Shown here: positions 1 to 64,000 of the stretch, one piece after another
Numbering within the stretch: the stretch's first letter is position 1
How the letters are laid out: every line of letters begins with the position of its first letter
Origin: Dechloromonas sp.
GTDB taxonomy: Bacteria; Pseudomonadota; Gammaproteobacteria; Burkholderiales; Rhodocyclaceae
Length of the DNA stretch: 64,000 nt
NCBI GenBank assembly: GCA_028687035.1
Contig: JAQUAX010000003.1
Span: 1 to 64,000 of the forward strand
Direction: 5' to 3'
The notes under the pieces: model-generated
The model's database searches: none
What the model was told of the DNA's origin: nothing
Seen by the model: the letters and a program-made list of their open reading frames with translations, nothing else
Position numbers and translations under genes: made by a program

Positions 1-149
1 AAGGCACGGAAATGGTCATGCCGGGTGACAACATCCAGATGACCGTCAAGCTGATCGCTCCGATCGCCATGGAAGAAGGTCTGCGCTTCGCGATCCGCGA
101 AGGCGGCCGTACCGTCGGCGCCGGCGTTGTTGCCAAGATCATCGAGTAA
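1..149 (+). CDS. tuf: Elongation factor Tu, C-terminal end (partial)
   Basis: The last 48 codons of EF-Tu, which delivers aminoacyl-tRNA to the ribosome as a GTP complex. The visible part is the C-terminal beta-barrel (domain 3), with the typical run PGDN..MTVKLI.P and the conserved ending [12 protein letters not shown]. The gene enters from the left edge of the window, so start and GTPase domain are not seen. It lies just upstream of rpsJ on the same strand, the usual proteobacterial order (rpsL-rpsG-fusA-tuf-S10 operon). Confidence 0.97.
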
Positions 150-168
150 TTCGTTCTTTTGAAAATCC

Positions 169-190
169 GGGGTGGATCAGAGTCCACCCC
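169..190 (+). promoter_or_regulatory. Hairpin between tuf and rpsJ
   Basis: A perfect 8-bp stem (GGGGTGGA / TCCACCCC) with a 6-nt loop lies in the 61-nt gap between tuf and rpsJ. No U-run follows directly, so it is not a standard terminator. It could be an RNA-processing site, an attenuator or a stability element at the tuf/S10 boundary. Only the structure is seen; the role is inferred. Confidence 0.45.
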
Positions 191-210
191 ACCGTTCTTT
201 GGAAGCCAAC

Positions 211-522
211 ATGCAAAGCCAAAAAATCCGTATCCGCCTCAAGGCCTTCGACTATCGCCTGATCGATCAATCCGCCCAGGAAATCGTCGAGACCGCCAAG
301 CGTACCGGCGCCGTCGTCCGTGGTCCCGTGCCGCTGCCGACCCGCAAGCAGCGTTTTGACATCCTGCGCTCGCCGCACGTCAACAAGGCTTCCCGCGACC
401 AGCTCGAAATCCGTACCCACCTGCGCCTGATGGACATCGTGGACCCGACGGACAAGACGGTCGATGCCCTGATGAAGCTCGATCTGCCGGCTGGCGTCGA
501 CGTCGAAATCAAGTTGCAGTAA
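211..522 (+). CDS. rpsJ: 30S ribosomal protein S10
   Basis: S10 (103 aa) binds in the head of the 30S subunit and doubles as NusE in transcription antitermination. The protein opens [19 protein letters not shown] and carries the conserved GPVPLPT stretch. An upstream in-frame extension exists, but this ATG gives the normal family length. First gene of the S10 operon. Confidence 0.98.
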
Positions 523-542
523 TCGCAGTTCGCGGATATAAT
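514..542 (+). promoter_or_regulatory. Putative internal promoter before rplC
   Basis: TTGCAG (514-519) and a perfect TATAAT (537-542) are 17 nt apart, a good sigma-70 arrangement. The -35 box overlaps the end of rpsJ. The -10 box sits inside a dyad, CGCGGA-TATAA-TCCGCG (531-547), so the RNA read through from upstream would fold a hairpin here. This may provide extra transcription of the S10 operon from rplC onward. No experimental support is available. Confidence 0.5.
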
Positions 543-631
543 CCGCGCCTTTCGGGGGTGGCCGGCGACGGTTGCCCATTTGTTGTTTTACATCGACCGG
601 CCAATCGCAGCCGGCGATGAGGAGAATAACC

Positions 632-1270
632 ATGAGTCTAGGCCTTGTCGGTCGCAAGGTCGGCATGACTCGCATCTTTGCTGAGGATGGTGCTTCCATC
701 CCGGTGACGGTGCTTGACGTGTCGAACAACCGTGTGACCCAAGTCAAAACGCCGGAGACCGATGGCTACGCAGCCATCCAGGTCACTTTCGGCCAGCGCC
801 GTGCCTCCCGTGTTTCCAAGCCCCTCGCTGGCCATCTGGCCAAGGCGGGCGTCGAAGCCGGGCACGTCCTCAAGGAATTCCGTATCGATGCCGAGCAGCT
901 GGCCAATTTCAAGGCTGGCGATCAGGTTGCGGTCACCATTTTTGCCGAAGGGCAAAAGGTTGATGTGACCGGTACCTCGATCGGTAAGGGCTTCCAGGGT
1001 GGTATCAAGCGCCACAACTTCAGCTCCAACCGTGCCTCCCACGGTAACTCGATCTCGCACAATGCGCCGGGTTCCATCGGTATGGCGCAGGATCCGGGTC
1101 GTGTTTTCCCGGGTAAGCGCATGGCCGGCCATCTGGGTGATGTTCAATCCACGATGCAGAGTCTGACCATCGTTCGCGTCGATGCAGAACGCCAGCTTCT
1201 CCTCGTGCGTGGTGCCGTTCCGGGTGCCAAGGGTGCCGACGTCGTCGTGCGTCCGGCGGTCAAGGCTTAA
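632..1270 (+). CDS. rplC: 50S ribosomal protein L3
   Basis: L3 (212 aa) is an early-assembly 23S rRNA-binding protein whose long loop approaches the peptidyl-transferase centre. It opens [16 protein letters not shown] and has the typical [13 protein letters not shown] loop, where L3 is usually glutamine-methylated. The chosen ATG follows a GAGGAGAA ribosome-binding site; an upstream in-frame start would add 20 atypical residues. The 109-nt gap before it holds a candidate promoter and hairpin. Confidence 0.98.
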
Positions 1271-1279
1271 GGGGGCGAC

Positions 1280-1903
1280 ATGGAACTGAAGGTTATCAAC
1301 GAACAAGGTCAGGAAGCTGCCAAGCTGCAGGCTTCCGACGTGCTGTTCGGTCGCGATTTCAACGAGGCGCTGGTGCACCAGATCGTCGTCGCCTATCAGG
1401 CGAATGCGCGTTCGGCCGACAGCAAGCAGAAGGATCGCTCCGAGGTCCGTCACACCACCACCAAGCCGTGGCGTCAGAAGGGCACCGGTCGTGCTCGTTC
1501 CGGCTCCAACGGCAGCCCGCTGTGGCGTGGAGGCGGTCGGATTTTCCCGAATTCGCCCGAGCAAAATTACAGCCAGAAGGTCAACAAGAAGATGTTCCGC
1601 GCCGGTATGGCTGCGATCCTCTCCGAGTTGGCCCGTCAGGATCGCCTGGTCGTTATCGACGATCTGACGGTCGACGCGCCGAAAACCAAGCTGTTTGCCC
1701 AGAAGCTGAAGGGCATGGGGCTTGAAGGCAACCTCCTGGTCATCACCGATGCGCTCAACGAGAATCTGTACCTCTCGTCGCGCAACCTGCCCAACGTTCT
1801 GGTCCTGGAAGCCCAGGAAGCCGATCCGGTCTCGCTGGTCCGCTTCAACAAGGTTCTGGTTACCAAGAGCGCCGTGGCCAAGTTCGAGGAGATGTGGGGA
1901 TGA
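1280..1903 (+). CDS. rplD: 50S ribosomal protein L4
   Basis: L4 (207 aa) binds domain I of 23S rRNA and lines the exit tunnel. In E. coli it also represses its own S10 operon. The tunnel loop [15 protein letters not shown] is clear. It follows rplC by 9 nt, and its stop codon overlaps the rplW start (ATGA), implying translational coupling. Confidence 0.98.
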
Positions 1904-2202
1904 ATCAAGAACGTCTGATGCAGGTGCTGCTGGCGCCGCAAATCTCCGAGAAGGCAACCTACGTTGCCGACAAGAACGAGCAGGTCGTCTTCCGCGTCGC
2001 CAGCGACGCGACCAAGCCCGAGATCAAGGCGGCTGTCGAGCTGCTGTTCAAGGTTGAGGTTGAGTCCGTGCAGACCGCCAACGTGAAGGGCAAGGTCAAG
2101 CGCTTCAAGGGCGCGACCGGCCGTCGCAAGGGCTGGAAGAAGGCTTTCGTCAGCCTGAAGCCGGGCCAGGAAATCAACTTTGTTGAAGGGGGGAATGCCT
2201 AA
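1900..2202 (+). CDS. rplW: 50S ribosomal protein L23
   Basis: L23 (100 aa) sits at the tunnel exit and docks trigger factor and SRP. The ATG at 1900 was chosen because GAGGAG lies about 8 nt upstream and the start overlaps the rplD stop; an ATG six bases earlier would abut the ribosome-binding site. The conserved [12 protein letters not shown] opening and the basic [19 protein letters not shown] loop support the call. Confidence 0.97.
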
Positions 2203-3029
2203 TGGCTCTCGTTAAAGTCAAGCCGACTTCCCCTGGCCGCCGTGGTGTGGTTCAGGTCGTCACGCCGAACCTGCACAAGGGTAAGCCCTTTGCCGCGCTG
2301 GTCGAGTCGAAGGCCAAGAAGTCCGGTCGCAACAACAACGGCCGCGTGACCGTTCGCCATCAGGGCGGCGGCCACAAGCAGGCCTATCGTCTGGTCGATT
2401 TCAAGCGCAACAAGGACGGCATTCCGGCCAAGGTTGAGCGTCTGGAATACGATCCCAACCGTACCGCGAACATCGCGCTGGTCTGCTACGCCGACGGTGA
2501 ACGCCGTTACGTCATTGCCAACAAGGGCATGGCGGTTGGTCAGCTGATCATCAGCGGCTCCGAGGCTCCGATCAAGTCGGGCAACGCGCTGCCGATCCGC
2601 AACATTCCGGTCGGTACCACCATCTGCTGCGTCGAGATGCAGCCGGGCAAGGGGGCTCAGATTGCCCGCTCCGCCGGCGCCTCCGTTCAGCTGCTGGCTC
2701 GTGAAGGCTCCTACGCCCAGATCCGTCTGCGCTCCGGCGAAGTTCGCCGCGTTCACGTCGAGTGCCGCGCCACCGTTGGTGAAGTCGGCAACGAGGAAAA
2801 CAGCCTGCGCAAGATCGGCAAGGCCGGTGCGATGCGCTGGCGTGGCGTTCGCCCGACCGTCCGCGGTACCGCGATGAACCCGATCGACCACCCGCACGGT
2901 GGTGGTGAAGGCAAGACTGGCGAAGGTCGCGTGCCGGTCAACCCGTGGGGTCAACCGACCAAGGGTTACCGTACCCGCAGCAACAAGCGCACGAACAGCA
3001 TGATCGTTCAGCGCCGTCATAAGCGTTAA
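2202..3029 (+). CDS. rplB: 50S ribosomal protein L2
   Basis: L2 (275 aa) is needed for subunit joining and peptidyl-transferase activity. The hallmark C-terminal segment [18 protein letters not shown], including the conserved histidine, is present, followed by a basic tail. The start overlaps the rplW stop (TAATG). Confidence 0.99.
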
Positions 3030-3039
3030 GGGGTAGGAA

Positions 3040-3315
3040 ATGGGACGTTCTCTCAAAAAGGGCCCGTTTGTTGATGCGCACCTGGTCGACAAGGTCGAAG
3101 CCGTTCGCGCCACCAACGACAAGCGCCCGATCAAGACCTGGTCGCGTCGTTCGACGATCCTCCCCGAGTTCATCGGCCTGACGATCGCGGTCCACAATGG
3201 CAAGCAGCATATTCCGGTGTTCGTTACCGAGAATATGGTCGGTCACAAGCTCGGCGAGTTCTCGCTGACCCGGACGTTCAAGGGTCACACCGCCGGCAAG
3301 AAGGCCAAGAAGTAA
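3040..3315 (+). CDS. rpsS: 30S ribosomal protein S19
   Basis: S19 (91 aa) forms a head-domain complex with S13 and contacts A-site tRNA. It opens [12 protein letters not shown] and contains the family motif [21 protein letters not shown] in part. A Shine-Dalgarno-like GGGGTAGG precedes the ATG, 10 nt after rplB. Confidence 0.98.
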
Positions 3316-3324
3316 GGAGCTGAC

Positions 3325-3654
3325 ATGGAAACTCGTGCAAGTCTGCGGGGCGTTCGCCTCTCTGCGCAAAAAGGCCGCCTGGTGGCGGACCTCGTGCGCG
3401 GCAAGCCGGTTGGTCAGGCTCTCAACATCCTGGCTTTCTGCCCGAAAAAGGGCGCCGGTATCGTCAAGAAGGTGCTGGAGTCGGCTATCGCCAACGCCGA
3501 GCACAATGATGGCGCCGACATCGACGAACTGACGGTGAAGACCATCTACGTCGAAAAAGGCATGGTGCTCAAGCGCTTCACCGCGCGCGCCAAGGGTCGT
3601 GGCAACCGGATCAGCAAGCCGACCTGCCATATCTATCTGACCGTTGGTAACTAA
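3325..3654 (+). CDS. rplV: 50S ribosomal protein L22
   Basis: L22 (109 aa) has a long beta-hairpin that lines the exit tunnel, where macrolide-resistance changes arise in other bacteria. The hairpin region and the C-terminal [16 protein letters not shown] are clear. It follows rpsS with GGAGCTGAC before the ATG. Confidence 0.98.
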
Positions 3655-3663
3655 GGAAGAGCC

Positions 3664-4446
3664 ATGGGACAGAAAATTCATCCGACTGGCTTCCGTCTGG
3701 CCGTCACCAAGAACTGGAGTTCGCGCTGGTACGCCAGCAGCAAGGACTTCCCGGGCATGCTGCAGGAAGACGTCAAGGTTCGTGAGTACCTGAAGCGCAA
3801 GCTGGCTCACGCCTCCGTCGGCCGCGTGCTGATCGAGCGTCCGGCCAAGAACGCCCGCGTCACCGTGTACTCCGCCCGTCCGGGCGTGGTCATCGGCAAG
3901 AAGGGCGAGGATATCGAACAGCTGCGTACGGACCTCCAGCGCATCATGGGCGTTCCCGTCCATGTCTCGATCGAGGAAATTCGCAAGCCGGAAATCGATG
4001 CCCAGCTGATCGCCGATTCGATCGCCCAGCAGCTCGAGAAGCGCATCATGTTCCGCCGCGCGATGAAGCGTGCGATGCAGAACGCCATGCGTCTCGGCGC
4101 CCAGGGTATCAAGGTGATGAGCGCCGGCCGTCTGAACGGTGCGGAAATCGCCCGTAGCGAATGGTATCGCGAAGGTCGTGTGCCGCTGCACACCCTGCGC
4201 GCCGACATCGACTACGCGACTTCCGAAGCCCTGACGACCTACGGCATCATCGGTATCAAGGTTTGGGTTTACAAGGGCGATCTGCTCGACCGCAACGAGC
4301 AGCCGGCTGTTGAAGAAACGCCGGCCGACGAGCGTCGTCCCCGCCGCGCTCCGGGCAAGCCGGAAGGCGACAAGCCGCGCACCCGTACGGTCAAGAAGGC
4401 CGACGGCGAGGCTCCCGCCAAGCGCGTAAGAAAGGCAGGTGCTTAA
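3664..4446 (+). CDS. rpsC: 30S ribosomal protein S3
   Basis: S3 (260 aa) lines the mRNA entry channel. It opens [18 protein letters not shown] and has a KH domain with [10 protein letters not shown]. At 260 aa it is longer than the E. coli protein (233 aa). The extra length is a C-terminal tail rich in Lys, Arg, Pro and Glu after the conserved core, as often seen in betaproteobacteria. Confidence 0.98.
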
Positions 4447-4447
4447 C

Positions 4448-4861
4448 ATGCTGCAACCTAATCGTCGCAAGTTCCGCAAGGAACACAAGGGCCGCAACGA
4501 AGGTCTGGCGACTCGTGGCACGAAGGTTTCCTTCGGCGAGTGGGGCCTCAAGGCCATCGGCCGCGGTCGTCTGACCGCCCGCCAGATCGAAGCCGCCCGT
4601 CGCGCCATGACCCGCCACATCAAGCGGGGCGGTCGCATCTGGATCCGTATCTTCCCGGACAAGCCGATTTCCAAGAAGCCGGCCGAAGTTCGTATGGGTA
4701 ACGGTAAGGGCAATCCGGAATACTGGGTCGCCGAGATCCAGCCGGGCAAGGTCCTCTATGAGATGGATGGCGTGAACGAAGCGCTGGCCCGCGAAGCGTT
4801 CGCGCTTGCGGCTGCCAAGCTGCCGATCGCCACCACCTTCGTGACTCGTCATCTGGGGTAA
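4448..4861 (+). CDS. rplP: 50S ribosomal protein L16
   Basis: L16 (137 aa) contacts tRNA in the A and P sites. It opens [17 protein letters not shown] and carries [18 protein letters not shown]. The ATG at 4448, one base after the rpsC stop, gives the normal length; a start three codons earlier would overlap rpsC. Confidence 0.98.
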
Positions 4862-4863
4862 TC

Positions 4864-5058
4864 ATGAAAGCTAGTGAACTGAGAACCAAGAGCGTGGACG
4901 AGCTCAACAAGGAATTGCTGGAACTGCTGAAGGCCCAGTTCGGCCTGCGTATGCAGCTCGCTACGCAACAGCTGTCCAATACCAGCCAAATCTCCAAGGT
5001 GCGTCGCGACATCGCTCGCGTCCGCACGCTTATCCGTGAAAAGGCGGTGCAGCAATGA
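4864..5058 (+). CDS. rpmC: 50S ribosomal protein L29
   Basis: L29 (64 aa) is a two-helix protein at the tunnel exit beside L23. It opens [20 protein letters not shown], as in the family. Its start is 2 nt after rplP and its stop overlaps the rpsQ start (ATGA). Confidence 0.97.
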
Positions 5059-5321
5059 GCGAATCCACCAGCATCAAGCGTACCCTGGTCGGTCGTGTCG
5101 TCAGCGACAAGATGGACAAGACCGTCACCGTCCTCGTCGAACGCAAGGTCAAGCACCCGATGTACGGCAAGGTCATGGTCCGCTCGAAGAAGTACCATGC
5201 ACACAACGAAGGCAACGCGGCCAAGGCCGGCGATCTCGTCGAGATCGTCGAAACCCGCCCGGTGTCCCGTACCAAGACCTGGGCTGTGACCAGCGTTCTC
5301 GAGAAGGCAATCGTCGTCTGA
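5055..5321 (+). CDS. rpsQ: 30S ribosomal protein S17
   Basis: S17 (88 aa) is a primary 16S rRNA-binding protein with an OB fold. The core [20 protein letters not shown] and KYHAHNE are typical. It is the last gene of the S10 operon and is followed by a terminator-like hairpin, matching the operon boundary known from E. coli. Confidence 0.98.
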
Positions 5322-5340
5322 CGAAAGTTTCTTAAAACGC

Positions 5341-5370
5341 TTGCGCAGTATCAAAAGAAGCCGGTATAAT
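5341..5370 (+). promoter_or_regulatory. Putative spc operon promoter
   Basis: TTGCGC (5341-5346) and a perfect TATAAT (5365-5370) are 18 nt apart. The -10 box is exactly the loop of the S10 terminator hairpin, so RNA starting about 7 nt downstream would begin inside the 3' arm and could not form the hairpin. The position between rpsQ and rplN corresponds to the known spc promoter of E. coli. The -35 match is weak. Confidence 0.5.
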
Positions 5371-5385
5371 CCGGCTTCTTTTTTT
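5353..5385 (+). terminator. Intrinsic terminator of the S10 operon
   Basis: A 12-bp stem AAAAGAAGCCGG / CCGGCTTCTTTT flanks the 6-nt loop TATAAT and runs into a U-tract (to 5385). It lies 31 nt after rpsQ, at the S10/spc boundary. It probably ends part of S10 transcription while the overlapping promoter restarts it. Confidence 0.8.
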
Positions 5386-5475
5386 ACGGTGCCCGTTCTG
5401 GGTGTCGTGAAGTTGTTCGACCCGTACGGGTTCCAAGACTGACCGCTTTGGCGGGTTAAGTTGGAGTTAATTTAA

Positions 5476-5844
5476 ATGATTCAGATGCAGACGACTCTGG
5501 ACGTCGCCGATAACACTGGCGCGCGTTCGGTAATGTGTATCAAGGTTCTGGGTGGGTCCAAGCGCCGTTACGCCGGCATTGGCGACATCATCAAGGTCAG
5601 CATCAAGGATGCTGCCCCGCGTGGTCGCGTCAAGAAGGGTGATGTCTACAACGCCGTGGTGGTTCGTACCGCCAAGGGTGTGCGCCGTCCCGACGGTTCC
5701 CTGGTGCGCTTTGACGGCAATGCCGCAGTTCTCCTCAACAACAAGCTCGAGCCGATCGGCACGCGCATCTTTGGCCCGGTGACCCGCGAACTGCGTACCG
5801 AGCGCTTCATGAAGATCGTGTCCCTGGCTCCGGAAGTGCTGTAA
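5476..5844 (+). CDS. rplN: 50S ribosomal protein L14
   Basis: L14 (122 aa) lies at the subunit interface and is the docking site for RsfS. It opens [20 protein letters not shown] and ends in the conserved IVSLAPEVL. It is the first gene of the spc operon and has a ~100-nt leader containing a short CCCGTACGGG dyad. Confidence 0.98.
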
Positions 5845-5854
5845 GGAAGGCGTG

Positions 5855-6172
5855 ATGGAAAAGATTCGCAAGGGCGACGAAGTCGTCGTGATTACCGGCA
5901 AGGACAAGGGCAAGCGCGGTACCGTGCTGCGCCGTGTCGATGACGAGCACGTGGTGGTCGAAGGCGTCAATCGCGCCAAGAAGCACGTCAAGCCGAACCC
6001 GATCAAGGGCGTGGCGGGTGGCATCGTCGACAAGGACATGCCGATCCATATCTCCAATGTTGCGCTGTTCAATCCGGCGACCAAGAAGGCTGACCGCGTC
6101 GGCTTCAAGTCCCTGGAAGATGGCCGCAAGGTTCGCGTGTTCAAGTCGAACGGCGAACTGGTAAACGCATAA
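5855..6172 (+). CDS. rplX: 50S ribosomal protein L24
   Basis: L24 (105 aa) is an assembly initiator binding the 5' end of 23S rRNA through a KOW motif ([17 protein letters not shown]). The ATG at 5855 follows AAGGAAGG; a GTG one codon earlier is less likely. It lies 10 nt after rplN. Confidence 0.97.
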
Positions 6173-6181
6173 GGAGTCGTC

Positions 6182-6721
6182 ATGGCGCGTTTGCAACAGT
6201 TTTACAAGGACACCGTCGTCGGCGAGCTGACCAAGCAGTTCGGCTTCAAGTCGGTGATGGAAGTTCCCCGTATCACCAAGATCACCCTGAACATGGGTGT
6301 CGGTGAAGCGGTCGCCGACAAGAAGGTTCTCGAGAACGCCGTCGGTGACATGCAGAAGATCGCCGGTCAGAAGCCGGTGACCACCAAGGCTCGCAAGTCG
6401 ATCGCCGGCTTCAAGATTCGTGACGGCTACCCGATCGGCTGCATGGTGACCCTGCGCGGTCCCCGCATGTTCGAATTCCTGGATCGCCTGGTCACCATCG
6501 CGCTGCCGCGCGTTCGCGACTTCCGCGGTATTTCGGGCAAGGGTTTCGACGGCCAGGGTAACTACAACATGGGCGTCAAGGAACAGATCATTTTCCCGGA
6601 AATCGAGTACGACAAGATCGATGCGCTCCGGGGTATGAACATCAGCATCACCACGACCGCGAAGAACGACGCAGAAGCTAAGGCCCTGCTCGCCGCGTTC
6701 AAGTTCCCGTTCAAGAATTGA
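6182..6721 (+). CDS. rplE: 50S ribosomal protein L5
   Basis: L5 (179 aa) binds 5S rRNA in the central protuberance and contacts P-site tRNA. The signatures [15 protein letters not shown] and [18 protein letters not shown] are present at normal length. AAGGAGTCGTC precedes the ATG. Confidence 0.99.
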
Positions 6722-6728
6722 GGCAATC

Positions 6729-7034
6729 ATGGCAAAACTTGCTCTGATCAACCGTGAAGAGAAGCGCCGCAAGCTGGTGGCCCAGTACGCCAAGAAGCGT
6801 GCCGCCCTTGATGCGATCATCAACGACGCGAGCCTGTCGGACGAGGAGCGTTATCAGGCCCGTCTGAAGCTGCAAGCCCTGCCGCGCAACGCCAGCCCGT
6901 CGCGCCTGCGCAACCGCTGCCAGCTGACCGGTCGTCCGCGTGGTGTTTTCCGTAAATTTGGTCTGTGCCGTAACAAGATCCGCGAACTTGCCTTCAATGG
7001 CAAGATCCCGGGTGTTGTCAAGGCCAGCTGGTAA
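6729..7034 (+). CDS. rpsN: 30S ribosomal protein S14 (zinc-free form)
   Basis: S14 (101 aa) is in the 30S head. The 101-residue length and the absence of a paired CxxC zinc site mark the long C-minus form usual in proteobacteria. The C-terminal [20 protein letters not shown] is clear. It follows rplE by 7 nt. Confidence 0.98.
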
Positions 7035-7049
7035 TCAGGAGATTCAGAT

Positions 7050-7445
7050 ATGGCAATGAGCGATCCGATCGCGGACATGCTGACCCGCATCCGCAACGCC
7101 CAGCTCGCCGAGAAGGCGTCTGTCTCCATGCCGTCGTCCAAGCTGAAGGTGGCCATCGCCGCCGTGCTGAAGGACGAAGGCTATGTTGAAGATTTCGCCG
7201 TCCGTCAAGCCGAAGGCAAGCCGACGCTGGAAATCGCCCTCAAGTACTACGCTGGCCGTCCGGTCATCGAGCGTATCGAGCGTGTTTCCAAGCCGGGCCT
7301 GCGCATTTACAAGGGCAGCGAAGACATTCCTCGCGTCATGAACGGTCTGGGCGTCGCCATCGTGTCGACCCCGAAGGGCGTCATGACCGACCGCAAGGCC
7401 CGCGCCAGCAAGGTTGGCGGCGAAGTCCTCTGTATCGTGGCATAA
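7050..7445 (+). CDS. rpsH: 30S ribosomal protein S8
   Basis: S8 (131 aa) binds helix 21 of 16S rRNA and in E. coli represses the spc operon by binding the L5 message. It opens [18 protein letters not shown] and ends with the usual [14 protein letters not shown] ribosome-binding site precedes the ATG. Confidence 0.98.
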
Positions 7446-7454
7446 GGAGCAACT

Positions 7455-7985
7455 ATGTCCCGTATTGGTAAGAATCCTATCGTTCTGCCGGCAGGTGTGG
7501 AAATCACCCTCGGTGAGCAGATCGTCGTCAAGGGCCCGCTGGGCGTCTTGAAGACGGCGGCCCACCCCGCTGTGCAGGTCGCGGTCGACGGTCAGAACGT
7601 CGTCGTTTCCAAGGTTGCCGGCGCTGTCAATGGCTCCGCTATGTGGGGCACGATGCGCGCCAACCTGAGCAACATGGTGACCGGTGTCTCCAAGGGCTTC
7701 GAGAAGAAGCTGCAGCTGGTCGGCGTTGGTTACCGCGCCCAGGCTGCCGGCGACACGCTGAACCTGTCGCTCGGTTTCTCGCACCCGGTTGCTCACAAGA
7801 TGCCGGTCGGCATCAAGGTTGAGTGCCCGACCCAGACGGAAGTCATCGTCAAGGGCTCGGACAAGCAGCAAGTCGGGCAGGTGGCCGCCGAGATTCGCGC
7901 CTATCGCAAGCCGGAGCCCTACAAGGGCAAGGGCGTGCGTTATGCCGACGAAGTGGTGGTTATCAAGGAAACCAAGAAGAAGTAA
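7455..7985 (+). CDS. rplF: 50S ribosomal protein L6
   Basis: L6 (176 aa) lies near the factor-binding stalk base. It has the two repeated L6 folds, opens [15 protein letters not shown], and contains the C-terminal signature [26 protein letters not shown] precedes the ATG, 9 nt after rpsH. Confidence 0.98.
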
Positions 7986-7994
7986 GGGTGGCAT

Positions 7995-8351
7995 ATGTTT
8001 AACAAGAAAGAAGCGCGTCTGCGTCGTGCCCGCAAAACCCGGGCTAAAATCGCCGAACTCAAGGCCGTGCGTCTGTGCGTCAATCGTACGAACTGCCACA
8101 TTTACGCCCAGGTCATCTCGCCGTGCGGCGGCAAGGTGCTGGCTTCGGCTTCCACGCTGGACAAGGACGTTCGCGAGAGCGTCCAGAACGGCGGTAACAA
8201 GGCTGCTGCCACCGCTATTGGCAAGCTGATCGCCGAGCGCGCCAAGGCCGCGGGCATCGAGCAGGTGGCTTTTGATCGCTCCGGTCTGCAGTACCACGGT
8301 CGTGTTCAGGCGCTGGCTGAAGCCGCGCGTGAAGGCGGCCTGAAGTTCTAA
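7995..8351 (+). CDS. rplR: 50S ribosomal protein L18
   Basis: L18 (118 aa) binds 5S rRNA together with L5. The basic N terminus and the motif [13 protein letters not shown], followed by the C-terminal [20 protein letters not shown], identify it. It is 9 nt after rplF. Confidence 0.98.
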
Positions 8352-8378
8352 CCGCCGGCGAAAGGACGAGGTTAAGAA

Positions 8379-8906
8379 ATGGCTAAACCCGAAAGAAACA
8401 AGAAGCCGCAGCAAGCTGAAGAGCGTGATGACGGCATGCGCGAGAAGATGGTTGCGGTCAACCGCGTCACCAAGGTGGTGAAGGGCGGCCGCATTCTCGG
8501 TTTCGCAGCATTGACCGTGGTCGGCGACGGCGACGGCGGCATCGGCATGGGCAAGGGCAAGTCCCGCGAAGTCCCGGTCGCTGCGCAGAAGGCAATGGAA
8601 GAGGCCCGTCGCAAGATGGCCAAGGTCAGCCTGAAGAACGGTACCGTGCATCACACCGTGATGGGCCGTCATGGCGCCACCACGGTGATGATCCAGCCGG
8701 CACCGGAAGGTACCGGCATCATCGCCGGCGGTGCGATGCGCGCGGTGTTCGAGGTGGTCGGCGTTACCAACGTCGTCGCCAAGGCCCACGGCTCCACCAA
8801 TCCCTACAACATCGTGCGTGCGACGATCGACGGCCTGTCGAAGGTCAACACGCCGGCCGAGATTGCCGCCAAGCGCGGTCTGTCGGTCGAACAGATCCTG
8901 GGGTAA
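8379..8906 (+). CDS. rpsE: 30S ribosomal protein S5
   Basis: S5 (175 aa) contributes to decoding accuracy and mRNA unwinding at the entry channel; spectinomycin-resistance changes map to its N-terminal loop. The S5 signature [19 protein letters not shown] and [15 protein letters not shown] are both seen. A 27-nt gap separates it from rplR. Confidence 0.99.
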
Positions 8907-8909
8907 GTC

Positions 8910-9092
8910 ATGGCTGACAAAAAGATCAAAGTGACGCTCGTCAAGAGCATCATCGGCACCAAGCAGGACCACCGCGCCACCGTGCGCGGCCTGGGCCTGC
9001 GCAAGCTGAACAGTTCCGCTGAACTGCTGGATACGCCCGCTGTCCGCGGCATGATCCAGAAGGTCCAGTATCTCGTGAAGGTCGAGGGTTAA
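8910..9092 (+). CDS. rpmD: 50S ribosomal protein L30
   Basis: L30 (60 aa) is a small 23S-binding protein. The motif [20 protein letters not shown] is diagnostic. It sits between rpsE (3-nt gap) and rplO (3-nt gap), the standard order. Confidence 0.98.
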
Positions 9093-9095
9093 GCC

Positions 9096-9530
9096 ATGCG
9101 TCTGAATACCATCAAGCCGGGTGAAGGCTCCAAGAAGGCAGCCAAGCGCGTTGGTCGTGGCATCGGCTCGGGTCTGGGCAAGACCTGCGGTCGCGGTCAC
9201 AAGGGCCAGAAGTCCCGTTCCGGTGGCTTCCACAAGGTTGGCTTCGAGGGCGGTCAAATGCCGCTGCAGCGTCGTCTGCCGAAGCGCGGTTTCAATTCGC
9301 TGACCCGCGCCCGCAATTACGAAGTCCGCCTGACCGATCTGGATCGCCTGCCGGTCGACGAAATCGACCTGCTCGTGCTGCAGGCTGCCGGTGTTGTTCC
9401 CGCTGACGCGCTGGCCGCCAAGGTCATCCTGTCCGGCGCGATCAGCCGCAAGGTTGTCCTCAAGGGCGTTGGCGCCACCAAGGGTGCCAAGGCTGCGATC
9501 GAAGCCGCTGGCGGTTCCGTCGCCGAGTAA
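9096..9530 (+). CDS. rplO: 50S ribosomal protein L15
   Basis: L15 (144 aa) is a late-assembly protein. It opens [20 protein letters not shown] and contains the basic Gly-rich [17 protein letters not shown], the family signature. It directly precedes secY. Confidence 0.98.
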
Positions 9531-9550
9531 GTTAGGGAAAGGTTAGAACG

Positions 9551-10873
9551 TTGGCTGCAAATCCGAATACCGTAGGCAAGGGTGGCAAGTTCGGCGATCT
9601 CAAGCGCCGGCTGTGGTTCCTGCTCGGCGCGCTGGTCGTCTATCGCATCGGCGCGCACATTCCGGTTCCCGGCATCGATCCCAACGTTCTGGCCGATCTC
9701 TTCAATTCGCAGCAGGGCGGCATCCTGGGCATGTTCAACATGTTCTCGGGCGGCGCCCTGTCGCGATTCACGATTTTTGCACTGGGGATCATGCCGTACA
9801 TCTCGGCGTCGATCATCATGCAACTGATGAGTGTCGCCAGCCCGCAACTCGAAGCCTTGAAAAAGGAAGGCGAGGCCGGGCGCCGCAAGATCACTCAGTA
9901 CACCCGTTACGGTACCGTCGTGCTCGCCCTGTTCCAGGGGCTGGGCATTGCCGTTGCGCTGGAAGCCCAGCCTGGGCTGGTCAATGATCCGGGTTTCCTG
10001 TTCCGCCTGACCACGGTCTCCACGCTGCTGACCGGCACCATGTTCCTGATGTGGCTCGGCGAGCAGATCACCGAGCGCGGCCTGGGCAACGGCATCTCGA
10101 TCATCATTTTCGCCGGCATCGCCGCCGGTCTGCCGAATGCGATCGGTGGCCTGCTCGAACTGGTCCGTACCGGTGCCATGCATCCGCTGACCGCGCTGGT
10201 CATCTGCGTGCTCGTCGTCGTCGTCACCGCCTTCGTGGTCTTCGTCGAACGCGGTCAACGCAAGATTCTGGTCAATTACGCCAAGCGCCAGGTCGGCAAC
10301 AAGATTTACGGTGGCCAGAGCTCGCATCTGCCGCTGAAGTTGAACATGGCCGGCGTTATTCCGCCGATCTTCGCCTCGTCGATCATCCTGTTCCCGGCGA
10401 CCGTTGCCGGCTGGTTCGGCTCGGGCGAGACGATGACCTGGCTCAAGGATTTCGCCGCCACGCTGTCGCCGGGCCAACCGATCTACGTGATGCTGTATGC
10501 CGCCGCGATCGTGTTCTTCTGCTTCTTCTACACCGCGCTGGTCTTCAATTCGAAGGAGACCGCCGACAACCTGAAGAAGAGCGGTGCCTTCGTGCCGGGT
10601 ATCCGTCCGGGCGAGCAGACGGCGCGCTACATCGACAAGATCCTGATGCGACTGACGCTGATCGGCGCCGCCTACATCACCGTGGTCTGCCTGCTGCCGG
10701 AGTTCCTGATCCTGAAGTGGAACGTGCCGTTCTACTTCGGCGGCACCTCGCTGCTGATCATCGTGGTTGTCACGATGGACTTCATGTCCCAGGTTCAGGC
10801 CTACGTGATGTCGCACCAGTATGAGAGCCTGCTGAAGAAAGCAAACTTCAAGGGTTCCCCGATGATCAAGTAA
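9551..10873 (+). CDS. secY: Protein translocase subunit SecY
   Basis: SecY (440 aa) is the channel-forming subunit of the SecYEG translocon in the inner membrane. Ten hydrophobic segments are apparent, with [20 protein letters not shown] near TM2 and the cytosolic loop [19 protein letters not shown] that binds SecA and ribosomes. The start is TTG at 9551, preceded by GGAAAGG; no better ATG is present. Its place after rplO is standard for spc operons. Confidence 0.98.
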
Positions 10874-10879
10874 TCAGTC

Positions 10880-11098
10880 ATGTCAAAAGAAGATTACATC
10901 GAGATGCAGGGGGAGGTCGTCGAGAACCTCCCCAACGCGACCTTCAAGGTCAAGCTGGAAAACGGTCACATCGTGCACGGCTTCATTTCCGGAAAGATGC
11001 GCATGCACTACATCCGCATCCTGCCCGGCGACAAGGTCACCGTGCAACTGACACCGTACGATTTAAGCAAGGCGCGGATCGTTTTCCGCGTCAAGTAA
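10880..11098 (+). CDS. infA: Translation initiation factor IF-1
   Basis: IF-1 (72 aa) is an OB-fold protein that blocks the A site during initiation. The core [22 protein letters not shown] and [17 protein letters not shown] match the family along its full length. It is 6 nt after secY; infA between secY and rpmJ is common in betaproteobacteria. Confidence 0.97.
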
Positions 11099-11173
11099 CA
11101 GGTTCTCTACGCAATAAACCGCAGGGCAAGGAATCACGGCTGCTTCCAAGCCCTGGCAGACGAGGAGTGAAAC

Positions 11174-11287
11174 ATGAAAGTCCAACCTTCAGTGAAGCGC
11201 ATTTGCCGCAACTGCAAAGTGATCCGTCGCAAGGGTGTCGTGCGCATCATTTGCAAGGATCCGCGTCACAAGCAGCGTCAGGGTTAA
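11174..11287 (+). CDS. rpmJ: 50S ribosomal protein L36
   Basis: L36 (37 aa) is a tiny zinc-ribbon protein of the large subunit. Translation opens [20 protein letters not shown] and ends [11 protein letters not shown], giving the C-x2-C...C-x4-H zinc site (C-plus form). GAGGAGTGAAAC precedes the ATG. A 75-nt gap after infA holds nothing recognisable. Confidence 0.97.
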
Positions 11288-11339
11288 TTCCTGACGAATC
11301 CGGCATTCGCGTTAATTTTCAAAATATTGGAGTGAGTCA

Positions 11340-11702
11340 ATGGCCCGTATTGCAGGGGTAAACATTCCGAACCATCAGCATGCTGAGATCGCTCTGACCG
11401 CGATCTACGGCATCGGCCGTACCCGCGCGCAGAAGATCTGTGACGCGGCCGGCGTTGGTCGTACCACCAAAATGAAGGACCTGTCCGATTCGGACATGGA
11501 CCGCCTGCGCGACGAAGTCGGCAAGTTCACCGTCGAAGGTGACCTGCGCCGCGAAGTCACGATGAATATCAAGCGCCTGATGGACCTCGGTTGCTACCGC
11601 GGTCTGCGCCACCGCAAGGGCCTGCCCTGCCGCGGCCAGCGCACCCGTACCAATGCCCGTACCCGCAAGGGTCCGCGCAAGGCCATCGCTGGCAAGAAGT
11701 AA
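11340..11702 (+). CDS. rpsM: 30S ribosomal protein S13
   Basis: S13 (120 aa) is in the 30S head and bridges to the 50S. It opens [19 protein letters not shown] and has the helix-hairpin-helix [11 protein letters not shown] and the C-terminal [16 protein letters not shown]. First gene of the alpha operon. Confidence 0.98.
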
Positions 11703-11714
11703 TAGGGACTGAAC

Positions 11715-12104
11715 ATGGCAAAGACTGCACCCAAAGTTCGCAAAAAGGTCAAGAAGAACGTCGCGGAGGGCATCGCCCACATTCACGCGTCGTTCAACAA
11801 CACCATCATCACCATCACCGATCGCATGGGCAACGCCCTGTCGTGGGCGACTTCCGGCGGTGCCGGCTTCCGCGGTTCGCGCAAGTCCACCCCGTTCGCC
11901 GCGCAGGTCGCCGCCGAGGCTGCCGGCAAGGCCGCCCAGGAATGTGGCGTCAAGAACCTGGAAGTCCGCATCAAGGGCCCGGGGCCGGGCCGTGAATCTT
12001 CCGTCCGCGCACTGAACGCGCTGGGCATCAAGATCACCGCGATTTCCGACGTGACGCCGGTGCCGCACAACGGCTGCCGTCCGCCCAAGAAGCGCCGCAT
12101 CTAA
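11715..12104 (+). CDS. rpsK: 30S ribosomal protein S11
   Basis: S11 (129 aa) forms part of the platform near the E site. The motifs [16 protein letters not shown] and [16 protein letters not shown] are typical. It is 12 nt after rpsM. Confidence 0.98.
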
Positions 12105-12116
12105 GGAGAAAGACAA

Positions 12117-12746
12117 GTGGCTCGTAATCTCGATCCGAAATGCCGTCAGTGCCGCCGCGAAGGCGAAAAGCTCTTCCTGAAGGGCGAAAAGTGCTACACC
12201 GACAAGTGCGCCATTGAGCGTCGCTCGTACGCACCCGGCCAACACGGCCAGAAGTCCGGCGCCCGTCTGTCCGACTACGGCGTCCACCTGCGTGCCAAGC
12301 AGAAGATCCGTCGTGTCTACGGCGTGCTCGAAGGCCAGTTCCGCAAGACCTTCGGCGAAGCCGAGCGTCGTAAGGGCCAGACCGGCGAAAACCTGCTGCA
12401 GCTGCTGGAAGCCCGCCTGGATTCCGTCGCTTACCGCATGGGCTTCGGTGCCTCCCGCTCCGAGTCCCGTCAGGTCGTTCGCCACAACGGCGTCCTGGTC
12501 AACGGCAAGCGCGTCAATATCCCGTCCTACATCGTCAAGCCGGGCGACGTCGTCCAGCTGACCGATCGTGCCCGCGGTTCGCTGCGCGTCAAGGCCGCCC
12601 TCGAGGCTGCCGAGTCCCGCGGCTTCCCCGAGTGGATCGCCGTCGATGTCAAGGAAGGCAAGGGCACGTTCAAGGCCATGCCGCAACGTTCCGAGCTGTC
12701 CCCGACCCTGAACGAAGGTCTGGTCATCGAACTTTACTCGAAGTAA
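12117..12746 (+). CDS. rpsD: 30S ribosomal protein S4 (zinc-binding form)
   Basis: S4 (209 aa) is a primary assembly protein and, in E. coli, the autoregulator of the alpha operon. The start is GTG, preceded by AAGGAGAAAG. The N terminus carries four cysteines (CRQC near residues 9-12, then C..DKC), so this is the C-plus form, unlike E. coli S4. The S4 RNA-binding domain (LDSVAYRMGF...VNGKRVNIPSYIVKPGD) is complete. Confidence 0.98.
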   Translation: MARNLDPKCRQCRREGEKLFLKGEKCYTDKCAIERRSYAPGQHGQKSGARLSDYGVHLRAKQKIRRVYGVLEGQFRKTFGEAERRKGQTGENLLQLLEARLDSVAYRMGFGASRSESRQVVRHNGVLVNGKRVNIPSYIVKPGDVVQLTDRARGSLRVKAALEAAESRGFPEWIAVDVKEGKGTFKAMPQRSELSPTLNEGLVIELYSK

Positions 12747-12771
12747 GCACTGAGCAGAGGAATCTAAGCCC

Positions 12772-13746
12772 ATGCAAAGCAGTGGACTACTCAAACCCCG
12801 CATCATCGACGTGCAGAGTGTTTCGCCCGTGCAGGCCAAGGTGGTCATGGAGCCGTTCGAACGCGGCTACGGCCATACGCTCGGCAACGCACTGCGCCGC
12901 ATCCTGCTGTCCTCGATGCCGGGTTACGCGCCGACCGAAGTGTCGATCGACGGCGTGCTGCACGAGTACTCGACCGTTGATGGCGTGCAGGAGGATGTCG
13001 TTGACATCCTGCTCAACCTCAAGGGCATCGTATTCAAGCTGCACAACCGTGACGTGGTGAATCTCAAGCTGGCGAAGGACGGCGAAGGCGTCGTCCGGGC
13101 CGGCGACATCGAGCTGCCGCACGATGTCGAGATCATCAACCCGGAACATGTGGTCGCTCACCTGTCTCCCGGCGGCAAGCTCGCCATGGAGATCAAGGTC
13201 GAGAAGGGCCGCGGCTACGTGCCGGGCAACGTGCGCAACCTGAACGACGCCAAGACCATCGGCAAGCTGGTCCTGGATGCGTCGTTCAGCCCGATCCGCC
13301 GTGTCGCTTACGCCGTGGAAAATGCCCGCGTCGAACAGCGTACCGACCTCGACAAGCTGGTCGTCGATATCGAGACCAACGGTGTCGTCGAGCCGGAAGA
13401 GGCCATCCGCTACGCTGCCCGCGTGCTGATGGAACAGCTTTCGGTGTTCGCCGACCTGGAAGGCACGGCGCCGGTCGCCGAAGCGTCCAAGCCGGCGCAG
13501 GTCGACCCGGTCCTGCTGCGCCCGGTCGATGATCTCGAACTGACGGTTCGTTCCGCGAACTGTCTGAAGGCCGAGAACATCTACTACATCGGCGATCTGA
13601 TCCAGCGCACCGAGAACGAGCTGCTGAAGACGCCGAACCTGGGTCGCAAGTCGCTGAACGAGATCAAGGAAGTGCTGGCCGCCCGCGGCCTGACCCTCGG
13701 CATGAAACTGGAAAACTGGCCGCCCGCCGGTCTGGAGAAGGCGTAA
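12772..13746 (+). CDS. rpoA: RNA polymerase subunit alpha
   Basis: The alpha subunit (324 aa) dimerises to start RNA polymerase assembly. The N-terminal domain has [22 protein letters not shown] in part. A linker follows, then the C-terminal domain ([18 protein letters not shown]...[13 protein letters not shown]) that contacts activators and UP elements. The length is normal. Confidence 0.99.
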
Positions 13747-13802
13747 GCCTTCTTTCGACCGGGCGGTCTAGGGACGCCTGCAGAACATAGAAAGGATTAA
13801 CC

Positions 13803-14204
13803 ATGCGTCACCGTAATGGACTTCGCAAACTGAACCGCACCAGCAGCCATCGCCTGGCGATGCTGCGCAACATGACCGTTTCCCTGCTTCGCCACGAGGC
13901 CATCAAGACCACGTTGCCGAAGGCCAAGGAACTGCGTCGCGTTGTCGAACCGATGATCACCCTCGGCAAGACCCCGACGCTGGCCAACAAGCGTTTGGCG
14001 TTCGACCGCCTGCGCGATCGCGAGATCGTCGTCAAGCTGTTCGCTGAAATCGGTCCGCGCTACGCCACCCGTCCGGGCGGCTACCTGCGCATCCTGAAGT
14101 GCGGCTTCCGCGTCGGCGACAATGCGCCGATGGCTTTTGTCGAACTCGTCGACCGTCCGGAACCGACCGAGGCTGTCGAAATCGACGAAGCTGCCGGCGA
14201 ATAA
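13803..14204 (+). CDS. rplQ: 50S ribosomal protein L17
   Basis: L17 (133 aa) surrounds the tunnel exit. It opens [20 protein letters not shown], as in the family. Last gene of the alpha operon, 56 nt after rpoA and followed by a strong terminator. Confidence 0.98.
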
Positions 14205-14228
14205 GCCAGCTGCGCTGCATAAAACAAG

Positions 14229-14256
14229 AAGGCCGGGATTATCCCGGCCTTTTTTA
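14229..14256 (+). terminator. Intrinsic terminator after rplQ
   Basis: An 11-bp GC-rich dyad AAGGCCGGGAT / ATCCCGGCCTT runs into TTTTTT. It sits 25 nt after the rplQ stop and ends the long ribosomal block. On the other strand it could also stop readthrough from the convergent gene at 14285. Confidence 0.9.
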
Positions 14257-14284
14257 TTTGGCTTGACGCTGTTCCGTGGGGAGT

Positions 14285-15826
14285 TCAGGGGCAGTCGATG
14301 ACCATCAGCGATATGTCGTCCGGGGCGACCGATTCGGCGAGGTGAGCGCTCAGTGCGCCCTCGATCCGCTCGAAGCGGTCACGCGGGCTCGTTCCGTTCA
14401 TCGCATCGGTCAGGCCGGTTGAACCGAACTGGCGGCCCCCCTGGTCGGTAGCCTCGACCAGGCCGTCGGAAAACAGCACCAGCTGGCTGTCGGGCGCCCA
14501 CGAGAAGGCGACCGGTTCGGCGGCGAAAGGGGCGGCGTCCAGGATGCCGAGCGGCAGATTTTCCGACGGGAAAGTCCGGACCACGCGTCCGGCCTGGTCG
14601 ACCAGCAGCGCATCGGGCGTGCCACCCACCCAGATTTCACCGGTCCGCGTGCTGTCGTCGAGGCAGATCAGCGTAGCGCCGACGAAGCGTCCCACCGGCA
14701 TCGCTTCCTTCAACTGCTGGTTCAGTTCCTGGACCATTTCGCGCACCGAGCGGTCCCGCTTGGCCATCCGGTAGAACAGCGCGAGCACGGGCAGTACGCT
14801 GATCGCCGCACTCAGGCCATGCCCGGTGGCGTCGGCAAGCAGGGAGAAGAAGCGGCCGTTCGGCGAAGTGGCGGCTGCGACGATGTCGCCGCTGAAACTC
14901 TCGGCCGGAATCACCTTGTAGTGCAGTCGACTGTCGGTCAGTCCGCGGCGGTGCAGCTGCTTCTCCATCAGGCGCATTGCGAGCTGCTGCTCGCTCTGGG
15001 TCTGCTCGTAGTAGGTGCGCAGTTGTTCCGCGTTTTCGCGCAGTTTCAGCTCGGCGGCCCGGCGTTCGGAGATGTCGCGGATCAGTCCGATGAACAGCCG
15101 CTGGTTGTCGAGCAGGACCTCGCTGACCGCGAGCGTCGCAGGGAATACGCTGCCGTCCTGGCGCATCGCTTCGACTTCCCGCTCGCTGCCCAGCACATGG
15201 CCGATGCGCTCCTCGCGGTAACGGGCGAGATAAGCATCGTGCCGGCTGTGATCCGGCTCGGGAACCAGAACATTGACGTTGCGACCCGGCAGCTCCCCGG
15301 GCGCCCAGCGGAACATCCGCTCCGTTGCGGGATTCACCGAGATGATCTTGCCCTCTTCGTCGATCGTCACCAGCGCGTCGAGCACGTTGTCCGAAATGGC
15401 CTGCAGGCGGCGCAGCGCGTCGAAGGACTGCTGCTGCAGGCGCAGCGAGCGCTGCATCGAGCGCAGCTTGGCTTCGAGCACGACGAAATTGATCGGCTTG
15501 GTCAGGTAGTCGTCGGCGCCGGCATCGAGCCCCTCGACCAGGTTCTCGTCACGGTTCAGTGCCGACAGGAAGATGATCGGCGTCCACCGGTCGCTGTTGG
15601 TGGCCTTCATCCGGCGGGCGGCCTCGAAGCCGTCCATGATCGGCATCATGATGTCGAGCAGCACGAGATCGGGGCGCTCGGCGTTGAAGCGGCGAACCGC
15701 CTCCTCGCCGTTTTCGGCCAGAATCACGTCGTGTCCCAGCTTCTTCAGGAAGACCTGAAGAATATGCAGGTTGGTGCGGTTGTCGTCGACCGCGAGAACC
15801 TTCATTTTTTGCAGTGTCGGGCTCAT
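14285..15826 (-). CDS. Response regulator with PAS and SpoIIE-type phosphatase domains
   Basis: 513 aa. A REC domain (residues 8-125; DD14-15, phospho-acceptor D58, K110) is followed by a PAS domain (about 140-265), a coiled coil (about 265-305) and a PP2C/SpoIIE phosphatase (about 310-513). The phosphatase metal motifs FSGD, ADATGHG, FSDGL and PDDIS are all present, so activity on a phosphorylated protein is expected. The PAS domain carries FixL-like haem residues (H196, with H210 and R216 at the same spacing). No anti-sigma or anti-anti-sigma gene is adjacent, so the target is unknown. It is convergent with rplQ. Confidence 0.88.
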   Translation of the reverse strand: MSPTLQKMKVLAVDDNRTNLHILQVFLKKLGHDVILAENGEEAVRRFNAERPDLVLLDIMMPIMDGFEAARRMKATNSDRWTPIIFLSALNRDENLVEGLDAGADDYLTKPINFVVLEAKLRSMQRSLRLQQQSFDALRRLQAISDNVLDALVTIDEEGKIISVNPATERMFRWAPGELPGRNVNVLVPEPDHSRHDAYLARYREERIGHVLGSEREVEAMRQDGSVFPATLAVSEVLLDNQRLFIGLIRDISERRAAELKLRENAEQLRTYYEQTQSEQQLAMRLMEKQLHRRGLTDSRLHYKVIPAESFSGDIVAAATSPNGRFFSLLADATGHGLSAAISVLPVLALFYRMAKRDRSVREMVQELNQQLKEAMPVGRFVGATLICLDDSTRTGEIWVGGTPDALLVDQAGRVVRTFPSENLPLGILDAAPFAAEPVAFSWAPDSQLVLFSDGLVEATDQGGRQFGSTGLTDAMNGTSPRDRFERIEGALSAHLAESVAPDDISLMVIDCP

Positions 15827-15964
15827 CGATAGGCTGGGTTTGGGTGGCCGGCAGAGCGTCCGGAACGCCCCAGCGGAAGCGCTTCGCGCTGTTCCATTGT
15901 TGGCGCAATGCTACCATGCGCCACCCTCCGGTGGTGGGCTTCCGCAGCGCTGTGGAGGGCCCGC

Positions 15965-17794
15965 TCAGGAAACGGCCGGCAGCGACTCCCCTTCTTCCTG
16001 CTGCTGCAGCTGCCACATCCGCGCATACTCGCCATCGGCTGCCAGCAGTTCGCCGTGGGTGCCGCGCTCGACGATCCTCCCCTCGCTGAAGACCAGGATT
16101 TCGTCGGCCTTCATGACGGTCGACAGGCGGTGTGCGATCAGCAGCGTGGTGCGGCCGCGGGCGGCCTGTTCGAGCTGTTCCTGGATCGCCCGTTCGGTCC
16201 CGGAATCGAGGGCCGAGGTCGCCTCGTCGAAAATCAGCACCGGCGGATCCTTGAGCAGCGCACGGGCGATCGCCACCCGCTGCTTTTCGCCGCCGGACAG
16301 TTTCAGACCGCGTTCGCCGACCCGGGTCTCGTAGCCCTGCGGCAGCGATTCGATGAAGTCGTGCAGCTGGGCGGCGCGGGCGGCGGCAATGACCTCGTCC
16401 CGGCTGGCGGCGGGGCGTCCGTAATTGATGTTGTAGTAGATCGAGTCGTTGAACAGCACGGTGTCCTGCGGCACGATGCCGATCGCGGCCCGCAGGCTGG
16501 CCTGGCGCAGATGGCGGAGGTCGTGGCCGTTCAGCCGGATGGCGCCGCCGCTGACGTCGTAGAAGCGGTACAGCAGGCGCGACAGTGTGGATTTGCCGGC
16601 CCCCGAATGACCGACGACCGCGACGGTGCGGCCGGCCGGGATCGTGAAATCGACGCCGCGCAGAATGCTGCGATCCGCCTCGTAGGCGAAGTCCACCGCG
16701 GAAAACTCGACCTGCAGCGGACCGGAGGGCAGATCGTGCGCGTCGGGGGCATCGGCGACTTCCCGGTTCGCCTGCAGCAGCGTGAACATCCGTTCGATGT
16801 CGGTCAGCGCCTGGCGGATTTCGCGATAGACGACGCCGAGGAAGTTCAGCGGAATGTACAGCTGGATCAGGAAGGCATTGACCAGCACGAGGTCGCCGAT
16901 GCTCATCCGGCCTTCGACGACCCCGCTCGCCGCGCGCCACATCATCGCCGTGACGCCGAGCGCGATGATCGCCTGCTGGCCCAGATTAAGGAAGGCCAGG
17001 GTCTTCTGGCTGCGCGTCGCGGCCTCCTCCCATTTCTGCAATTGTTCGTCGTAACGGCGGGCTTCCCATTCCTCGTTGTTGAAGTACTTCACCGTCTCGT
17101 AGTTCAGCAGGCTGTCGATCGCCCGGGTATTGGCCGCCGAGTCGTTCTCGTTGACCGCGCGCCGGATGTCGATCCGCCAGTTGCTGACCCGGATCGTGAA
17201 GACGATGTACGAGAGCAGCGAGACGGCGACGATGGCGACGAAGCCGGCGTCGTACTGCACGAACAGGATGCCGAGCACCAGCCCGATTTCGACCAGCGTC
17301 GGCAGGATCGAATACAGCGTGTAGGAAATCAGGCTGGAGATCGAGCGCGATCCGCGCTCGATGTCGCGCGAGATGCCGCCGGTCTGGCGCTCCAGGTGGA
17401 AGCGCAGCGACAGCGCATGGAGATGGCGGAAGACCTCCAGCGAAACCGCCCGCACGGCGCGCTGGGTGACCCGGGCGAACAGAATTTCGCGCAGTTCCTG
17501 GAACAGCGCGGTCGAGAAGCGCAGCGCCCCGTACAGCAGTAGCAGCAGCGCGGGCAGTGCCAGCGCCTGCTGGGATCCGGACAGGCCGTCGATCATCTCC
17601 TTGAAGACCAGCGGGACGCCGACATTGGCGAGCTTGGCGAGGATCAGGCAGGCGAGCGCGGCGACCACGCGGACCCGGTAGCGCCACAGATAGGGGAACA
17701 GCGTGCGCAGGGTCAGCCAGGTGTGGGTTTCGGCCAGGGGCTGGCCGACGGGCGGTTTGGGCAGGGCGGAAGCGCGGCGCATCGGGTGGGTCAT
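15965..17794 (-). CDS. Atm1-family ABC transporter (permease fused to ATPase)
   Basis: 609 aa half-transporter. The N-terminal transmembrane domain (about residues 40-330, six helices) contains the Atm1-family run NYETVKYFNNEEWE. The C-terminal nucleotide-binding domain has Walker A GHSGAGKST, signature LSGGEKQRVAIARALL and Walker B LIFDEATSALD. The family exports glutathione-linked or metal-linked thiols and supports cytosolic Fe-S or heavy-metal homeostasis. The ATG at 17794 gives the usual length; much longer in-frame extensions run antisense to the next gene and are unlikely. The SD is weak. Confidence 0.9.
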   Translation of the reverse strand: MTHPMRRASALPKPPVGQPLAETHTWLTLRTLFPYLWRYRVRVVAALACLILAKLANVGVPLVFKEMIDGLSGSQQALALPALLLLLYGALRFSTALFQELREILFARVTQRAVRAVSLEVFRHLHALSLRFHLERQTGGISRDIERGSRSISSLISYTLYSILPTLVEIGLVLGILFVQYDAGFVAIVAVSLLSYIVFTIRVSNWRIDIRRAVNENDSAANTRAIDSLLNYETVKYFNNEEWEARRYDEQLQKWEEAATRSQKTLAFLNLGQQAIIALGVTAMMWRAASGVVEGRMSIGDLVLVNAFLIQLYIPLNFLGVVYREIRQALTDIERMFTLLQANREVADAPDAHDLPSGPLQVEFSAVDFAYEADRSILRGVDFTIPAGRTVAVVGHSGAGKSTLSRLLYRFYDVSGGAIRLNGHDLRHLRQASLRAAIGIVPQDTVLFNDSIYYNINYGRPAASRDEVIAAARAAQLHDFIESLPQGYETRVGERGLKLSGGEKQRVAIARALLKDPPVLIFDEATSALDSGTERAIQEQLEQAARGRTTLLIAHRLSTVMKADEILVFSEGRIVERGTHGELLAADGEYARMWQLQQQEEGESLPAVS

Positions 17795-17872
17795 CGTTAA
17801 CGGGAATGGCTGCGAGTATATGAAAAGCCGCCGCTTTCCGGGAAAATCGCGGCAAACCCTGATTCTGGAGTC

Positions 17873-18286
17873 ATGATGACCGTCGACCGCCTTCAACTGC
17901 CGGAGCGGCACTGCACGCTGCGCGTGATGCCGATGCCCGCCGACCTGAACCAGAACGGCGACGTGTTCGGCGGCTGGGTGATGTCGCAGGTCGACGTCGC
18001 CGGCGCCATCCCGGCGATGCGCCGGGCGCGCGGCCGGGTGGCGACCGTGTCGGTCAATTCCTTCACCTTCCGGCAGCCGGTTTCGGTCGGCGACATCGTC
18101 AGCCTGTACGCCGACATCGTCCGCGTCGGCCGGACCTCGATCACCGTCAGGGTCGAGGTCTTCGCCGAGCGGAACTACGTCGATCCGATCATCGTCCGGG
18201 TCACCGAGGCCGAGCTGACCTACGTGGCGATCGGTGTCGATGGCGGCAAGCGCGAGGTTCCGCCCGAAAACTGCTCGCAAATGTAA
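17873..18286 (+). CDS. yciA: Acyl-CoA thioesterase, YciA-type hotdog protein
   Basis: 137 aa, single hotdog domain. The motif NQNGDVFGGWVMSQVD carries the conserved Asn and Asp of the YciA/ACOT group, which hydrolyses a broad range of acyl-CoAs. The C-terminal part VVSLYADIVRVGRTSI (sheet region) is typical. The start could be one codon later (MTVDR). It is divergent from the ABC transporter. Confidence 0.9.
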   Translation: MMTVDRLQLPERHCTLRVMPMPADLNQNGDVFGGWVMSQVDVAGAIPAMRRARGRVATVSVNSFTFRQPVSVGDIVSLYADIVRVGRTSITVRVEVFAERNYVDPIIVRVTEAELTYVAIGVDGGKREVPPENCSQM

Positions 18287-18333
18287 TAAAATCCACCGGT
18301 TGATTATTCGGTCGCCCGACGGAGGACCCTGCA

Positions 18334-19413
18334 ATGAAGAACATGACGATGCGTACGCTGCCCGCCCTGGTGCTGGCAGCCCTTTCCGGCACCGCCGCCG
18401 CGGCGGGCTTCCAGGCCCTGGAACAGAATGCCAGCGGCCTGGGCACCGGCTATGCCGGCTCGGCGGCGATCGCCGACAACGCCAGCACGATCTACTACAA
18501 CCCGGCCGGCATGACCCTGCTGCCCGGCCGCCAGATTTCGCTGGGCGTCGCCGGCGTCGGCTCGCGCTACGAATCTAGCCTGGGTGGCGGCGATGCCGGC
18601 GGCCGGGTGGCGCTGCCGAACGGCTACCTGTCCTGGCAACTGAACCCCGATCTCTTCGTCGGCCTCGGCATCTCGCAGCCCTTCCGGCTGGAGACCGAAT
18701 ACACCGGCGGCTGGGTCAATGCCGACTATGCGATCCGTTCCGACATCAAGACCGTCAATTACAACCCGTCCGTCGCCTACCGGCTGAACGACAAGGTGTC
18801 GCTCGGTTTCGGCCTGAACTACCAGACGATGGACACCGTGCTGACCGACGTGAGCGGCCGCTACGCCGCCGACGACAGCGCCTGGGGCTGGAATGCCGGC
18901 GCGCTGTTCACGCTGTCGCCGGCGATGCGGGTCGGCGTCGCCTACCGCTCGGGCATCAACTACCGCCTCCAGGGCGCCGACATGAAACTGCCGGACACGC
19001 TGACCTTGTCGGTCTGGCAACAGGTTTCGGACCGCTGGGAAGCGATGGGCGACCTCTCCTTCACCCGCTGGAACCGTCTCGACACGCTGGCCGGCGAGAA
19101 CCTGGGCTTCCGCAATTCCTGGCGTCTGGCCTGGGGCGCCGCCTACAAGTACAGCGACGCCTGGAAGGTCAAGTTCGGCCTGGCTTACGAGCGGACGCCG
19201 GTGCATGACGGCATCGCTAACCTGCGCGTGCCGGACAACGACCGCTTCCGCCTGTCGCTCGGCGGGCAGTGGAACGGCGGCAACTACGGCCGCGTGGACG
19301 TCGGCTATTCCTACCTGTTCGTCCGCGATCCGTCGGTCGACGCGTCGGTCGGCGGCGGCAAGTACGACATCGGCGCCCACGTGGTCGGCGCACAGTATTC
19401 GGTCGGCTTCTAA
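18334..19413 (+). CDS. OmpP1/FadL-family outer membrane protein
   Basis: 359 aa. A signal peptide (about residues 1-25, ending TAAAAG) is followed by the FadL hallmark near the mature N terminus: repeated Asn/Ala-rich ASGLGTGYAGSAAIADNAST and YYNPAGM. The rest alternates polar and aromatic residues as in a 14-strand beta-barrel and ends in F. Family members take up long-chain fatty acids or hydrophobic compounds by lateral diffusion. It is distinct from the second FadL-type protein in the toluene cluster (53164-54570). Confidence 0.9.
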   Translation: MKNMTMRTLPALVLAALSGTAAAAGFQALEQNASGLGTGYAGSAAIADNASTIYYNPAGMTLLPGRQISLGVAGVGSRYESSLGGGDAGGRVALPNGYLSWQLNPDLFVGLGISQPFRLETEYTGGWVNADYAIRSDIKTVNYNPSVAYRLNDKVSLGFGLNYQTMDTVLTDVSGRYAADDSAWGWNAGALFTLSPAMRVGVAYRSGINYRLQGADMKLPDTLTLSVWQQVSDRWEAMGDLSFTRWNRLDTLAGENLGFRNSWRLAWGAAYKYSDAWKVKFGLAYERTPVHDGIANLRVPDNDRFRLSLGGQWNGGNYGRVDVGYSYLFVRDPSVDASVGGGKYDIGAHVVGAQYSVGF

Positions 19414-19419
19414 GGCGGC

Positions 19420-19917
19420 GTGACGGCGCACGTCGGGATGCTCGAGATCGGCGGCATCAGCCTGGGCTTGCGCGAAGGCGTGATCGGGCTGATCGCGCTG
19501 CTCGCGGTCTACATGGCGTTCGTGCTGCTGCGCATGCGCCGCCTGCATGCGCCGCCTCCGGTCGCCGCCGAGCCGCCGCAGGCCGCTCCGGTGCGCGCAG
19601 CGGCCGTGGCGCCGGACGAGGAGGCCTGGTCGGCACCCGGCCTCGGCGAGGAAGTGCTGCGCAGCGGACTGGAGCAGGAGGTTGCGATGCTGCGCGACGA
19701 GGTCGACGCCTTGCGCGGCGAACTCGCTGCGCTGCGCGACGACCTGCAGCATGAACTCGGGCAGATGCGCGCCGCGCAGACGGTTTCCCCGATCTACGGC
19801 GATGCGATGCAGATGGCCGCAGCCGGTTACGACCCGGCGGCGATCGCCGAACGTTGCGGCATCGCGCGGGCCGAGGCGGAACTCGTGGTGGCGCTGACCA
19901 AGAGCCAGGAACGGTGA
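19420..19917 (+). CDS. DUF2802-type membrane-anchored protein
   Basis: 165 aa from a GTG start (an ATG at 19438 is an alternative). One N-terminal transmembrane helix (about residues 18-36) is followed by a Pro/Ala linker, a short coiled coil (about 80-115) and a C-terminal helix-turn-helix-like DUF2802 segment (YDPAAIAERCGIARAEAELV). Function unknown. It is 6 nt after the porin and 4 nt before the SPOR-domain gene, so the three are probably cotranscribed. Confidence 0.75.
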   Translation: MTAHVGMLEIGGISLGLREGVIGLIALLAVYMAFVLLRMRRLHAPPPVAAEPPQAAPVRAAAVAPDEEAWSAPGLGEEVLRSGLEQEVAMLRDEVDALRGELAALRDDLQHELGQMRAAQTVSPIYGDAMQMAAAGYDPAAIAERCGIARAEAELVVALTKSQER

Positions 19918-19921
19918 GACG

Positions 19922-20719
19922 ATGACGGAAAAGACGGAAGTGGCGCCGGCCGCCGAGGAGGGCCCCGGGGAACTGCGCGGCAAGCTGGTCACCCGGCTGG
20001 CCATGGCCGGCCTGCTGGTCGCCGTGCTGCTCGGCATCCTCGCCATGTTCGACTACCTGGCGACGGCGCCCGACGAGACCGAATCGGCGGTCTTCGAGCA
20101 GCCGGTGCCGGTGGCACCGCGCAAGGAAGTCTCGCGTCCGGTGACGCCGGCCGACAACCTGCCCGAACCGCCGGTCGCTGCCGAACCCGCCGCGCCGGAG
20201 CCGGCAACGGCTCCGGCCAGCCCGCCGGCCGCCGCTGCCCCGGTATCGGCGCCCGCGGTCGCCGCAGCGCCGGCCACCGAAAATGCCGCGCCGGCACCGT
20301 CGACCGCAAGCCGCCGGGCGCCGCTGACGGCGACCGTCCGCGAAGCGGCGCCGGTGCCCGAGGCGACGCGCCCCGCGCCAATGGTTCCGGAGCGCGCGCC
20401 GGCCGTGCTCGTCGAGAGCGCGCCACAGCGACCGGCGGTCCGCATCGAGCCGCGCCCGGCCGCGGCGGCACCGCCCCAGGCGCCGCTGGCCCAACGCCTG
20501 TTCTCCGGCTTCGTGCTGCAGGCCGGCGTGTTTTCCAGCATCCAGCGGGCCGAGGAACTGCATGCCCGGCTGACGCTGAGCGGTGTGCCCTCGACGCTGG
20601 AAACCCGGGTCCAGGTCGGTCCCTTCCGTACCCGCCAGGAGGCGGAAGCCGCCCAGGCCAAGCTCCGCGAACTGGGCATCCAGGCCATCCTGGTGCCGCC
20701 CCGGGGCGCCCGCCGCTGA
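19922..20719 (+). CDS. SPOR-domain protein, single-pass membrane protein
   Basis: 265 aa. One transmembrane helix (about residues 25-45), then a long Pro/Ala-rich linker (about 50-190) and a C-terminal SPOR domain (about 195-265; VLQAGVFSSIQRAEELHARL, then VGPFRTRQEAEAAQAKLREL). SPOR domains bind denuded septal peptidoglycan, so a role in division or envelope maintenance is likely. It follows the DUF2802 gene closely. Confidence 0.88.
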   Translation: MTEKTEVAPAAEEGPGELRGKLVTRLAMAGLLVAVLLGILAMFDYLATAPDETESAVFEQPVPVAPRKEVSRPVTPADNLPEPPVAAEPAAPEPATAPASPPAAAAPVSAPAVAAAPATENAAPAPSTASRRAPLTATVREAAPVPEATRPAPMVPERAPAVLVESAPQRPAVRIEPRPAAAAPPQAPLAQRLFSGFVLQAGVFSSIQRAEELHARLTLSGVPSTLETRVQVGPFRTRQEAEAAQAKLRELGIQAILVPPRGARR

Positions 20720-20738
20720 ACATGTCCCGCTGCCAGGA

Positions 20739-21191
20739 ATGACGACGATGAAATGCCGCACCCTAGTCCTGTTGTTTGCCGCCCTGCCCGGGGCCGCCGC
20801 GGCCCAGGTCATCTACAAATGTACCGACGCCAACGGCGGCACGCTGATTGCCAACGCCAAGGTGGACAAATCCTGTCGGGCGATCGTCAGCGGTCCGGAA
20901 ACCGCGATGCCGGCTCCGCCGAAGGCGAAGGCTGCCGCCACGCCGTCGCCGGCAGGTTTCCCCCGGGTCGGCGAGGACACGCAGAAGGCGCGCGACGGCG
21001 ACCGGCGCCATATCCTGGAGCAGGAACTGGCCACCGAGCAGCGCGGGCTCGAGCAGGCCAAAAAGGACCTGGCCGAACAGGAAGCGCTCGGCCCGGCCAA
21101 CGCCAACCGCCTGCCGCCCTACCGCGACCGCGTCGGCCAGCACGAGCGCAACATCCAGGCGATCCAGAAGGAACTGGCCAACCTGAAGTGA
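20739..21191 (+). CDS. DUF4124-type periplasmic protein
   Basis: 150 aa. A signal peptide (cut after AAAA-QV, about residue 22) precedes a DUF4124 N-terminal segment (VIYKCTDANGG). A charged, helical C terminus (about 85-150) looks like a coiled coil. The function of the family is unknown. The ATG at 20739 leaves an intact signal peptide; one at 20748 is also possible. It ends tail-to-tail against the RND gene with no gap. Confidence 0.8.
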   Translation: MTTMKCRTLVLLFAALPGAAAAQVIYKCTDANGGTLIANAKVDKSCRAIVSGPETAMPAPPKAKAAATPSPAGFPRVGEDTQKARDGDRRHILEQELATEQRGLEQAKKDLAEQEALGPANANRLPPYRDRVGQHERNIQAIQKELANLK

Positions 21192-24100
21192 TCAGTCGGC
21201 CGGGCTGACCTTGTACCAGGCCGCGTAAAGCGCCGGCAGGAAGAGCAGGGTCAGCGCCGTCGCGACGATCAGGCCGCCCATGATGGCGACCGCCATCGGC
21301 CCGAAGAAGTCGTTGCGCGACAGCGGGATCATCGCCAGCACGGCCGCCGCGGCGGTCAGCACGATCGGCCGGAAACGGCGCACCGTCGATTCGACGATGG
21401 CCTCGGCGCGGGCGCGGCCGGCGGCGAGGTCCTGCTCGATCTGGTCGACGAGGATCACCGAGTTGCGCATCACCATGCCGAACAGCGCGATGGTGCCGAG
21501 CAGCGCCATGAAGCCGAAGGGCTTGTCGAACACCAGCAGGAACAGCGCGATGCCGATCAGACCGAGCGGTGCGGTCAGCAGCACCATGACGACGCGCGAC
21601 ACGCTCTGCAGCTGGATCATCAGCACGGTGACCACGGCCAGCACGAACAGCGGGATGCCCGCCATCACCGACCCCGAGCCCTTCGCCGATTCCTCGACCG
21701 AACCGCCGGTGGCGATCCGGTAGCCGGCCGGCAGCCCGGCGGCGATCGCGTCGACCTGCGGCCGCAGGCGGTCGACGACGGTCGCCGGCTGGGTCTTGCC
21801 GTACAGGTTGGCGCGCACGGTGATCGTCGGCAGGCGGTCGCGGCGCCAGATCAGCCCGGGCTCGAAGACCGGGGCGATGCGGGCGACCTGGCCGAGCGGC
21901 ACGCTGCGGCCGCTGCGGGTCGGCACCGCCAGGTCGGCCAGGCCGGCCAGCCGGCCGCGTTCGCCGTCGGCGGCGCGGAGCACGACGTCGAGGCTCTTCT
22001 CGCCTTCGCGGAAACTGGTCACCGTGACGCCGTTGACCGACATCGCCAGCAGGTTCGCGACGTCCTGGCTGGACACGCCGAGCAGCCGGGCCTTGTCCTG
22101 GTCGATCTCGAGCGCGACGCTCTTCGACAGTTCGGCCCAGTCGAAATTGACGTTGGACAGCTCGGGGTCGCCGCGCATCGCGTCGGCGATGCGTTCGGCG
22201 GCCCGGCGCAGCGTGTCGGGATCCTCGCCGGAAACCCGGTACTGCACCGGGTAGCCGACCGGCGGCCCGTTCTCGATCCGGCTGACGTTGGCGCGGGCCG
22301 CGAAGCCGCCGTTTTCGAACAGCGCGATCAGTCGACCGCGCAGCGCCTCGCGTCCCTCCAGGCTGTTGGCGACGACGACGAACTGGCTGACGTTGGTGGC
22401 CGGCAGCTGCTGGTCGAGCGACAGGAAATAGCGCGGCGAGCCGGCGCCGACGTAGGCGATGTAGTGATCGAACTGGCCGTGCTGCGCCTTGTCCTCGTCG
22501 AGCCAGGCCTCGAGGCGTTTCGCCTCGGCGTCGATCGCGGCGATCGAGGCGCCCTCGGGCAGTCGCAGTTCGACGTTCAGTTCGAGGCGCGTCGAATTCG
22601 GGAAGAACTGCTTCTGCACCTTCGCCATGCCGGCGATGGACAGCGCGAACAGCGCCAGCGTCAGGCCGACGACCAGCCAGCGGCGGCGCACGCACCAGGC
22701 GACCAGACGGCGGAAGCGGACGTAGAACGGCGTGCCGTAGACGTCGTGGTCGTCGGCGTGCGGCGGCCCGCCGAGGCCGAGCCGGGCCAGCGTCGCGGCG
22801 AGGCGCGGGGCGCGGCGTTCGATCAGGTTCGGGCGCCGCGGCGCGCGCGGATCGGGCAGCAGCCGGTAGCCGAGCCAGGGAATCGCGACGACCGCGGCCA
22901 GCCAGGAAATCAGCAGCGCGAAGACGTTGATCTGGAAGAACGCGAAGGCGTATTCGCCGGTCGAGGACTTGGCCAGCGCGATCGGGATGAAGCCGGCGAC
23001 GGTGACCAGCGTGCCGGACAGCATCGGTCCGGCCGTGCTGGTAAAGGCGAAGGACGCGGCGCGCGTGCGCTCCCAGCCCTGTTCCATCTTCACCCACATC
23101 ATTTCGACGGCGATGATCGCATCGTCGACGAGCAGGCCCAGCGCCAGCACCAGCGCGCCGAGCGAGACCTTGTGCAGGCCGACGTTGAACAGGTGCATGG
23201 CCAGGAAGGTCGCCGCCAGCACCAGCGGGATCGACACGGCGACGACCAGGCCGGTGCGCAGGCCGAGGCTGATGAAGGTGACCAGCAGCACGACGGCGAC
23301 CGCCTCGCCGAGCGCCGACACGAAGGCCTGCACCGAGCGCTGGACCGCGGCCGGCTGGCTGGCCGCCTCGCCGATTTCGACGCCGAGCGGCAGCGTCGTG
23401 CGCAACTGGGCGATGCGGGCGTCCAGGTCCTTGCCGAGCACGATGACGTCGGCGCCCCTGGCCATCGCGACGCCGATCGCCAGCGCCGGCTTGCCGCCGA
23501 AGCGGACCAGCGTGTTCGGCGGCTCGCTGGTGCCGCGGCGCACGGTCGCGATGTCGCCGAGCCGGAAACTGCGCCCGCCGACGCGGATCAGCGTATCGGC
23601 AACCGCCTGCACGCTGTCGAAGGCGCCGCCCGGACGGATCTGGATGCGCTCGGCCGCGGTTTCGACGAAGCCGGCGCCGGCCACCGCGTTCTGCTGGGCC
23701 AGCGCCTGCGCGATCGCCGCCGCGTCGAGGCCCAGCGTCGCCAGCCGGGCGTTGGCCAGGTCGACGTAGATTTTCTCGTCCTGGATGCCGAAAATCTCGA
23801 CCTTGCCGACGTTCGGCACGCGCAGCAGCTCGTCGCGGACGCGTTCGGCGAGGTCCTTCAGCTGCGGGTAATCAAAGCCTTCCGCGGTCAACGCGTAGAT
23901 ATTGCCGAAAACGTCGCCGAACTCGTCGTTGAAGAACGGCCCCTGGACGCCGGCCGGCAGCGTGTGCCGGATGTCGCCGATCTTCTTGCGCACCTGGTAA
24001 TAGACGTCGGGGACCTGGGCCGGGGGCGTGCTGTCCTTGGCGAAGAACAGCACCGTCGATTCGCCGGCCCGGGAATAGCTGGACACGCGGTCGATGTAAG

Positions 24101-24335
24101 GCGTTTCCTGCAGCTTCTTCTCGATCCGGTCGGTCAGCTGCTGTTCGACCTGGCGGGCCGTCGCGCCGGGCCAGACGGTGCGCACGACCATGATCTTGAA
24201 CGTGAAGGGCGGATCTTCCGCCTGGCCCAGGCGGCCGTAGGCGAAGATGCCCATCAGTGCCAGCGCGAGCAGGAAATAGCCGACCAGCGTGCGGTGGTGC
24301 AGCGTCCAGTCGGACAGGTTGAAGCGGTGGCTCAT
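21192..24335 (-). CDS. RND efflux transporter, inner-membrane permease
   Basis: 1047 aa, the normal size for an AcrB-like proton-driven trimeric pump. The proton-relay motif in TM4 (LGLLVDDAIIAVEMM) has both Asp residues, and the TM helices and two large periplasmic loops are in the usual order. It lies 3 nt downstream of the adaptor gene at 24339-25427. No outer-membrane factor gene is adjacent, so it may use a shared TolC-like protein. The substrate cannot be told from sequence. Confidence 0.93.
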   Translation of the reverse strand: MSHRFNLSDWTLHHRTLVGYFLLALALMGIFAYGRLGQAEDPPFTFKIMVVRTVWPGATARQVEQQLTDRIEKKLQETPYIDRVSSYSRAGESTVLFFAKDSTPPAQVPDVYYQVRKKIGDIRHTLPAGVQGPFFNDEFGDVFGNIYALTAEGFDYPQLKDLAERVRDELLRVPNVGKVEIFGIQDEKIYVDLANARLATLGLDAAAIAQALAQQNAVAGAGFVETAAERIQIRPGGAFDSVQAVADTLIRVGGRSFRLGDIATVRRGTSEPPNTLVRFGGKPALAIGVAMARGADVIVLGKDLDARIAQLRTTLPLGVEIGEAASQPAAVQRSVQAFVSALGEAVAVVLLVTFISLGLRTGLVVAVSIPLVLAATFLAMHLFNVGLHKVSLGALVLALGLLVDDAIIAVEMMWVKMEQGWERTRAASFAFTSTAGPMLSGTLVTVAGFIPIALAKSSTGEYAFAFFQINVFALLISWLAAVVAIPWLGYRLLPDPRAPRRPNLIERRAPRLAATLARLGLGGPPHADDHDVYGTPFYVRFRRLVAWCVRRRWLVVGLTLALFALSIAGMAKVQKQFFPNSTRLELNVELRLPEGASIAAIDAEAKRLEAWLDEDKAQHGQFDHYIAYVGAGSPRYFLSLDQQLPATNVSQFVVVANSLEGREALRGRLIALFENGGFAARANVSRIENGPPVGYPVQYRVSGEDPDTLRRAAERIADAMRGDPELSNVNFDWAELSKSVALEIDQDKARLLGVSSQDVANLLAMSVNGVTVTSFREGEKSLDVVLRAADGERGRLAGLADLAVPTRSGRSVPLGQVARIAPVFEPGLIWRRDRLPTITVRANLYGKTQPATVVDRLRPQVDAIAAGLPAGYRIATGGSVEESAKGSGSVMAGIPLFVLAVVTVLMIQLQSVSRVVMVLLTAPLGLIGIALFLLVFDKPFGFMALLGTIALFGMVMRNSVILVDQIEQDLAAGRARAEAIVESTVRRFRPIVLTAAAAVLAMIPLSRNDFFGPMAVAIMGGLIVATALTLLFLPALYAAWYKVSPAD

Positions 24336-24338
24336 GGT

Positions 24339-25427
24339 TCAGCGCTGCCGGTCGGGCGGAGTGGCCGGCTGCGGCGTCACCGCGAGGCCGGGAGTGAGCC
24401 GGCCGAGGCCGGCGACGACGACCTGTTCGCCGGGTTGCACGCCCTCGGCGATCAGCGCGCCGTCCTCGCGGAACGCGGCGACGCGCACCGGACGCGGCTG
24501 CGCCCGGCCGTCGGCGACGACCCAGACGCGGGTGCCGTCGCCCGGATCGACGACCGCCGCCAGCGGCACCCGCAACTGTCCAGGCGCAGCGCCGTCGAGC
24601 GACACGCGGGCGCTCATGCCGAGCCGCACGGCGGGCGGCGGATCGATCAGCCGGATGCGCGCCGCATAGGTCCGGGTCGCCGGGTCGGCGGCCGGCGCCA
24701 GTTCGCGCAATTCGCCGCGCAGCGCGCTTTCCGGCTGCGCCCACAGGTACACCGCGAGCGTCTTCGCCGAGCGCAATTCATCGACGCGGTTTTCCGGCAC
24801 CGCGATGGCGACTTCCTTCTCCTCCGGCCGGGCGACGCGCAGCACCGGCTGGCCGGCGGCGACCACCTGGCCGGCATCGGCCAGCACGGCGGTGACGACG
24901 GCCGGGAACTCGCTGCTCAGCGTGCCGTAGGCGGCCTGGTTGCCGGCGATCCGGCTTTGCGCCCGGGCCTGGTCGAGGCGGGCGCGGGCGGCGCTGGCCG
25001 CGTTGTCGCGGGCGTCGAAGGCGGTTTGGCTGACGAACTTGCGGGCGAGCAGCCCGGCGTAACGCTCGCGCTCGGCCGCGGTCGTCGCCGCGTCGCTTTC
25101 GGCGGCGGCCAACTGGGCGCGCGCGGCGTCGGCAGCGAGTTGCAGGTCGGCCGGGTCGAGGCGGGCCAGCGGCTGCCCGGCACGCACCGTGCTTCCGACA
25201 TCGACGTGGCGGGCGATCAGGCGCCCGCCGACGCGGAAAGACAGGTCGGCTTCATGGCGCGCACGGATCTCGCCGGTCAGCGCGCTGCCCTGATTTGGTG
25301 CTTCCGTGACGGTTTGCACCAGGACGGTGCGCGTAATCGGCGGCGGCGCCTCCTCCTGCCGGCAGCCGGCGAGGGCGGCGGCGAGGCCGAGGGCGAGTGT
25401 GGCGGAACGGATGGCAGTCGGGCGCAT
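24339..25427 (-). CDS. RND efflux periplasmic adaptor lipoprotein
   Basis: 362 aa HlyD/AcrA-family membrane fusion protein. A lipoprotein signal peptide ends in the lipobox LAGC (Cys about residue 22). It is followed by a lipoyl half-motif (RVGGRLIARHVDVGSTVRAG), an alpha-hairpin (about 95-165), and beta-barrel and membrane-proximal domains. The ATG at 25427 was chosen because it gives the signal peptide directly; the reading frame is open much further upstream. Upstream gene of the pump operon. Confidence 0.92.
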   Translation of the reverse strand: MRPTAIRSATLALGLAAALAGCRQEEAPPPITRTVLVQTVTEAPNQGSALTGEIRARHEADLSFRVGGRLIARHVDVGSTVRAGQPLARLDPADLQLAADAARAQLAAAESDAATTAAERERYAGLLARKFVSQTAFDARDNAASAARARLDQARAQSRIAGNQAAYGTLSSEFPAVVTAVLADAGQVVAAGQPVLRVARPEEKEVAIAVPENRVDELRSAKTLAVYLWAQPESALRGELRELAPAADPATRTYAARIRLIDPPPAVRLGMSARVSLDGAAPGQLRVPLAAVVDPGDGTRVWVVADGRAQPRPVRVAAFREDGALIAEGVQPGEQVVVAGLGRLTPGLAVTPQPATPPDRQR

Positions 25428-25517
25428 GATCCGGCGGTCGAAAAGGAATCGGACGATGATAATGAACGGGCGGTCAGTAATGCAAGTTGTCATTTTTGCC
25501 GGGAGGCAGCCGCTACA

Positions 25518-26597
25518 ATGGCACCCATGAACGTCACCCACGCCAACTTCGCCGGGCTCGACCTGCTCGCTTCGGCGGTGCTGTTGATCGACGAGGGGCA
25601 GAACATCCGCTACATCAACGCGGCCGGCGAGAACCTGCTTGCCGTCAGCAGCCGCAGCGTGATCGGCCGCACGCTGGCGGCCGTCTGCACCTGCTCGGCG
25701 ACGCTGCAGTCGGCGCTGGACAACGGCCTGAACAACAACTGGGGTTACACCGGGCAGAACATCGAGCTGAAGCGCAGCGACGGCGAGGTGCTGCACCTGA
25801 ACTGCACGGTGACGCCGCTGCGCCCGGAAATCGCCGCCGGCGTCCGGCTGCTGCTCGAACTGCAGCCGATCGAGCACCACCTGGCGGCGACCCGCGAGGA
25901 ACGCCTGATCGAGCAGCAGCAGGCCAACCGCGAGCTGATCCGCAACCTGGCGCACGAGATCAAGAACCCGCTCGGCGGCATCCGCGGCGCCGCGCAGCTG
26001 CTCGAGCACGAGCTGGCCAACCCGTCGCTGAAGGAATACACGCAGGTCATCATCAAGGAGGCGGACCGCCTGCAGGACCTGATGCAGCGGCTGCTGACGC
26101 CGCACCGCGCGATGCTGCCGGCGACGGTGAATATCCACGAAATCCTGGAGCGGGTGCGCAGCCTGCTGACCGCCGAATTTCCGGGTTCGCTGCGCGTGCA
26201 CCGCGACTACGACACCAGCCTGCCGGAACTGGTCGGCGACCGCGAGCAGCTGATCCAGGCAGTGCTCAACATCGCCCGTAATGCCGCGCAGGCGATGAAC
26301 GGCGAAGGCGAGATCGTGCTGCGCACGCGCGCGCTGCGCCAGGTCACGCTGGCCAAGAAGCGCTACCGGCTGGCCATGGAGATCAAGGTCATCGACAACG
26401 GCCCGGGCATTCCGGACGACATCCGCGAGCGCATGTTCTACCCGCTGGTTTCCGGCCGCGAGGGGGGCAGCGGACTGGGCCTGACCATCGCGCAGAACTT
26501 CGTCCAGCACCACCACGGGACGATCGACTGCTCGAGCCGGCCGGGCAATACCGTCTTCACGCTGCGCCTGCCGGTCGAGCCGGCATCGCGGGCCTGA
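25518..26597 (+). CDS. glnL: Nitrogen regulation sensor kinase NtrB
   Basis: 359 aa cytosolic kinase. A PAS domain (about residues 10-120) is followed by the DHp helix with LAHEIKNPLGGIRGAAQ (phospho-His near 140) and an HATPase domain (NIARNAAQAM, DNGPGIP, GREGGSGLGL). It phosphorylates NtrC under nitrogen limitation and is controlled by PII. The ATG at 25518 is 11 nt after GGGAGG. It is 34 nt upstream of ntrC. glnA is not in the window. Confidence 0.95.
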   Translation: MAPMNVTHANFAGLDLLASAVLLIDEGQNIRYINAAGENLLAVSSRSVIGRTLAAVCTCSATLQSALDNGLNNNWGYTGQNIELKRSDGEVLHLNCTVTPLRPEIAAGVRLLLELQPIEHHLAATREERLIEQQQANRELIRNLAHEIKNPLGGIRGAAQLLEHELANPSLKEYTQVIIKEADRLQDLMQRLLTPHRAMLPATVNIHEILERVRSLLTAEFPGSLRVHRDYDTSLPELVGDREQLIQAVLNIARNAAQAMNGEGEIVLRTRALRQVTLAKKRYRLAMEIKVIDNGPGIPDDIRERMFYPLVSGREGGSGLGLTIAQNFVQHHHGTIDCSSRPGNTVFTLRLPVEPASRA

Positions 26598-26631
26598 GTC
26601 TTGCTTCCGGTTTTGCCATTTGGATGACTAG

Positions 26632-28062
<1,431 letters not shown>

Positions 28063-28072
28063 AATCCGCGCC

Positions 28073-28864
28073 ATGCCCCTGATCGACCTCCCCCTGTTGA
28101 AGGAGCGCCTCGGCCCGCTGGCCGGGCGCTTCGATGTGGATGCGCTGGACGACTGCGATTCGACCAGCAGCGAACTGATGCGCCGCGCCGACCGCGGCGC
28201 GCCGTCCGGCACCGTCGTCGTCGCCGACCGCCAGTCGGCCGGCCGCGGCCGGCGCGGCCGCAGCTGGCTGTCGACGCCGGAATCCAGCCTGACCTTCTCG
28301 CTCCTGTGGCGCTTCGGCGGCAGCGCGACGCGGCTGGCCGGACTGTCGCTGGCCGTCGGCGTCGGCCTGGTCCGCGCGCTGGAATCGCTCGGCGCCCGCG
28401 GCGTCCGCTTGAAGTGGCCGAACGACGTGCTGCTCGAAACCGCTGCCGGCCACGCCAAGCTGGCCGGCATCCTGATCGAGCTGTCGTCGGACCGCCGCGG
28501 CACGCAGGCGGTGATCGGCATCGGCCTGAACCTGGCGCCGCCGGCGGGCGAACTCGATGCGCCGGCGGCCGGGTTGTCCCAGGCGCTGGCCGCCGCGCCG
28601 GAGCGCCATGCGGTGCTGGCCGCGGTGCTGCGCGAACTGGCCGCGCTGCTCGACGGTTTCGCGGTCGACGGCTTCGCCGGGCTGAAATCCGAATGGCAGT
28701 CGCGCCACGCCTGGCAGGGCGCCGCGGTGCAAATCCTCGGCGACGGCGAGGCGCCGCGCGCCGGCACCTGCCTCGGTGTCGACGACGACGGCGCGCTGCT
28801 GCTCGACACGCCGGCCGGTATCGAGCGCGTGTTCTCCGGCGACGTCAGCCTGCGCCGCGCATGA
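28073..28864 (+). CDS. birA: Biotin--[acetyl-CoA carboxylase] ligase
   Basis: 263 aa. It has the ligase motif RQSAGRGRRGRSWLS (biotinyl-AMP loop), KWPNDV and GIGLNL. The N-terminal helix-turn-helix of E. coli BirA is missing, so it is a monofunctional ligase, not a repressor. The start at 28073 is 10 nt after ntrC, and its stop overlaps the coaX start (ATGA). Confidence 0.94.
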   Translation: MPLIDLPLLKERLGPLAGRFDVDALDDCDSTSSELMRRADRGAPSGTVVVADRQSAGRGRRGRSWLSTPESSLTFSLLWRFGGSATRLAGLSLAVGVGLVRALESLGARGVRLKWPNDVLLETAAGHAKLAGILIELSSDRRGTQAVIGIGLNLAPPAGELDAPAAGLSQALAAAPERHAVLAAVLRELAALLDGFAVDGFAGLKSEWQSRHAWQGAAVQILGDGEAPRAGTCLGVDDDGALLLDTPAGIERVFSGDVSLRRA

Positions 28865-29574
28865 TCGTCTGCCTCGACAGCGGCAACAGCCGCATCAAGT
28901 GGGGCGTCCATGACGGCGAACGCTGGCTCGCGCAGGGGGCCGTCGACCACGCCGGGGTCGCTGGGCTGGCCGAACTGGTCGCCGACTGGCCGGCGCCGCG
29001 CCGGGTGATGCTGGCCAACGTCGCCGGACCCGACGCCGCGCGGCGCATCCGCGACGCGCTGGCGCCGTGGGCCGGGCTGATCGACGACGTGCGTTCGGCA
29101 CCGGCGGCGGGCGGCGTCGTCAACGGCTATGAAAATCCGGAAAAACTGGGTGTCGACCGCTGGTGCGCGCTGATCGGCGCGCGCGACCAGGTGTCGACGG
29201 CCGCCATCGTCGTGATGGCCGGCACGGCGACCACCGTCGATGCGCTGGCGGCCGACGGGCGCTTCCTCGGCGGCCTGATCCTGCCCGGACTCGACCTGAT
29301 GCGCGCTTCGCTGGCCCGCGGCACCGCCGGCCTGCCGCTGGCGGCCGGGCGTCATGAAGGCTTCCCGCGCAATACCGACGACGCCATCGTCAGCGGCGCG
29401 ATCGAGGCGCAGGCCGGCGCGATCGAGCGAATGGCGGCCCGCCTGGGGGGCTCGGCGGTCTGCCTGCTGTCCGGCGGGGCCGCGGCGGCGCTCGATCTTG
29501 CCCTTGTCATCGAGCGCCGCGTTGCGCAGAATCTTCCCCTGGAAGGGCTGCGGGTGCTGGCCCGCAGCGGCTGA
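28861..29574 (+). CDS. coaX: Type III pantothenate kinase
   Basis: 237 aa. It makes 4'-phosphopantothenate, the first step of CoA synthesis. The phosphate loop DSGNSRIKWG, the pantothenate-binding GYENPEKLGVDRW and AGTATTVD are all seen. It overlaps birA by 4 nt, a common betaproteobacterial pairing. Confidence 0.94.
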   Translation: MIVCLDSGNSRIKWGVHDGERWLAQGAVDHAGVAGLAELVADWPAPRRVMLANVAGPDAARRIRDALAPWAGLIDDVRSAPAAGGVVNGYENPEKLGVDRWCALIGARDQVSTAAIVVMAGTATTVDALAADGRFLGGLILPGLDLMRASLARGTAGLPLAAGRHEGFPRNTDDAIVSGAIEAQAGAIERMAARLGGSAVCLLSGGAAAALDLALVIERRVAQNLPLEGLRVLARSG

Positions 29575-29597
29575 TAACGAGGATCGGGGGCGGGAGG

Positions 29598-30878
29598 ATG
29601 GAAGCAGGTCTGGAAATCGTCGCCGTATCCGATCTGAAGGTCGGGATGTTCGTCGCCGAACCGGACTGCCCGTGGACCGACCTGCCTTTCCCGCTGCAGG
29701 GCTTCGTGCTGTCCGAAGCGTCGGAGATCGCAACCTTCGCCCGGCATTGCCGCTTCGTCTATATCGACCGCAGTTTCTCGACCGGCGAACATTACCGGGC
29801 GCCGCTCCGCGAGCGCGATCCGCCGCTGCAATGCGCGGCGCTGCCGCGCACGGAGTCGACGCCGGAACTGACCCGGCGACAGGGGCGGCGGCACAGTTTC
29901 CTGAAATTCCTGTACGAGCAGGACAACAGCGAACAGGCGGAGGAACTGGCCCGCGAACTGACCCACATCGAGCCCAGGTTCGACAGCCTGCAGGACACCC
30001 TGCGCAAGACCATCGAGTGCATCCAGGTCGAGGAAAGGGTCGATTTCAAGGATGTCGCGACCCGGGTCAGCGACCTGTCGGGCAGCCTGCAGCGCAATCC
30101 GGACGCGCTGATGTGGCTGCTCCGGCTGAAGAGCGTCGATCAGTACAGCTTCGACCAGGCGATGGACGTTTCGGTCTATCTGCTGCTGTTCGGCAAGCAC
30201 GTCGGGCTGAGCGGCGACCGCCTGGTCCAGCTGAGCATGGCCGGCATGCTGCAGGACGTCGGCAAGACCTGCCTGCCGCCGGTGCTGCTGACCAAGACCG
30301 ACCCGCTCGACGAGGAGGAGCGCGAACTCGTCCGCTCGCATGTCGCCAGTTCGCTGGAGCTGCTGTGCCTGCAGCATGCGCTGCCGCCCGAGGTCATGAT
30401 GATCGTCGCCAACCACCACGAGCGCTGGGACGGCAGCGGCTATCCGCGCGGCCTGAAGCTCAAGGAGATCGGCCGGGGCGCCGAGATGGCCGGACTGGTC
30501 GATTCCTTCTGCGCGATGCTGAAGAACAAGCCCTACCGGGCGGCGATGGGGCACCAGAACGCCCTCGAACAGCTGTTCAACCTGCGCGACCAGCAGTTCA
30601 ACCCGGCGCTGATGGAGCAGTTCGTCCAGTGCGTCGGCCTCTACCCGATCGGCACCCTGGTCGAAATGAACAACGGCGAGGTCGGCGTCGTCATCCAGCA
30701 GAACCGCATCCAGCGCTCGCGGCCGCGCGTGCTCCTGCTGCTCGACGGCATGAAGCAGAAAATGCGCGGCTACCACGTGATCGACCTGCGCGATCCGCGG
30801 CACAAGGCCTATACCGTGCTCCGCACGCTGCCGCAGGATGCCTACGGCCTGGCGGCCCAGGATTACTACCTTGGATAG
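29598..30878 (+). CDS. HD-GYP domain protein with a changed HD motif
   Basis: 426 aa. An N-terminal DUF3391 (about residues 5-75; LKVGMFVAEPDCPW) precedes an HD-GYP domain (about 150-350). HD-GYP domains hydrolyse cyclic di-GMP at a di-iron centre. GYP is intact (HHERWDGSGYPRG, around 277), but the HD pair reads L-Q219-D220-VGK, so the metal-ligand His is replaced by Gln. Activity may be lost or altered. An EAL-domain gene follows directly, overlapping or abutting its end. Confidence 0.85.
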   Translation: MEAGLEIVAVSDLKVGMFVAEPDCPWTDLPFPLQGFVLSEASEIATFARHCRFVYIDRSFSTGEHYRAPLRERDPPLQCAALPRTESTPELTRRQGRRHSFLKFLYEQDNSEQAEELARELTHIEPRFDSLQDTLRKTIECIQVEERVDFKDVATRVSDLSGSLQRNPDALMWLLRLKSVDQYSFDQAMDVSVYLLLFGKHVGLSGDRLVQLSMAGMLQDVGKTCLPPVLLTKTDPLDEEERELVRSHVASSLELLCLQHALPPEVMMIVANHHERWDGSGYPRGLKLKEIGRGAEMAGLVDSFCAMLKNKPYRAAMGHQNALEQLFNLRDQQFNPALMEQFVQCVGLYPIGTLVEMNNGEVGVVIQQNRIQRSRPRVLLLLDGMKQKMRGYHVIDLRDPRHKAYTVLRTLPQDAYGLAAQDYYLG

Positions 30879-32532
30879 CCTGATCGCCTTCGCCGACTAC
30901 GGCCTGAGCGATGCCGAAGTGCGCTCGGCGAACGCGATGGCGTCCTACTGGCGCGACGCGGTGGCCGATGCGATGCGCCGCGCCCCTGCCGACGACGAGT
31001 TCGAGACACTGCTCGGCGGCCTGGTCGGCGGATTGTCCGACGTCGCCTGGCAGCGTCGCTGGATCCGCCTGTGGGATCGTCTCGGCGACCAGGGAATAGC
31101 GCTGGGCGAACTGTTCCGCCCGGTCTTCGCGGCGATCGAGGCCAGCGAGCGGGCGCTGCTCGCCGCGGTCGGCACGCCGCGGACCATCCATCTCGACCTC
31201 TGCGCCGCCTTCCGGCGGGCCGTGCTGGCCGCCTGCTGCGGCGCGATCGAGACGCGCGAGGCGGTCAGGAACCTGCGTTCCGGGGTTTCCGGAGAGTTGA
31301 CCGCGCTGCATTCGCTGGCCGCGATGGCGGCCGGCAACCGCCGCGTCGGCGTGGTTTCGCTGAGCCTGCTCGGCCGGGACAGCGACAGCCACGTGTCGGC
31401 GCGCGACCTGCAGCAGTTGCCGGGACTGATCTTCGAGCGCCTGCAGCGGCTGTTGCGGCCGCAGGACCTGATCTTCGCCGGGCGCGAGGGCGAATGGCTG
31501 CTGCTGCTGCCCGATGTCGATTCCAAGGTCCAGCCCAGCCTGGCCGTCGCCGCGATCCAGCGCGACTTCGCCGAGCCGGTGCGCCTGGAAAGCGGCCGTC
31601 CGGTCGCGCTGGCGGTCACGGTCGGCGCCGCGCTGCTGCCGGACCACGGCCGCGATGCCGATGGCGCGATCCGCGCCGCGCGGCTGGCGCGCTGGGCCGC
31701 CGCCGCGGCGGGCGACGGCTTCGGCTGGTTCCGCAGCGAGCAGGACGAGGCCTGGCAGCGCCGGGCGGCACTGGCCGACGAGTTGCAGGGCGCGCTGCTG
31801 CAGGACGCGCTGGAGCTCCACCTGCAACCGCAGGTCGATCTGGCGACGCGGATCTGCCTCGGGGCCGAACTGCTGCTGCGCTGGCGGCGCGCCGACGGCG
31901 AATGGGTGCCGCCGCCGCTGGCCGTCGAGCTGATCGAACAGAACGGCTGGCGCCAGCTGTTCACCGAATGGCTGCTGCGCAGCGCGATGCGGATCGCGGT
32001 CGACCTGCAGGCGGCGGGCATTCCGGTCACGCTGTCGATCAACCTGACCGCGCCGGACCTGCGCGACCCCGACCTGCCCGAGCTGCTCGCCCAGTACCTG
32101 GAAACCTGGGACGTGCCGGGCGAGCGCTTCATCCTCGAGCTGACCGAGTCGGCGATGATGGGCGACCGGGCGCATTGCCTGGCGGTGATCGCCCGCCTGC
32201 GCGAGCTCGGTTGCCGGATGTCGCTCGACGACTTCGGCACCGGCTACTCGTCGCTGAGCTATCTGGTCAGCCTGCCGATCCACGAGCTGAAGCTGGACCG
32301 TTCCTTCGTCGTCGCGATGTTCGACAGCGAGGACAACATGCGCATCGTCCGGACCATCCTCGATCTCGCCAACGACCTCGGCATGGTGCCGCTCGCCGAG
32401 GGCATCGACGATCCGCGCCAGGCCGAGCAGCTGCGCGCGCTGGGCTGCCGGATGGGGCAGGGTTTCCTGTACGCGCAGCCGATGCCGCTGTCCGAATTCG
32501 TCGCCTGGTACCGGCAGCGCCGGCGGGCTTGA
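30838..32532 (+). CDS. EAL-domain c-di-GMP phosphodiesterase with a degenerate GGDEF domain
   Basis: About 550-564 aa. The start is uncertain: the ATG at 30838 overlaps the previous gene by 41 nt, and the TTG at 30871 has AGGA 8 nt upstream. An N-terminal helical region (1-140) precedes a degenerate GGDEF domain in which the active motif reads G-REGEW. The EAL domain (about 300-560) looks active: AELLLRW (E of ExL), ELTES, DDFGTGYSSLSYL, LKLDRSFV, AEGID, GQGFLY. It probably hydrolyses c-di-GMP, with the GGDEF remnant as a regulatory module. Confidence 0.88.
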   Translation: MPTAWRPRITTLDSLIAFADYGLSDAEVRSANAMASYWRDAVADAMRRAPADDEFETLLGGLVGGLSDVAWQRRWIRLWDRLGDQGIALGELFRPVFAAIEASERALLAAVGTPRTIHLDLCAAFRRAVLAACCGAIETREAVRNLRSGVSGELTALHSLAAMAAGNRRVGVVSLSLLGRDSDSHVSARDLQQLPGLIFERLQRLLRPQDLIFAGREGEWLLLLPDVDSKVQPSLAVAAIQRDFAEPVRLESGRPVALAVTVGAALLPDHGRDADGAIRAARLARWAAAAAGDGFGWFRSEQDEAWQRRAALADELQGALLQDALELHLQPQVDLATRICLGAELLLRWRRADGEWVPPPLAVELIEQNGWRQLFTEWLLRSAMRIAVDLQAAGIPVTLSINLTAPDLRDPDLPELLAQYLETWDVPGERFILELTESAMMGDRAHCLAVIARLRELGCRMSLDDFGTGYSSLSYLVSLPIHELKLDRSFVVAMFDSEDNMRIVRTILDLANDLGMVPLAEGIDDPRQAEQLRALGCRMGQGFLYAQPMPLSEFVAWYRQRRRA

Positions 32533-32587
32533 ACAAAGCCGGCGGGCCGGTGACAATCCGTCGTCATTCCCCGCCCCGGAGGCGCCC

Positions 32588-32989
32588 ATGTTCGATCCGG
32601 TCCTCGCCAGCCTGCCGGCCTTCGCCGGCTACTTCGCCACCGCCGTCGCGCTGCTCGCGGTCTTTTCCTGCCTCTACGTGCTGGTCACGCCGTACAGCGA
32701 GCTGAAGCTGATCGGCGAGGGCAACGCGGCCGCCGCGGTCAGCCTGGCCGGCGCGCTGGTCGGCTACGCGCTGCCGATCGCGGTGTCGGTCGCGGTCAGC
32801 CACAGCCTGACGGCGATGCTCGGCTGGGGCGTCGTCGCCTGCGCCGTGCAGCTGTCGGCCTACGTGGTCGCCCGCCTGGCGCTGCCCGGCATCGCGCTGG
32901 CGATCCCGCAGGGGCGGGTGGCCGCCGGCATCTTCCTCGCGTCCCTTTCCGTCGCCGTCGGCATCCTGAACGCCGGCTGCATCGCCTGA
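32588..32989 (+). CDS. DUF350 (YjfL-like) membrane protein
   Basis: 133 aa, about four transmembrane helices, with the family pattern of an acidic/polar TELKLIxEGNxAAAxSL stretch after TM1 (here SELKLIGEGN). Function unknown. In other bacteria DUF350 genes travel with SPFH, PspA-like and DUF4178 genes. Here the SPFH gene follows after 18 nt. Confidence 0.82.
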   Translation: MFDPVLASLPAFAGYFATAVALLAVFSCLYVLVTPYSELKLIGEGNAAAAVSLAGALVGYALPIAVSVAVSHSLTAMLGWGVVACAVQLSAYVVARLALPGIALAIPQGRVAAGIFLASLSVAVGILNAGCIA

Positions 32990-33007
32990 CCCTCACCGGA
33001 GAACACC

Positions 33008-34006
33008 ATGGCCCTGATGGACTTCATCAAGAAGCAGTTTATCGACATCCTGCAATGGACCGAGGAGGGCGACGGCACGCTGGCCTGGCGCTTCCCGATG
33101 GCGGACATGGAAATCCAGAACGGCGCCAGCCTGACGGTGCGCGAGTCGCAGCTGGCGATGTTCGTCAACGAGGGCACGGTGGCCGACGTCTTCGGCCCCG
33201 GCATGCACCGGCTGACGACGCAGACGCTGCCGGTGCTGACCTACCTGAAGAACTGGGACAAGCTGTTCGAGTCCCCCTTCAAGTCCGACGTCTATTTCTT
33301 CTCGACGCGCACCCAGCTCGACCAGAAATGGGGCACGCCGAACCCGATCACCATCCGCGACAAGGAGTTCGGCCTGGTCCGGCTGCGCGCCTTCGGCATT
33401 TACGCCTACCACCTGGTCGATCCGAAGCGGTTCTACCAGAAGGTATCCGGCACCCGCGAGACCTACACCCGCGAAGAACTCGAAGGCCAGCTGCGCAACA
33501 CGCTGGTCGCCGGGCTGAGCGACCTGTTCGGCGAATCCGGCGTGCCCTTCATCGACATGGCGGCCAACCAGGACGAGTTCGGCCAGGCGATGCTGCAGAA
33601 GGCGCAGCCGATGTTCGCCGAGTACGGCCTGGCGCTCGATTCGCTGGTCGTGCAGAACGTGTCGCTGCCCGAGGAGCTGCAGAAGGTGCTCGACCAGAAG
33701 ATCGGCATCAACATGATCGGCGACCTGCAGCGCTACACGCAGTACCAGGTCGCCAACAGCATCCCGGACGCCGCCAAGAACGAGGGCGGGCTGGCCGCGA
33801 TGGGCGTCGGCCTGGGCGCCGGCGTCGGCTTCGGCCAGGTCGTCGGGCAGGCGATGGCCGGTGCGATGCAGCCCGCCGCGGCGGCGCCATCGGCCGACGA
33901 GGTCGTCGCGACGCTGGAGAAGCTGCACGCGCTGGTCGGCAAGGGCATCCTGAGCCAGGCCGAGTTCGACGCCAAGAAGGCGGAATTGCTGAAAAAACTG
34001 GGTTGA
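33008..34006 (+). CDS. SPFH-domain protein with C-terminal SHOCT motif
   Basis: 332 aa. The SPFH/band-7 domain (about residues 10-215) has the YdjI-like pattern, opening with MDFIKKQFIDILQW and a VFGPGMHRLTTQTLPVL segment. A Gly/Ala-rich linker (about 255-290) leads to a SHOCT-like tail (LEKLHALVGKGILSQAEFDA..), usually an oligomerisation or membrane-association module. It has no signal peptide. Such proteins are sometimes called virion core proteins by homology. It lies between the DUF350 and DUF4178 genes. Confidence 0.85.
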   Translation: MALMDFIKKQFIDILQWTEEGDGTLAWRFPMADMEIQNGASLTVRESQLAMFVNEGTVADVFGPGMHRLTTQTLPVLTYLKNWDKLFESPFKSDVYFFSTRTQLDQKWGTPNPITIRDKEFGLVRLRAFGIYAYHLVDPKRFYQKVSGTRETYTREELEGQLRNTLVAGLSDLFGESGVPFIDMAANQDEFGQAMLQKAQPMFAEYGLALDSLVVQNVSLPEELQKVLDQKIGINMIGDLQRYTQYQVANSIPDAAKNEGGLAAMGVGLGAGVGFGQVVGQAMAGAMQPAAAAPSADEVVATLEKLHALVGKGILSQAEFDAKKAELLKKLG

Positions 34007-34016
34007 CCGCGGCGAC

Positions 34017-35939
34017 GTGGCGCTGACCGCCTCCTGCCCTTCCTGTGGTGCGGCCGTCGTCTTCCGGTCGGCCTCGTCGGTCTTCGCGGTCTGCGACTAC
34101 TGCCGCAGCACGCTGGTCCGCCACGACCGGGAGCTCGAGGACATCGGCAAGATGGCGGCGCTGGTCGAGGACCGCTCGCCGCTCCGGCTCGGCGCCGAGG
34201 GGCGCTACGGCGGCGTGCATTTCGCGCTGATCGGGCGCATCCAGGTCCGGTACGGCGACGGCGGCTGGAACGAATGGCACCTGCTGTTCGACGACCAGCG
34301 CACCGGCTGGCTGTCGGAAGCCGGCGGCGAATACGTCGTCAGCTTCCTGCAGCCGGTCATGGAGCCGCTGCCGCCGTTCGACGGCCTGCAGGCGGGGCAG
34401 CGGCTGGCGCTGGCCGGCCAGGCGTGGACGGTCGCCAACATCGAGCAGGCCGAGTGCGTCGGCGGCGAGGGCGAACTGCCGTTCAAGGTCGGCGCCGGCT
34501 ACCCGTTCGCCGCGGTGGACCTGCGCAACGAGCGGAATTTCGCGACCCTCGACTATTCCGAAACGCCGCCGCTGCTGTTCGTCGGCGAGGCGGTCGATTT
34601 CGCGGCGCTGGCGATGAACGGACTGCGCGACGGCATCGCTGCGCCGGAGAGGCGGATCGAGGCCAAGGTCTTCCGCTGCCCTGGCTGCGGCGCGCCGCTG
34701 CAGGCGCGCTCGGCCGACATCCTGGCCGTCGGCTGTGCGGCCTGCGGCACCGTCGTCGATGCCGCCGACGCGAACGCCCGCGTGCTGTCGAAGGCGCTCG
34801 GCAGCCGCGACGAGAAATACGTCCCGCGCCTGCCGCTCGGCACGACCGGCACGCTGCAGGGGCGGCCGGCCGAAGTCATCGGTTTCCTGGTCCGCCAGTG
34901 CCGGGAAGGCGGCATCGCCTACGACTGGCGCGAATACCTGCTGGCCGGCGCCAACGGCACGTACCGCTGGCTGACCGAGTACAACGGCCACTGGAACGTC
35001 GTCGAGGTGCTGTCGCGTCCGCCGCGCACGAGCGCCATCGAGATCGAGGGCATCGCCCACGACGGCAGGCGCTTCCGCCATTTCTCGACGACGGCGCGGG
35101 CCGAGGTGATCCAGGTCGCCGGCGAGTTCACGTGGCGGGTCCGCCGCGGCGAGAGCTGCCGGGTCGTCGACTACGTTGCCCCGCCATGGATGCTGTCGCG
35201 CGAATCGACCGACCGGGACCTGAACTGGTCGCTCGGCGAATACGTCCCGCCGGCCGACATCGCCGCCGCCTTCGGATTGAAGAACGGGCTGCCGGAGCCG
35301 CTCGGCATCTACGCCAACCAGCCCAACCCCTGGGCCGGCACGCGCGGCCGCGCCTTCGGCCTGTTCTGGAAGCTGGCCCTGGCCGCGGTGCTTCTGCAGG
35401 CGGTCTTCCTGGGGCTGTCCGGCGAGCGCCTGCTGCTGCGCCAGGAACTGGGCTTCGCGCCGGGCCAGACCGAGGCGGTCAGCCGTGACTTCACGCTGGC
35501 CGCACCGGCGCGCAAGGTCGCCGTGCGCAACCGGACGACGCTCGACAACAACTGGGTCGGCCTCGACCTGCTGCTCGTCGACAAGGCCAGCGGCCGGGCC
35601 TGGCCGGCGGCGCGCGAACTGGCCTACTACCACGGCTACGACGACGGCTACTGGTCGGAAGGCAGCCGCGACGACGAGGTCGTGTTCCGCGACGTGCCGG
35701 CCGGCACCTACTACCTGACGGTCGACGCCGACCTGGCGCCGGAAAAGCCGGGCGCGCTGCGCGACACGCTGGAAGTCGCGACGGCCGGCGCCGGCTGGTC
35801 CAATTTCGTGCTGCTGATGATCTTCCTGGCCGCCTTCCCGCTGTTCGCCTTCCTGCGCCATGCGGCGTTCGAGACCGGCCGCTGGGCGGAGAGCGACCAC
35901 GCGCCGGAAGCCGGCGATTCCGACGGAGACGACGACTGA
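34017..35939 (+). CDS. DUF4178 protein with zinc ribbons and C-terminal membrane helices
   Basis: 640 aa from a GTG start. Two CxxC zinc ribbons are seen: CPSCG...CDYC (residues 7-29) and CPGCG...CAAC (about 223-245). Each precedes a DUF4178 region (about 55-190 and 265-400). One TM helix lies near 445 and another near 600, with a periplasmic beta-rich region between them and an acidic tail. It follows the SPFH gene by 10 nt. Function unknown; the family is linked to membrane stress and polyamine-type loci. Confidence 0.8.
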   Translation: MALTASCPSCGAAVVFRSASSVFAVCDYCRSTLVRHDRELEDIGKMAALVEDRSPLRLGAEGRYGGVHFALIGRIQVRYGDGGWNEWHLLFDDQRTGWLSEAGGEYVVSFLQPVMEPLPPFDGLQAGQRLALAGQAWTVANIEQAECVGGEGELPFKVGAGYPFAAVDLRNERNFATLDYSETPPLLFVGEAVDFAALAMNGLRDGIAAPERRIEAKVFRCPGCGAPLQARSADILAVGCAACGTVVDAADANARVLSKALGSRDEKYVPRLPLGTTGTLQGRPAEVIGFLVRQCREGGIAYDWREYLLAGANGTYRWLTEYNGHWNVVEVLSRPPRTSAIEIEGIAHDGRRFRHFSTTARAEVIQVAGEFTWRVRRGESCRVVDYVAPPWMLSRESTDRDLNWSLGEYVPPADIAAAFGLKNGLPEPLGIYANQPNPWAGTRGRAFGLFWKLALAAVLLQAVFLGLSGERLLLRQELGFAPGQTEAVSRDFTLAAPARKVAVRNRTTLDNNWVGLDLLLVDKASGRAWPAARELAYYHGYDDGYWSEGSRDDEVVFRDVPAGTYYLTVDADLAPEKPGALRDTLEVATAGAGWSNFVLLMIFLAAFPLFAFLRHAAFETGRWAESDHAPEAGDSDGDDD

Positions 35940-36085
35940 TGTTCGGCAAGCTCAACCTCGCCGCCGGCCTGCTCGCGCTCGCGCTGTTCGCCTGGGCGCA
36001 GCACCAGGGCTGGAACCTGTTCGACGACGTCGCCGAACCCGGACGAAGCGGTTCCGGCAGCAGCAGCCGGACCTGGCACAAGTAG
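35939..36085 (+). CDS. Small single-pass membrane protein
   Basis: 48 aa, MFGKLNLAAGLLALALFAW at the start, then a Gly/Ser/Arg-rich tail ending TWHK. The start overlaps the DUF4178 stop (TGATG arrangement), which argues for real translation. One TM helix (residues 6-20). It belongs to the DUF350/SPFH/DUF4178 unit by position; function unknown. Confidence 0.6.
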   Translation: MFGKLNLAAGLLALALFAWAQHQGWNLFDDVAEPGRSGSGSSSRTWHK

Positions 36086-36089
36086 CGCG

Positions 36090-36725
36090 TCAGTCGCCGC
36101 CGCAGCCGCCGCCGCCATCGCTCCCGCCATCTCCGTCCCCGTCTCCGGCATCGCCGCCGCCGCAGCCGAGATGACTGGCGCAGTAGCCGGTAGCGGTGCG
36201 CCCCGCAGCCAGGCAGTCGAGCGGGTAGACGAAGCCGCCGGCGATGCCGAGCGCCGCATCCAGCGCGAACAGCCGGGGCAGGCGGTCCGGCCGCTTCGGA
36301 TCGATCTTCTCGCGGGCGCAGGCCAGCCGCCAGGCGCGGCGCAGAGCGGCCGGGGCGTCGGTCGGCGAACGCATCGCCTCGGCCGGCGTGTGGTGCAGGA
36401 AGCGGCCGAAGGCGGTGCGGCAGAAGCGCTCGTACTGCCGCGTGAACAGGATGAATTCGTGCCACGCATCGTCGACCGCCTGCGACGGCATTGCGACCAT
36501 GCGCCGGCCGGCCGCATGGCACAGCCTGAAATAATCGGCCAGCCCGGCGAAGACCTCGGCGCGCTGCGCCGGCGTCAGTTCCGGGCGGCGCGCGGCCAGC
36601 CGGCGGTCGAGCAGCTGGGCGTAGGGGAAGGCGTCGATCAGTTCGGCCCGCCGGCGCCGCGCCCAGGCCCGCCAGGCCAGCACGGCTGCGGCGAGCAGCA
36701 GCGCGGCGACGATCAGCTTAGGCAT
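36090..36725 (-). CDS. Glycine-rich domain-like protein with Gly/Asp/Cys tail
   Basis: 211 aa. One N-terminal TM helix (about residues 3-18), then a basic patch and a helical region containing MPSQAVDDAWHEFILFTRQY, which resembles the conserved WHxxIL core of glycine-rich-domain (DUF1399-like) proteins. The last ~25 residues are almost only Gly, Asp and Cys. The start overlaps the end of the gabD gene by 8 nt on the same strand. Function unknown. Confidence 0.65.
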   Translation of the reverse strand: MPKLIVAALLLAAAVLAWRAWARRRRAELIDAFPYAQLLDRRLAARRPELTPAQRAEVFAGLADYFRLCHAAGRRMVAMPSQAVDDAWHEFILFTRQYERFCRTAFGRFLHHTPAEAMRSPTDAPAALRRAWRLACAREKIDPKRPDRLPRLFALDAALGIAGGFVYPLDCLAAGRTATGYCASHLGCGGGDAGDGDGDGGSDGGGGCGGD

Positions 36726-38172
36726 TGACGTCGAAGCACAGGTACTTGATCTCGAGGTACTCGTCGATGCCGTACTTCGATCCCTCGCGGCCGAGGCCGG
36801 ACTGCTTGATGCCGCCGAAGGGCGCAACCTCGTTCGAGATCAGCCCGGTGTTGATGCCGACCATGCCGTATTCCAGCGCTTCGCCGACGCGCCAGCAGCG
36901 GCCGGCGCTGCGCGTATAGAAATAGGCGGCCAGTCCGAATTCGGTGTCGTTGGCCATCGCGATCGCGTCGGCCTCGGTGTCGAAGCGGAACAGCGGCGCC
37001 ATCGGGCCGAAGGTTTCCTCGCGGGCGACCTGCATGTCCGGCGTCACGCCGGCCAGCACGGTCGGCTGGAAGAAGTTGCCGCCGCGTTCGTGGCGGGCGC
37101 CGCCGCACAGCACGCGGGCGCCCTTGGCGAGCGCGTCGGCGACGTGGGCCTCGACCTTGGCCAGGCCGGCGGCGTTGATCAGCGGCCCCTGCGCGACGCC
37201 GGGCTCGCTGCCCGGGCCGACCTTCAGCGCGCCGACCCTGGCCGCGAACTTCGCGGCGAATTCCTCATAGACGCCCGACTGCACCAGGATGCGGTTGGCG
37301 CAGACGCAGGTCTGGCCGGTGTTGCGGTATTTGGCCGCGATCGCACCGTCGACCGCGGCATCAAGGTCGGCGTCGTCGAACACGATGAAGGGCGCGTTGC
37401 CGCCGAGTTCCAGCGAGAGTTTCTTGATCGTCGGCGCGCACTGCGCCATCAGCCGGCGGCCGACGGCGGTCGAGCCGGTGAAGGACAGCTTGCGGACGAT
37501 CGGGTTGGCGCACAGCTCGCCGCCGATCGCCGCCGGATCGCCGGTGACGACGTTGAACACGCCGGCCGGAAAGCCGGCGCGCTCGGCCAGCACGGCCAGC
37601 GCCAGCGCGGTCAGCGGCGTCGACTCGGCCGGCTTGACGACGACCGGGCAGCCGGCGGCCAGACCGGGGGCGACCTTGCGCGTGATCATCGCGAGCGGGA
37701 AGTTCCACGGCGTGATCGCCGCGCAGACGCCGACCGGCTGCCGGACGACGACCAGCCGCGTGCTCGCCGCCGGGCTGGGGATGGTGTCGCCGTAGGTGCG
37801 CTTGGCCTCCTCGGCGAACCACTCGACGAAGGAGGCGCCATAGACCACTTCGCCCTTCGCCTCGGCCAGCGGCTTGCCGCATTCGGCGGTGATCAGCTGC
37901 GCGAGGTCGTCGGCGTGGTCGAGGATCAGCCGGTTCCAGGCCTGCAGCAACTGGGCGCGGCGGCGCGCGGTCAGCGCCTTCCAGGCCGGCCAGGCGGCGT
38001 CGGCCGCTTCGATCGCCCGCTTCGTCTCGGCGGCACCGCAGCGCGGCACGCTGGCCAGTTGAGCGCCGGTCGCCGGATCGACGACGGCCAGTGTCGCGCC
38101 GTCGTCGGCGCCGACCCATTTTCCGGCGATCAGGTTGGTCGACCGCAGCAAATCCTTGTCCTTGAGATCCAT
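36718..38172 (-). CDS. gabD: NAD(P)-dependent succinate-semialdehyde dehydrogenase
   Basis: 484 aa, the size of GabD, which oxidises succinate semialdehyde to succinate in GABA breakdown. It opens MDLKDKDLLRSTNLIAGKW. The catalytic Glu is in LELGGNAPFIVFDDAD and the catalytic Cys in GQTCVCANRILVQ. Cofactor-loop residues KPAESTPLTAL and FTGSTAVGRRL are intact. An ATG far upstream is in frame, but this start matches GabD. Related aldehyde dehydrogenases cannot be fully excluded. Confidence 0.9.
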   Translation of the reverse strand: MDLKDKDLLRSTNLIAGKWVGADDGATLAVVDPATGAQLASVPRCGAAETKRAIEAADAAWPAWKALTARRRAQLLQAWNRLILDHADDLAQLITAECGKPLAEAKGEVVYGASFVEWFAEEAKRTYGDTIPSPAASTRLVVVRQPVGVCAAITPWNFPLAMITRKVAPGLAAGCPVVVKPAESTPLTALALAVLAERAGFPAGVFNVVTGDPAAIGGELCANPIVRKLSFTGSTAVGRRLMAQCAPTIKKLSLELGGNAPFIVFDDADLDAAVDGAIAAKYRNTGQTCVCANRILVQSGVYEEFAAKFAARVGALKVGPGSEPGVAQGPLINAAGLAKVEAHVADALAKGARVLCGGARHERGGNFFQPTVLAGVTPDMQVAREETFGPMAPLFRFDTEADAIAMANDTEFGLAAYFYTRSAGRCWRVGEALEYGMVGINTGLISNEVAPFGGIKQSGLGREGSKYGIDEYLEIKYLCFDVNA

Positions 38173-38235
38173 GACCTTGAAAAATCCTGTAAAAACGGTA
38201 AGTTGTGAAAGCTTTCCAGAAACTGCCCGAGCTCG

Positions 38236-38727
38236 ATGCGCCTCTCCGCCCTGCTGCTGTCCCTGTGCTGTGCCCTGCTCGTTGCCGCCTGCGGCAGCCC
38301 GGGGCCGCGTTCCGCGGGAACTATAGCGCAAGCCCCGCGGCCGGTCAGCGCTCAGGGCAACGAGGTCGCGCTGTATGCGCTCGGCCTGATCGACACCGGC
38401 TACCGCTTCGGCGGCAAGAACCCGGAAGCCGGGCTCGACTGCAGCGGCATGGTCAGCTACATCTACGGCCAGGCGCTCGGCCTGCGGCTGCAGGGCAGCG
38501 CCGCCGACATCGCGCGCAACGGCCGGCCGATCGGGCGCCACGAGCTGCGACCCGGCGACCTGGTCTTTTTCAATACCCGCAACCAGCCGTACTCGCATGT
38601 CGGCATCTACCTCGGCGACGAGCGTTTCGTGCATGCCCCGTCGTCGGGCGGCCGGGTCCGCATCGACCGGATGAGCGACCGCTATTTCGCGCAGCGCTAC
38701 GAGGCGGCGGCGACCTTCTTCGACTGA
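38236..38727 (+). CDS. NlpC/P60-family lipoprotein endopeptidase
   Basis: 163 aa. A lipoprotein signal peptide (lipobox VAAC, Cys about 19) precedes an NlpC/P60 domain with catalytic Cys in LDCSGMVSYIY and His in YSHVGIYLGDE. These enzymes cut peptide stems in peptidoglycan. Divergent from gabD with a 63-nt AT-rich intergenic region. It ends 52 nt before the tRNA. Confidence 0.92.
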   Translation: MRLSALLLSLCCALLVAACGSPGPRSAGTIAQAPRPVSAQGNEVALYALGLIDTGYRFGGKNPEAGLDCSGMVSYIYGQALGLRLQGSAADIARNGRPIGRHELRPGDLVFFNTRNQPYSHVGIYLGDERFVHAPSSGGRVRIDRMSDRYFAQRYEAAATFFD

Positions 38728-38740
38728 AACACGGCGCCCA

Positions 38741-38770
38741 TTGGACGCCGGCCGATGGACAAGGTAGAAT
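38741..38770 (+). promoter_or_regulatory. Promoter of the tRNA-Arg gene
   Basis: TTGGAC (38741-38746) and TAGAAT (38765-38770) are separated by 18 nt, giving a predicted start about 4 nt before the mature tRNA. It lies right after the lipoprotein gene. Confidence 0.65.
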
Positions 38771-38779
38771 CCGCGGCTT

Positions 38780-38856
38780 CCGCCCGTAGCTCAGCTGGAT
38801 AGAGTACTGCCCTCCGAAGGCAGGGGTCGTGCGTTCGAATCGCGCCGGGCGGGCCA
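38780..38856 (+). tRNA. tRNA-Arg (anticodon CCG), site of element integration
   Basis: A 77-nt cloverleaf with encoded CCA. The acceptor stem CCGCCCG pairs with CGGGCGG; the anticodon loop CT-CCG-AA gives anticodon CCG (codon CGG); the T arm has TTCGAAT. Its 3' half is duplicated downstream at 43706-43752, and a shorter remnant occurs at 44431, marking it as an attachment site for integrative elements. Confidence 0.96.
38827..38856 (+). repeat. attL core (30 bp, tRNA 3' end)
   Basis: The last 30 nt of the tRNA, including the T arm and CCA, recur without change at 43723-43752. Including the anticodon arm the match extends to 38809, with one base deleted in the distal copy. This is the usual footprint of a tyrosine integrase acting on a tRNA gene. 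Confidence 0.9.
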
Positions 38857-38870
38857 ATACAAAAAGCCGG

Positions 38871-38904
38871 AAACCCGCATAGCTCAAGGCTTTGCGGGTT
38901 TTTT
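38871..38904 (+). terminator. Terminator-like hairpin just inside the element
   Basis: AAACCCGCA / TGCGGGTTT form a 9-bp stem with a 13-nt loop and a T-run. It lies 14 nt after the tRNA and would end the tRNA transcript now that the original downstream DNA has been displaced. Confidence 0.75.
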
Positions 38905-38934
38905 GCATTTATGCTTTTGTAATTCAAAATGCGG

Positions 38935-38954
38935 CCATGTGAAAACCATGTAAA
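38935..38954 (+). repeat. Integrase arm-type site pair, left end
   Basis: Two tandem copies of CCATGTxAAAA: CCATGTGAAAAC followed by CATGTAAAA. The same tandem motif occurs near the other end at 43589-43610. Position and repetition suggest arm-binding sites for the integrase N-terminal domain. A weaker third copy (CCATGCGGTTT) lies at about 38971. Confidence 0.55.
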
Positions 38955-39110
38955 AAACCGCTTCCCGTAACCATGCGGTTTTGCGGACGAAAGCCCCATG
39001 ATGGACATGAGGCTTTCGGCACAATCACGCGGGTGAAGCAGAGGAAAACCGCGCTTGCGCTGCCGGTGTTACATGCCACCTCCGGCTGGGCGTCTGAATG
39101 CTTTTTAGGG

Positions 39111-39134
39111 GTCGGAAATTATCCGACTTTTTTT
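39111..39134 (+). terminator. Terminator-like hairpin
   Basis: GTCGGA / TCCGAC with a 5-nt loop and a run of seven T on the + strand. It sits between the left end and the first small gene and would block transcription entering the element from the tRNA side. The 254-nt stretch between the tRNA and this point holds two further small dyads (for example CGAAAGCC / GGCTTTCG at 38988-39018) but no gene. Confidence 0.65.
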
Positions 39135-39150
39135 GTCGGGTATATACATG

Positions 39151-39375
39151 TCAGGAAATTGACCATTCCCGAAACCACGTCAGGCGCAGCCGCTTCCGGT
39201 GCAGCAAGCGATACAGTGCTGCCTGTGTCCATTCGCGGCCTCGGCTGCTGGTCATTCCGGCATCGTTCAGCATCGCCACAATGCGCCGCGCCGCAATGCG
39301 TGGCATTTGGCGCTTGATCGCATGGACAGCCGCGACGATGCGCGCATTGTGGGCGGCGATTTCGGCGAGCGTCAT
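39151..39375 (-). CDS. Small protein resembling a recombinase-domain fragment
   Basis: 74 aa. The run IVAMLNDAGMTSSRGREWTQ, then ALYRLLHRK, resembles the recombinase domain of large serine recombinases (pattern: ALN..G..T.RG..W....V..IL). The length allows only this DNA-binding-like module, with no catalytic domain. The start overlaps the preceding small gene's stop (ATGA), implying coupling. Last gene of the minus-strand operon of the element. Confidence 0.6.
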   Translation of the reverse strand: MTLAEIAAHNARIVAAVHAIKRQMPRIAARRIVAMLNDAGMTSSRGREWTQAALYRLLHRKRLRLTWFREWSIS

Positions 39376-39533
39376 ACGATCCGCGCCAGCGTCCCAAGGA
39401 TCGCGGCCAGGTTGGCGGCATCGGCTACGGGGATCGCCCCTGTCCGTGCCATGCGATAGATGCGCCGCGTCTCGTTTGCCACTTCGGACGCATCGCGCAA
39501 GGGGATGCGGATGCGCTGTTTAGTCTCGGTCAT
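39372..39533 (-). CDS. Hypothetical 53-aa protein
   Basis: Opens MTETKQRIRIPLRDASEVAN and ends ILGTLARIV. A good SD (GAGGGCGGAT) precedes the ATG, and the stop overlaps the next start. Pattern of basic and amphipathic residues; may be a small DNA-binding or adaptor protein. No family recognised. Confidence 0.55.
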   Translation of the reverse strand: MTETKQRIRIPLRDASEVANETRRIYRMARTGAIPVADAANLAAILGTLARIV

Positions 39534-39545
39534 ATCCGCCCTCGA

Positions 39546-40061
39546 TTAGCAAAATCTGGCGTTCAATGTCGCCGGAATGCCGTTTGCCTTCTTTGTCCAG
39601 CCGATCAGGTCTAGCGTCTGGCGCAGGCCGGTGACTGCGGGCTTTGTGCCAAGCTGCTGCGCGGCAACGGCGGCGTCAAAATATCCAGCTTGGGCGGCTT
39701 CCAGCTTCGCCACGGCTGCGGCATAGGCTTGCGCGGCATCCTCGACCAGATCAAGAAGCGCGGCCATGCTGGCGTGCTGGCGCAGGAAGGCATCGGCGGC
39801 GGCTTTTTTTTGCTTCGCCAGTTCGGCCTGTTCGGCCTCGACCACGGCGACATGTGCAGCTTGCTCTGCCACGCGACGACGTTCCACTGCACGCTCGGCA
39901 AGGCGTCGGCGGTCGTCAACGGCATCAATGGCGGCATCGTCCTTACCGGCTGCAATCGCAGCCTTCCATTCCCGCACCACGCTTTCAAGTTCGCGCTCGA
40001 CCACCTGTACGGCAATCATGCTATCGGCATGGGCTTTCTTCAGTTGCTCGACCGTCGCCAT
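39546..40061 (-). CDS. Hypothetical coiled-coil protein
   Basis: 171 aa, almost wholly helical: long Ala/Glu/Lys/Arg-rich stretches (about residues 5-130) predict a coiled coil. No signal peptide and no recognised domain. The start overlaps the stop of the 55-aa gene (TAATG). Cargo or scaffold function within the element is possible but not shown. Confidence 0.65.
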   Translation of the reverse strand: MATVEQLKKAHADSMIAVQVVERELESVVREWKAAIAAGKDDAAIDAVDDRRRLAERAVERRRVAEQAAHVAVVEAEQAELAKQKKAAADAFLRQHASMAALLDLVEDAAQAYAAAVAKLEAAQAGYFDAAVAAQQLGTKPAVTGLRQTLDLIGWTKKANGIPATLNARFC

Positions 40062-40228
40062 TACTTGCCACCTTCCCGGCGCTTGTTGATCGCCTCGACC
40101 ATTGCCTTTGTCCGTTCCTTGCTGGCATAGGACGATCCAAGGCGATAACGCTCTTGATCAATCTGGACTTGCGCAAGGTCGCCCCATGTATAGCTTTTAC
40201 CCGGTACTTTGTCGGTCGGTTTTGTCAT
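40061..40228 (-). CDS. Hypothetical 55-aa protein
   Basis: Opens MTKPTDKVPGKSYTWGDLAQ and ends with a basic helix (KAMVEAINKRREGGK). GGAGACATT lies upstream as SD. First of the four tightly packed small genes downstream of the iteron region. No family recognised. Confidence 0.55.
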   Translation of the reverse strand: MTKPTDKVPGKSYTWGDLAQVQIDQERYRLGSSYASKERTKAMVEAINKRREGGK

Positions 40229-40328
40229 GCTGAATGTCTCCTAAAGTTTATTAACTCGTTTTATCTCGAATAACATTATTTTATCATTTTTTAATGTGCC
40301 TAATTTTTAGGCGGAATAACCAAATATG

Positions 40329-40532
40329 GGCGGACAGGTGAATGTCCGGACATGGCGGACATAACATTTATTTTTCTGTCCGTCCGCCCCTGTCGTGAAT
40401 ATTAAAAACCTCCGAAACCCTTGTGTCACAAGGTTTTACGGGGTTTTTGTTTATTTACTAAATCAAGTTCCGGACATAGGGCAGCCCGGACGGACATAGA
40501 GGGCCCCTTTAGGGGGCCTCTAATGTCCGGGG
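40329..40532. repeat. Iteron-like repeats, putative replication origin
   Basis: At least seven copies of (C/G)GGACA(T/G) in both orientations: 40329, the perfect palindrome ATGTCCGGACAT (40342-40353), 40354, 40377-40389, 40468, 40486-40498 and 40522. An AT-rich tract (40246-40320) adjoins them and the rep ATPase gene is next door. This is the layout of an iteron origin. The 312-nt gap also contains a bidirectional terminator. Confidence 0.55.
40405..40447. terminator. Long bidirectional hairpin
   Basis: An imperfect stem with AAAACC..CCG..AACC on the left and GGTT..CGG..GGTTTT on the right, capped by the perfect dyad CCTTGTG-T-CACAAGG (40419-40433). T-runs follow on both strands. It lies between the repeats and would separate rep transcription from the small-gene operon. 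Confidence 0.55.
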
Positions 40533-40541
40533 CGGTGTCTG

Positions 40542-41657
40542 TCAGGTGGTTGCCGCTACGGTGTCGGCTTCGTCATCAATCTGGATTAGCTCAGAATCCT
40601 CAAGCTCAGCAAGGGCGCGCCGGAATGCACGCTTTGCAGAGTCTGGCTTTAGGCCATCGCACCGGCTGGAAATAAAGGCTTCCAGAAGCGCAGCGCGGGC
40701 CATGGTGCCATCGTTTGCCAAAAGCTGGCTGTAGATATGCCCGGAGTGCGTATCGCCGCCCACAAGCGCCGCGATGCGCCTCTGGCGGCTTCCGTCGGTG
40801 CAGACCAAACTGCCAAGCTCGCGCCCCTTGGAGTCCTGCACGCCGACCGATTGATAACGCACTGCCAGCGGGATCGGTTCGGGCAAATTGCGGAATTTAT
40901 GCTTTTCCGATTTCAGCGTAACCAGATCGCCTTGGCGCTCGGCCTCGACAAACCAATCCGAATTTCCAAGTTTTGCATGAGAGCCCATGAATGAATCGCC
41001 GCTTTTTGTGCTGTGATCCACAACCAAAATGGCAACGTCTGGATATTCCTTAATCAAACGCCGAAGGCTTTGGAAAAACCGCGTAACCGATTCTTTTGTA
41101 TCATCGCTTGCCATTGTGGAGAAGGTATCGATGATGACAAGAGCCGGGGCAGGTAAAGGCGGTTTCTTTTCCGATTCAAGATCATCAAACAATTTCATTT
41201 TTTCCTGAAAAGGAATTGTCTGATCTCTACCAATCTTGTTTCGTCGTTCCTCGCGCTCTGCCTCAATGGCATCATTAAAAGCCGAAACAATGGTATTTTT
41301 CAGAAACTTGAAACCGGATGTATCGTCAGAATCAAGCGGCGCAACCGTCGAAACGATTTTAACCGCCGTCCGGGTCTTGTTCGCCTTTTCCCATGCCATG
41401 CGGCGCAGGTGTAGATCATTGCCGCCTTCGCCAGCAAAAAGGAAAGCAGCCCCTGGGGTGACGTCGCGGCCAAGCCAAGGTTTTCCGGCCCCGATACTGC
41501 ATGCAATATCCAGCGCGGCGAATGATTTAAAGCAACCTGGCGCTCCGTAAAGCCAATTGATTGATCCTTTTGCAATTAGGCGATCAACTGTCCATTCGGC
41601 TTTTGCTAGCGAATCGACGGCTGCGGTGCTTGCCCACTGTTTAGCAAAATCAAGCAT
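40542..41657 (-). CDS. RepA-like AAA/RecA-fold ATPase
   Basis: 371 aa. Walker A is GAPGCFKS (about residues 33-40), Walker B LVIIDTFS, with a further LVVDHSTKSG motif, typical of plasmid RepA-type hexameric helicases and related RecA-fold replication proteins. The C terminus (about 300-371) looks like a winged helix. The ATG at 41657 has GGAGG 8 nt upstream; an earlier start is in frame but overlaps the neighbour more. It probably unwinds the element's origin. The gene overlaps the wHTH gene by 8 nt. Confidence 0.85.
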   Translation of the reverse strand: MLDFAKQWASTAAVDSLAKAEWTVDRLIAKGSINWLYGAPGCFKSFAALDIACSIGAGKPWLGRDVTPGAAFLFAGEGGNDLHLRRMAWEKANKTRTAVKIVSTVAPLDSDDTSGFKFLKNTIVSAFNDAIEAEREERRNKIGRDQTIPFQEKMKLFDDLESEKKPPLPAPALVIIDTFSTMASDDTKESVTRFFQSLRRLIKEYPDVAILVVDHSTKSGDSFMGSHAKLGNSDWFVEAERQGDLVTLKSEKHKFRNLPEPIPLAVRYQSVGVQDSKGRELGSLVCTDGSRQRRIAALVGGDTHSGHIYSQLLANDGTMARAALLEAFISSRCDGLKPDSAKRAFRRALAELEDSELIQIDDEADTVAATT

Positions 41658-41898
41658 GCTTAACCTCCGGAACAACAAGGTGATAGAGCGCGAAGCGGTG
41701 AAGCTCGCCAGACTCGCCGGTCGTCCTGATCCACTGGCGCGCAATGTCATATCCGGTCTTGCGAAGCTCGAAGATGCGCGGCGCTGGCGCTGGAATATCC
41801 AGACTGCGGCGAATCTCCGGCGTCGACAACGGGCGCAGGCGCAATGCTTCCAGAAGGCGCTGGCGCTGGGCTTCGCAGCTTTGGCTTTGGATCGTCAT
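41650..41898 (-). CDS. Winged helix-turn-helix protein
   Basis: 82 aa. Sequence LLEALRLRPLSTPEIRRSLD, then RIFELRKTGYDI, fits a winged-helix fold in which SxxEIrrxLxi is the recognition region. Many plasmid and satellite elements place such a gene ahead of repA. Start overlaps the alpA stop (ATGA-like), stop overlaps the rep start. Confidence 0.7.
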   Translation of the reverse strand: MTIQSQSCEAQRQRLLEALRLRPLSTPEIRRSLDIPAPAPRIFELRKTGYDIARQWIRTTGESGELHRFALYHLVVPEVKHA

Positions 41899-42101
41899 TG
41901 ACCACCCCCAAGCTCTGCAACGAGGCGGTCAATGTCATCGCTGCGCCATGCGGTGCAGCGTGCGGACAATTTGACCGGCGCAGGGTATTTTCCGGAAGAT
42001 ACGCCAGCCCACCATGCGCTTTTGCTGACGGGAATAATCGGGTCACAGCCGCGTTCGCGGTCGCCGATGATTTGCCAAATGCGAAGAAAACGATTAGACA
42101 T
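41895..42101 (-). CDS. AlpA-family transcriptional regulator
   Basis: 68 aa. The pattern GDRERGCDPIIPVSKSAWWAG, then GKYPAPVKLS and a W-x-S-DDI end, is the AlpA/MerR-like HTH seen in P4-type satellites and integrative elements, where it activates or tunes integrase/excision genes. GGAG precedes the ATG by 7 nt. First gene of the minus-strand operon alpA-wHTH-rep. Confidence 0.85.
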   Translation of the reverse strand: MSNRFLRIWQIIGDRERGCDPIIPVSKSAWWAGVSSGKYPAPVKLSARCTAWRSDDIDRLVAELGGGQ

Positions 42102-42142
42102 ATAAACTCCAATGTTTTCCACCTTGGCAGCTAACAAATTCT

Positions 42143-42170
42143 TTGACAAAACCTAAGAGTCCTGTAGAAT
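42143..42170 (+). promoter_or_regulatory. Strong promoter divergent from alpA
   Basis: A consensus TTGACA (42143-42148) and TAGAAT (42165-42170) with a 16-nt spacer, facing away from alpA. No open reading frame follows; instead a structured RNA and terminator do. This is one of the best sigma-70 promoters in the window. Confidence 0.7.
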
Positions 42171-42175
42171 CTGCC

Positions 42176-42285
42176 TTGTCGATTGGTGCCAGCCTTTCGA
42201 CAATCCGCTGCCTAAGCGGAGGGATTAAAAAGTATCTGAATTACCTGAAGCCAAAAGGTCAGCCGATCTTTTGGCTTTTCTTTTT
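42176..42285 (+). ncRNA. Candidate ~110-nt structured RNA of the element
   Basis: Starting about 6 nt after the promoter, three stems follow: TTGTCG / CGACAA (42176-42203), TCCGCT / AGCGGA (42204-42220) and a terminator stem GCCAAAAG / CTTTTGGC (42250-42275) with T4-C-T5. The hairpin order recalls the C4/CI antisense immunity RNAs of phages P1 and P4, but I could not compare with a covariance model. It lies between alpA and the integrase. Confidence 0.6.
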
Positions 42286-42354
42286 GCTTCAGTGATTGAA
42301 TAATACCACAATATAAATTATCGTTTTTTTGATGCGGTCTTATATTGTCCAGAT

Positions 42355-42383
42355 AATAAAAAACCCGCTTATTAGGCGGGTTT
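42355..42383 (-). terminator. Integrase terminator
   Basis: On the minus strand AAACCCGC / GCGGGTTT form an 8-bp stem with a 7-nt loop and a T-rich tail, 25 nt after the integrase stop. Together with the RNA terminator it fills the gap of 306 nt before alpA. Confidence 0.75.
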
Positions 42384-42407
42384 GTATTATGGGCGGGGGG
42401 GCTTTGG

Positions 42408-43580
42408 TTAGAGCATTTTGATTTTATTTAACTGCTCTTTTGCATGTGTTGGCTCAAGGTGCCCATAATGTGAATTGATCATATCAATGCTAGTTCCGGC
42501 CAGTCTGGCGACGGTCATCAAGTCCATTCCGTTGATTACCATTTCCGAAATGGCGCAGTGTCGTAACGAGTAGATTACAACCTCGTCGGCACCAACGATA
42601 TTTGCGGCGCTTCTGGCTTCTTGGAACGAGTCGCGCCACGAGTAACGATCCCAAGCTGATCCGTTGTCGCGCACAATCAATGGTTCGTCGACGCTACGCT
42701 TTCCGGCGCATTGCTTGAGGTGCCGAAAGGCATTGGTCGATAGCGGTACGGTGCGTCGCCCGGTCTTGCCTCTTAAAACCAACGTCTGGTTGGTCTGGTT
42801 GAGGTCGCCGACTAGGCATGATGCGATTTCGCCCGGTCGTGCTGCCGTCTCCATTAGCGCCTTGATCAAAGGCTTTAGTTCGGGGCTGGCTGCCGCGTAT
42901 ATGCGCTTGCGTTCTGCGGCTGTCAGGAAGCGTTCGCGGCGCTGCGCTACGTCCTCATATTGGCTAACCCTGTCCCACGGGGTCGTCGCCGATGCCAGTC
43001 CTTGCTTATAGGCAAAATTCAAAGCCGCCTTGAGAGTCCGTAAATTACGATTGGCGCTGTCACGATTGCGGCGCTCGGCGTCCGGGTCGCGTTCGTCGTC
43101 GTCAGTGTCTTTGATCTGGTCATCAAGCCAGCTTTTAATGTGCGCGGTCTTGAGTTTGCCTAGCTCAATACGTCCAATCGGTGCGGAATCAACTAGGCGT
43201 TTGAATCTGCCGGCGGCGTCTGCGGCTGCCTTTTGGCCTTGCTCGTTGGTTTTCTTTGAAACCCGTAAATGCTCGACATAACGAGCGCATGCAACTTTTA
43301 CGGTTACAACCTCATGCGATCCTGTCTCGCACTGGTTGAACCATTCATCTGCCAGCTTTGCCACTGCGTCAAATGTTCCACGGTCATCGTCTAGGCGGCT
43401 TCCGATGGGGTGGTAATGCTGCTTGCCTGCTTCATCTCGCCAGCGGGCTAGCCATGTTCCAGCGCCTTCTGTCAGCTTGCGATAACCGATAAAACAACCC
43501 GCTTTGCGCTTCTCCCAGTAGGGTGCGCCACGTGGTTTTAGTGCCTTGCGTCCTGATGCGGTTGTAATGTCGTCGGCCAT
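42408..43580 (-). CDS. Tyrosine-type site-specific integrase
   Basis: 390 aa. An N-terminal arm-binding region, a SAM-like core-binding domain (about residues 95-200) and a catalytic domain with Arg in METAARPGEI, the H-x-x-R box as SLRHCAISEM (R and His), a later GTS region and Tyr in SHYGHLEPTH. It cuts the tRNA-Arg att site. The ATG at 43580 gives a sensible N terminus; the ATG at 43592 is possible. SD is weak. It lies next to the right att site, as typical. Confidence 0.93.
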   Translation of the reverse strand: MADDITTASGRKALKPRGAPYWEKRKAGCFIGYRKLTEGAGTWLARWRDEAGKQHYHPIGSRLDDDRGTFDAVAKLADEWFNQCETGSHEVVTVKVACARYVEHLRVSKKTNEQGQKAAADAAGRFKRLVDSAPIGRIELGKLKTAHIKSWLDDQIKDTDDDERDPDAERRNRDSANRNLRTLKAALNFAYKQGLASATTPWDRVSQYEDVAQRRERFLTAAERKRIYAAASPELKPLIKALMETAARPGEIASCLVGDLNQTNQTLVLRGKTGRRTVPLSTNAFRHLKQCAGKRSVDEPLIVRDNGSAWDRYSWRDSFQEARSAANIVGADEVVIYSLRHCAISEMVINGMDLMTVARLAGTSIDMINSHYGHLEPTHAKEQLNKIKML

Positions 43581-43588
43581 GATTTTTT

Positions 43589-43610
43589 CCATGTGAAAAC
43601 CATGTGAAAA
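43589..43610 (+). repeat. Integrase arm-type site pair, right end
   Basis: Tandem CCATGTGAAAAC and CATGTGAAAA, the same motif as at 38935-38954 and in the same orientation. It overlaps the alternative integrase start, so integrase binding here could also autoregulate. A second pair of direct repeats, GCTGGACAxTxTTGG, lies at 43627-43641 and 43679-43693 and may bind an excision factor. Confidence 0.55.
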
Positions 43611-43705
43611 TTCTATCACGGATTTTGCTGGACACTATTGGCCTATAGTTCAATAAAAAACAGGTACTTAATAGACTGGCTGGACATTGTTGGATCATAA
43701 ATCCG

Positions 43706-43752
43706 GCCCTCCGAAGGCAGGGTCGTGCGTTCGAATCGCGCCGGGCGGGCCA
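43706..43752 (+). repeat. attR: copy of the tRNA-Arg 3' half
   Basis: GCCCTCCGAAGGCAG (43706-43720) and the 30-bp perfect core (43723-43752) repeat the tRNA from its anticodon arm to CCA, with one G missing between them. No 5' half is present, so this is not a functional tRNA. It marks the right end of the element. Confidence 0.92.
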
Positions 43753-43759
43753 GAATATC

Positions 43760-43797
43760 AATGGGTTAAGTCGTTTCGGCTTAACCCATTTTTGTTT
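43760..43797 (+). terminator. Terminator following the attR copy
   Basis: AATGGGTTAAG / CTTAACCCATT forms an 11-bp stem with loop TCGTTTCGG, followed by TTTTGTTTT. It is probably the original tRNA-Arg terminator. Nearly the same sequence recurs at 44460-44497 after a second tRNA remnant. Confidence 0.85.
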
Positions 43798-43958
43798 TGT
43801 GACCACGCTGTGACCAGCGTTGCCTGCTTTGTCCCTCCGGCTGTCGTTGTCAGAGGGAGGTGCAGGGCATCAGCCAGTTGCCAGCCACCCGCAAAATACT
43901 GGTTCTGACTGCAGGACAGTGATACCGTCCGGCCTCCCAAATTTTCTACGAGCAAATC

Positions 43959-44294
43959 ATGGCCAAACAAGCGCGTTCCCGCCGCCTTCGCAAGAAACTT
44001 CACCTCGATGAATTCCAGGAACTGGGTTTCGACATTGAAACTGAGCCTAAGGCACCGCTGGACGATCATGCCGAGGAAGCCCTGCTGGTTGCATTCGTCG
44101 AAGGCGTTATCGAGCCGCGTGGCCTCATCTACGGCGGCAGCCTTGCCTGCGGCTATGTTTGCAAGGCGGGGGGCGGTTCTGCGACTGAGGAAGACCGTGC
44201 GGCCGTTCGTGACTGGCTCCAGGCGCGCGCAGAGTTCGCCTCTGTCACGGTCCATGAACTGTCAGATGCCTGGTACGCCAGCATGACCGCTTAA
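43959..44294 (+). CDS. yggL: YggL-family 50S ribosome-binding protein
   Basis: 111 aa. The N terminus MAKQARSRRLRKKLHLDEFQ, then ELGF, is the conserved YggL (DUF469) signature; E. coli YggL binds the 50S subunit. The C terminus (WLQARAEFASVTVHELSDAW) also fits. The gene lies between two tRNA-end/terminator repeats, so it is either captured DNA or a chromosomal gene boxed in by duplication. A GC-rich dyad follows at 44313-44336. The 158-nt region upstream is noncoding apart from the terminator. Confidence 0.88.
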   Translation: MAKQARSRRLRKKLHLDEFQELGFDIETEPKAPLDDHAEEALLVAFVEGVIEPRGLIYGGSLACGYVCKAGGGSATEEDRAAVRDWLQARAEFASVTVHELSDAWYASMTA

Positions 44295-44430
44295 CGCCTT
44301 AACCAAGCATCAGGGGAGGGGGATAACACCTTCCCCGATTTGCGGTATGCCTCAGACCGTCTACTCATGATTGCTGATCGGAAAGTGTCATGCCGATTGA
44401 CCGCACTTCCAGGCACTCCGCAGGCGTTGC

Positions 44431-44500
44431 CGAATCGCGCCGGGCGGGCCAGAAATATCAATGGGTTAAGTCGTTTCGACTTAACCCATTTTGTTTTGTG
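44431..44500 (+). repeat. Second, decayed tRNA-Arg end plus terminator
   Basis: The last 21 nt of the tRNA (44431-44451), an AGAAATATCA spacer and the same terminator hairpin repeat the DNA at 43732-43801 nearly base for base (one inserted A, one G-to-A in the loop). Upstream, ACTCCGCAGGCGTTGC still resembles a decayed anticodon arm. It suggests an earlier or tandem insertion, or a segmental duplication. Confidence 0.85.
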
Positions 44501-44655
44501 GCCGCTGCCTGACCAGGTGCCGGATGTCGTGTGGCCGACAGGGACGGCGCAATGCTGTTTTCGGCGTCGATCCGGCGATTTCCGGCAGTGACCGAGGCTG
44601 TGCTGTCGAGCCGTCGATGCCCCTGAAACGCCAGCCTTCGTAAATTCACTCATCA

Positions 44656-44691
44656 TTGACAAGCAATCGGCAAAATTGCTATTCATATAAT
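44656..44691 (+). promoter_or_regulatory. Promoter/operator region upstream of the GG-leader peptide gene
   Basis: A perfect TATAAT (44686-44691) lies downstream of TTGACA (44656-44661), but the 24-nt gap is too long for an ordinary promoter. Between them is the dyad AGCAAT / ATTGCT (44662-44680), shaped like an operator. If used, the leader RNA would be about 170 nt, with a small stem GCCGAA / TTCGGC at 44782-44799. The rest of the 572-nt gap after yggL holds the tRNA-end repeat and nothing coding that I trust. Confidence 0.4.
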
Positions 44692-44830
44692 CTAAGCGGC
44701 TGCTTTTAATAAGAAAAAAGTGGTTTCAGTTTTTCCGTTTAATCAATTTCACGTGCTAGGATTCATCCCGCGAATCGTTGTGCCGAAGGGGATTTCGGCT
44801 CGCACCAACAGCTCGACAATGAGCGATATT

Positions 44831-44845
44831 CGTACGTTTCGTACG
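44831..44845 (+). promoter_or_regulatory. Tandem CGTACG palindromes before the peptide gene
   Basis: Two CGTACG palindromes separated by TTT lie 22 nt ahead of the ATG, just upstream of the AGGGAG ribosome-binding site. They could be a repressor site or an RNA hairpin masking translation. Seen only in sequence. Confidence 0.35.
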
Positions 44846-44867
44846 GCAATTTCTAGGGAGTTTTTAA

Positions 44868-45074
44868 ATGGCAATTCGTGAACTGCAGCAAGAAGAAATC
44901 GCAATGGTCTCCGGCGGCCTGGATCTGGGCGGCCTGCTGAGCGGCCTGCTGTCGCCGGTCATCGGCCTGGTCGGCGGTCTGCTGAACGTCGTTACCGGCC
45001 TGGTCGGTGGCCTGCTGCAGACCGTCACCGGTCTCCTGGGCGGCCTGCTGGGCGGCCTGCTGGCTGGCGAGTAA
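44868..45074 (+). CDS. Double-glycine-leader peptide with 11-residue repeats (bacteriocin-like)
   Basis: 68 aa. The N terminus MAIRELQQEEIAMVSGG is a classic double-glycine leader (EL..EE...VSGG), cut by peptidase-C39 ABC transporters. The remaining 51 residues are four copies of an 11-residue unit (about xxVxGLxGGLL), starting LDLGGLLSGLL, SPVIGLVGGLL, NVVTGLVGGLL, QTVTGLLGGLL, then GGLLAGE. No Cys and almost no charge; a strongly hydrophobic, Gly-patterned helix. AGGGAG precedes the ATG by 9 nt. No dedicated transporter or immunity gene is nearby. It may be a microcin-like bacteriocin, a signal or a self-assembling peptide. Confidence 0.8.
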   Translation: MAIRELQQEEIAMVSGGLDLGGLLSGLLSPVIGLVGGLLNVVTGLVGGLLQTVTGLLGGLLGGLLAGE

Positions 45075-45085
45075 TTCCGCGAGCC

Positions 45086-45150
45086 GTTCTCAGTCCTGAG
45101 AACCTGCCCCGTGCGTCAGCGTACGGGGCAGCCGGTGATCGATGATCACC
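45086..45150 (+). terminator. Three consecutive hairpins after the peptide gene
   Basis: GTTCTCAG / CTGAGAAC (45086-45103), CTGCCCCGT.CG / CG.ACGGGGCAG (45104-45131) and GGTGATC / GATCACC (45134-45150) follow the stop within 80 nt. None has a U-run, so they may be stabilising or processing structures rather than a simple terminator. The remaining bases up to 45315 show no feature. Confidence 0.5.
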
Positions 45151-45314
45151 CCGGGCGTTGCCGCTCCGGCTCCTCCCCTTTCCCATCGTATTTCTCCCGC
45201 ACATCGCGCGATGTCGCGCCGTTGCGGCGCCGATGTCGGCCGGCTGCCGCGCCGGATCCGGCGCGATGCGTCCAGTGATCCGCTGCGCGACTTCAGGTCC
45301 TGCTGGCAGCGCTG

Positions 45315-45353
45315 CAAAAAAAACCCACTCCATGCGGACATGGAATGGGTTTT
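45315..45353 (-). terminator. Terminator of the alcohol dehydrogenase gene
   Basis: AAAACCCA.TCCATG / CATGGA.TGGGTTTT stem with a 4-nt loop; on the minus strand it is followed by eight T. It lies about 150 nt past the dehydrogenase stop and could also stop transcripts from the peptide gene. Confidence 0.75.
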
Positions 45354-45503
45354 GAGGTCATTGATCGACGGCCATGATAACAGAATAACCGCCCGGGTTT
45401 CATTTTTTTCGTTTCGTGGTCTTCAGCTCATCGTGCTGCGGCCACCGCACGCTCCGGCGCTGGGCTGGCGGGCAGTGCGCGGCGCTGGCCGCTGCGTTCC
45501 CGC

Positions 45504-46544
45504 TCAGATCGTCGCCATGTCGATCACGAAACGGTATTTCACGTCGCTTTTCAGCATCCGCTCGTAGGCCGTGTTGATGTAGTCCATCGGGATCGTTTCG
45601 ATATCGGAGACGATGCCGTGCTGCGCGCAGAAGTCGAGCATTTCCTGCGTCTCGCGGATGCCGCCGATCAGCGAGCCGGCCAGCTGGCGGCGCTTGAAGA
45701 TCAGGCTGAACACCTCCGGCGACGGGTGTCGCTCGGCCGGTGCGCCGACCAGGGTCATGGTGCCGTCCCGCTTCAGCAGTTGCAGGTAGTCGTCGAGCCG
45801 GTGCGGCGCGGCGACGGTGTTCAGGATGAAGTCGAGCGTGCCGGCGCGGGCCGCCATCTGCGCCCGATCGCTGGAGACGCAGACTTCGTGGGCTCCGAGG
45901 CGCCGGCCGTCGTCGATCTTGCCGGGCGACGTCGTGAACAGCACGACATGGGCGCCCATCGCGGCGGCGATCTTGACCCCCATGTGGCCGAGCCCGCCGA
46001 GTCCGACGATGCCGACCTTCATGCCCGGCCCGACCTTCCAGTGGCGCAGCGGGGAATAGGTCGTGATGCCGGCGCACAGCAGCGGCGCGACGGCGGCCAG
46101 ATCCTTTTCGTCGTGCCGGATGTGCAGCGCGAAGGATTCCTTGACCACGATGCTCTGCGAGTAGCCGCCGTAAGTGTTTTCGCCGCCGAACACCGGGCCG
46201 TTGTAGGTGCCGGTGAAGCCGTTGTCGCAGTATTGCTCCTCGCCTTCCCCGCAGGCCGGGCAGTGTCCGCAGCTATCGACCATGCAGCCGACGCCGGCCA
46301 GGTCGCCGACCTTGAAATTCTTCACCTGGTCGCCGACCGCGACGATCCGGCCGACGATCTCGTGGCCCGGGACCGACGGATACAGGGTGTTCTTCCACTC
46401 GTTCCGCGCGGTGTGCAGGTCGGAGTGGCAGACGCCGCAAAACAGGATTTCGATCTGGATGTCTTGCGGGCCCGGGGCGCGGCGTTCGATGTCGAACGGC
46501 GCGAGCGGGCTGCTCGGGTCTTGGGCGGCATAGGCTTTGGTCAT
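45504..46544 (-). CDS. Zinc-dependent NAD(P) alcohol dehydrogenase (YahK-like)
   Basis: 346 aa. Catalytic zinc ligands are in FCGVCHSDLH and PGHEIVG; the structural zinc site is CGHCPACGEGEEQYC. The Rossmann motif is GLGGLGHMGVK. The class reduces aldehydes or oxidises alcohols, usually with NADPH. The ATG at 46544 starts MTKAYAAQDPSSPLAP as in the YahK group. Divergent from a LysR gene 142 nt away that probably regulates it. It might detoxify aldehydes or serve aromatic alcohol metabolism, but nothing here proves the substrate. Confidence 0.9.
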   Translation of the reverse strand: MTKAYAAQDPSSPLAPFDIERRAPGPQDIQIEILFCGVCHSDLHTARNEWKNTLYPSVPGHEIVGRIVAVGDQVKNFKVGDLAGVGCMVDSCGHCPACGEGEEQYCDNGFTGTYNGPVFGGENTYGGYSQSIVVKESFALHIRHDEKDLAAVAPLLCAGITTYSPLRHWKVGPGMKVGIVGLGGLGHMGVKIAAAMGAHVVLFTTSPGKIDDGRRLGAHEVCVSSDRAQMAARAGTLDFILNTVAAPHRLDDYLQLLKRDGTMTLVGAPAERHPSPEVFSLIFKRRQLAGSLIGGIRETQEMLDFCAQHGIVSDIETIPMDYINTAYERMLKSDVKYRFVIDMATI

Positions 46545-46686
46545 GGCGGTCTCCGTGGGAAAAAAGCGTTTGATGATCCTCACGCAGAGGACGCCGGCCA
46601 GTGTGACAAGCCCAGCCGGCATTGACTAGCTAATCAGTTCTTAAAGAAACTATAAGCAAATCTAATCAATCGCCTGAGGACCGGGG

Positions 46687-47574
46687 ATGAGCCGACGCAA
46701 TTTCAACGACCTGCAGGCCTTCGTGACGGTGGCGCGGGAAGGCAGTTTCACCCGGGCCGCGGCCGCGCTGGGCGTCACCCAGTCGGCGCTCAGCCAGACG
46801 ATCGGCGGGCTCGAGGCGCGCCTGCAGATCCGCCTGCTGACGCGGACCACGCGCAGCGTGTCGCCGACCGAGGCCGGCGAGCGGCTGGTGCGCGCGATCG
46901 GCCACCGCTTCGACGAGATCGAGGCGGAGCTCGATGCGCTGACCGAGCTGCGTGACAAGCCGGCGGGCACCGTGCGCATCACCTGCGCGGACCAGGTGCT
47001 GAAGAGCATCCTGCTGCCGAGGCTCGGCCCCCTGCTGAACGAGTATCCGGACATCCGGCTCGAGTTCGACATCAATTACGGGCTGCGGGACATCGTCGCC
47101 GACCGCTTCGACGCCGGCGTGCGCCTGGGCGACTACATCGACAAGGACATGATCGCGGTGCCGATCGGCCCGCCGCTGCGCATGGCCGCCGTCGCGTCGC
47201 CGTCCTACTTCGCGGCCCACCCGCGGCCCGGGGTGCCGGGCGACCTGATGGCGCACCGCTGCATCAACCTGCGCACCCCCACTTACGGCGGCCTGTACGC
47301 CTGGGAGTTCGAGCGGGACGGCCGCCAGCTGAACATCCGCGTCGACGGTCCGCTGACCTTCAACTCGTCGCCGCATATCGTGACGGCGGCGCTGGCCGGG
47401 CTGGGCGTCGCCTTCCTGCCGGAGGAGGACTTCGCGCCGCACCTGGAGGCGGGGCGCCTGGTCCGCGTGCTCGATGACTGGTGCCCGCCGTTCTCGGGCT
47501 ACCACCTGTATTACCCGAGCCGGAGGCAACCCTCGCCGGCCTTTTCGCTGGTCGTCGAGGCGCTGCGCATCTGA
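46687..47574 (+). CDS. LysR-family transcriptional regulator
   Basis: 295 aa. N-terminal winged helix (residues 5-63, FVTVAREGSFTRAAAALGVT and SALSQTIGGLEARL) and a LysR substrate domain (about 90-290). Divergent from the alcohol dehydrogenase, the usual LysR arrangement. The intergenic region holds AGTTCTT / AAGAAACT, a partly symmetrical T-N11-A-type sequence that may be its binding site. Inducer unknown. Confidence 0.93.
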   Translation: MSRRNFNDLQAFVTVAREGSFTRAAAALGVTQSALSQTIGGLEARLQIRLLTRTTRSVSPTEAGERLVRAIGHRFDEIEAELDALTELRDKPAGTVRITCADQVLKSILLPRLGPLLNEYPDIRLEFDINYGLRDIVADRFDAGVRLGDYIDKDMIAVPIGPPLRMAAVASPSYFAAHPRPGVPGDLMAHRCINLRTPTYGGLYAWEFERDGRQLNIRVDGPLTFNSSPHIVTAALAGLGVAFLPEEDFAPHLEAGRLVRVLDDWCPPFSGYHLYYPSRRQPSPAFSLVVEALRI

Positions 47575-47604
47575 TCGCCCGCCCCGCCGCCGGGGCGGCG
47601 GGGG

Positions 47605-49005
47605 TCAGGCCGGCGTCGCCTGCAGCGCGCCGTTGATCAGCCCCTTCAGCTGTTCGTAGGCGGGGCGGACCTTCTGCAGCGTCAGCGCCTGCATGTCCGG
47701 GAAGTTTCCGCTCCGGGCGTGGTTCAGCGCCTCGTCGCGGTACTGCCGGTAGGTCTGCCAGGCCTGCGCGAGCAGCTGTCCGCCCTGCGTCGCCTTGTCG
47801 CGCAGCCAGTGGCTGTCGATCGCCGCGTCGAGCTCGGACACCCGAGCCAGGAAGCCGCCGATTTCGGCCACCGAGGTCGAGTTCATGATCAGGATGTTGT
47901 TCGCCCGGATTTCCTCCAGGGCATCGGCGATCGCCCGCAGCGGCGGCTTCTCGCCGGTCAGCGCGTCGGCCTGGCGCTTGATCTCGGTCAGCTGGGCGAT
48001 GATCGCGCGCAGCGCCCGGTTGCTTTCCCGGACCGCCTCGCTGCCGGCTTCGGCCTGGCCGACCAGACTGCCGAGTTCGTCGGCGATCTGCTGGCCGAGC
48101 CCGGACTGTTCCGTCGCCGCCACGCAGATGCGGTTGGCCGAATCCACCGTTTTCCCGGCCAGCGCCGTCAGTTCGTCGAGGATCGCCATCGCGTCGCGGG
48201 CCTGCGCGGTGCTCTCGAGAACCCGGCTTTGGGCTTCGTCCACCGCGAGATCGACGTTCTTCGTGCTCGAAGCGATCCGCTCGATCATGCCGCTGATTTC
48301 GCGGGTCGCCACCGTGGTCCGTTCGGCGAGTTTGCGGACCTCGTCGGCGACGACCGCGAAGCCGCGCCCCTGTTCGCCGGCGCGGGCCGCTTCGATCGCG
48401 GCATTCAGCGCGAGCAGGTTGGTCTGGCCGGCGATGTCCTGGATGATCGACACGGCGCTGCCGATTTCGGTCGAGGCCGCGATGACCTGGCCGAATTCCT
48501 CGACGACGCTGTCGATCGCCGTCGCCACCCGGTTGACCGACGCGAAGGCGGCGCCGACGTTGCTGGTTCCGCGCTCGGCCAGCCGGGCGGCGCTGTCCGT
48601 GTGTTCGGCGCACAGCCGGGCGGCGGCTTGTCCTTCGCCGATCCGCTCGTTGAGCTGGCGGCCGTGTTCGAGGGCGCGGCGGCTGCTGTCGAGCTGGCTT
48701 TGCGCGGACCCGACCACCGTCGTGAAACGGGAGAGCAGCGTGGCGGCCTGGGTCGTCACCGCGATGCTGGCGCTGTTTAGGCTGGTGAATTCGGGGCGCC
48801 CGTCGTCGTCGGCGGTGCGGTCGGGGGTGCCGGGCGATTCGCCGGCCCGCGTGCTGCCGCCTATCCACAGGAAGGCGGTGCCCAGCGCGAAGCCGAGCAT
48901 CGCCCACCACGACAGCCCGGCGGGCTCGATCAGGCCGTGCAGGGCCAGGCTGCAGGCGCTCAGCGTCAGTCCGACCAGTTTCAGTATCAGGCCGCGTTTG
49001 GCCAT
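47605..49005 (-). CDS. Methyl-accepting chemotaxis protein with two N-terminal TM helices
   Basis: 466 aa. Two TM helices (about residues 5-25 and 30-48) with no periplasmic sensor domain between them. The signalling hairpin [36 protein letters not shown] is intact (about 205-240). After the signalling domain there is an unusual helical tail (about 370-466) resembling a four-helix-bundle sensor domain. AAGGAGACAAC precedes the ATG. It lies in the same minus-strand run as the toluene genes, so a role in hydrocarbon taxis is possible. Confidence 0.85.
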
Positions 49006-49070
49006 GTTGTCTCCTTGGGGATGGGTTTTCGTTATTGTGGGCGGGCCGGCGACGGCCGGCCCGGGAAGCG

Positions 49071-49487
49071 TCAGCCCGGCAGTCCCGGGAAGTGCGGCAG
49101 GCCGTCCGGCCAGTCGCCCCAGGGCTGCGCGCTGGCGCAATAGATGTGCATCGTCGGCGCGACCCGCGCCGGTTCGTCCAGGCTGACCGCCCGGATGAAT
49201 TTCAGGTCCGGCATCACCGTGACGTCGGTGAACAGCGGTACGCCGCAGGTCGGGCAGAAATGCCGCAGCACCGGCTGCCCGCTGTCGCCGGTATAGGCAT
49301 AGCTCGCGGTCTCGCCCTGCAGCAGTTCGAAGGCCGCTTTGGGCACCGCAAAGACCGTGGCCATCGGGGCACCGCTCGAACGCTGGCAGTCCCGGCAATG
49401 GCAGTGGGCGACCAGCGCGGGCTGGCCGGTGCAGCGGTAGCGGACGGCGCCGCAGCTGCAGCCGCCCTGAAGAACATCGTTGCCCAT
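49071..49487 (-). CDS. GFA-family (glutathione-dependent formaldehyde-activating-like) protein
   Basis: 138 aa. The zinc ligands follow the family pattern: [16 protein letters not shown] and FCPTCG. Proteins of this family bind zinc; some were proposed to handle glutathione-formaldehyde adducts, but most have unknown roles. AGGAGAGAACCC precedes the ATG. It is 60 nt downstream of the TodT-like gene. Confidence 0.88.
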
Positions 49488-49547
49488 GGGTTCTCTCCTC
49501 TTCGTCGTGAAAGTCCGAAATTCCGGTTTTTACCGCGGTCGACCGCG

Positions 49548-50174
49548 TCAGGCGCCCGGTTTCAGGCGCTGCATCGCGATCACCAGTTCCGGCAGCGAGC
49601 GGAAGCGCATCTTGTTCATCACGTTGTGCCGATGGACCTTGATCGTGCTTTCCGAAATGCCCAGCTCCAGCGCGATGATCTTGTTCGGCTTGCCCTGGAT
49701 CGCCAGGTTCAGCACTTCCTTCTCGCGCGGCGTCAGCTGGTCGTGGCGGGCCTGCAGTTCGGCCGTTTCCAGCTTCATGTGGAATTCGCTGCTGACCCGC
49801 GACAGCGCCGAGGTGATCGCGCCGAGCAGCGCGAAGTCCTCGAACGGCTTTTTCAGGAAGTCGATGGCGCCGGCCTTCATCGCGCGGACGGCGTCCGGCA
49901 CGTCGCCGTGGCCGGTGATGAAGATGATGGGCACTTCCCAGCCGCGCCGGGCCAGTTCGTCCTGCAGCGACAGGCCGTCGAGCCCGGGCATGCGGACGTC
50001 GAGCACGACGCAGGAAAAGTCCTTCAGGCGCTCGAGCGACAGGAATTCGAGCGGCGACGCGAAGACCTCGACGGCCAGGCCTTCGGCCCGGATCAGGCTG
50101 CTCAGCGATTCGCGGATGGAAACGTCGTCGTCGACGACGTACACCGTGGGCGAGGTGACGGGCAGGTTCTTCAT
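49548..50174 (-). CDS. TodT/StyR-type response regulator
   Basis: 208 aa. REC domain with DDD near residue 14 and phospho-Asp in VVLDVRMPG, linker, and a LuxR/FixJ-type HTH ([20 protein letters not shown], then [14 protein letters not shown]). This is the architecture of TodT and StyR, which activate aromatic monooxygenase or dioxygenase operons. The start overlaps the sensor kinase stop (ATGA), so they form a pair. It probably binds the tod-box-like dyad at 59558-59571. Confidence 0.9.
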
Positions 50175-53058
50175 GGCTGGCTGACCGGAATGCAGAAGGC
50201 GAAGCGCGAGCCGTCGGGGCCGGAGGCGTCCAGCCACAGCGATCCGCCATGGTTTTCGATGATCGACTTGCTGATCGCCAGGCCCATGCCCAGGCCGTCG
50301 GTCTTCGTCGAGTAGAAGGCGTCGAACAGCGCGGCGGCCTGACCGGCCGGGATGCCCGGCCCGGAATCCTCGACCGCGAACAGCACGCCGCAGGCCGGGT
50401 CGGCACGCACTTCGACGACGATGCGGCGGGGCCGTCCCGACAGGCCCTGCATCGCGTCGACGGCATTGACCAGCAGGTTCAGCAGCACCTGCTGCAGCTG
50501 CACCTGGTCGGCGCGCAATTCCGGCAGCCCGTCGGCGACGCGGACCTCGAGGCCGACTGCGGCCTGGTTCAGCGTCCGCTGCAGCATCTGGGCGAGGGCG
50601 TCGATCATGCCGGACACGTCCACCGGTTCCCGCTTCAGCGGCTCCTTCTTCAGGAAACCGCGGATGCGCGTGATCACGTTGCCGGCGTGCGCCGCGTCGC
50701 GATGCACCCGCTGCAGCGCGGCGACCACTTCCTGGTAGTCGGGCTCCTCGCGTTCGAGCCAGCGCAGCGCCGCATGGCTGTTGGTGACGATGGCCGCGAG
50801 CGGCTGATTGACCTCGTGGGCGATCGATGCGACCAGTTCGCCCATCGTCGTCAGCCGCGAGACGCGCGCCAGGTCGGCCTGCGTCGTGGCCAGCGCATCC
50901 TCGGCGCTTTTCTGCGCCGATACGTCCTCGACGATCACCGCGATGCGCGGCCCTCGCGGTCGACGACGGGAATCACCGATGCGCAGACGTTGGCCCACAG
51001 GTAGCTGCCGTCGCGGCGCTCGTAGCGCTTCAGGTGCTGGTAGCTGCCGCGCCGCCCCTCGAGCAGGCTGTAGACGTTTTCGCGCGTCTTCGCCCGTTCC
51101 GAGGCCTCGGTGATCTCGATCAGCGAAAGGCCGATGATCTCCTGCGGTCCGTAGCCCAGCATCTGCTGCAGCGCCGGATTGGCCTTGGTGATCTTGCCGT
51201 CGGCGTCGGCCAGCGCGATGCCGACCGCCGTGTTCTCGTAGAAGCCCTGCCAGCGGCGCTCGGAGATCTGCAGCGCGCGCAGTCCTTCGCGCATGGATTT
51301 GCGGCTGGCGATCAGCCCGGCCGTCAGTTCGCTGATGTCGGAGGCCTGCGAGTTCAGTTCCTTCTGCAGGATGTCGACGGTCCGCTTGACCGTGATCAGG
51401 TTGCGCACGCGGGCCCGCAATTCCTGCGGCGAGAAGGGCTTGGTCAGGTAATCCTGGACGAAGTCCTCGAGCAGCGTCCCGCGCAGCGCGTCGTCGGCGC
51501 GCGCGGACAGCACCAGCACCGGGATGTGCGAGGTCTGGCGCCGGCGCAGTTCCCGGATGAAGCGCTCGCCATCCATGCCGGGCATCATCAGGTCGGTGAT
51601 CACCAGGTCCGGCGCGCCGGCGTCCAGCGCCTCCAGCGCCAGTTCGCCGTTCTCGGCCAGCGTCACCGGGTAGTCGTCGGCCAGCACGTCGTACAGGAAC
51701 TGGCGCAGGTCCGGGTTGTCCTCGACGACCAGGATCGCCGGCTGCCCGGTCCGTTCCGGCAGGCGCGGCGGCTCGCCGTGGCGCAGCCATTCGACGGGCT
51801 CGAGCGCCGGCACCCAGGGGCTGTCCCCGGTCCGGACGAAGGAGCCGGCCGGCGCGCGCAGCGGCAGCTCGACCTGGAACAGCGCGCCGCGCTCGGGGGC
51901 GTCGAGCACCGAGATCGTGCCGCGATGCAGTTCGACGAATTCCTTGACGATGTTGAGCCCGAGTCCGCTGCCCTTGGACGACAGCTCGTCCTCGCCCTGG
52001 GCATAGCGGTCGAAGATCGCCCGCTTCAGAGGGTTCGGGACGCCGGGGCCGCTGTCCTGCACGCTGAACAGCACGCGCTCGCCGGGCAGGCGCTCGAACG
52101 AGCAGCGGATGCGGCCGCCGGGCGGGGTGAACTTGAAGGCATTCGACAGCAGGTTGGTGACGACGCGTCCGAACTTGGCCCGGTCGATGTCGACGTAGAG
52201 TTCCTCCTCGCCGGCGAAGCTCAGCGCGATGCCGCGCTCCTCGACGGCGGCCCCGAAGCCCCTGGCGACTTCGCGGACCAGGCCGACGACGTCGGCGCAC
52301 AGATAGACCATGGGCATCTCGCCGGCGTCGATCCGCGCCAGGTCGAGCAGGTCGTTGACCTGCTGCAGCAGCGCCTGGGCGTTGCGCTTGATCGTCGCCA
52401 GCCGGAAATGCTCGCGCTCGGCGAGGCCGCCGGCCGATTGCAGCAACTGGTTCACCGGGCCGAGGATCAGGGTCAGCGGCGTGCGCAGTTCGTGGCTGAC
52501 GTTGGCGAAGAACTTGGTCTTGAAGCCGTCGATCTCGCGCAGTTTCTCCAGCGCCGCATGCACCTCGTTGTTGCGCCGGGTCAGTTCCGCCTCGATCGCG
52601 ATCTTTTCCGAGATGTTCCGCCCCTCGGGGAGCAGGAAGGCGACCTGGCCGGTGTCGTCGAAAATGGGCGTCAGCGAGAAATCGACGACGATCGTCCGTC
52701 GACCGCGGGCTTCGCCGTAGATTTCGATGTCGCAGCGCACGAAGCGCCCATTGCGGGCCTCGTCGACCATCGCCCGGACGCGCTCGCGGGTTTCTTCCGA
52801 CAGCGCCCACCAGCGCGCCTCCCAGAAGGGCTTGCCGACCACCTCGTCGAGTTGGATGCCGGCCCCGTCCAGCGCGGCCTGGTTGATCTCGATGACCTTC
52901 CCCTCGACATCGAGCAGGCCGAGAAACTGGTACATCGAATCGAGGATGATGCGCGCCAGCTTCTGGCGCCGGACGTCGAGCGTATCGCCTTCGGCCAGTT
53001 CGACCCCCTTCACCGGCGCGCTCCGGCGGGTGGCTCCGCTATCTGAAAAATTTTCCAT
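50171..53058 (-). pseudogene. TodS-like hybrid sensor kinase, frameshifted as read
   Basis: Two overlapping frames together span 2888 nt (about 962 aa; TodS is about 978 aa). The first frame (53058 down to 50935) holds PAS-1, kinase 1 (FFANVSHELRTPLTLILGP), a REC domain (VITDLMMPGMDG) and PAS-2. The second frame continues from about 50950 to 50171 with kinase 2 ([32 protein letters not shown]). PAS-1 has F45, F78 and W84, at positions matching the toluene pocket of TodS (F46, F79, W85 as I recall). One base appears to be missing in a G/C run near 50950-50960. This could be a real mutation, a strain variant or a base-calling error. Every domain is otherwise intact. Confidence 0.88.
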
Positions 53059-53104
53059 GAGTACATCGCGAACATTGACTACCCCGGAGCATCCGATACC
53101 CGTT

Positions 53105-53130
53105 AAAAAAAAGCGAGGCGAACCTCGCTC
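53105..53130 (-). terminator. Terminator between the porin and sensor genes
   Basis: On the minus strand, AGCGAGG-TTCG-CCTCGCT followed by eight T forms a perfect intrinsic terminator. It separates the tmoABCDEF-porin unit from the sensor/regulator pair, so the latter probably has its own promoter. Confidence 0.9.
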
Positions 53131-53163
53131 GAAAACACCATAGGAGGATGGTGAAAGGGGGGG

Positions 53164-54570
53164 TCAGAAGCTGACGTTGTAGTTGATCGTCGCGTTGTTC
53201 TGCGAGTGCTTGACCTCGATCGGGTCCGCCGCGTTGGGCGTGCCCGGGTTGTCCATCTTTTCCCTGAACGCGTGCGAATACGCGAAGTCGATCCGGCTGG
53301 CCGGCGTCAGCGTGTAGGAGAAGCCGAACGACAGGTGCTTGGTCGGCGTCGCCGGAATCACCGCGAACAGCGTGTTGCTGCGCAGGGCCTGGGTCGCGTA
53401 GCGGAAGCCGGCGCGCAACGTCCAGGCCGGCGACAGCACGTAGGACGTGCCCAGCGCGAGGATGGTCTGGTCGCGATAGTTCTGCGGCAGCTGGATGCTC
53501 AGGTCGCCGCCGCCGTTGGCGACGAAGGCCACCTTGATGTCCTTCATGACGTCCTTCCAGAACACGCGCGACAGGTCGGCGGCGATGCTCCACTGCGGCG
53601 TCAGGCGATGGCTGACGCCGATGTCGAGCTTGGCCGGCATCCGGAAATCGATGATCTTGATTTTTCCGGCGAAAGGCATCTGGCTGCCGTCGCCGGCGAC
53701 CGCGGTCAGCACCGCGTCGCCGGTCATGTCGGACATCTGGCTTTCGAACTGGTAGGACGCGCCGACGCGGGTTTCGGGGGAAACGCGGTACAGCATGCCG
53801 AGCCGGCCGGAATAGCCCCAGGCATCGACGCCGCTGCCGAGCGGGCTGTTCTTGCTCAGGCTGAAATGCGCGCCCTGCAGGCCGGGGCCGCCGGGGGCCA
53901 GCATGCCGAGCAGCGGAGCCATCAGCCCGCCGCTGGCCCGGCCATCCGCGTACAGCGCGCCGACCTGGTCGGTGCGCAGGAACAGGTCGAGGTTCAGGCC
54001 CTGCCACATCGCGTCCAGGCTGGCGCCGACGGTGAAGTCCTCGTTGACGCGGTAGCTGGCGGCGAGCGGGATGTCGAGCACGAGCAGCCGGCTGGAGTTT
54101 TCGAGGCCGGTATCGCGGGCGGTCCCGCTAATGGGATCGTAGCCGCGCGACAGGAAGCTGTTCTTGCCGTACTCGGTGCCCAGGCCGCCGCGGGCGAAGG
54201 CGCCGATGCCGAAAGCCAGGTCGCCGATGCGCTGGGTGTAGGCCACTTCGGGCGCGAAGTACGGGCCGCGGTTGTTGCCGTGCGACCCCGAGCGGGCCGT
54301 TTCGCCGGTCGTCTTGTTCCGGACGTCGATGTCGGTGGTCACCAGGTCGAGCCCGACCATGGCCTGGCTGCCGTCCTTTTCCAGCGACAGCGTCGCCGGG
54401 TTGGTCAGCATGCCGCCGGGGCCGACGTCCTGGGCGACGGCCGTGCCGCCCATACCCCGCGACACGGCGCCGATGCCTTCAAGGCCGAAAACGTCGGTCG
54501 CCAGGGCGACCGGGCTCGATGCCGTCAGCGTGGCGAACGCAGCGCCGACGGCCAGTTTTTTTTGCAGCAT
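53164..54570 (-). CDS. FadL/TodX-family outer-membrane hydrocarbon porin
   Basis: 468 aa. A signal peptide (about residues 1-24) is followed by FGLEGIGAVSRGMGGTAVAQ and a ..TNPATLSLEK segment, the FadL NPA motif. Members of the TodX/TbuX branch bring toluene and related compounds across the outer membrane. It lies 48 nt downstream of tmoF-like gene and upstream of a terminator, so it is the last gene of the catabolic operon. The barrel ends in VSF. Confidence 0.9.
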   Translation of the reverse strand: MLQKKLAVGAAFATLTASSPVALATDVFGLEGIGAVSRGMGGTAVAQDVGPGGMLTNPATLSLEKDGSQAMVGLDLVTTDIDVRNKTTGETARSGSHGNNRGPYFAPEVAYTQRIGDLAFGIGAFARGGLGTEYGKNSFLSRGYDPISGTARDTGLENSSRLLVLDIPLAASYRVNEDFTVGASLDAMWQGLNLDLFLRTDQVGALYADGRASGGLMAPLLGMLAPGGPGLQGAHFSLSKNSPLGSGVDAWGYSGRLGMLYRVSPETRVGASYQFESQMSDMTGDAVLTAVAGDGSQMPFAGKIKIIDFRMPAKLDIGVSHRLTPQWSIAADLSRVFWKDVMKDIKVAFVANGGGDLSIQLPQNYRDQTILALGTSYVLSPAWTLRAGFRYATQALRSNTLFAVIPATPTKHLSFGFSYTLTPASRIDFAYSHAFREKMDNPGTPNAADPIEVKHSQNNATINYNVSF

Positions 54571-54618
54571 GGGTTTATCTCCTCGTTCTTGTTGGTATCT
54601 GTCTGTCTTCGCCGCGGC

Positions 54619-55632
54619 TCAGAAGAAGCGGTCGAAGTGGATCTGTCCGAACGGCACCTTGTGCCCGACCATCAGCAATTCCTGCAGCGCCTGGGTCATC
54701 GGCGGCGGGCCGGCGAAATAGAACTCGTATTCGCCGAGCGGGGAGGGCAGCGCGCGTTCCAGCTGGTCATGCACATAACCGGTCGCCCCGCTCCATCCCT
54801 CGCCATCCTCCGGCAGCGAAACGACGGGAACGAAGCGGATGCGCTCGCCGAAACCGGGCAACTCGCGCAGCATGTCCTCGCCGCAGACGTCGCGCGGCGT
54901 GCGTGCGCCGTAGAAGAAATGCACCGTCCGGTCGAGACCGGCTTCGGCGACGCCGCGGGCGATCGAGATCATCGGCGCCAGCCCGGAACCGCCGGCGACG
55001 CAGACGATGTCGCGCGGCGCGTCGGTCCGCAGATAGGCGACGCCGTAGGGGCCGTCCAGCCCGATCTCGTCGCCGACCGCCAGGCGGTCGAACAGCGAGT
55101 GCGTGCCCTGGCCGTGCGGCACGCGGCGGATCTGGAAATGCCATTCGCGCTGCCCGTTCCCGGTGTTGGCCATCGAATAGGCGCGCGAGCCCTCGATGCC
55201 GGGCAGGTCCAGCATCGCGTACTGCCCGGGCAGGAAATCCGCGCTGTCGTCCGCGACGAAACGGAATTCGCGGATGTCGTGCGTGATGTCCCGGGTTCCG
55301 GCCAGGCGCGCCTTCTGGCGCCGCGGCGAGCGTTGCGGAACGTATTCGGCGGCGCTCGGGGCGGCGATCGTCACGTCGCCGCAGGCCCGGCACTGGCAGG
55401 CCAGGTGCCGGCCGCGCTTGCGGTCGCGTTCGCTGAGGCCGGGGGCGTCGGGCCACAGCGTTTCGATTTCGCCGTCGAGCAATTCGAACTTGCAGCCGCC
55501 GCAGCCGCCGGAGTTGCATTCGTAGGCGAGCCCGACGCCGGCCCGCAACGCGGCGCGCAGGATGCTGTCGCCGGCGGCCTGTGCAAAGCTGCTGCCATCC
55601 TTCTGATTGGTGATCCTGAACTGTTCGCTCAT
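54619..55632 (-). CDS. tmoF: Toluene monooxygenase reductase (TmoF-like)
   Basis: 337 aa. A plant-type [2Fe-2S] domain (CNSGGCGGC and a fourth Cys in LACQC) precedes an FAD domain (RAYSMAN) and an NAD-binding domain (GGSGLAPM, ending in the conserved DRFF). It passes electrons from NADH to the Rieske ferredoxin. The start follows a short SD, GAGGAGCC. Fifth-to-sixth gene spacing is 74 nt. Confidence 0.92.
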   Translation of the reverse strand: MSEQFRITNQKDGSSFAQAAGDSILRAALRAGVGLAYECNSGGCGGCKFELLDGEIETLWPDAPGLSERDRKRGRHLACQCRACGDVTIAAPSAAEYVPQRSPRRQKARLAGTRDITHDIREFRFVADDSADFLPGQYAMLDLPGIEGSRAYSMANTGNGQREWHFQIRRVPHGQGTHSLFDRLAVGDEIGLDGPYGVAYLRTDAPRDIVCVAGGSGLAPMISIARGVAEAGLDRTVHFFYGARTPRDVCGEDMLRELPGFGERIRFVPVVSLPEDGEGWSGATGYVHDQLERALPSPLGEYEFYFAGPPPMTQALQELLMVGHKVPFGQIHFDRFF

Positions 55633-55706
55633 GGCTCCTCGCAGACGTGTGAAGTCGCTCCGGCACGCGACGGGCGGGCCGGAGCGGTGAGACAGGGGAC
55701 GTCGGC

Positions 55707-56693
55707 TTACAGCCCGAGCGAGTGGCGGAATTCGCGCGTCGCCGCCTTGGCCGAGGCCGCGGCATCGGCGACGTCGGCCAGCTGCGCGCAGTAGGCGTCG
55801 ATGGCCTTGTCGGCCAGCGGCTCCCACTTGGCGATCCAGCCGCGGATCAGCTCGAGGTTGCCCGGGGTTTCCAGCGCCATCCTGACGAAGGCGCTGATCC
55901 AGCGGCGATGACGGGCGGAGTCGATCAGCTGCGCGTCGGTGACCAGGCCGAGCAGCGTGTCGCCGTTGTGGCGGGCCGATTCGCCGAGCTTGCGCAGCAC
56001 CGTTTCCTCGATCGCCGGCTTGGCGATCAGGTTCAGCACGACGATGGCCTCGCCCCAGTCCCAGACGGTCAGCGTCTTTTCCATCAGTTCGCGGAAGCCC
56101 TGCCAGATCGGGTCGCCTTCCCAGTAGAGCCGCTCGTCGTTGCCGAAACCCTTGTCCGGGAAGGCGAGCGACAGCTCCTTGGTGCGGTAGGCGGTGTGGC
56201 TGACCCAGCGCAGGCTGTCGGCCATCTGGAAGTAGTTGCAGTTGGTGATCGTCGAGGCCGGCGACACCTGGCCGACGTAGGCCGAGGCCATCTGCAGCGT
56301 GTGGAACAGGTAGCGGGCCGGCGTGTAGTAGCGGGCCAGCGAGCCGGCCCAGCGCGGGTCGAGCGCCTTGTCGTGCTCGCGCTGGTTGAACTGGTCGAAC
56401 AGGCCGAAGACGTAGGTTTCCTGGCCGTCCTGCATCATGTTGTAGGTGCGGTAGACGACCTCGTCCGGGTCGCGGAAGGCGTTCCAGTCGGCGTGCTTGA
56501 GCGCGGTACCGAAGGTGTTCTTCTTGTACCACTGGTTCATGAACATGTTGGGATCGAGCTCGTAGGGCGAGTCCGGGCGCTTGTCGTTGTAGTGCAGGTT
56601 GGCGCTGACGATCTCGTACTCGCTCGGCTTGCGGCGGCGGGCGGCGAGGTGGCTCCAGGTCTTCAGCGGCTTCAGGATTTGGGTTTCGGACAT
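55707..56693 (-). CDS. tmoE: Toluene monooxygenase hydroxylase beta subunit (TmoE-like)
   Basis: 328 aa, the structural partner of TmoA in the alpha2beta2gamma2 hydroxylase. The conserved MFMNQWYKKNTFGTALKH and DQFNQREHDKALDPRWAGSL regions are present. It lacks metal-ligand motifs, as expected for the beta subunit. Order between tmoD and tmoF is standard. Confidence 0.94.
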   Translation of the reverse strand: MSETQILKPLKTWSHLAARRRKPSEYEIVSANLHYNDKRPDSPYELDPNMFMNQWYKKNTFGTALKHADWNAFRDPDEVVYRTYNMMQDGQETYVFGLFDQFNQREHDKALDPRWAGSLARYYTPARYLFHTLQMASAYVGQVSPASTITNCNYFQMADSLRWVSHTAYRTKELSLAFPDKGFGNDERLYWEGDPIWQGFRELMEKTLTVWDWGEAIVVLNLIAKPAIEETVLRKLGESARHNGDTLLGLVTDAQLIDSARHRRWISAFVRMALETPGNLELIRGWIAKWEPLADKAIDAYCAQLADVADAAASAKAATREFRHSLGL

Positions 56694-56745
56694 TCTCTTG
56701 TCTCCTTCTCGTGTCGGGCGATGGCGGGCGCTGGACAGCCGGCGC

Positions 56746-57060
56746 TCACAGTTTCTTGGCGAAGTAAAAGCGCACGGCGTTGTCCTGGCTTTCGATCTGG
56801 CCCGCGAAGGAGCTCAGGTCCACCTCCAGGTCGTTCATCCGGAACGGGCGGCCCAGTTCCTCCTCGATGGTCTTCTGGCGCAGGATCATTTCCTGCTCGG
56901 CATGAATCCGGATGTAGGCGCGCTTGTCCTCCACGAAAATTTCCTTGTCCGGGTTGTCCACCCGGGCGGCCTCGATCACTGCCATCGCCAGATCGCCGGC
57001 ACGCATCACCGGGCCGACCATGTTGTTGTGATAGGCCAGCCCTGCATTCGATGCGCTCAT
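56746..57060 (-). CDS. tmoD: Toluene monooxygenase effector/coupling protein (TmoD-like)
   Basis: 104 aa, the usual TmoD length. It binds the hydroxylase and couples electron flow to oxygenation. The core NNMVGPVMRAGDLAMAVIEA and LEVDLSSFAGQIES is typical. The ATG at 57060 follows AAGGAGAAAACG. An in-frame ATG at 57168, with its own SD (AGGAAG), would add a 36-residue N-terminal piece; the shorter form is preferred. Confidence 0.92.
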   Translation of the reverse strand: MSASNAGLAYHNNMVGPVMRAGDLAMAVIEAARVDNPDKEIFVEDKRAYIRIHAEQEMILRQKTIEEELGRPFRMNDLEVDLSSFAGQIESQDNAVRFYFAKKL

Positions 57061-57202
57061 CGTTTTCTCCTTTTCCACTTCCTGCGTCGCCGGGCCGGCC
57101 GCCGCCGCCGGGACGGCGGCAATCGGTCGGGGGCTCAGCAAATTTCTCAACCAGTTGGTGAATTTCATCCGACTTCCTCTCGCTTCCGAAAAGCGGAGAC
57201 GG

Positions 57203-57538
57203 TCAGGTATGGGCAAACAAAGGGGTCACGCCTTCGGTCTGGACCAGGATGTCGTCGCCGTTCAGCCTGACCGGGTACTCCGCCAGTGCGCAGTCGTCCG
57301 GATTGATACCCTTGCCGTTGCAGGCGTCGAACTGCCAGAGGTGGGCGCGGCAGATGATCTTCTTGCCGTCGAACTTGCCTTCCGACAGCGGGATGTCCTG
57401 GTGCGGGCAGATGCCCTGGAACGCCTTGACGTCGCCGCCTTCGGCGCAGACCAGAAGGATTTCGTGGCCATTGACCGTGAATGGCTCCATTTCGCCTTCC
57501 CACAGGTCGTCGACCGTGCAGACCTTTGTAAAACTCAT
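57203..57538 (-). CDS. tmoC: Toluene monooxygenase Rieske ferredoxin (TmoC-like)
   Basis: 111 aa, a Rieske [2Fe-2S] protein with CPHQDIPLSEGKFDGKKI and CRAHLWQF, giving C-x-H and C-x2-H ligands. It carries electrons from TmoF to the hydroxylase. Position between tmoB and tmoD is canonical. Confidence 0.95.
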   Translation of the reverse strand: MSFTKVCTVDDLWEGEMEPFTVNGHEILLVCAEGGDVKAFQGICPHQDIPLSEGKFDGKKIICRAHLWQFDACNGKGINPDDCALAEYPVRLNGDDILVQTEGVTPLFAHT

Positions 57539-57579
57539 ACTCGTCTCCGATGTTTTTATGTTGGATGGGGGCCGCCGGC

Positions 57580-57846
57580 TCAGTGGCGGACCGGCTCCCA
57601 GATGATTTCGATGGTCTCGGTGGGCTTCAGTCCGGATTCGTGGACTTTCATCGCGCGCGGCAGGAAGTCGGTGGCGCCCTGGCGGCGGATGCGCATGATG
57701 CAGTCGGGACGCGCCCGGACGCGGCGGCCGACGGAATGCACGGCGGCGGCAGCCGCCACTTCGTCCATGGTGTTTTCGGTGTCGACGGCAACCAGTTGCA
57801 GCACGAAATCGCCCTCGAAGTTCGAGGTCAGCGGAAATAAGGCCAT
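57580..57846 (-). CDS. tmoB: Toluene monooxygenase hydroxylase gamma subunit (TmoB-like)
   Basis: 88 aa, the small gamma subunit with a ubiquitin-like fold. It opens MALFPLTSNFEGDFVLQLV and ends with IEIIWEPV. It sits between tmoA (64-nt gap) and tmoC. Confidence 0.93.
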   Translation of the reverse strand: MALFPLTSNFEGDFVLQLVAVDTENTMDEVAAAAAVHSVGRRVRARPDCIMRIRRQGATDFLPRAMKVHESGLKPTETIEIIWEPVRH

Positions 57847-57910
57847 TTGTTCAGTCTCCTTGGGTGGCGGAATCCGGCGCGCGCGGCGCGCCGGTCCGTT
57901 CTCGAATGGG

Positions 57911-59416
57911 TCAGCCCGCCTTCTTGGCGGCGCGCAGGGCGCGGTAAACCTCGGCCCAGGCGTAGTTATGGGCGTCGTCGCCGATTTCGCCCGGCGCGAT
58001 GTTCATGTATTGCAGGGCGCCGCCCAGGTCCATCGGCTGGATCATGCCGGCCAGGAAGCGGTCGACGATGGACAGGTGGCCGGCGTAACGCTCCGGCTCC
58101 TGCTCGAAGACCCAGCGGTCGACCTCGGAACCGAAGTGGTAGAGGCGGCCGTTGTACTCGAGCGGGTAGTCCTTGACGTTCCAGCCCTTGCCCGGCGTGC
58201 CGAGAATCGGCAGTTGGCACATGTTGCAGACGTAGGGCAGGGTTTCCGGGTAGGTCATCGCCATGTTGCCGTCGACGACGTTGTCGATGAACACGTCCCA
58301 GCACTGGCCCCAGGTGTCGTTCCAGCCGGGATACTTGGCTTCCAGCCAGGCGCGCTCGTCCGGGGTGACGCCGGCGGCCGGGTTCCACCACAGCGTCGGG
58401 CGCCAGAAGTAGGAGCCGAGGTGCATGCCGTGGTGCGTCTGGGCGATGTCCTTCAGGAAGATGTCCCAGTACCACGGCAGGTCGAGGCCCATGTCGGTCA
58501 GCGCGCGCTCGAACTGGGCGACGATCCATTCCTCCATGAACTCCTTGAACGACTGCTTGCGGTGCTCGAGCGGCGTGTAGTAGTCCATGATCGGGCCGGT
58601 CAGCACCGAGAACAGCTTCCAGGCGCCCCAAACGGCGATATCGACGCGCTTCTGCGCTTCCGCCTTCTGGCCGTTCTCGATCAGCACCTTGAGGGCCGGG
58701 CCGCCGATCTGGGCGTGGCGCGACTCGTCGGTCTGGATGCTGGAGATCAGGTTGGCGAAGGTGTGGTCGCCGGCTTCGGCGGCGTCGGCGGCGAGGCCGA
58801 GGAACTGCATGTTGGTGAAGCCGGTTTCGAAGCTGAAGGTCAGCATGATCGACACGCTGATCGCGTCGCGGGTCATCATGATGTCGTCGAAGAAGTGGCG
58901 CGCCGCGATCATCGCCCACTCGTTGGTGTCGTAGGCCTTGAACGCCCAGTCCATCTGGCGGTCCTTGGCCACGTGCTCGTGCGGGAAGTAGAGCTGCATC
59001 TGGCCGTGGCGGATTTCATCCAGGCAGCCCAGCGTCGACATGTTGCGCATGCCCGGCGCCTTCGAGAAGCGCATCATCCGGGCTTCGGCCGAGGCGGCGG
59101 CGTATTCGCCGCGGGCGATCGCACCGTAGTGCGCCTTCATCACCGACTTCCAGCCCGGATCGGCGTTTTCGAAAATCCGGCTGCGCTCCAGCGCGGCCTT
59201 CACCGAGTAGGCGCCGGCGTCCTTGTCGCGCTGCACCTTCACGTATTCCGGGTAGGTCTGCTTGTAGGGTTCGTCGTACTTTTCCCAGGCGTTCTGCGGC
59301 AGCCCGAAATCGCCCGACAGCTTCGGCGGGAACAGTTCGTCCTCGGTCACGTACGACGGGGTCCAGTTCGTCGTGCGGGCCAGGTCGTACCAATCCATTC
59401 TATTGAGTACAGCCAT
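57911..59416 (-). CDS. tmoA: Toluene monooxygenase hydroxylase alpha subunit (di-iron, TmoA-like)
   Basis: 501 aa. All six di-iron ligands fall at the T4MO numbers: E104, E134 and H137 (CLDEIRHGQ), E197, E231 and H234 (TDESRHAQ). T201 and pocket residues I100, G103, A107, Q141, F176, F196 and F205 also match T4MO (residue 180 is Met rather than Ile), so a toluene/benzene para-type hydroxylase is likely. Regiospecificity cannot be fixed by reading. First gene of the tmoABCDEF-porin operon. Confidence 0.95.
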   Translation of the reverse strand: MAVLNRMDWYDLARTTNWTPSYVTEDELFPPKLSGDFGLPQNAWEKYDEPYKQTYPEYVKVQRDKDAGAYSVKAALERSRIFENADPGWKSVMKAHYGAIARGEYAAASAEARMMRFSKAPGMRNMSTLGCLDEIRHGQMQLYFPHEHVAKDRQMDWAFKAYDTNEWAMIAARHFFDDIMMTRDAISVSIMLTFSFETGFTNMQFLGLAADAAEAGDHTFANLISSIQTDESRHAQIGGPALKVLIENGQKAEAQKRVDIAVWGAWKLFSVLTGPIMDYYTPLEHRKQSFKEFMEEWIVAQFERALTDMGLDLPWYWDIFLKDIAQTHHGMHLGSYFWRPTLWWNPAAGVTPDERAWLEAKYPGWNDTWGQCWDVFIDNVVDGNMAMTYPETLPYVCNMCQLPILGTPGKGWNVKDYPLEYNGRLYHFGSEVDRWVFEQEPERYAGHLSIVDRFLAGMIQPMDLGGALQYMNIAPGEIGDDAHNYAWAEVYRALRAAKKAG

Positions 59417-59557
59417 CCATGTCTCCTTTCTAATTTGGGCCGGGAGTTCGCTGCCTCCCGCTGGACGGCGATTGCCGCCGCCCCCTGATGACGCGCCGCC
59501 GGAATGGCGTGCGGTTCATGGCTGCAGAAGTTATCGGGAACGCCAGGCGGCCGAAAT

Positions 59558-59571
59558 TAGACTTTGGTTTA
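59558..59571 (-). promoter_or_regulatory. tod-box-like dyad upstream of tmoA
   Basis: On the minus strand TAAAC-CAAA-GTCTA differs by one base from the TAAAC-N4-GTTTA core of the TodT box of P. putida (from memory). It lies 142 nt before the tmoA start, which fits an upstream activator site. A TodT-like regulator is encoded in the same locus. Confidence 0.5.
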
Positions 59572-59649
59572 GAGGCGGTGCAGCAAGCACGCCGACCCGG
59601 ACGGGATCACGGATTGCGGCCGCCGCGGGGGATCGGCCGCGGCCCTGCG

Positions 59650-60828
59650 TCAGAAGGGCAGGCGCCCCTGTTCGCCGCCGGCAGGCGATCCGGCCGCCGG
59701 GGACAGCGAACTGGCGCGGACGCCGAGCAGCCGGATGCGCTGCTCCAGCGGAATCCGCTTCAGGCATTCGCCGGCCGCCTGCCGGATGGCCCGGGCGTCG
59801 GCGGTCGGGGTGTCCAGCGTCAGGTCGCGGGTCACCGAATGGAAATCCGAAAATCGCAGCTTGATGCCTATCGTCCGCGCGACATAGCCCTTGCCGGCCA
59901 GGTCGTCGGCGACGCGCCGGCAGATGCCGGTGAAGATTTCGGACAGGGCCGGGCGGTCCAGCCGGGGATGCAGGTCGCGCTCGAAGGTGCTTTCGCGGCT
60001 GACCGATTTCGGTTCGCGGCGGGTCTTCAGCGGCCGGTCGTCGATGCCGCGGGCGACCTCGTACAGCCAATGCCCGGTGCTCCGGCCGAAATGCCGGTGC
60101 AGCAGTTCGAGCGGGGCCGCGGCGAGATCGCCGACGGTGTGGATGCCGAGCCCGGCCAGCCGCTCGCCGGCCTTCGGGCCGATGCCGTTGATCCGGGTCG
60201 CGGGCAGCGGCCAGATCCGGGCCGGGATGTCGCGGTGGTCGAGCAGCGTGATGCCGTCCGGCTTGTCGAGATCGGAGCAGATTTTCGACAGCAGCTTGTT
60301 CGGCGTGATGCCGATCGAGCAGCTCAGCCCGGTCGCCTCGAACACGGCGCGCTTGATCCGGCGGGCGAGCGGCAGGCTGTCCTCGGCGAGCCCGGTCAGG
60401 TCGATGAAGATCTCGTCGATGCCGCGATCCTCGATCAGCGGCGCGATCGACGCGACGGCCGCCTTGAAGCGCCGGGAATGGTCGCGGTAGGCCTCGAAAT
60501 CGGCCGGCAGCAGGATCGCGTCCGGCGCCAGCTGGGCGGCCTTCATCAGTCCCATTGCCGAGAACACCCCGAGCGCGCGGGCTTCGTAGGTCGAGGTGGT
60601 GACGACGCCGCGGCCCGCGTAATCGCGCAGCCGGGCGAAACGCCGGCTGCCGTCGGGCTGCCGGGCCGGCGGCGGCACGTTGCGCCCGCCGACCACGACG
60701 GCCTGGCCGCGCAGTTCCGGGTAATGCAGCAGCTCGACCGACGCGAAGAAGGCGTCCATGTCGAGGTGCGCGATGCGCCGGGGGCGTTCCGCAGCGGCGG
60801 CGCGGGGATCGGGGGCGGGAGGATGCAT
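59650..60828 (-). CDS. dinB: DNA polymerase IV (Y-family)
   Basis: 392 aa. Catalytic residues are in IAHLDMDAFFASVELL and SIDEIF-like GIDEIFIDLT; the palm and fingers pattern (CSIGITPNKLLSKICSDLDK) is clear. The C-terminal QGRLPF is a sliding-clamp-binding motif. It makes error-prone lesion bypass. Divergent from the sigma-54 activator at 60946. Confidence 0.94.
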   Translation of the reverse strand: MHPPAPDPRAAAAERPRRIAHLDMDAFFASVELLHYPELRGQAVVVGGRNVPPPARQPDGSRRFARLRDYAGRGVVTTSTYEARALGVFSAMGLMKAAQLAPDAILLPADFEAYRDHSRRFKAAVASIAPLIEDRGIDEIFIDLTGLAEDSLPLARRIKRAVFEATGLSCSIGITPNKLLSKICSDLDKPDGITLLDHRDIPARIWPLPATRINGIGPKAGERLAGLGIHTVGDLAAAPLELLHRHFGRSTGHWLYEVARGIDDRPLKTRREPKSVSRESTFERDLHPRLDRPALSEIFTGICRRVADDLAGKGYVARTIGIKLRFSDFHSVTRDLTLDTPTADARAIRQAAGECLKRIPLEQRIRLLGVRASSLSPAAGSPAGGEQGRLPF

Positions 60829-60945
60829 GGCTGGATGGATATACAGCTTGGATTCTAGCGCAGCGGCCGGGCTTCCGGAAAGGCCGGCGGATCGGCACGT
60901 TACCTGCTTCCGTTCGGGGCTGGATCAACTGAAGGTGGCTGGCGA

Positions 60946-62565
<1,620 letters not shown>

Positions 62566-62581
62566 ACAATTTGCTTACTCA

Positions 62582-62597
62582 TTGTGCACCTGCACAA
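62582..62597 (+). promoter_or_regulatory. Palindromic enhancer-type site
   Basis: TTGTGCA-CC-TGCACAA, a perfect 7-2-7 dyad centred about 80 nt upstream of the predicted start of the sigma-54 promoter. This is the usual distance for an activator site. Likely bound by the adjacent activator. Confidence 0.65.
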
Positions 62598-62643
62598 AAG
62601 CGTGCTGCGTTGCAAATCGCTGATTCATAAGGATTGTTGCTGC

Positions 62644-62659
62644 TGGCACAGGCATTGCA
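62644..62659 (+). promoter_or_regulatory. Sigma-54 promoter, perfect consensus
   Basis: TGGCAC-N5-TTGCA, with GG at -24 and GC at -12, matches the sigma-54 consensus at every position. The predicted start is near 62670, about 45 nt before the dehydrogenase ATG. Confidence 0.88.
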
Positions 62660-62714
62660 ATAGATCGACTGAACCCGCCATTCGGGCCCCGCCCAACCGT
62701 TCAGGAGATTGCCG

Positions 62715-63902
62715 ATGTCAACCGCCACCCTCGATACCCCGATCCCGGCGCACCCCTGCGCCGCCCTTCCCGCCGCCGATGCGGCATCCGGCGACGGCCT
62801 GGCCGCCGTGCGCAGCGCGATCGCCGCCCACCTGGTTCCCAAGGTCGTCGATGTCGACCTGAAGGCCGAATATCCCGAGGGCTTCCTGCGCGCCCTCGGC
62901 CAGGCCGGCGGCTTCCGCGGCGCCGTCGAGCCGGCCTACGGCGGCAACGGCCTGGGCATGAAGCACGTCGTCCAGGTCATGGAGGAGGTCGCCCGCGAAT
63001 GCCTGTCCAGCGCCTTCCTGGTCTGGTGCCAGACGGCCTGCGCCCGCTACATCCAGCTGTCCGGCAACGACTGGCTGAAGAAGCAGTTCCTGCCGTCGAT
63101 CGCCGCCGGCGAACTGCTCGCCGGCACCGGCCTGTCGAACACCGTGAAATCCTGCGACACCATCGAGGACTACCGCCTGTCCGCCAGGCGCGTCGAGGGC
63201 GGCTACGTGATCAACGGCGTGCTGCCCTGGGTTTCCAACCTCGGCCCGAGCCACGTCTTCACGACCGGCTGCCCGGTCGTCGGCGAGGACGGCAAGCTGG
63301 TCTTCGTGCTCGTCGATTGCGCGCAGGCCGGCTTCAAACTGGTCGATTGCGCGCACTTCGTCGGCCTCGACGGCACCCGGACGCTGGCCTGCCATTTCAA
63401 GGAAAGCTTCGTTCCGGACAGCATGGTGCTGGCCCACCCGAGCGAATCCGAGGCCTACGTGAAGCGCATCAAGCCGGCGATGATCCATGCGCAGATGGGC
63501 ATGGGGCTGGGCCTGATCGACGCCTGCTGCAAGCTGATGCACCAGTCCAACCGGACGCTGGCCCACGTCAACCAGTACCTCGACGACCAGGTCGAGACCA
63601 TCGAGGCCGCGCTGGCCGGCGCCCGCGCCGCGGTCTACGAGATCGCCGACGAGCTGAGCGAAGGCGCCGGCAGCGAACGCACGCTGGACATCCTGAAGCT
63701 GCGCCTGGCCGGCGGCGAACTGTCGCTGCGCGCCGCCAACGCCGCGATGCTGCACCAGGGCGCCAAGGGCTACCTGGTCCGCAACCCGGCCCAGCGCCGG
63801 CTGCGCGAGGCCTACTTCATCGCCATCGTGACGCCGGCCACCAAGCACCTGCGCCGCGAGATCGCCCGCATCGAGGGCGGTCATGCCTGCAGCGGCATGT
63901 GA
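62715..63902 (+). CDS. Acyl-CoA dehydrogenase-like flavoprotein (atypical active site)
   Basis: 395 aa with the acyl-CoA dehydrogenase fold: N-terminal helices with VEPAYGGNGLG, a mid-beta domain (GTGLSNTVKSC, FVLVDCAQAG) and C-terminal helices. The usual catalytic Glu region (YEGT-type) reads VTPA, and the alternative Glu site of the isovaleryl-CoA group reads KR, so neither base is obvious. It may be a dehydrogenase with another base or a flavin-dependent oxygenase or desaturase. The ATG at 62715 has AGGAGA upstream; the TTG at 62709 is less likely. A rubredoxin gene follows 18 nt later. Confidence 0.82.
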   Translation: MSTATLDTPIPAHPCAALPAADAASGDGLAAVRSAIAAHLVPKVVDVDLKAEYPEGFLRALGQAGGFRGAVEPAYGGNGLGMKHVVQVMEEVARECLSSAFLVWCQTACARYIQLSGNDWLKKQFLPSIAAGELLAGTGLSNTVKSCDTIEDYRLSARRVEGGYVINGVLPWVSNLGPSHVFTTGCPVVGEDGKLVFVLVDCAQAGFKLVDCAHFVGLDGTRTLACHFKESFVPDSMVLAHPSESEAYVKRIKPAMIHAQMGMGLGLIDACCKLMHQSNRTLAHVNQYLDDQVETIEAALAGARAAVYEIADELSEGAGSERTLDILKLRLAGGELSLRAANAAMLHQGAKGYLVRNPAQRRLREAYFIAIVTPATKHLRREIARIEGGHACSGM

Positions 63903-63920
63903 GACGGAAGGAGAAACGCG

Positions 63921-64000
63921 ATGACGACGACCGTCCAGACGACCCAGTGGATCTGCAAGGTCTGCAACTGGGTGTACGACGAGGCCCTCGGCGACCCGGA
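63921..64000 (+). CDS. Rubredoxin, N-terminal part (runs off the window)
   Basis: The first 26 codons: MTTTVQTTQWICKVCNWVYD with the first iron-binding CxxC (C-K-V-C) and the conserved following WVYDE. AAGGAGAAACGCG precedes the ATG. Rubredoxins carry single electrons, for example to alkane or flavin-dependent oxygenases. Cotranscribed with the dehydrogenase-like gene. Confidence 0.9.
   Translation, partial: MTTTVQTTQWICKVCNWVYDEALGDP

Follow-up and report, generated by a model that had tools for sequence, protein, structure and literature searches.

What a small, repetitive peptide with an export leader might do, when its gene lies far from any visible transporter, is the question raised by positions 44868-45074 of the window (the whole stretch analysed, 64,000 nucleotides, which is contig C19:1-64000 of a 3.33 Mb genome in 24 contigs). 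The following features were assigned in and upstream of the gene:

44754..44762, + strand: TGCTAGGAT, an extended -10-like element (comparison of upstream stretches)
44805..44850, + strand: two adjacent 5'UTR hairpins, similar to a tandem stem-loop in front of related genes (p about 0.03 in 60 shuffles)
44855..44860, + strand: Shine-Dalgarno AGGGAG, 7 nt before the ATG (sequence)
44868..45074, + strand: peptide gene, 68 aa precursor plus stop (translation; more synonymous than replacement change relative to relatives)
44868..44918, + strand: double-glycine leader of 17 residues, predicted cleavage after Gly17 (alignment of 12 peptides)
44919..45071, + strand: mature body of 51 residues, hydrophobic, with a glycine stripe, predicted single helix (lag test, glycine period, AlphaFold2)
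44930..45050, + strand: tandem hendecad-coding repeats at 33-nt spacing, families D1/D2 (DNA repeat search)

The ORF 44868-45074 (+) is intact, and its translation gives MAIRELQQEEIAMVSGG followed by the 51-residue body. The leader ends in VSGG, and the alignment of 12 peptides (A1) showed M1, A2, I3, L6, E10, V14, G16 and G17 to be invariant; the precursor is predicted to be cut after Gly17. The body had been described as hydrophobic and uncharged; hydrophobic it is, but an Asp and a Glu stand towards its ends (net charge -2). At the C-terminus the window peptide ends in AGE, where relatives differ (e.g. GNSCR, GGLFE, GGLHL). No Pfam or NCBIfam family matched the window peptide above cut-off, the best E-values of 12 relatives in these collections were 0.014 or worse, and the Pfam, NCBIfam and PADLOC searches of the peptides returned sub-threshold rows only. 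Against TIGR03949 (class IIb bacteriocin) the window peptide (P0001) scored 7.8 bits, with a cut-off of 21.5. Class IIb bacteriocins of this model (lactobin A/cerein 7B) combine a double-glycine leader with GxxxG motifs, as is the case here.

The hendecad repeat is real, as judged from both the DNA repeats and the residue identity at lag 11 against shuffled sequences. This identity reached 0.53 in the window body; none of 5,000 shuffles was as high at lag 11 and one was as high at any lag from 2 to 24. Two paralogues from the same genome (on contig C11, see below) and three further relatives repeat at lag 11 too (p <= 0.0004 for lag 11, 0.0002-0.0126 for any lag). In the DNA, a 55-nt unit occurs three times at 33-nt spacing, and two of the copies match the reference copy at 75% identity. 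Four near-identical hendecads had been counted from the sequence alone; the periodicity was borne out, but not the number or the likeness, since about three clear, degenerate units plus degenerate ends were found.

The glycines follow the same hendecad pattern (4+7). Their spacing peaked at 93-100 degrees per residue, i.e. 3.6-3.87 residues per turn, in all 17 peptides tested of the 20 known (the genes of L021, L024 and L046 were left out), with p <= 0.007 for the alpha band in each. In the whole-spectrum test G039b (p 0.060) and G122b (p 0.230) did not stand out, and a single peptide of the 17, the second of L017, also gave a beta-band signal (p 0.010). AlphaFold2 modelled the precursor as one helix over residues 2-65 (mean pLDDT 88, pTM 0.53; pLDDT 91-98 across residues 21-60), a single-sequence model that says nothing on oligomers. 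The window body contains seven GxxxG motifs and 16 other peptides contain 3-11, many with Pro between the blocks.

The earlier note regarded the gene as standing alone, with no transporter in view. As for the window this is correct, the C39 query finding no match in the 64 kb and thus no type I secretion system within 10 kb of the gene; the genome as a whole, however, encodes three such peptides and one C39 transporter above the curated cut-off (129.8 bits). The two paralogues, of 65 and 80 aa and with the same leader type, lie on C11 (232,647-233,105), divergently from genes for an HlyD-family adaptor (423 aa), the C39 ABC transporter (707 aa) and a TolC homologue, the last called through its L017 homologue, which is 52% identical and carries the Pfam OEP match. 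In its C39 domain, the Cys, His and Asp positions line up with their counterparts in 4ry2 (PCAT1), a bacteriocin transporter of solved structure. Hence the parts of a class II microcin exporter (C39 ABC transporter with catalytic triad, adaptor, TolC) are present in trans. A catalytic triad is also reported for CvaB. The sole other C39-type match in the genome fell below cut-off and adjoins a retention-module adhesin; this transporter is presumably LapB-type. The idea of a double-glycine leader for C39 export, to be given up had homologues turned out to have a known, unrelated function without export, or had the genome lacked any C39 transporter and the leader proved unconserved, is supported; neither outcome occurred, because the transporter exists and adjoins two paralogues with the same leader, and the leader is kept among relatives. 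A B12-binding radical SAM gene beside the C11 peptides (L018:8540-10585, - strand) was considered as a modifying enzyme and set aside because a hairpin and a T-rich run intervene, as seen by eye, and the other loci compared gave no match; it is probably transcribed separately from the peptides.

The pairing of peptide and exporter is well supported by their distribution. A protein search of 100 related genomes matched seven, including the weak G087; this and G039:C1:2633723, weak matches inside long frames, were dropped, and the peptide was found in 6 of the 60 genus genomes examined. When the first 150 residues of the transporter were used as the query against the same 100 genomes, 15 matched at E <= 1e-12, with an identity of 68-100% in six (G000, G006, G038, G039, G045 and G046). 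Seven genomes from other families reached 52-62% at best, and two genus genomes 32-38%. The six genomes with a C39 domain of >= 68% identity are exactly the six peptide carriers among the 60. Under random placement such a co-occurrence would arise about once in 5e7, a figure that ignores kinship and counts G038 and G045, which are nearly identical, separately.

Altogether, the close kind comprises 20 peptide genes at 14 loci in 10 genomes (the window, L017-L024, L044-L047 and L064), with one to three copies per locus. In 10 of the 14 loci, that of the C11 paralogues included, the peptide lies beside genes for an MFP, a C39 ABC transporter and TolC, a type I secretion system within 10 kb; the unlinked loci are the window, L024 (on a 5.6-kb contig), L044 and L046. 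Widening the search, with the own genome counted each time, gave 13 matching genomes among 395 from the family, 4 among 399 from the order and 7 among 398 from the phylum; the order sample held the close kind outside the family only in G497. The named genome collection holds at least one relative (L017), and the plasmid records and viral contigs searched held none. Ten of the 13 family-search genomes matched mainly over the leader, and eight of these ten were fetched (all except G409 and G457). They revealed a sister type (L048-L055), in which this leader is followed by a short hydrophobic stretch and a tail rich in Pro and Cys, again with a neighbouring exporter of this kind.

More distant relatives were found in G849, G961 and G1076, which belong to one genus outside the class and encode two double-glycine, glycine-rich peptides each. 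Their leader reads REL/RTLxxxELDxVGGG and the body in most ends like VGGLLGAVGGLLGG. They were located at:

L084:9911-10405
L085:9908-10999
L086:9617-9853
L087:623-856

In three of the four stretches read they have genes for an adaptor (30-33% identical) and a C39 transporter (45-47%) as neighbours; the fourth, L087, has the peptide and no exporter. Several other candidates were rejected as relatives: matches in G853 and G899 lie inside frames of 582 and 683 aa, G1081 has a double-glycine peptide with another body, the peptides next to the C39 transporter of G533 differ in both leader and body, and G622 encodes a long repeat protein without such a leader. The last (L066, G622:C2:6928-7377) is a 234-aa protein with a signal-like start and VTGLVGGL-type repeats.

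The surroundings of the close members offered a hint of function. Tad/Flp pilus genes lie near six of the 10 transporter-linked loci (L017, L019, L023, L045, L047, continued in L078, and L064; Pfam names of the Tad genes were read in L017 and L045) and LapA-type retention-module adhesins near six (L017, L019, L020, L021, L022 and L023). Pilus and/or adhesin genes occur within about 10 kb of nine of the 10, a count over loci that are related within the genus and not independent; the exception is the C11 locus. Among the four unlinked loci only L044 (G122) has an adhesin, a 1,549-aa ORF about 105 bp downstream of the peptide. Since retention-module adhesins are common in the genus, their presence means little and what counts is a position adjoining the operon. 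No pilus or adhesin genes were detected within about 20 kb of the window gene or of C11, the own genome carrying them on other contigs (C9, C16 and C6). Nor did such genes match in the eight Pro/Cys-tail loci fetched, three of them on short contigs, or in the four stretches (9.9-19.9 kb) of the distant relatives. As for signalling genes, an RR-PAS-GGDEF gene follows TolC in six of the 10 loci (L017 and L019-L023; domains read in two). In L017, L019, L023 and L064 the peptides are preceded by a gene for a PAS histidine kinase, which was not matched near L018, L020-L022, L045 or L047.

The earlier note saw no immunity gene beside the peptide. A scan of 209 small ORFs lying up to 3 kb from the 14 close loci, which could miss a fast-evolving, lone or single-helix gene, likewise found no conserved candidate, and no conserved small membrane ORF such as the cognate immunity protein of class II microcins. 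The only small ORFs conserved between loci were a Flp pilin pair (L019/L045) and those of the near-identical L020/L021 stretch; a single one, in L023, encodes two hydrophobic segments. Between orthologues dN/dS was about 0.1 (0.05/0.53 for G038/G006, 0.04/0.30 for G039/CTSoil_122). Constraint was weaker for the window gene against its C11 paralogues, the ratios being about 0.45 (0.25/0.56, C11a) and 0.86 (0.32/0.37, C11b).

The proximity of a tRNA integration hotspot, also proposed earlier, was confirmed through repeats of a tRNA 3' end. The last 48 bp of tRNA-Arg(CCG) (38780-38856) recur at 43706-43752 (97.9%) and 21 bp of its 3' end at 44431-44451. Between the tRNA gene and the 48-bp repeat lies an integrative element (38780-43752), in which the ORF 42408-43619 (-) is, we assume, tyrosine-integrase-like. 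A second partial tRNA 3' end and the same GGGTTAAG palindrome occur at 43732-43797 and 44431-44500, on either side of a gene (43959-44294) that we take to be YggL-like; these repeats suggest a second, older insertion scar. Upstream of the peptide gene, the 9-mer TGCTAGGAT is found again 154 nt upstream of the first C11 paralogue and, among 20 upstream stretches of 400 nt from the 14 loci, only at these two places, which points to a promoter element.

The impression that nothing like this body had been described is not supported, as glycine-zipper double-glycine peptides are known as Cdz-like proteins, and peptides of the general kind were already taken up in the Cdz-like sweep (PMC5380434). 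There, CdzC/CdzD of Caulobacter are contact-dependent glycine-zipper bacteriocins, and the survey counts 239 hits, with immunity genes hard to identify and adhesion genes near many loci. Such systems are marked by killing on contact, aggregates at the surface and an immunity protein, and the survey's criteria include one or two zippers without Pro or charge in between and a type I secretion system at most 10 kb away. The resemblance extends to small, hydrophobic, Gly-rich peptides with GxxxG motifs, a GG-ended leader, type I secretion, one to three copies per locus and frequent adhesion genes nearby; at 68 aa and with a leader ending in VSGG, the window peptide falls within the survey's bounds of 60-151 residues and a leader ending in G[G/A/S]. 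The present family, set beside CdzC/CdzD by its described features and not by sequence, differs from them in a hendecad body rich in Leu instead of Ala/Val/Ile, Pro between the zipper blocks, TolC in the operon, unlinked extra copies and no immunity gene seen. Class II microcins of the microcin V type (PMC9746304) likewise have a double-glycine precursor, a C39 ABC transporter, an adaptor and TolC, whereas here no immunity gene was found, the body is repetitive and some copies are unlinked to the exporter. A third parallel, again of features and not of sequence, is provided by EbfG1-4 and PteB of Synechococcus elongatus, several double-glycine small proteins and a C39 transporter whose cysteine is needed, as PMC4997328 and PMC9981879 describe; a double-glycine peptide and a C39 transporter with the active cysteine are present here. 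According to the same papers, the EbfG peptides act in biofilms, at the cell surface and in the matrix, and EbfG1-3 form amyloid. Particular to the present family are the hendecad body, the Tad/adhesin setting of the close members and the copies without an exporter. No paper naming such a hendecad peptide family, and no double-glycine bacteriocin from Rhodocyclaceae, was found in the literature searched.

Of the three functions offered earlier (assembling peptide, orphan microcin, pheromone), the assembling peptide fits best. Tentatively, and at a little short of an even chance, we favour a peptide exported in trans that packs with itself on the producer's surface and serves attachment or biofilm formation, a reading drawn from comparison and linkage. 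The C39 domain of the C11 transporter would cut the precursor after Gly-Gly, and the 51-residue peptide would leave through this transporter, the HlyD-type adaptor and TolC, the parts being present and the export itself, like the function, presumed. As a single hydrophobic helix with a glycine stripe, it may then pack helix to helix, be retained and aggregate on or near the producer surface, where, as its linkage to pili and large adhesins suggests, it could work with them in binding cells to one another and to surfaces, a biofilm role modelled on the EbfG peptides of Synechococcus. The pilus and adhesin linkage, the lack of a visible immunity gene and the constraint on the sequence argue for attachment; the own loci, the Pro/Cys-tail loci fetched and the distant relatives, all with no pilus or adhesin match, the patchy distribution, as for weapons, and the amyloid of EbfG1-3, as opposed to the helical look of this family, argue against it. 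The main rival, a substantial possibility if one that we would sooner doubt than accept, is an antibacterial peptide of the Cdz-like or class II microcin-like sort. Such a peptide would leave through the same C39 exporter, stay on the surface or diffuse, and insert its glycine-zipper helix into the membranes of non-immune neighbours. This rival shares most features of the attachment reading, and the linkage cannot separate the two since Cdz-like killing systems are often near adhesion genes too. Several Cdz-like traits (length, GG-ended leader, zippers, one to three copies beside a type I system), an exporter with class II microcin architecture, the restriction to six of 60 genus genomes, the paired distant peptides, most of which adjoin an exporter while none has a pilus or adhesin match nearby, and a weak likeness, below threshold, between some members and class II bacteriocin models (E 0.016, 0.021 and 0.03 at best) speak for killing. 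Against it, the immunity scan gave no conserved candidate, cells would have to be protected from the unlinked copies (window, L024, L046) as well, the net charge of the bodies is only -2 to +1, and orthologues are under strong purifying selection.

Two further explanations bear on the window copy and on the signalling genes. That the gene is a functionless duplicate, stranded beside the integration site and decaying, seems unlikely: its distance from the transporter, the nearby integration scars and the relaxed dN/dS against the C11 paralogues would suit it, but the ORF is intact, with a conserved leader, a ribosome site and the promoter-like element common to C11, and unlinked copies are kept in other genomes as well (L024, L044, L046). 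A pheromone role, with the PAS histidine kinase and response regulator beside several relatives as the receiving system, is very unlikely, its hints being indirect or at chance level; the kinase does lie upstream of the peptides in four loci, and one of 12 members resembled a pheromone model at E 0.2, a chance-level value, but the body is long, hydrophobic and repetitive, two or three divergent copies often occur together, and the other loci listed above gave no match to such a kinase. To return to attachment, a more specific version, which we regard as possible and rather doubtful, makes these peptides a new hendecad glycine-zipper family, an all-helical, C39-exported material of the surface or matrix and structural partner of Tad/Flp pili and LapA-type adhesins, tuned via the adjoining c-di-GMP and two-component genes, with satellite copies sharing the exporter. 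If attachment is true, the attachment machinery of this group would include small C39-exported peptides among its structural components, as it does in a cyanobacterium, and genes that are classed as bacteriocins on account of their leader would have to be reconsidered. With few members, a co-occurring exporter and pilus and adhesin genes next to its close members, the family would lend itself to a decision between glue and weapon.

The 5'UTRs of several relatives contain a tandem stem-loop with some covariation, which ends some 27-34 nt ahead of the coding sequence (L017:9300-9440; also L019, L020, L022, L023, L044 and L064), possibly a cis-regulatory RNA of the peptide family; no Rfam match was found there in 14 sources. 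The covariation score of 11 hairpin sequences was 0.274 against 0.178 +- 0.032 in shuffled alignments (3 of 500 as high) and no shuffle in 500 had as many cells paired, whereas neither the number of pairs with both sides altered (121 of 500) nor that of additional pair types (313 of 500) was unusual, and RNAalifold predicted only four pairs from a 13-sequence alignment. With a model built from six sequences, the top ranks went to G038/G045 (E 0.029) and G046 (E 0.043), which had been held out; C11 followed at E 1.2, below some chance places, and neither the window nor G006 was recovered. Because this model, built without the window sequence, missed the window hairpins, their membership is doubtful. 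An 11-sequence model run against nine genomes put its own training sequences on top, which is no proof of a family. Elsewhere in L017 (18294-18370, - strand), near a GGDEF gene and an adhesin, lies a c-di-GMP-I-GGC riboswitch-like match, at 50.1 bits against a gathering score of 59.
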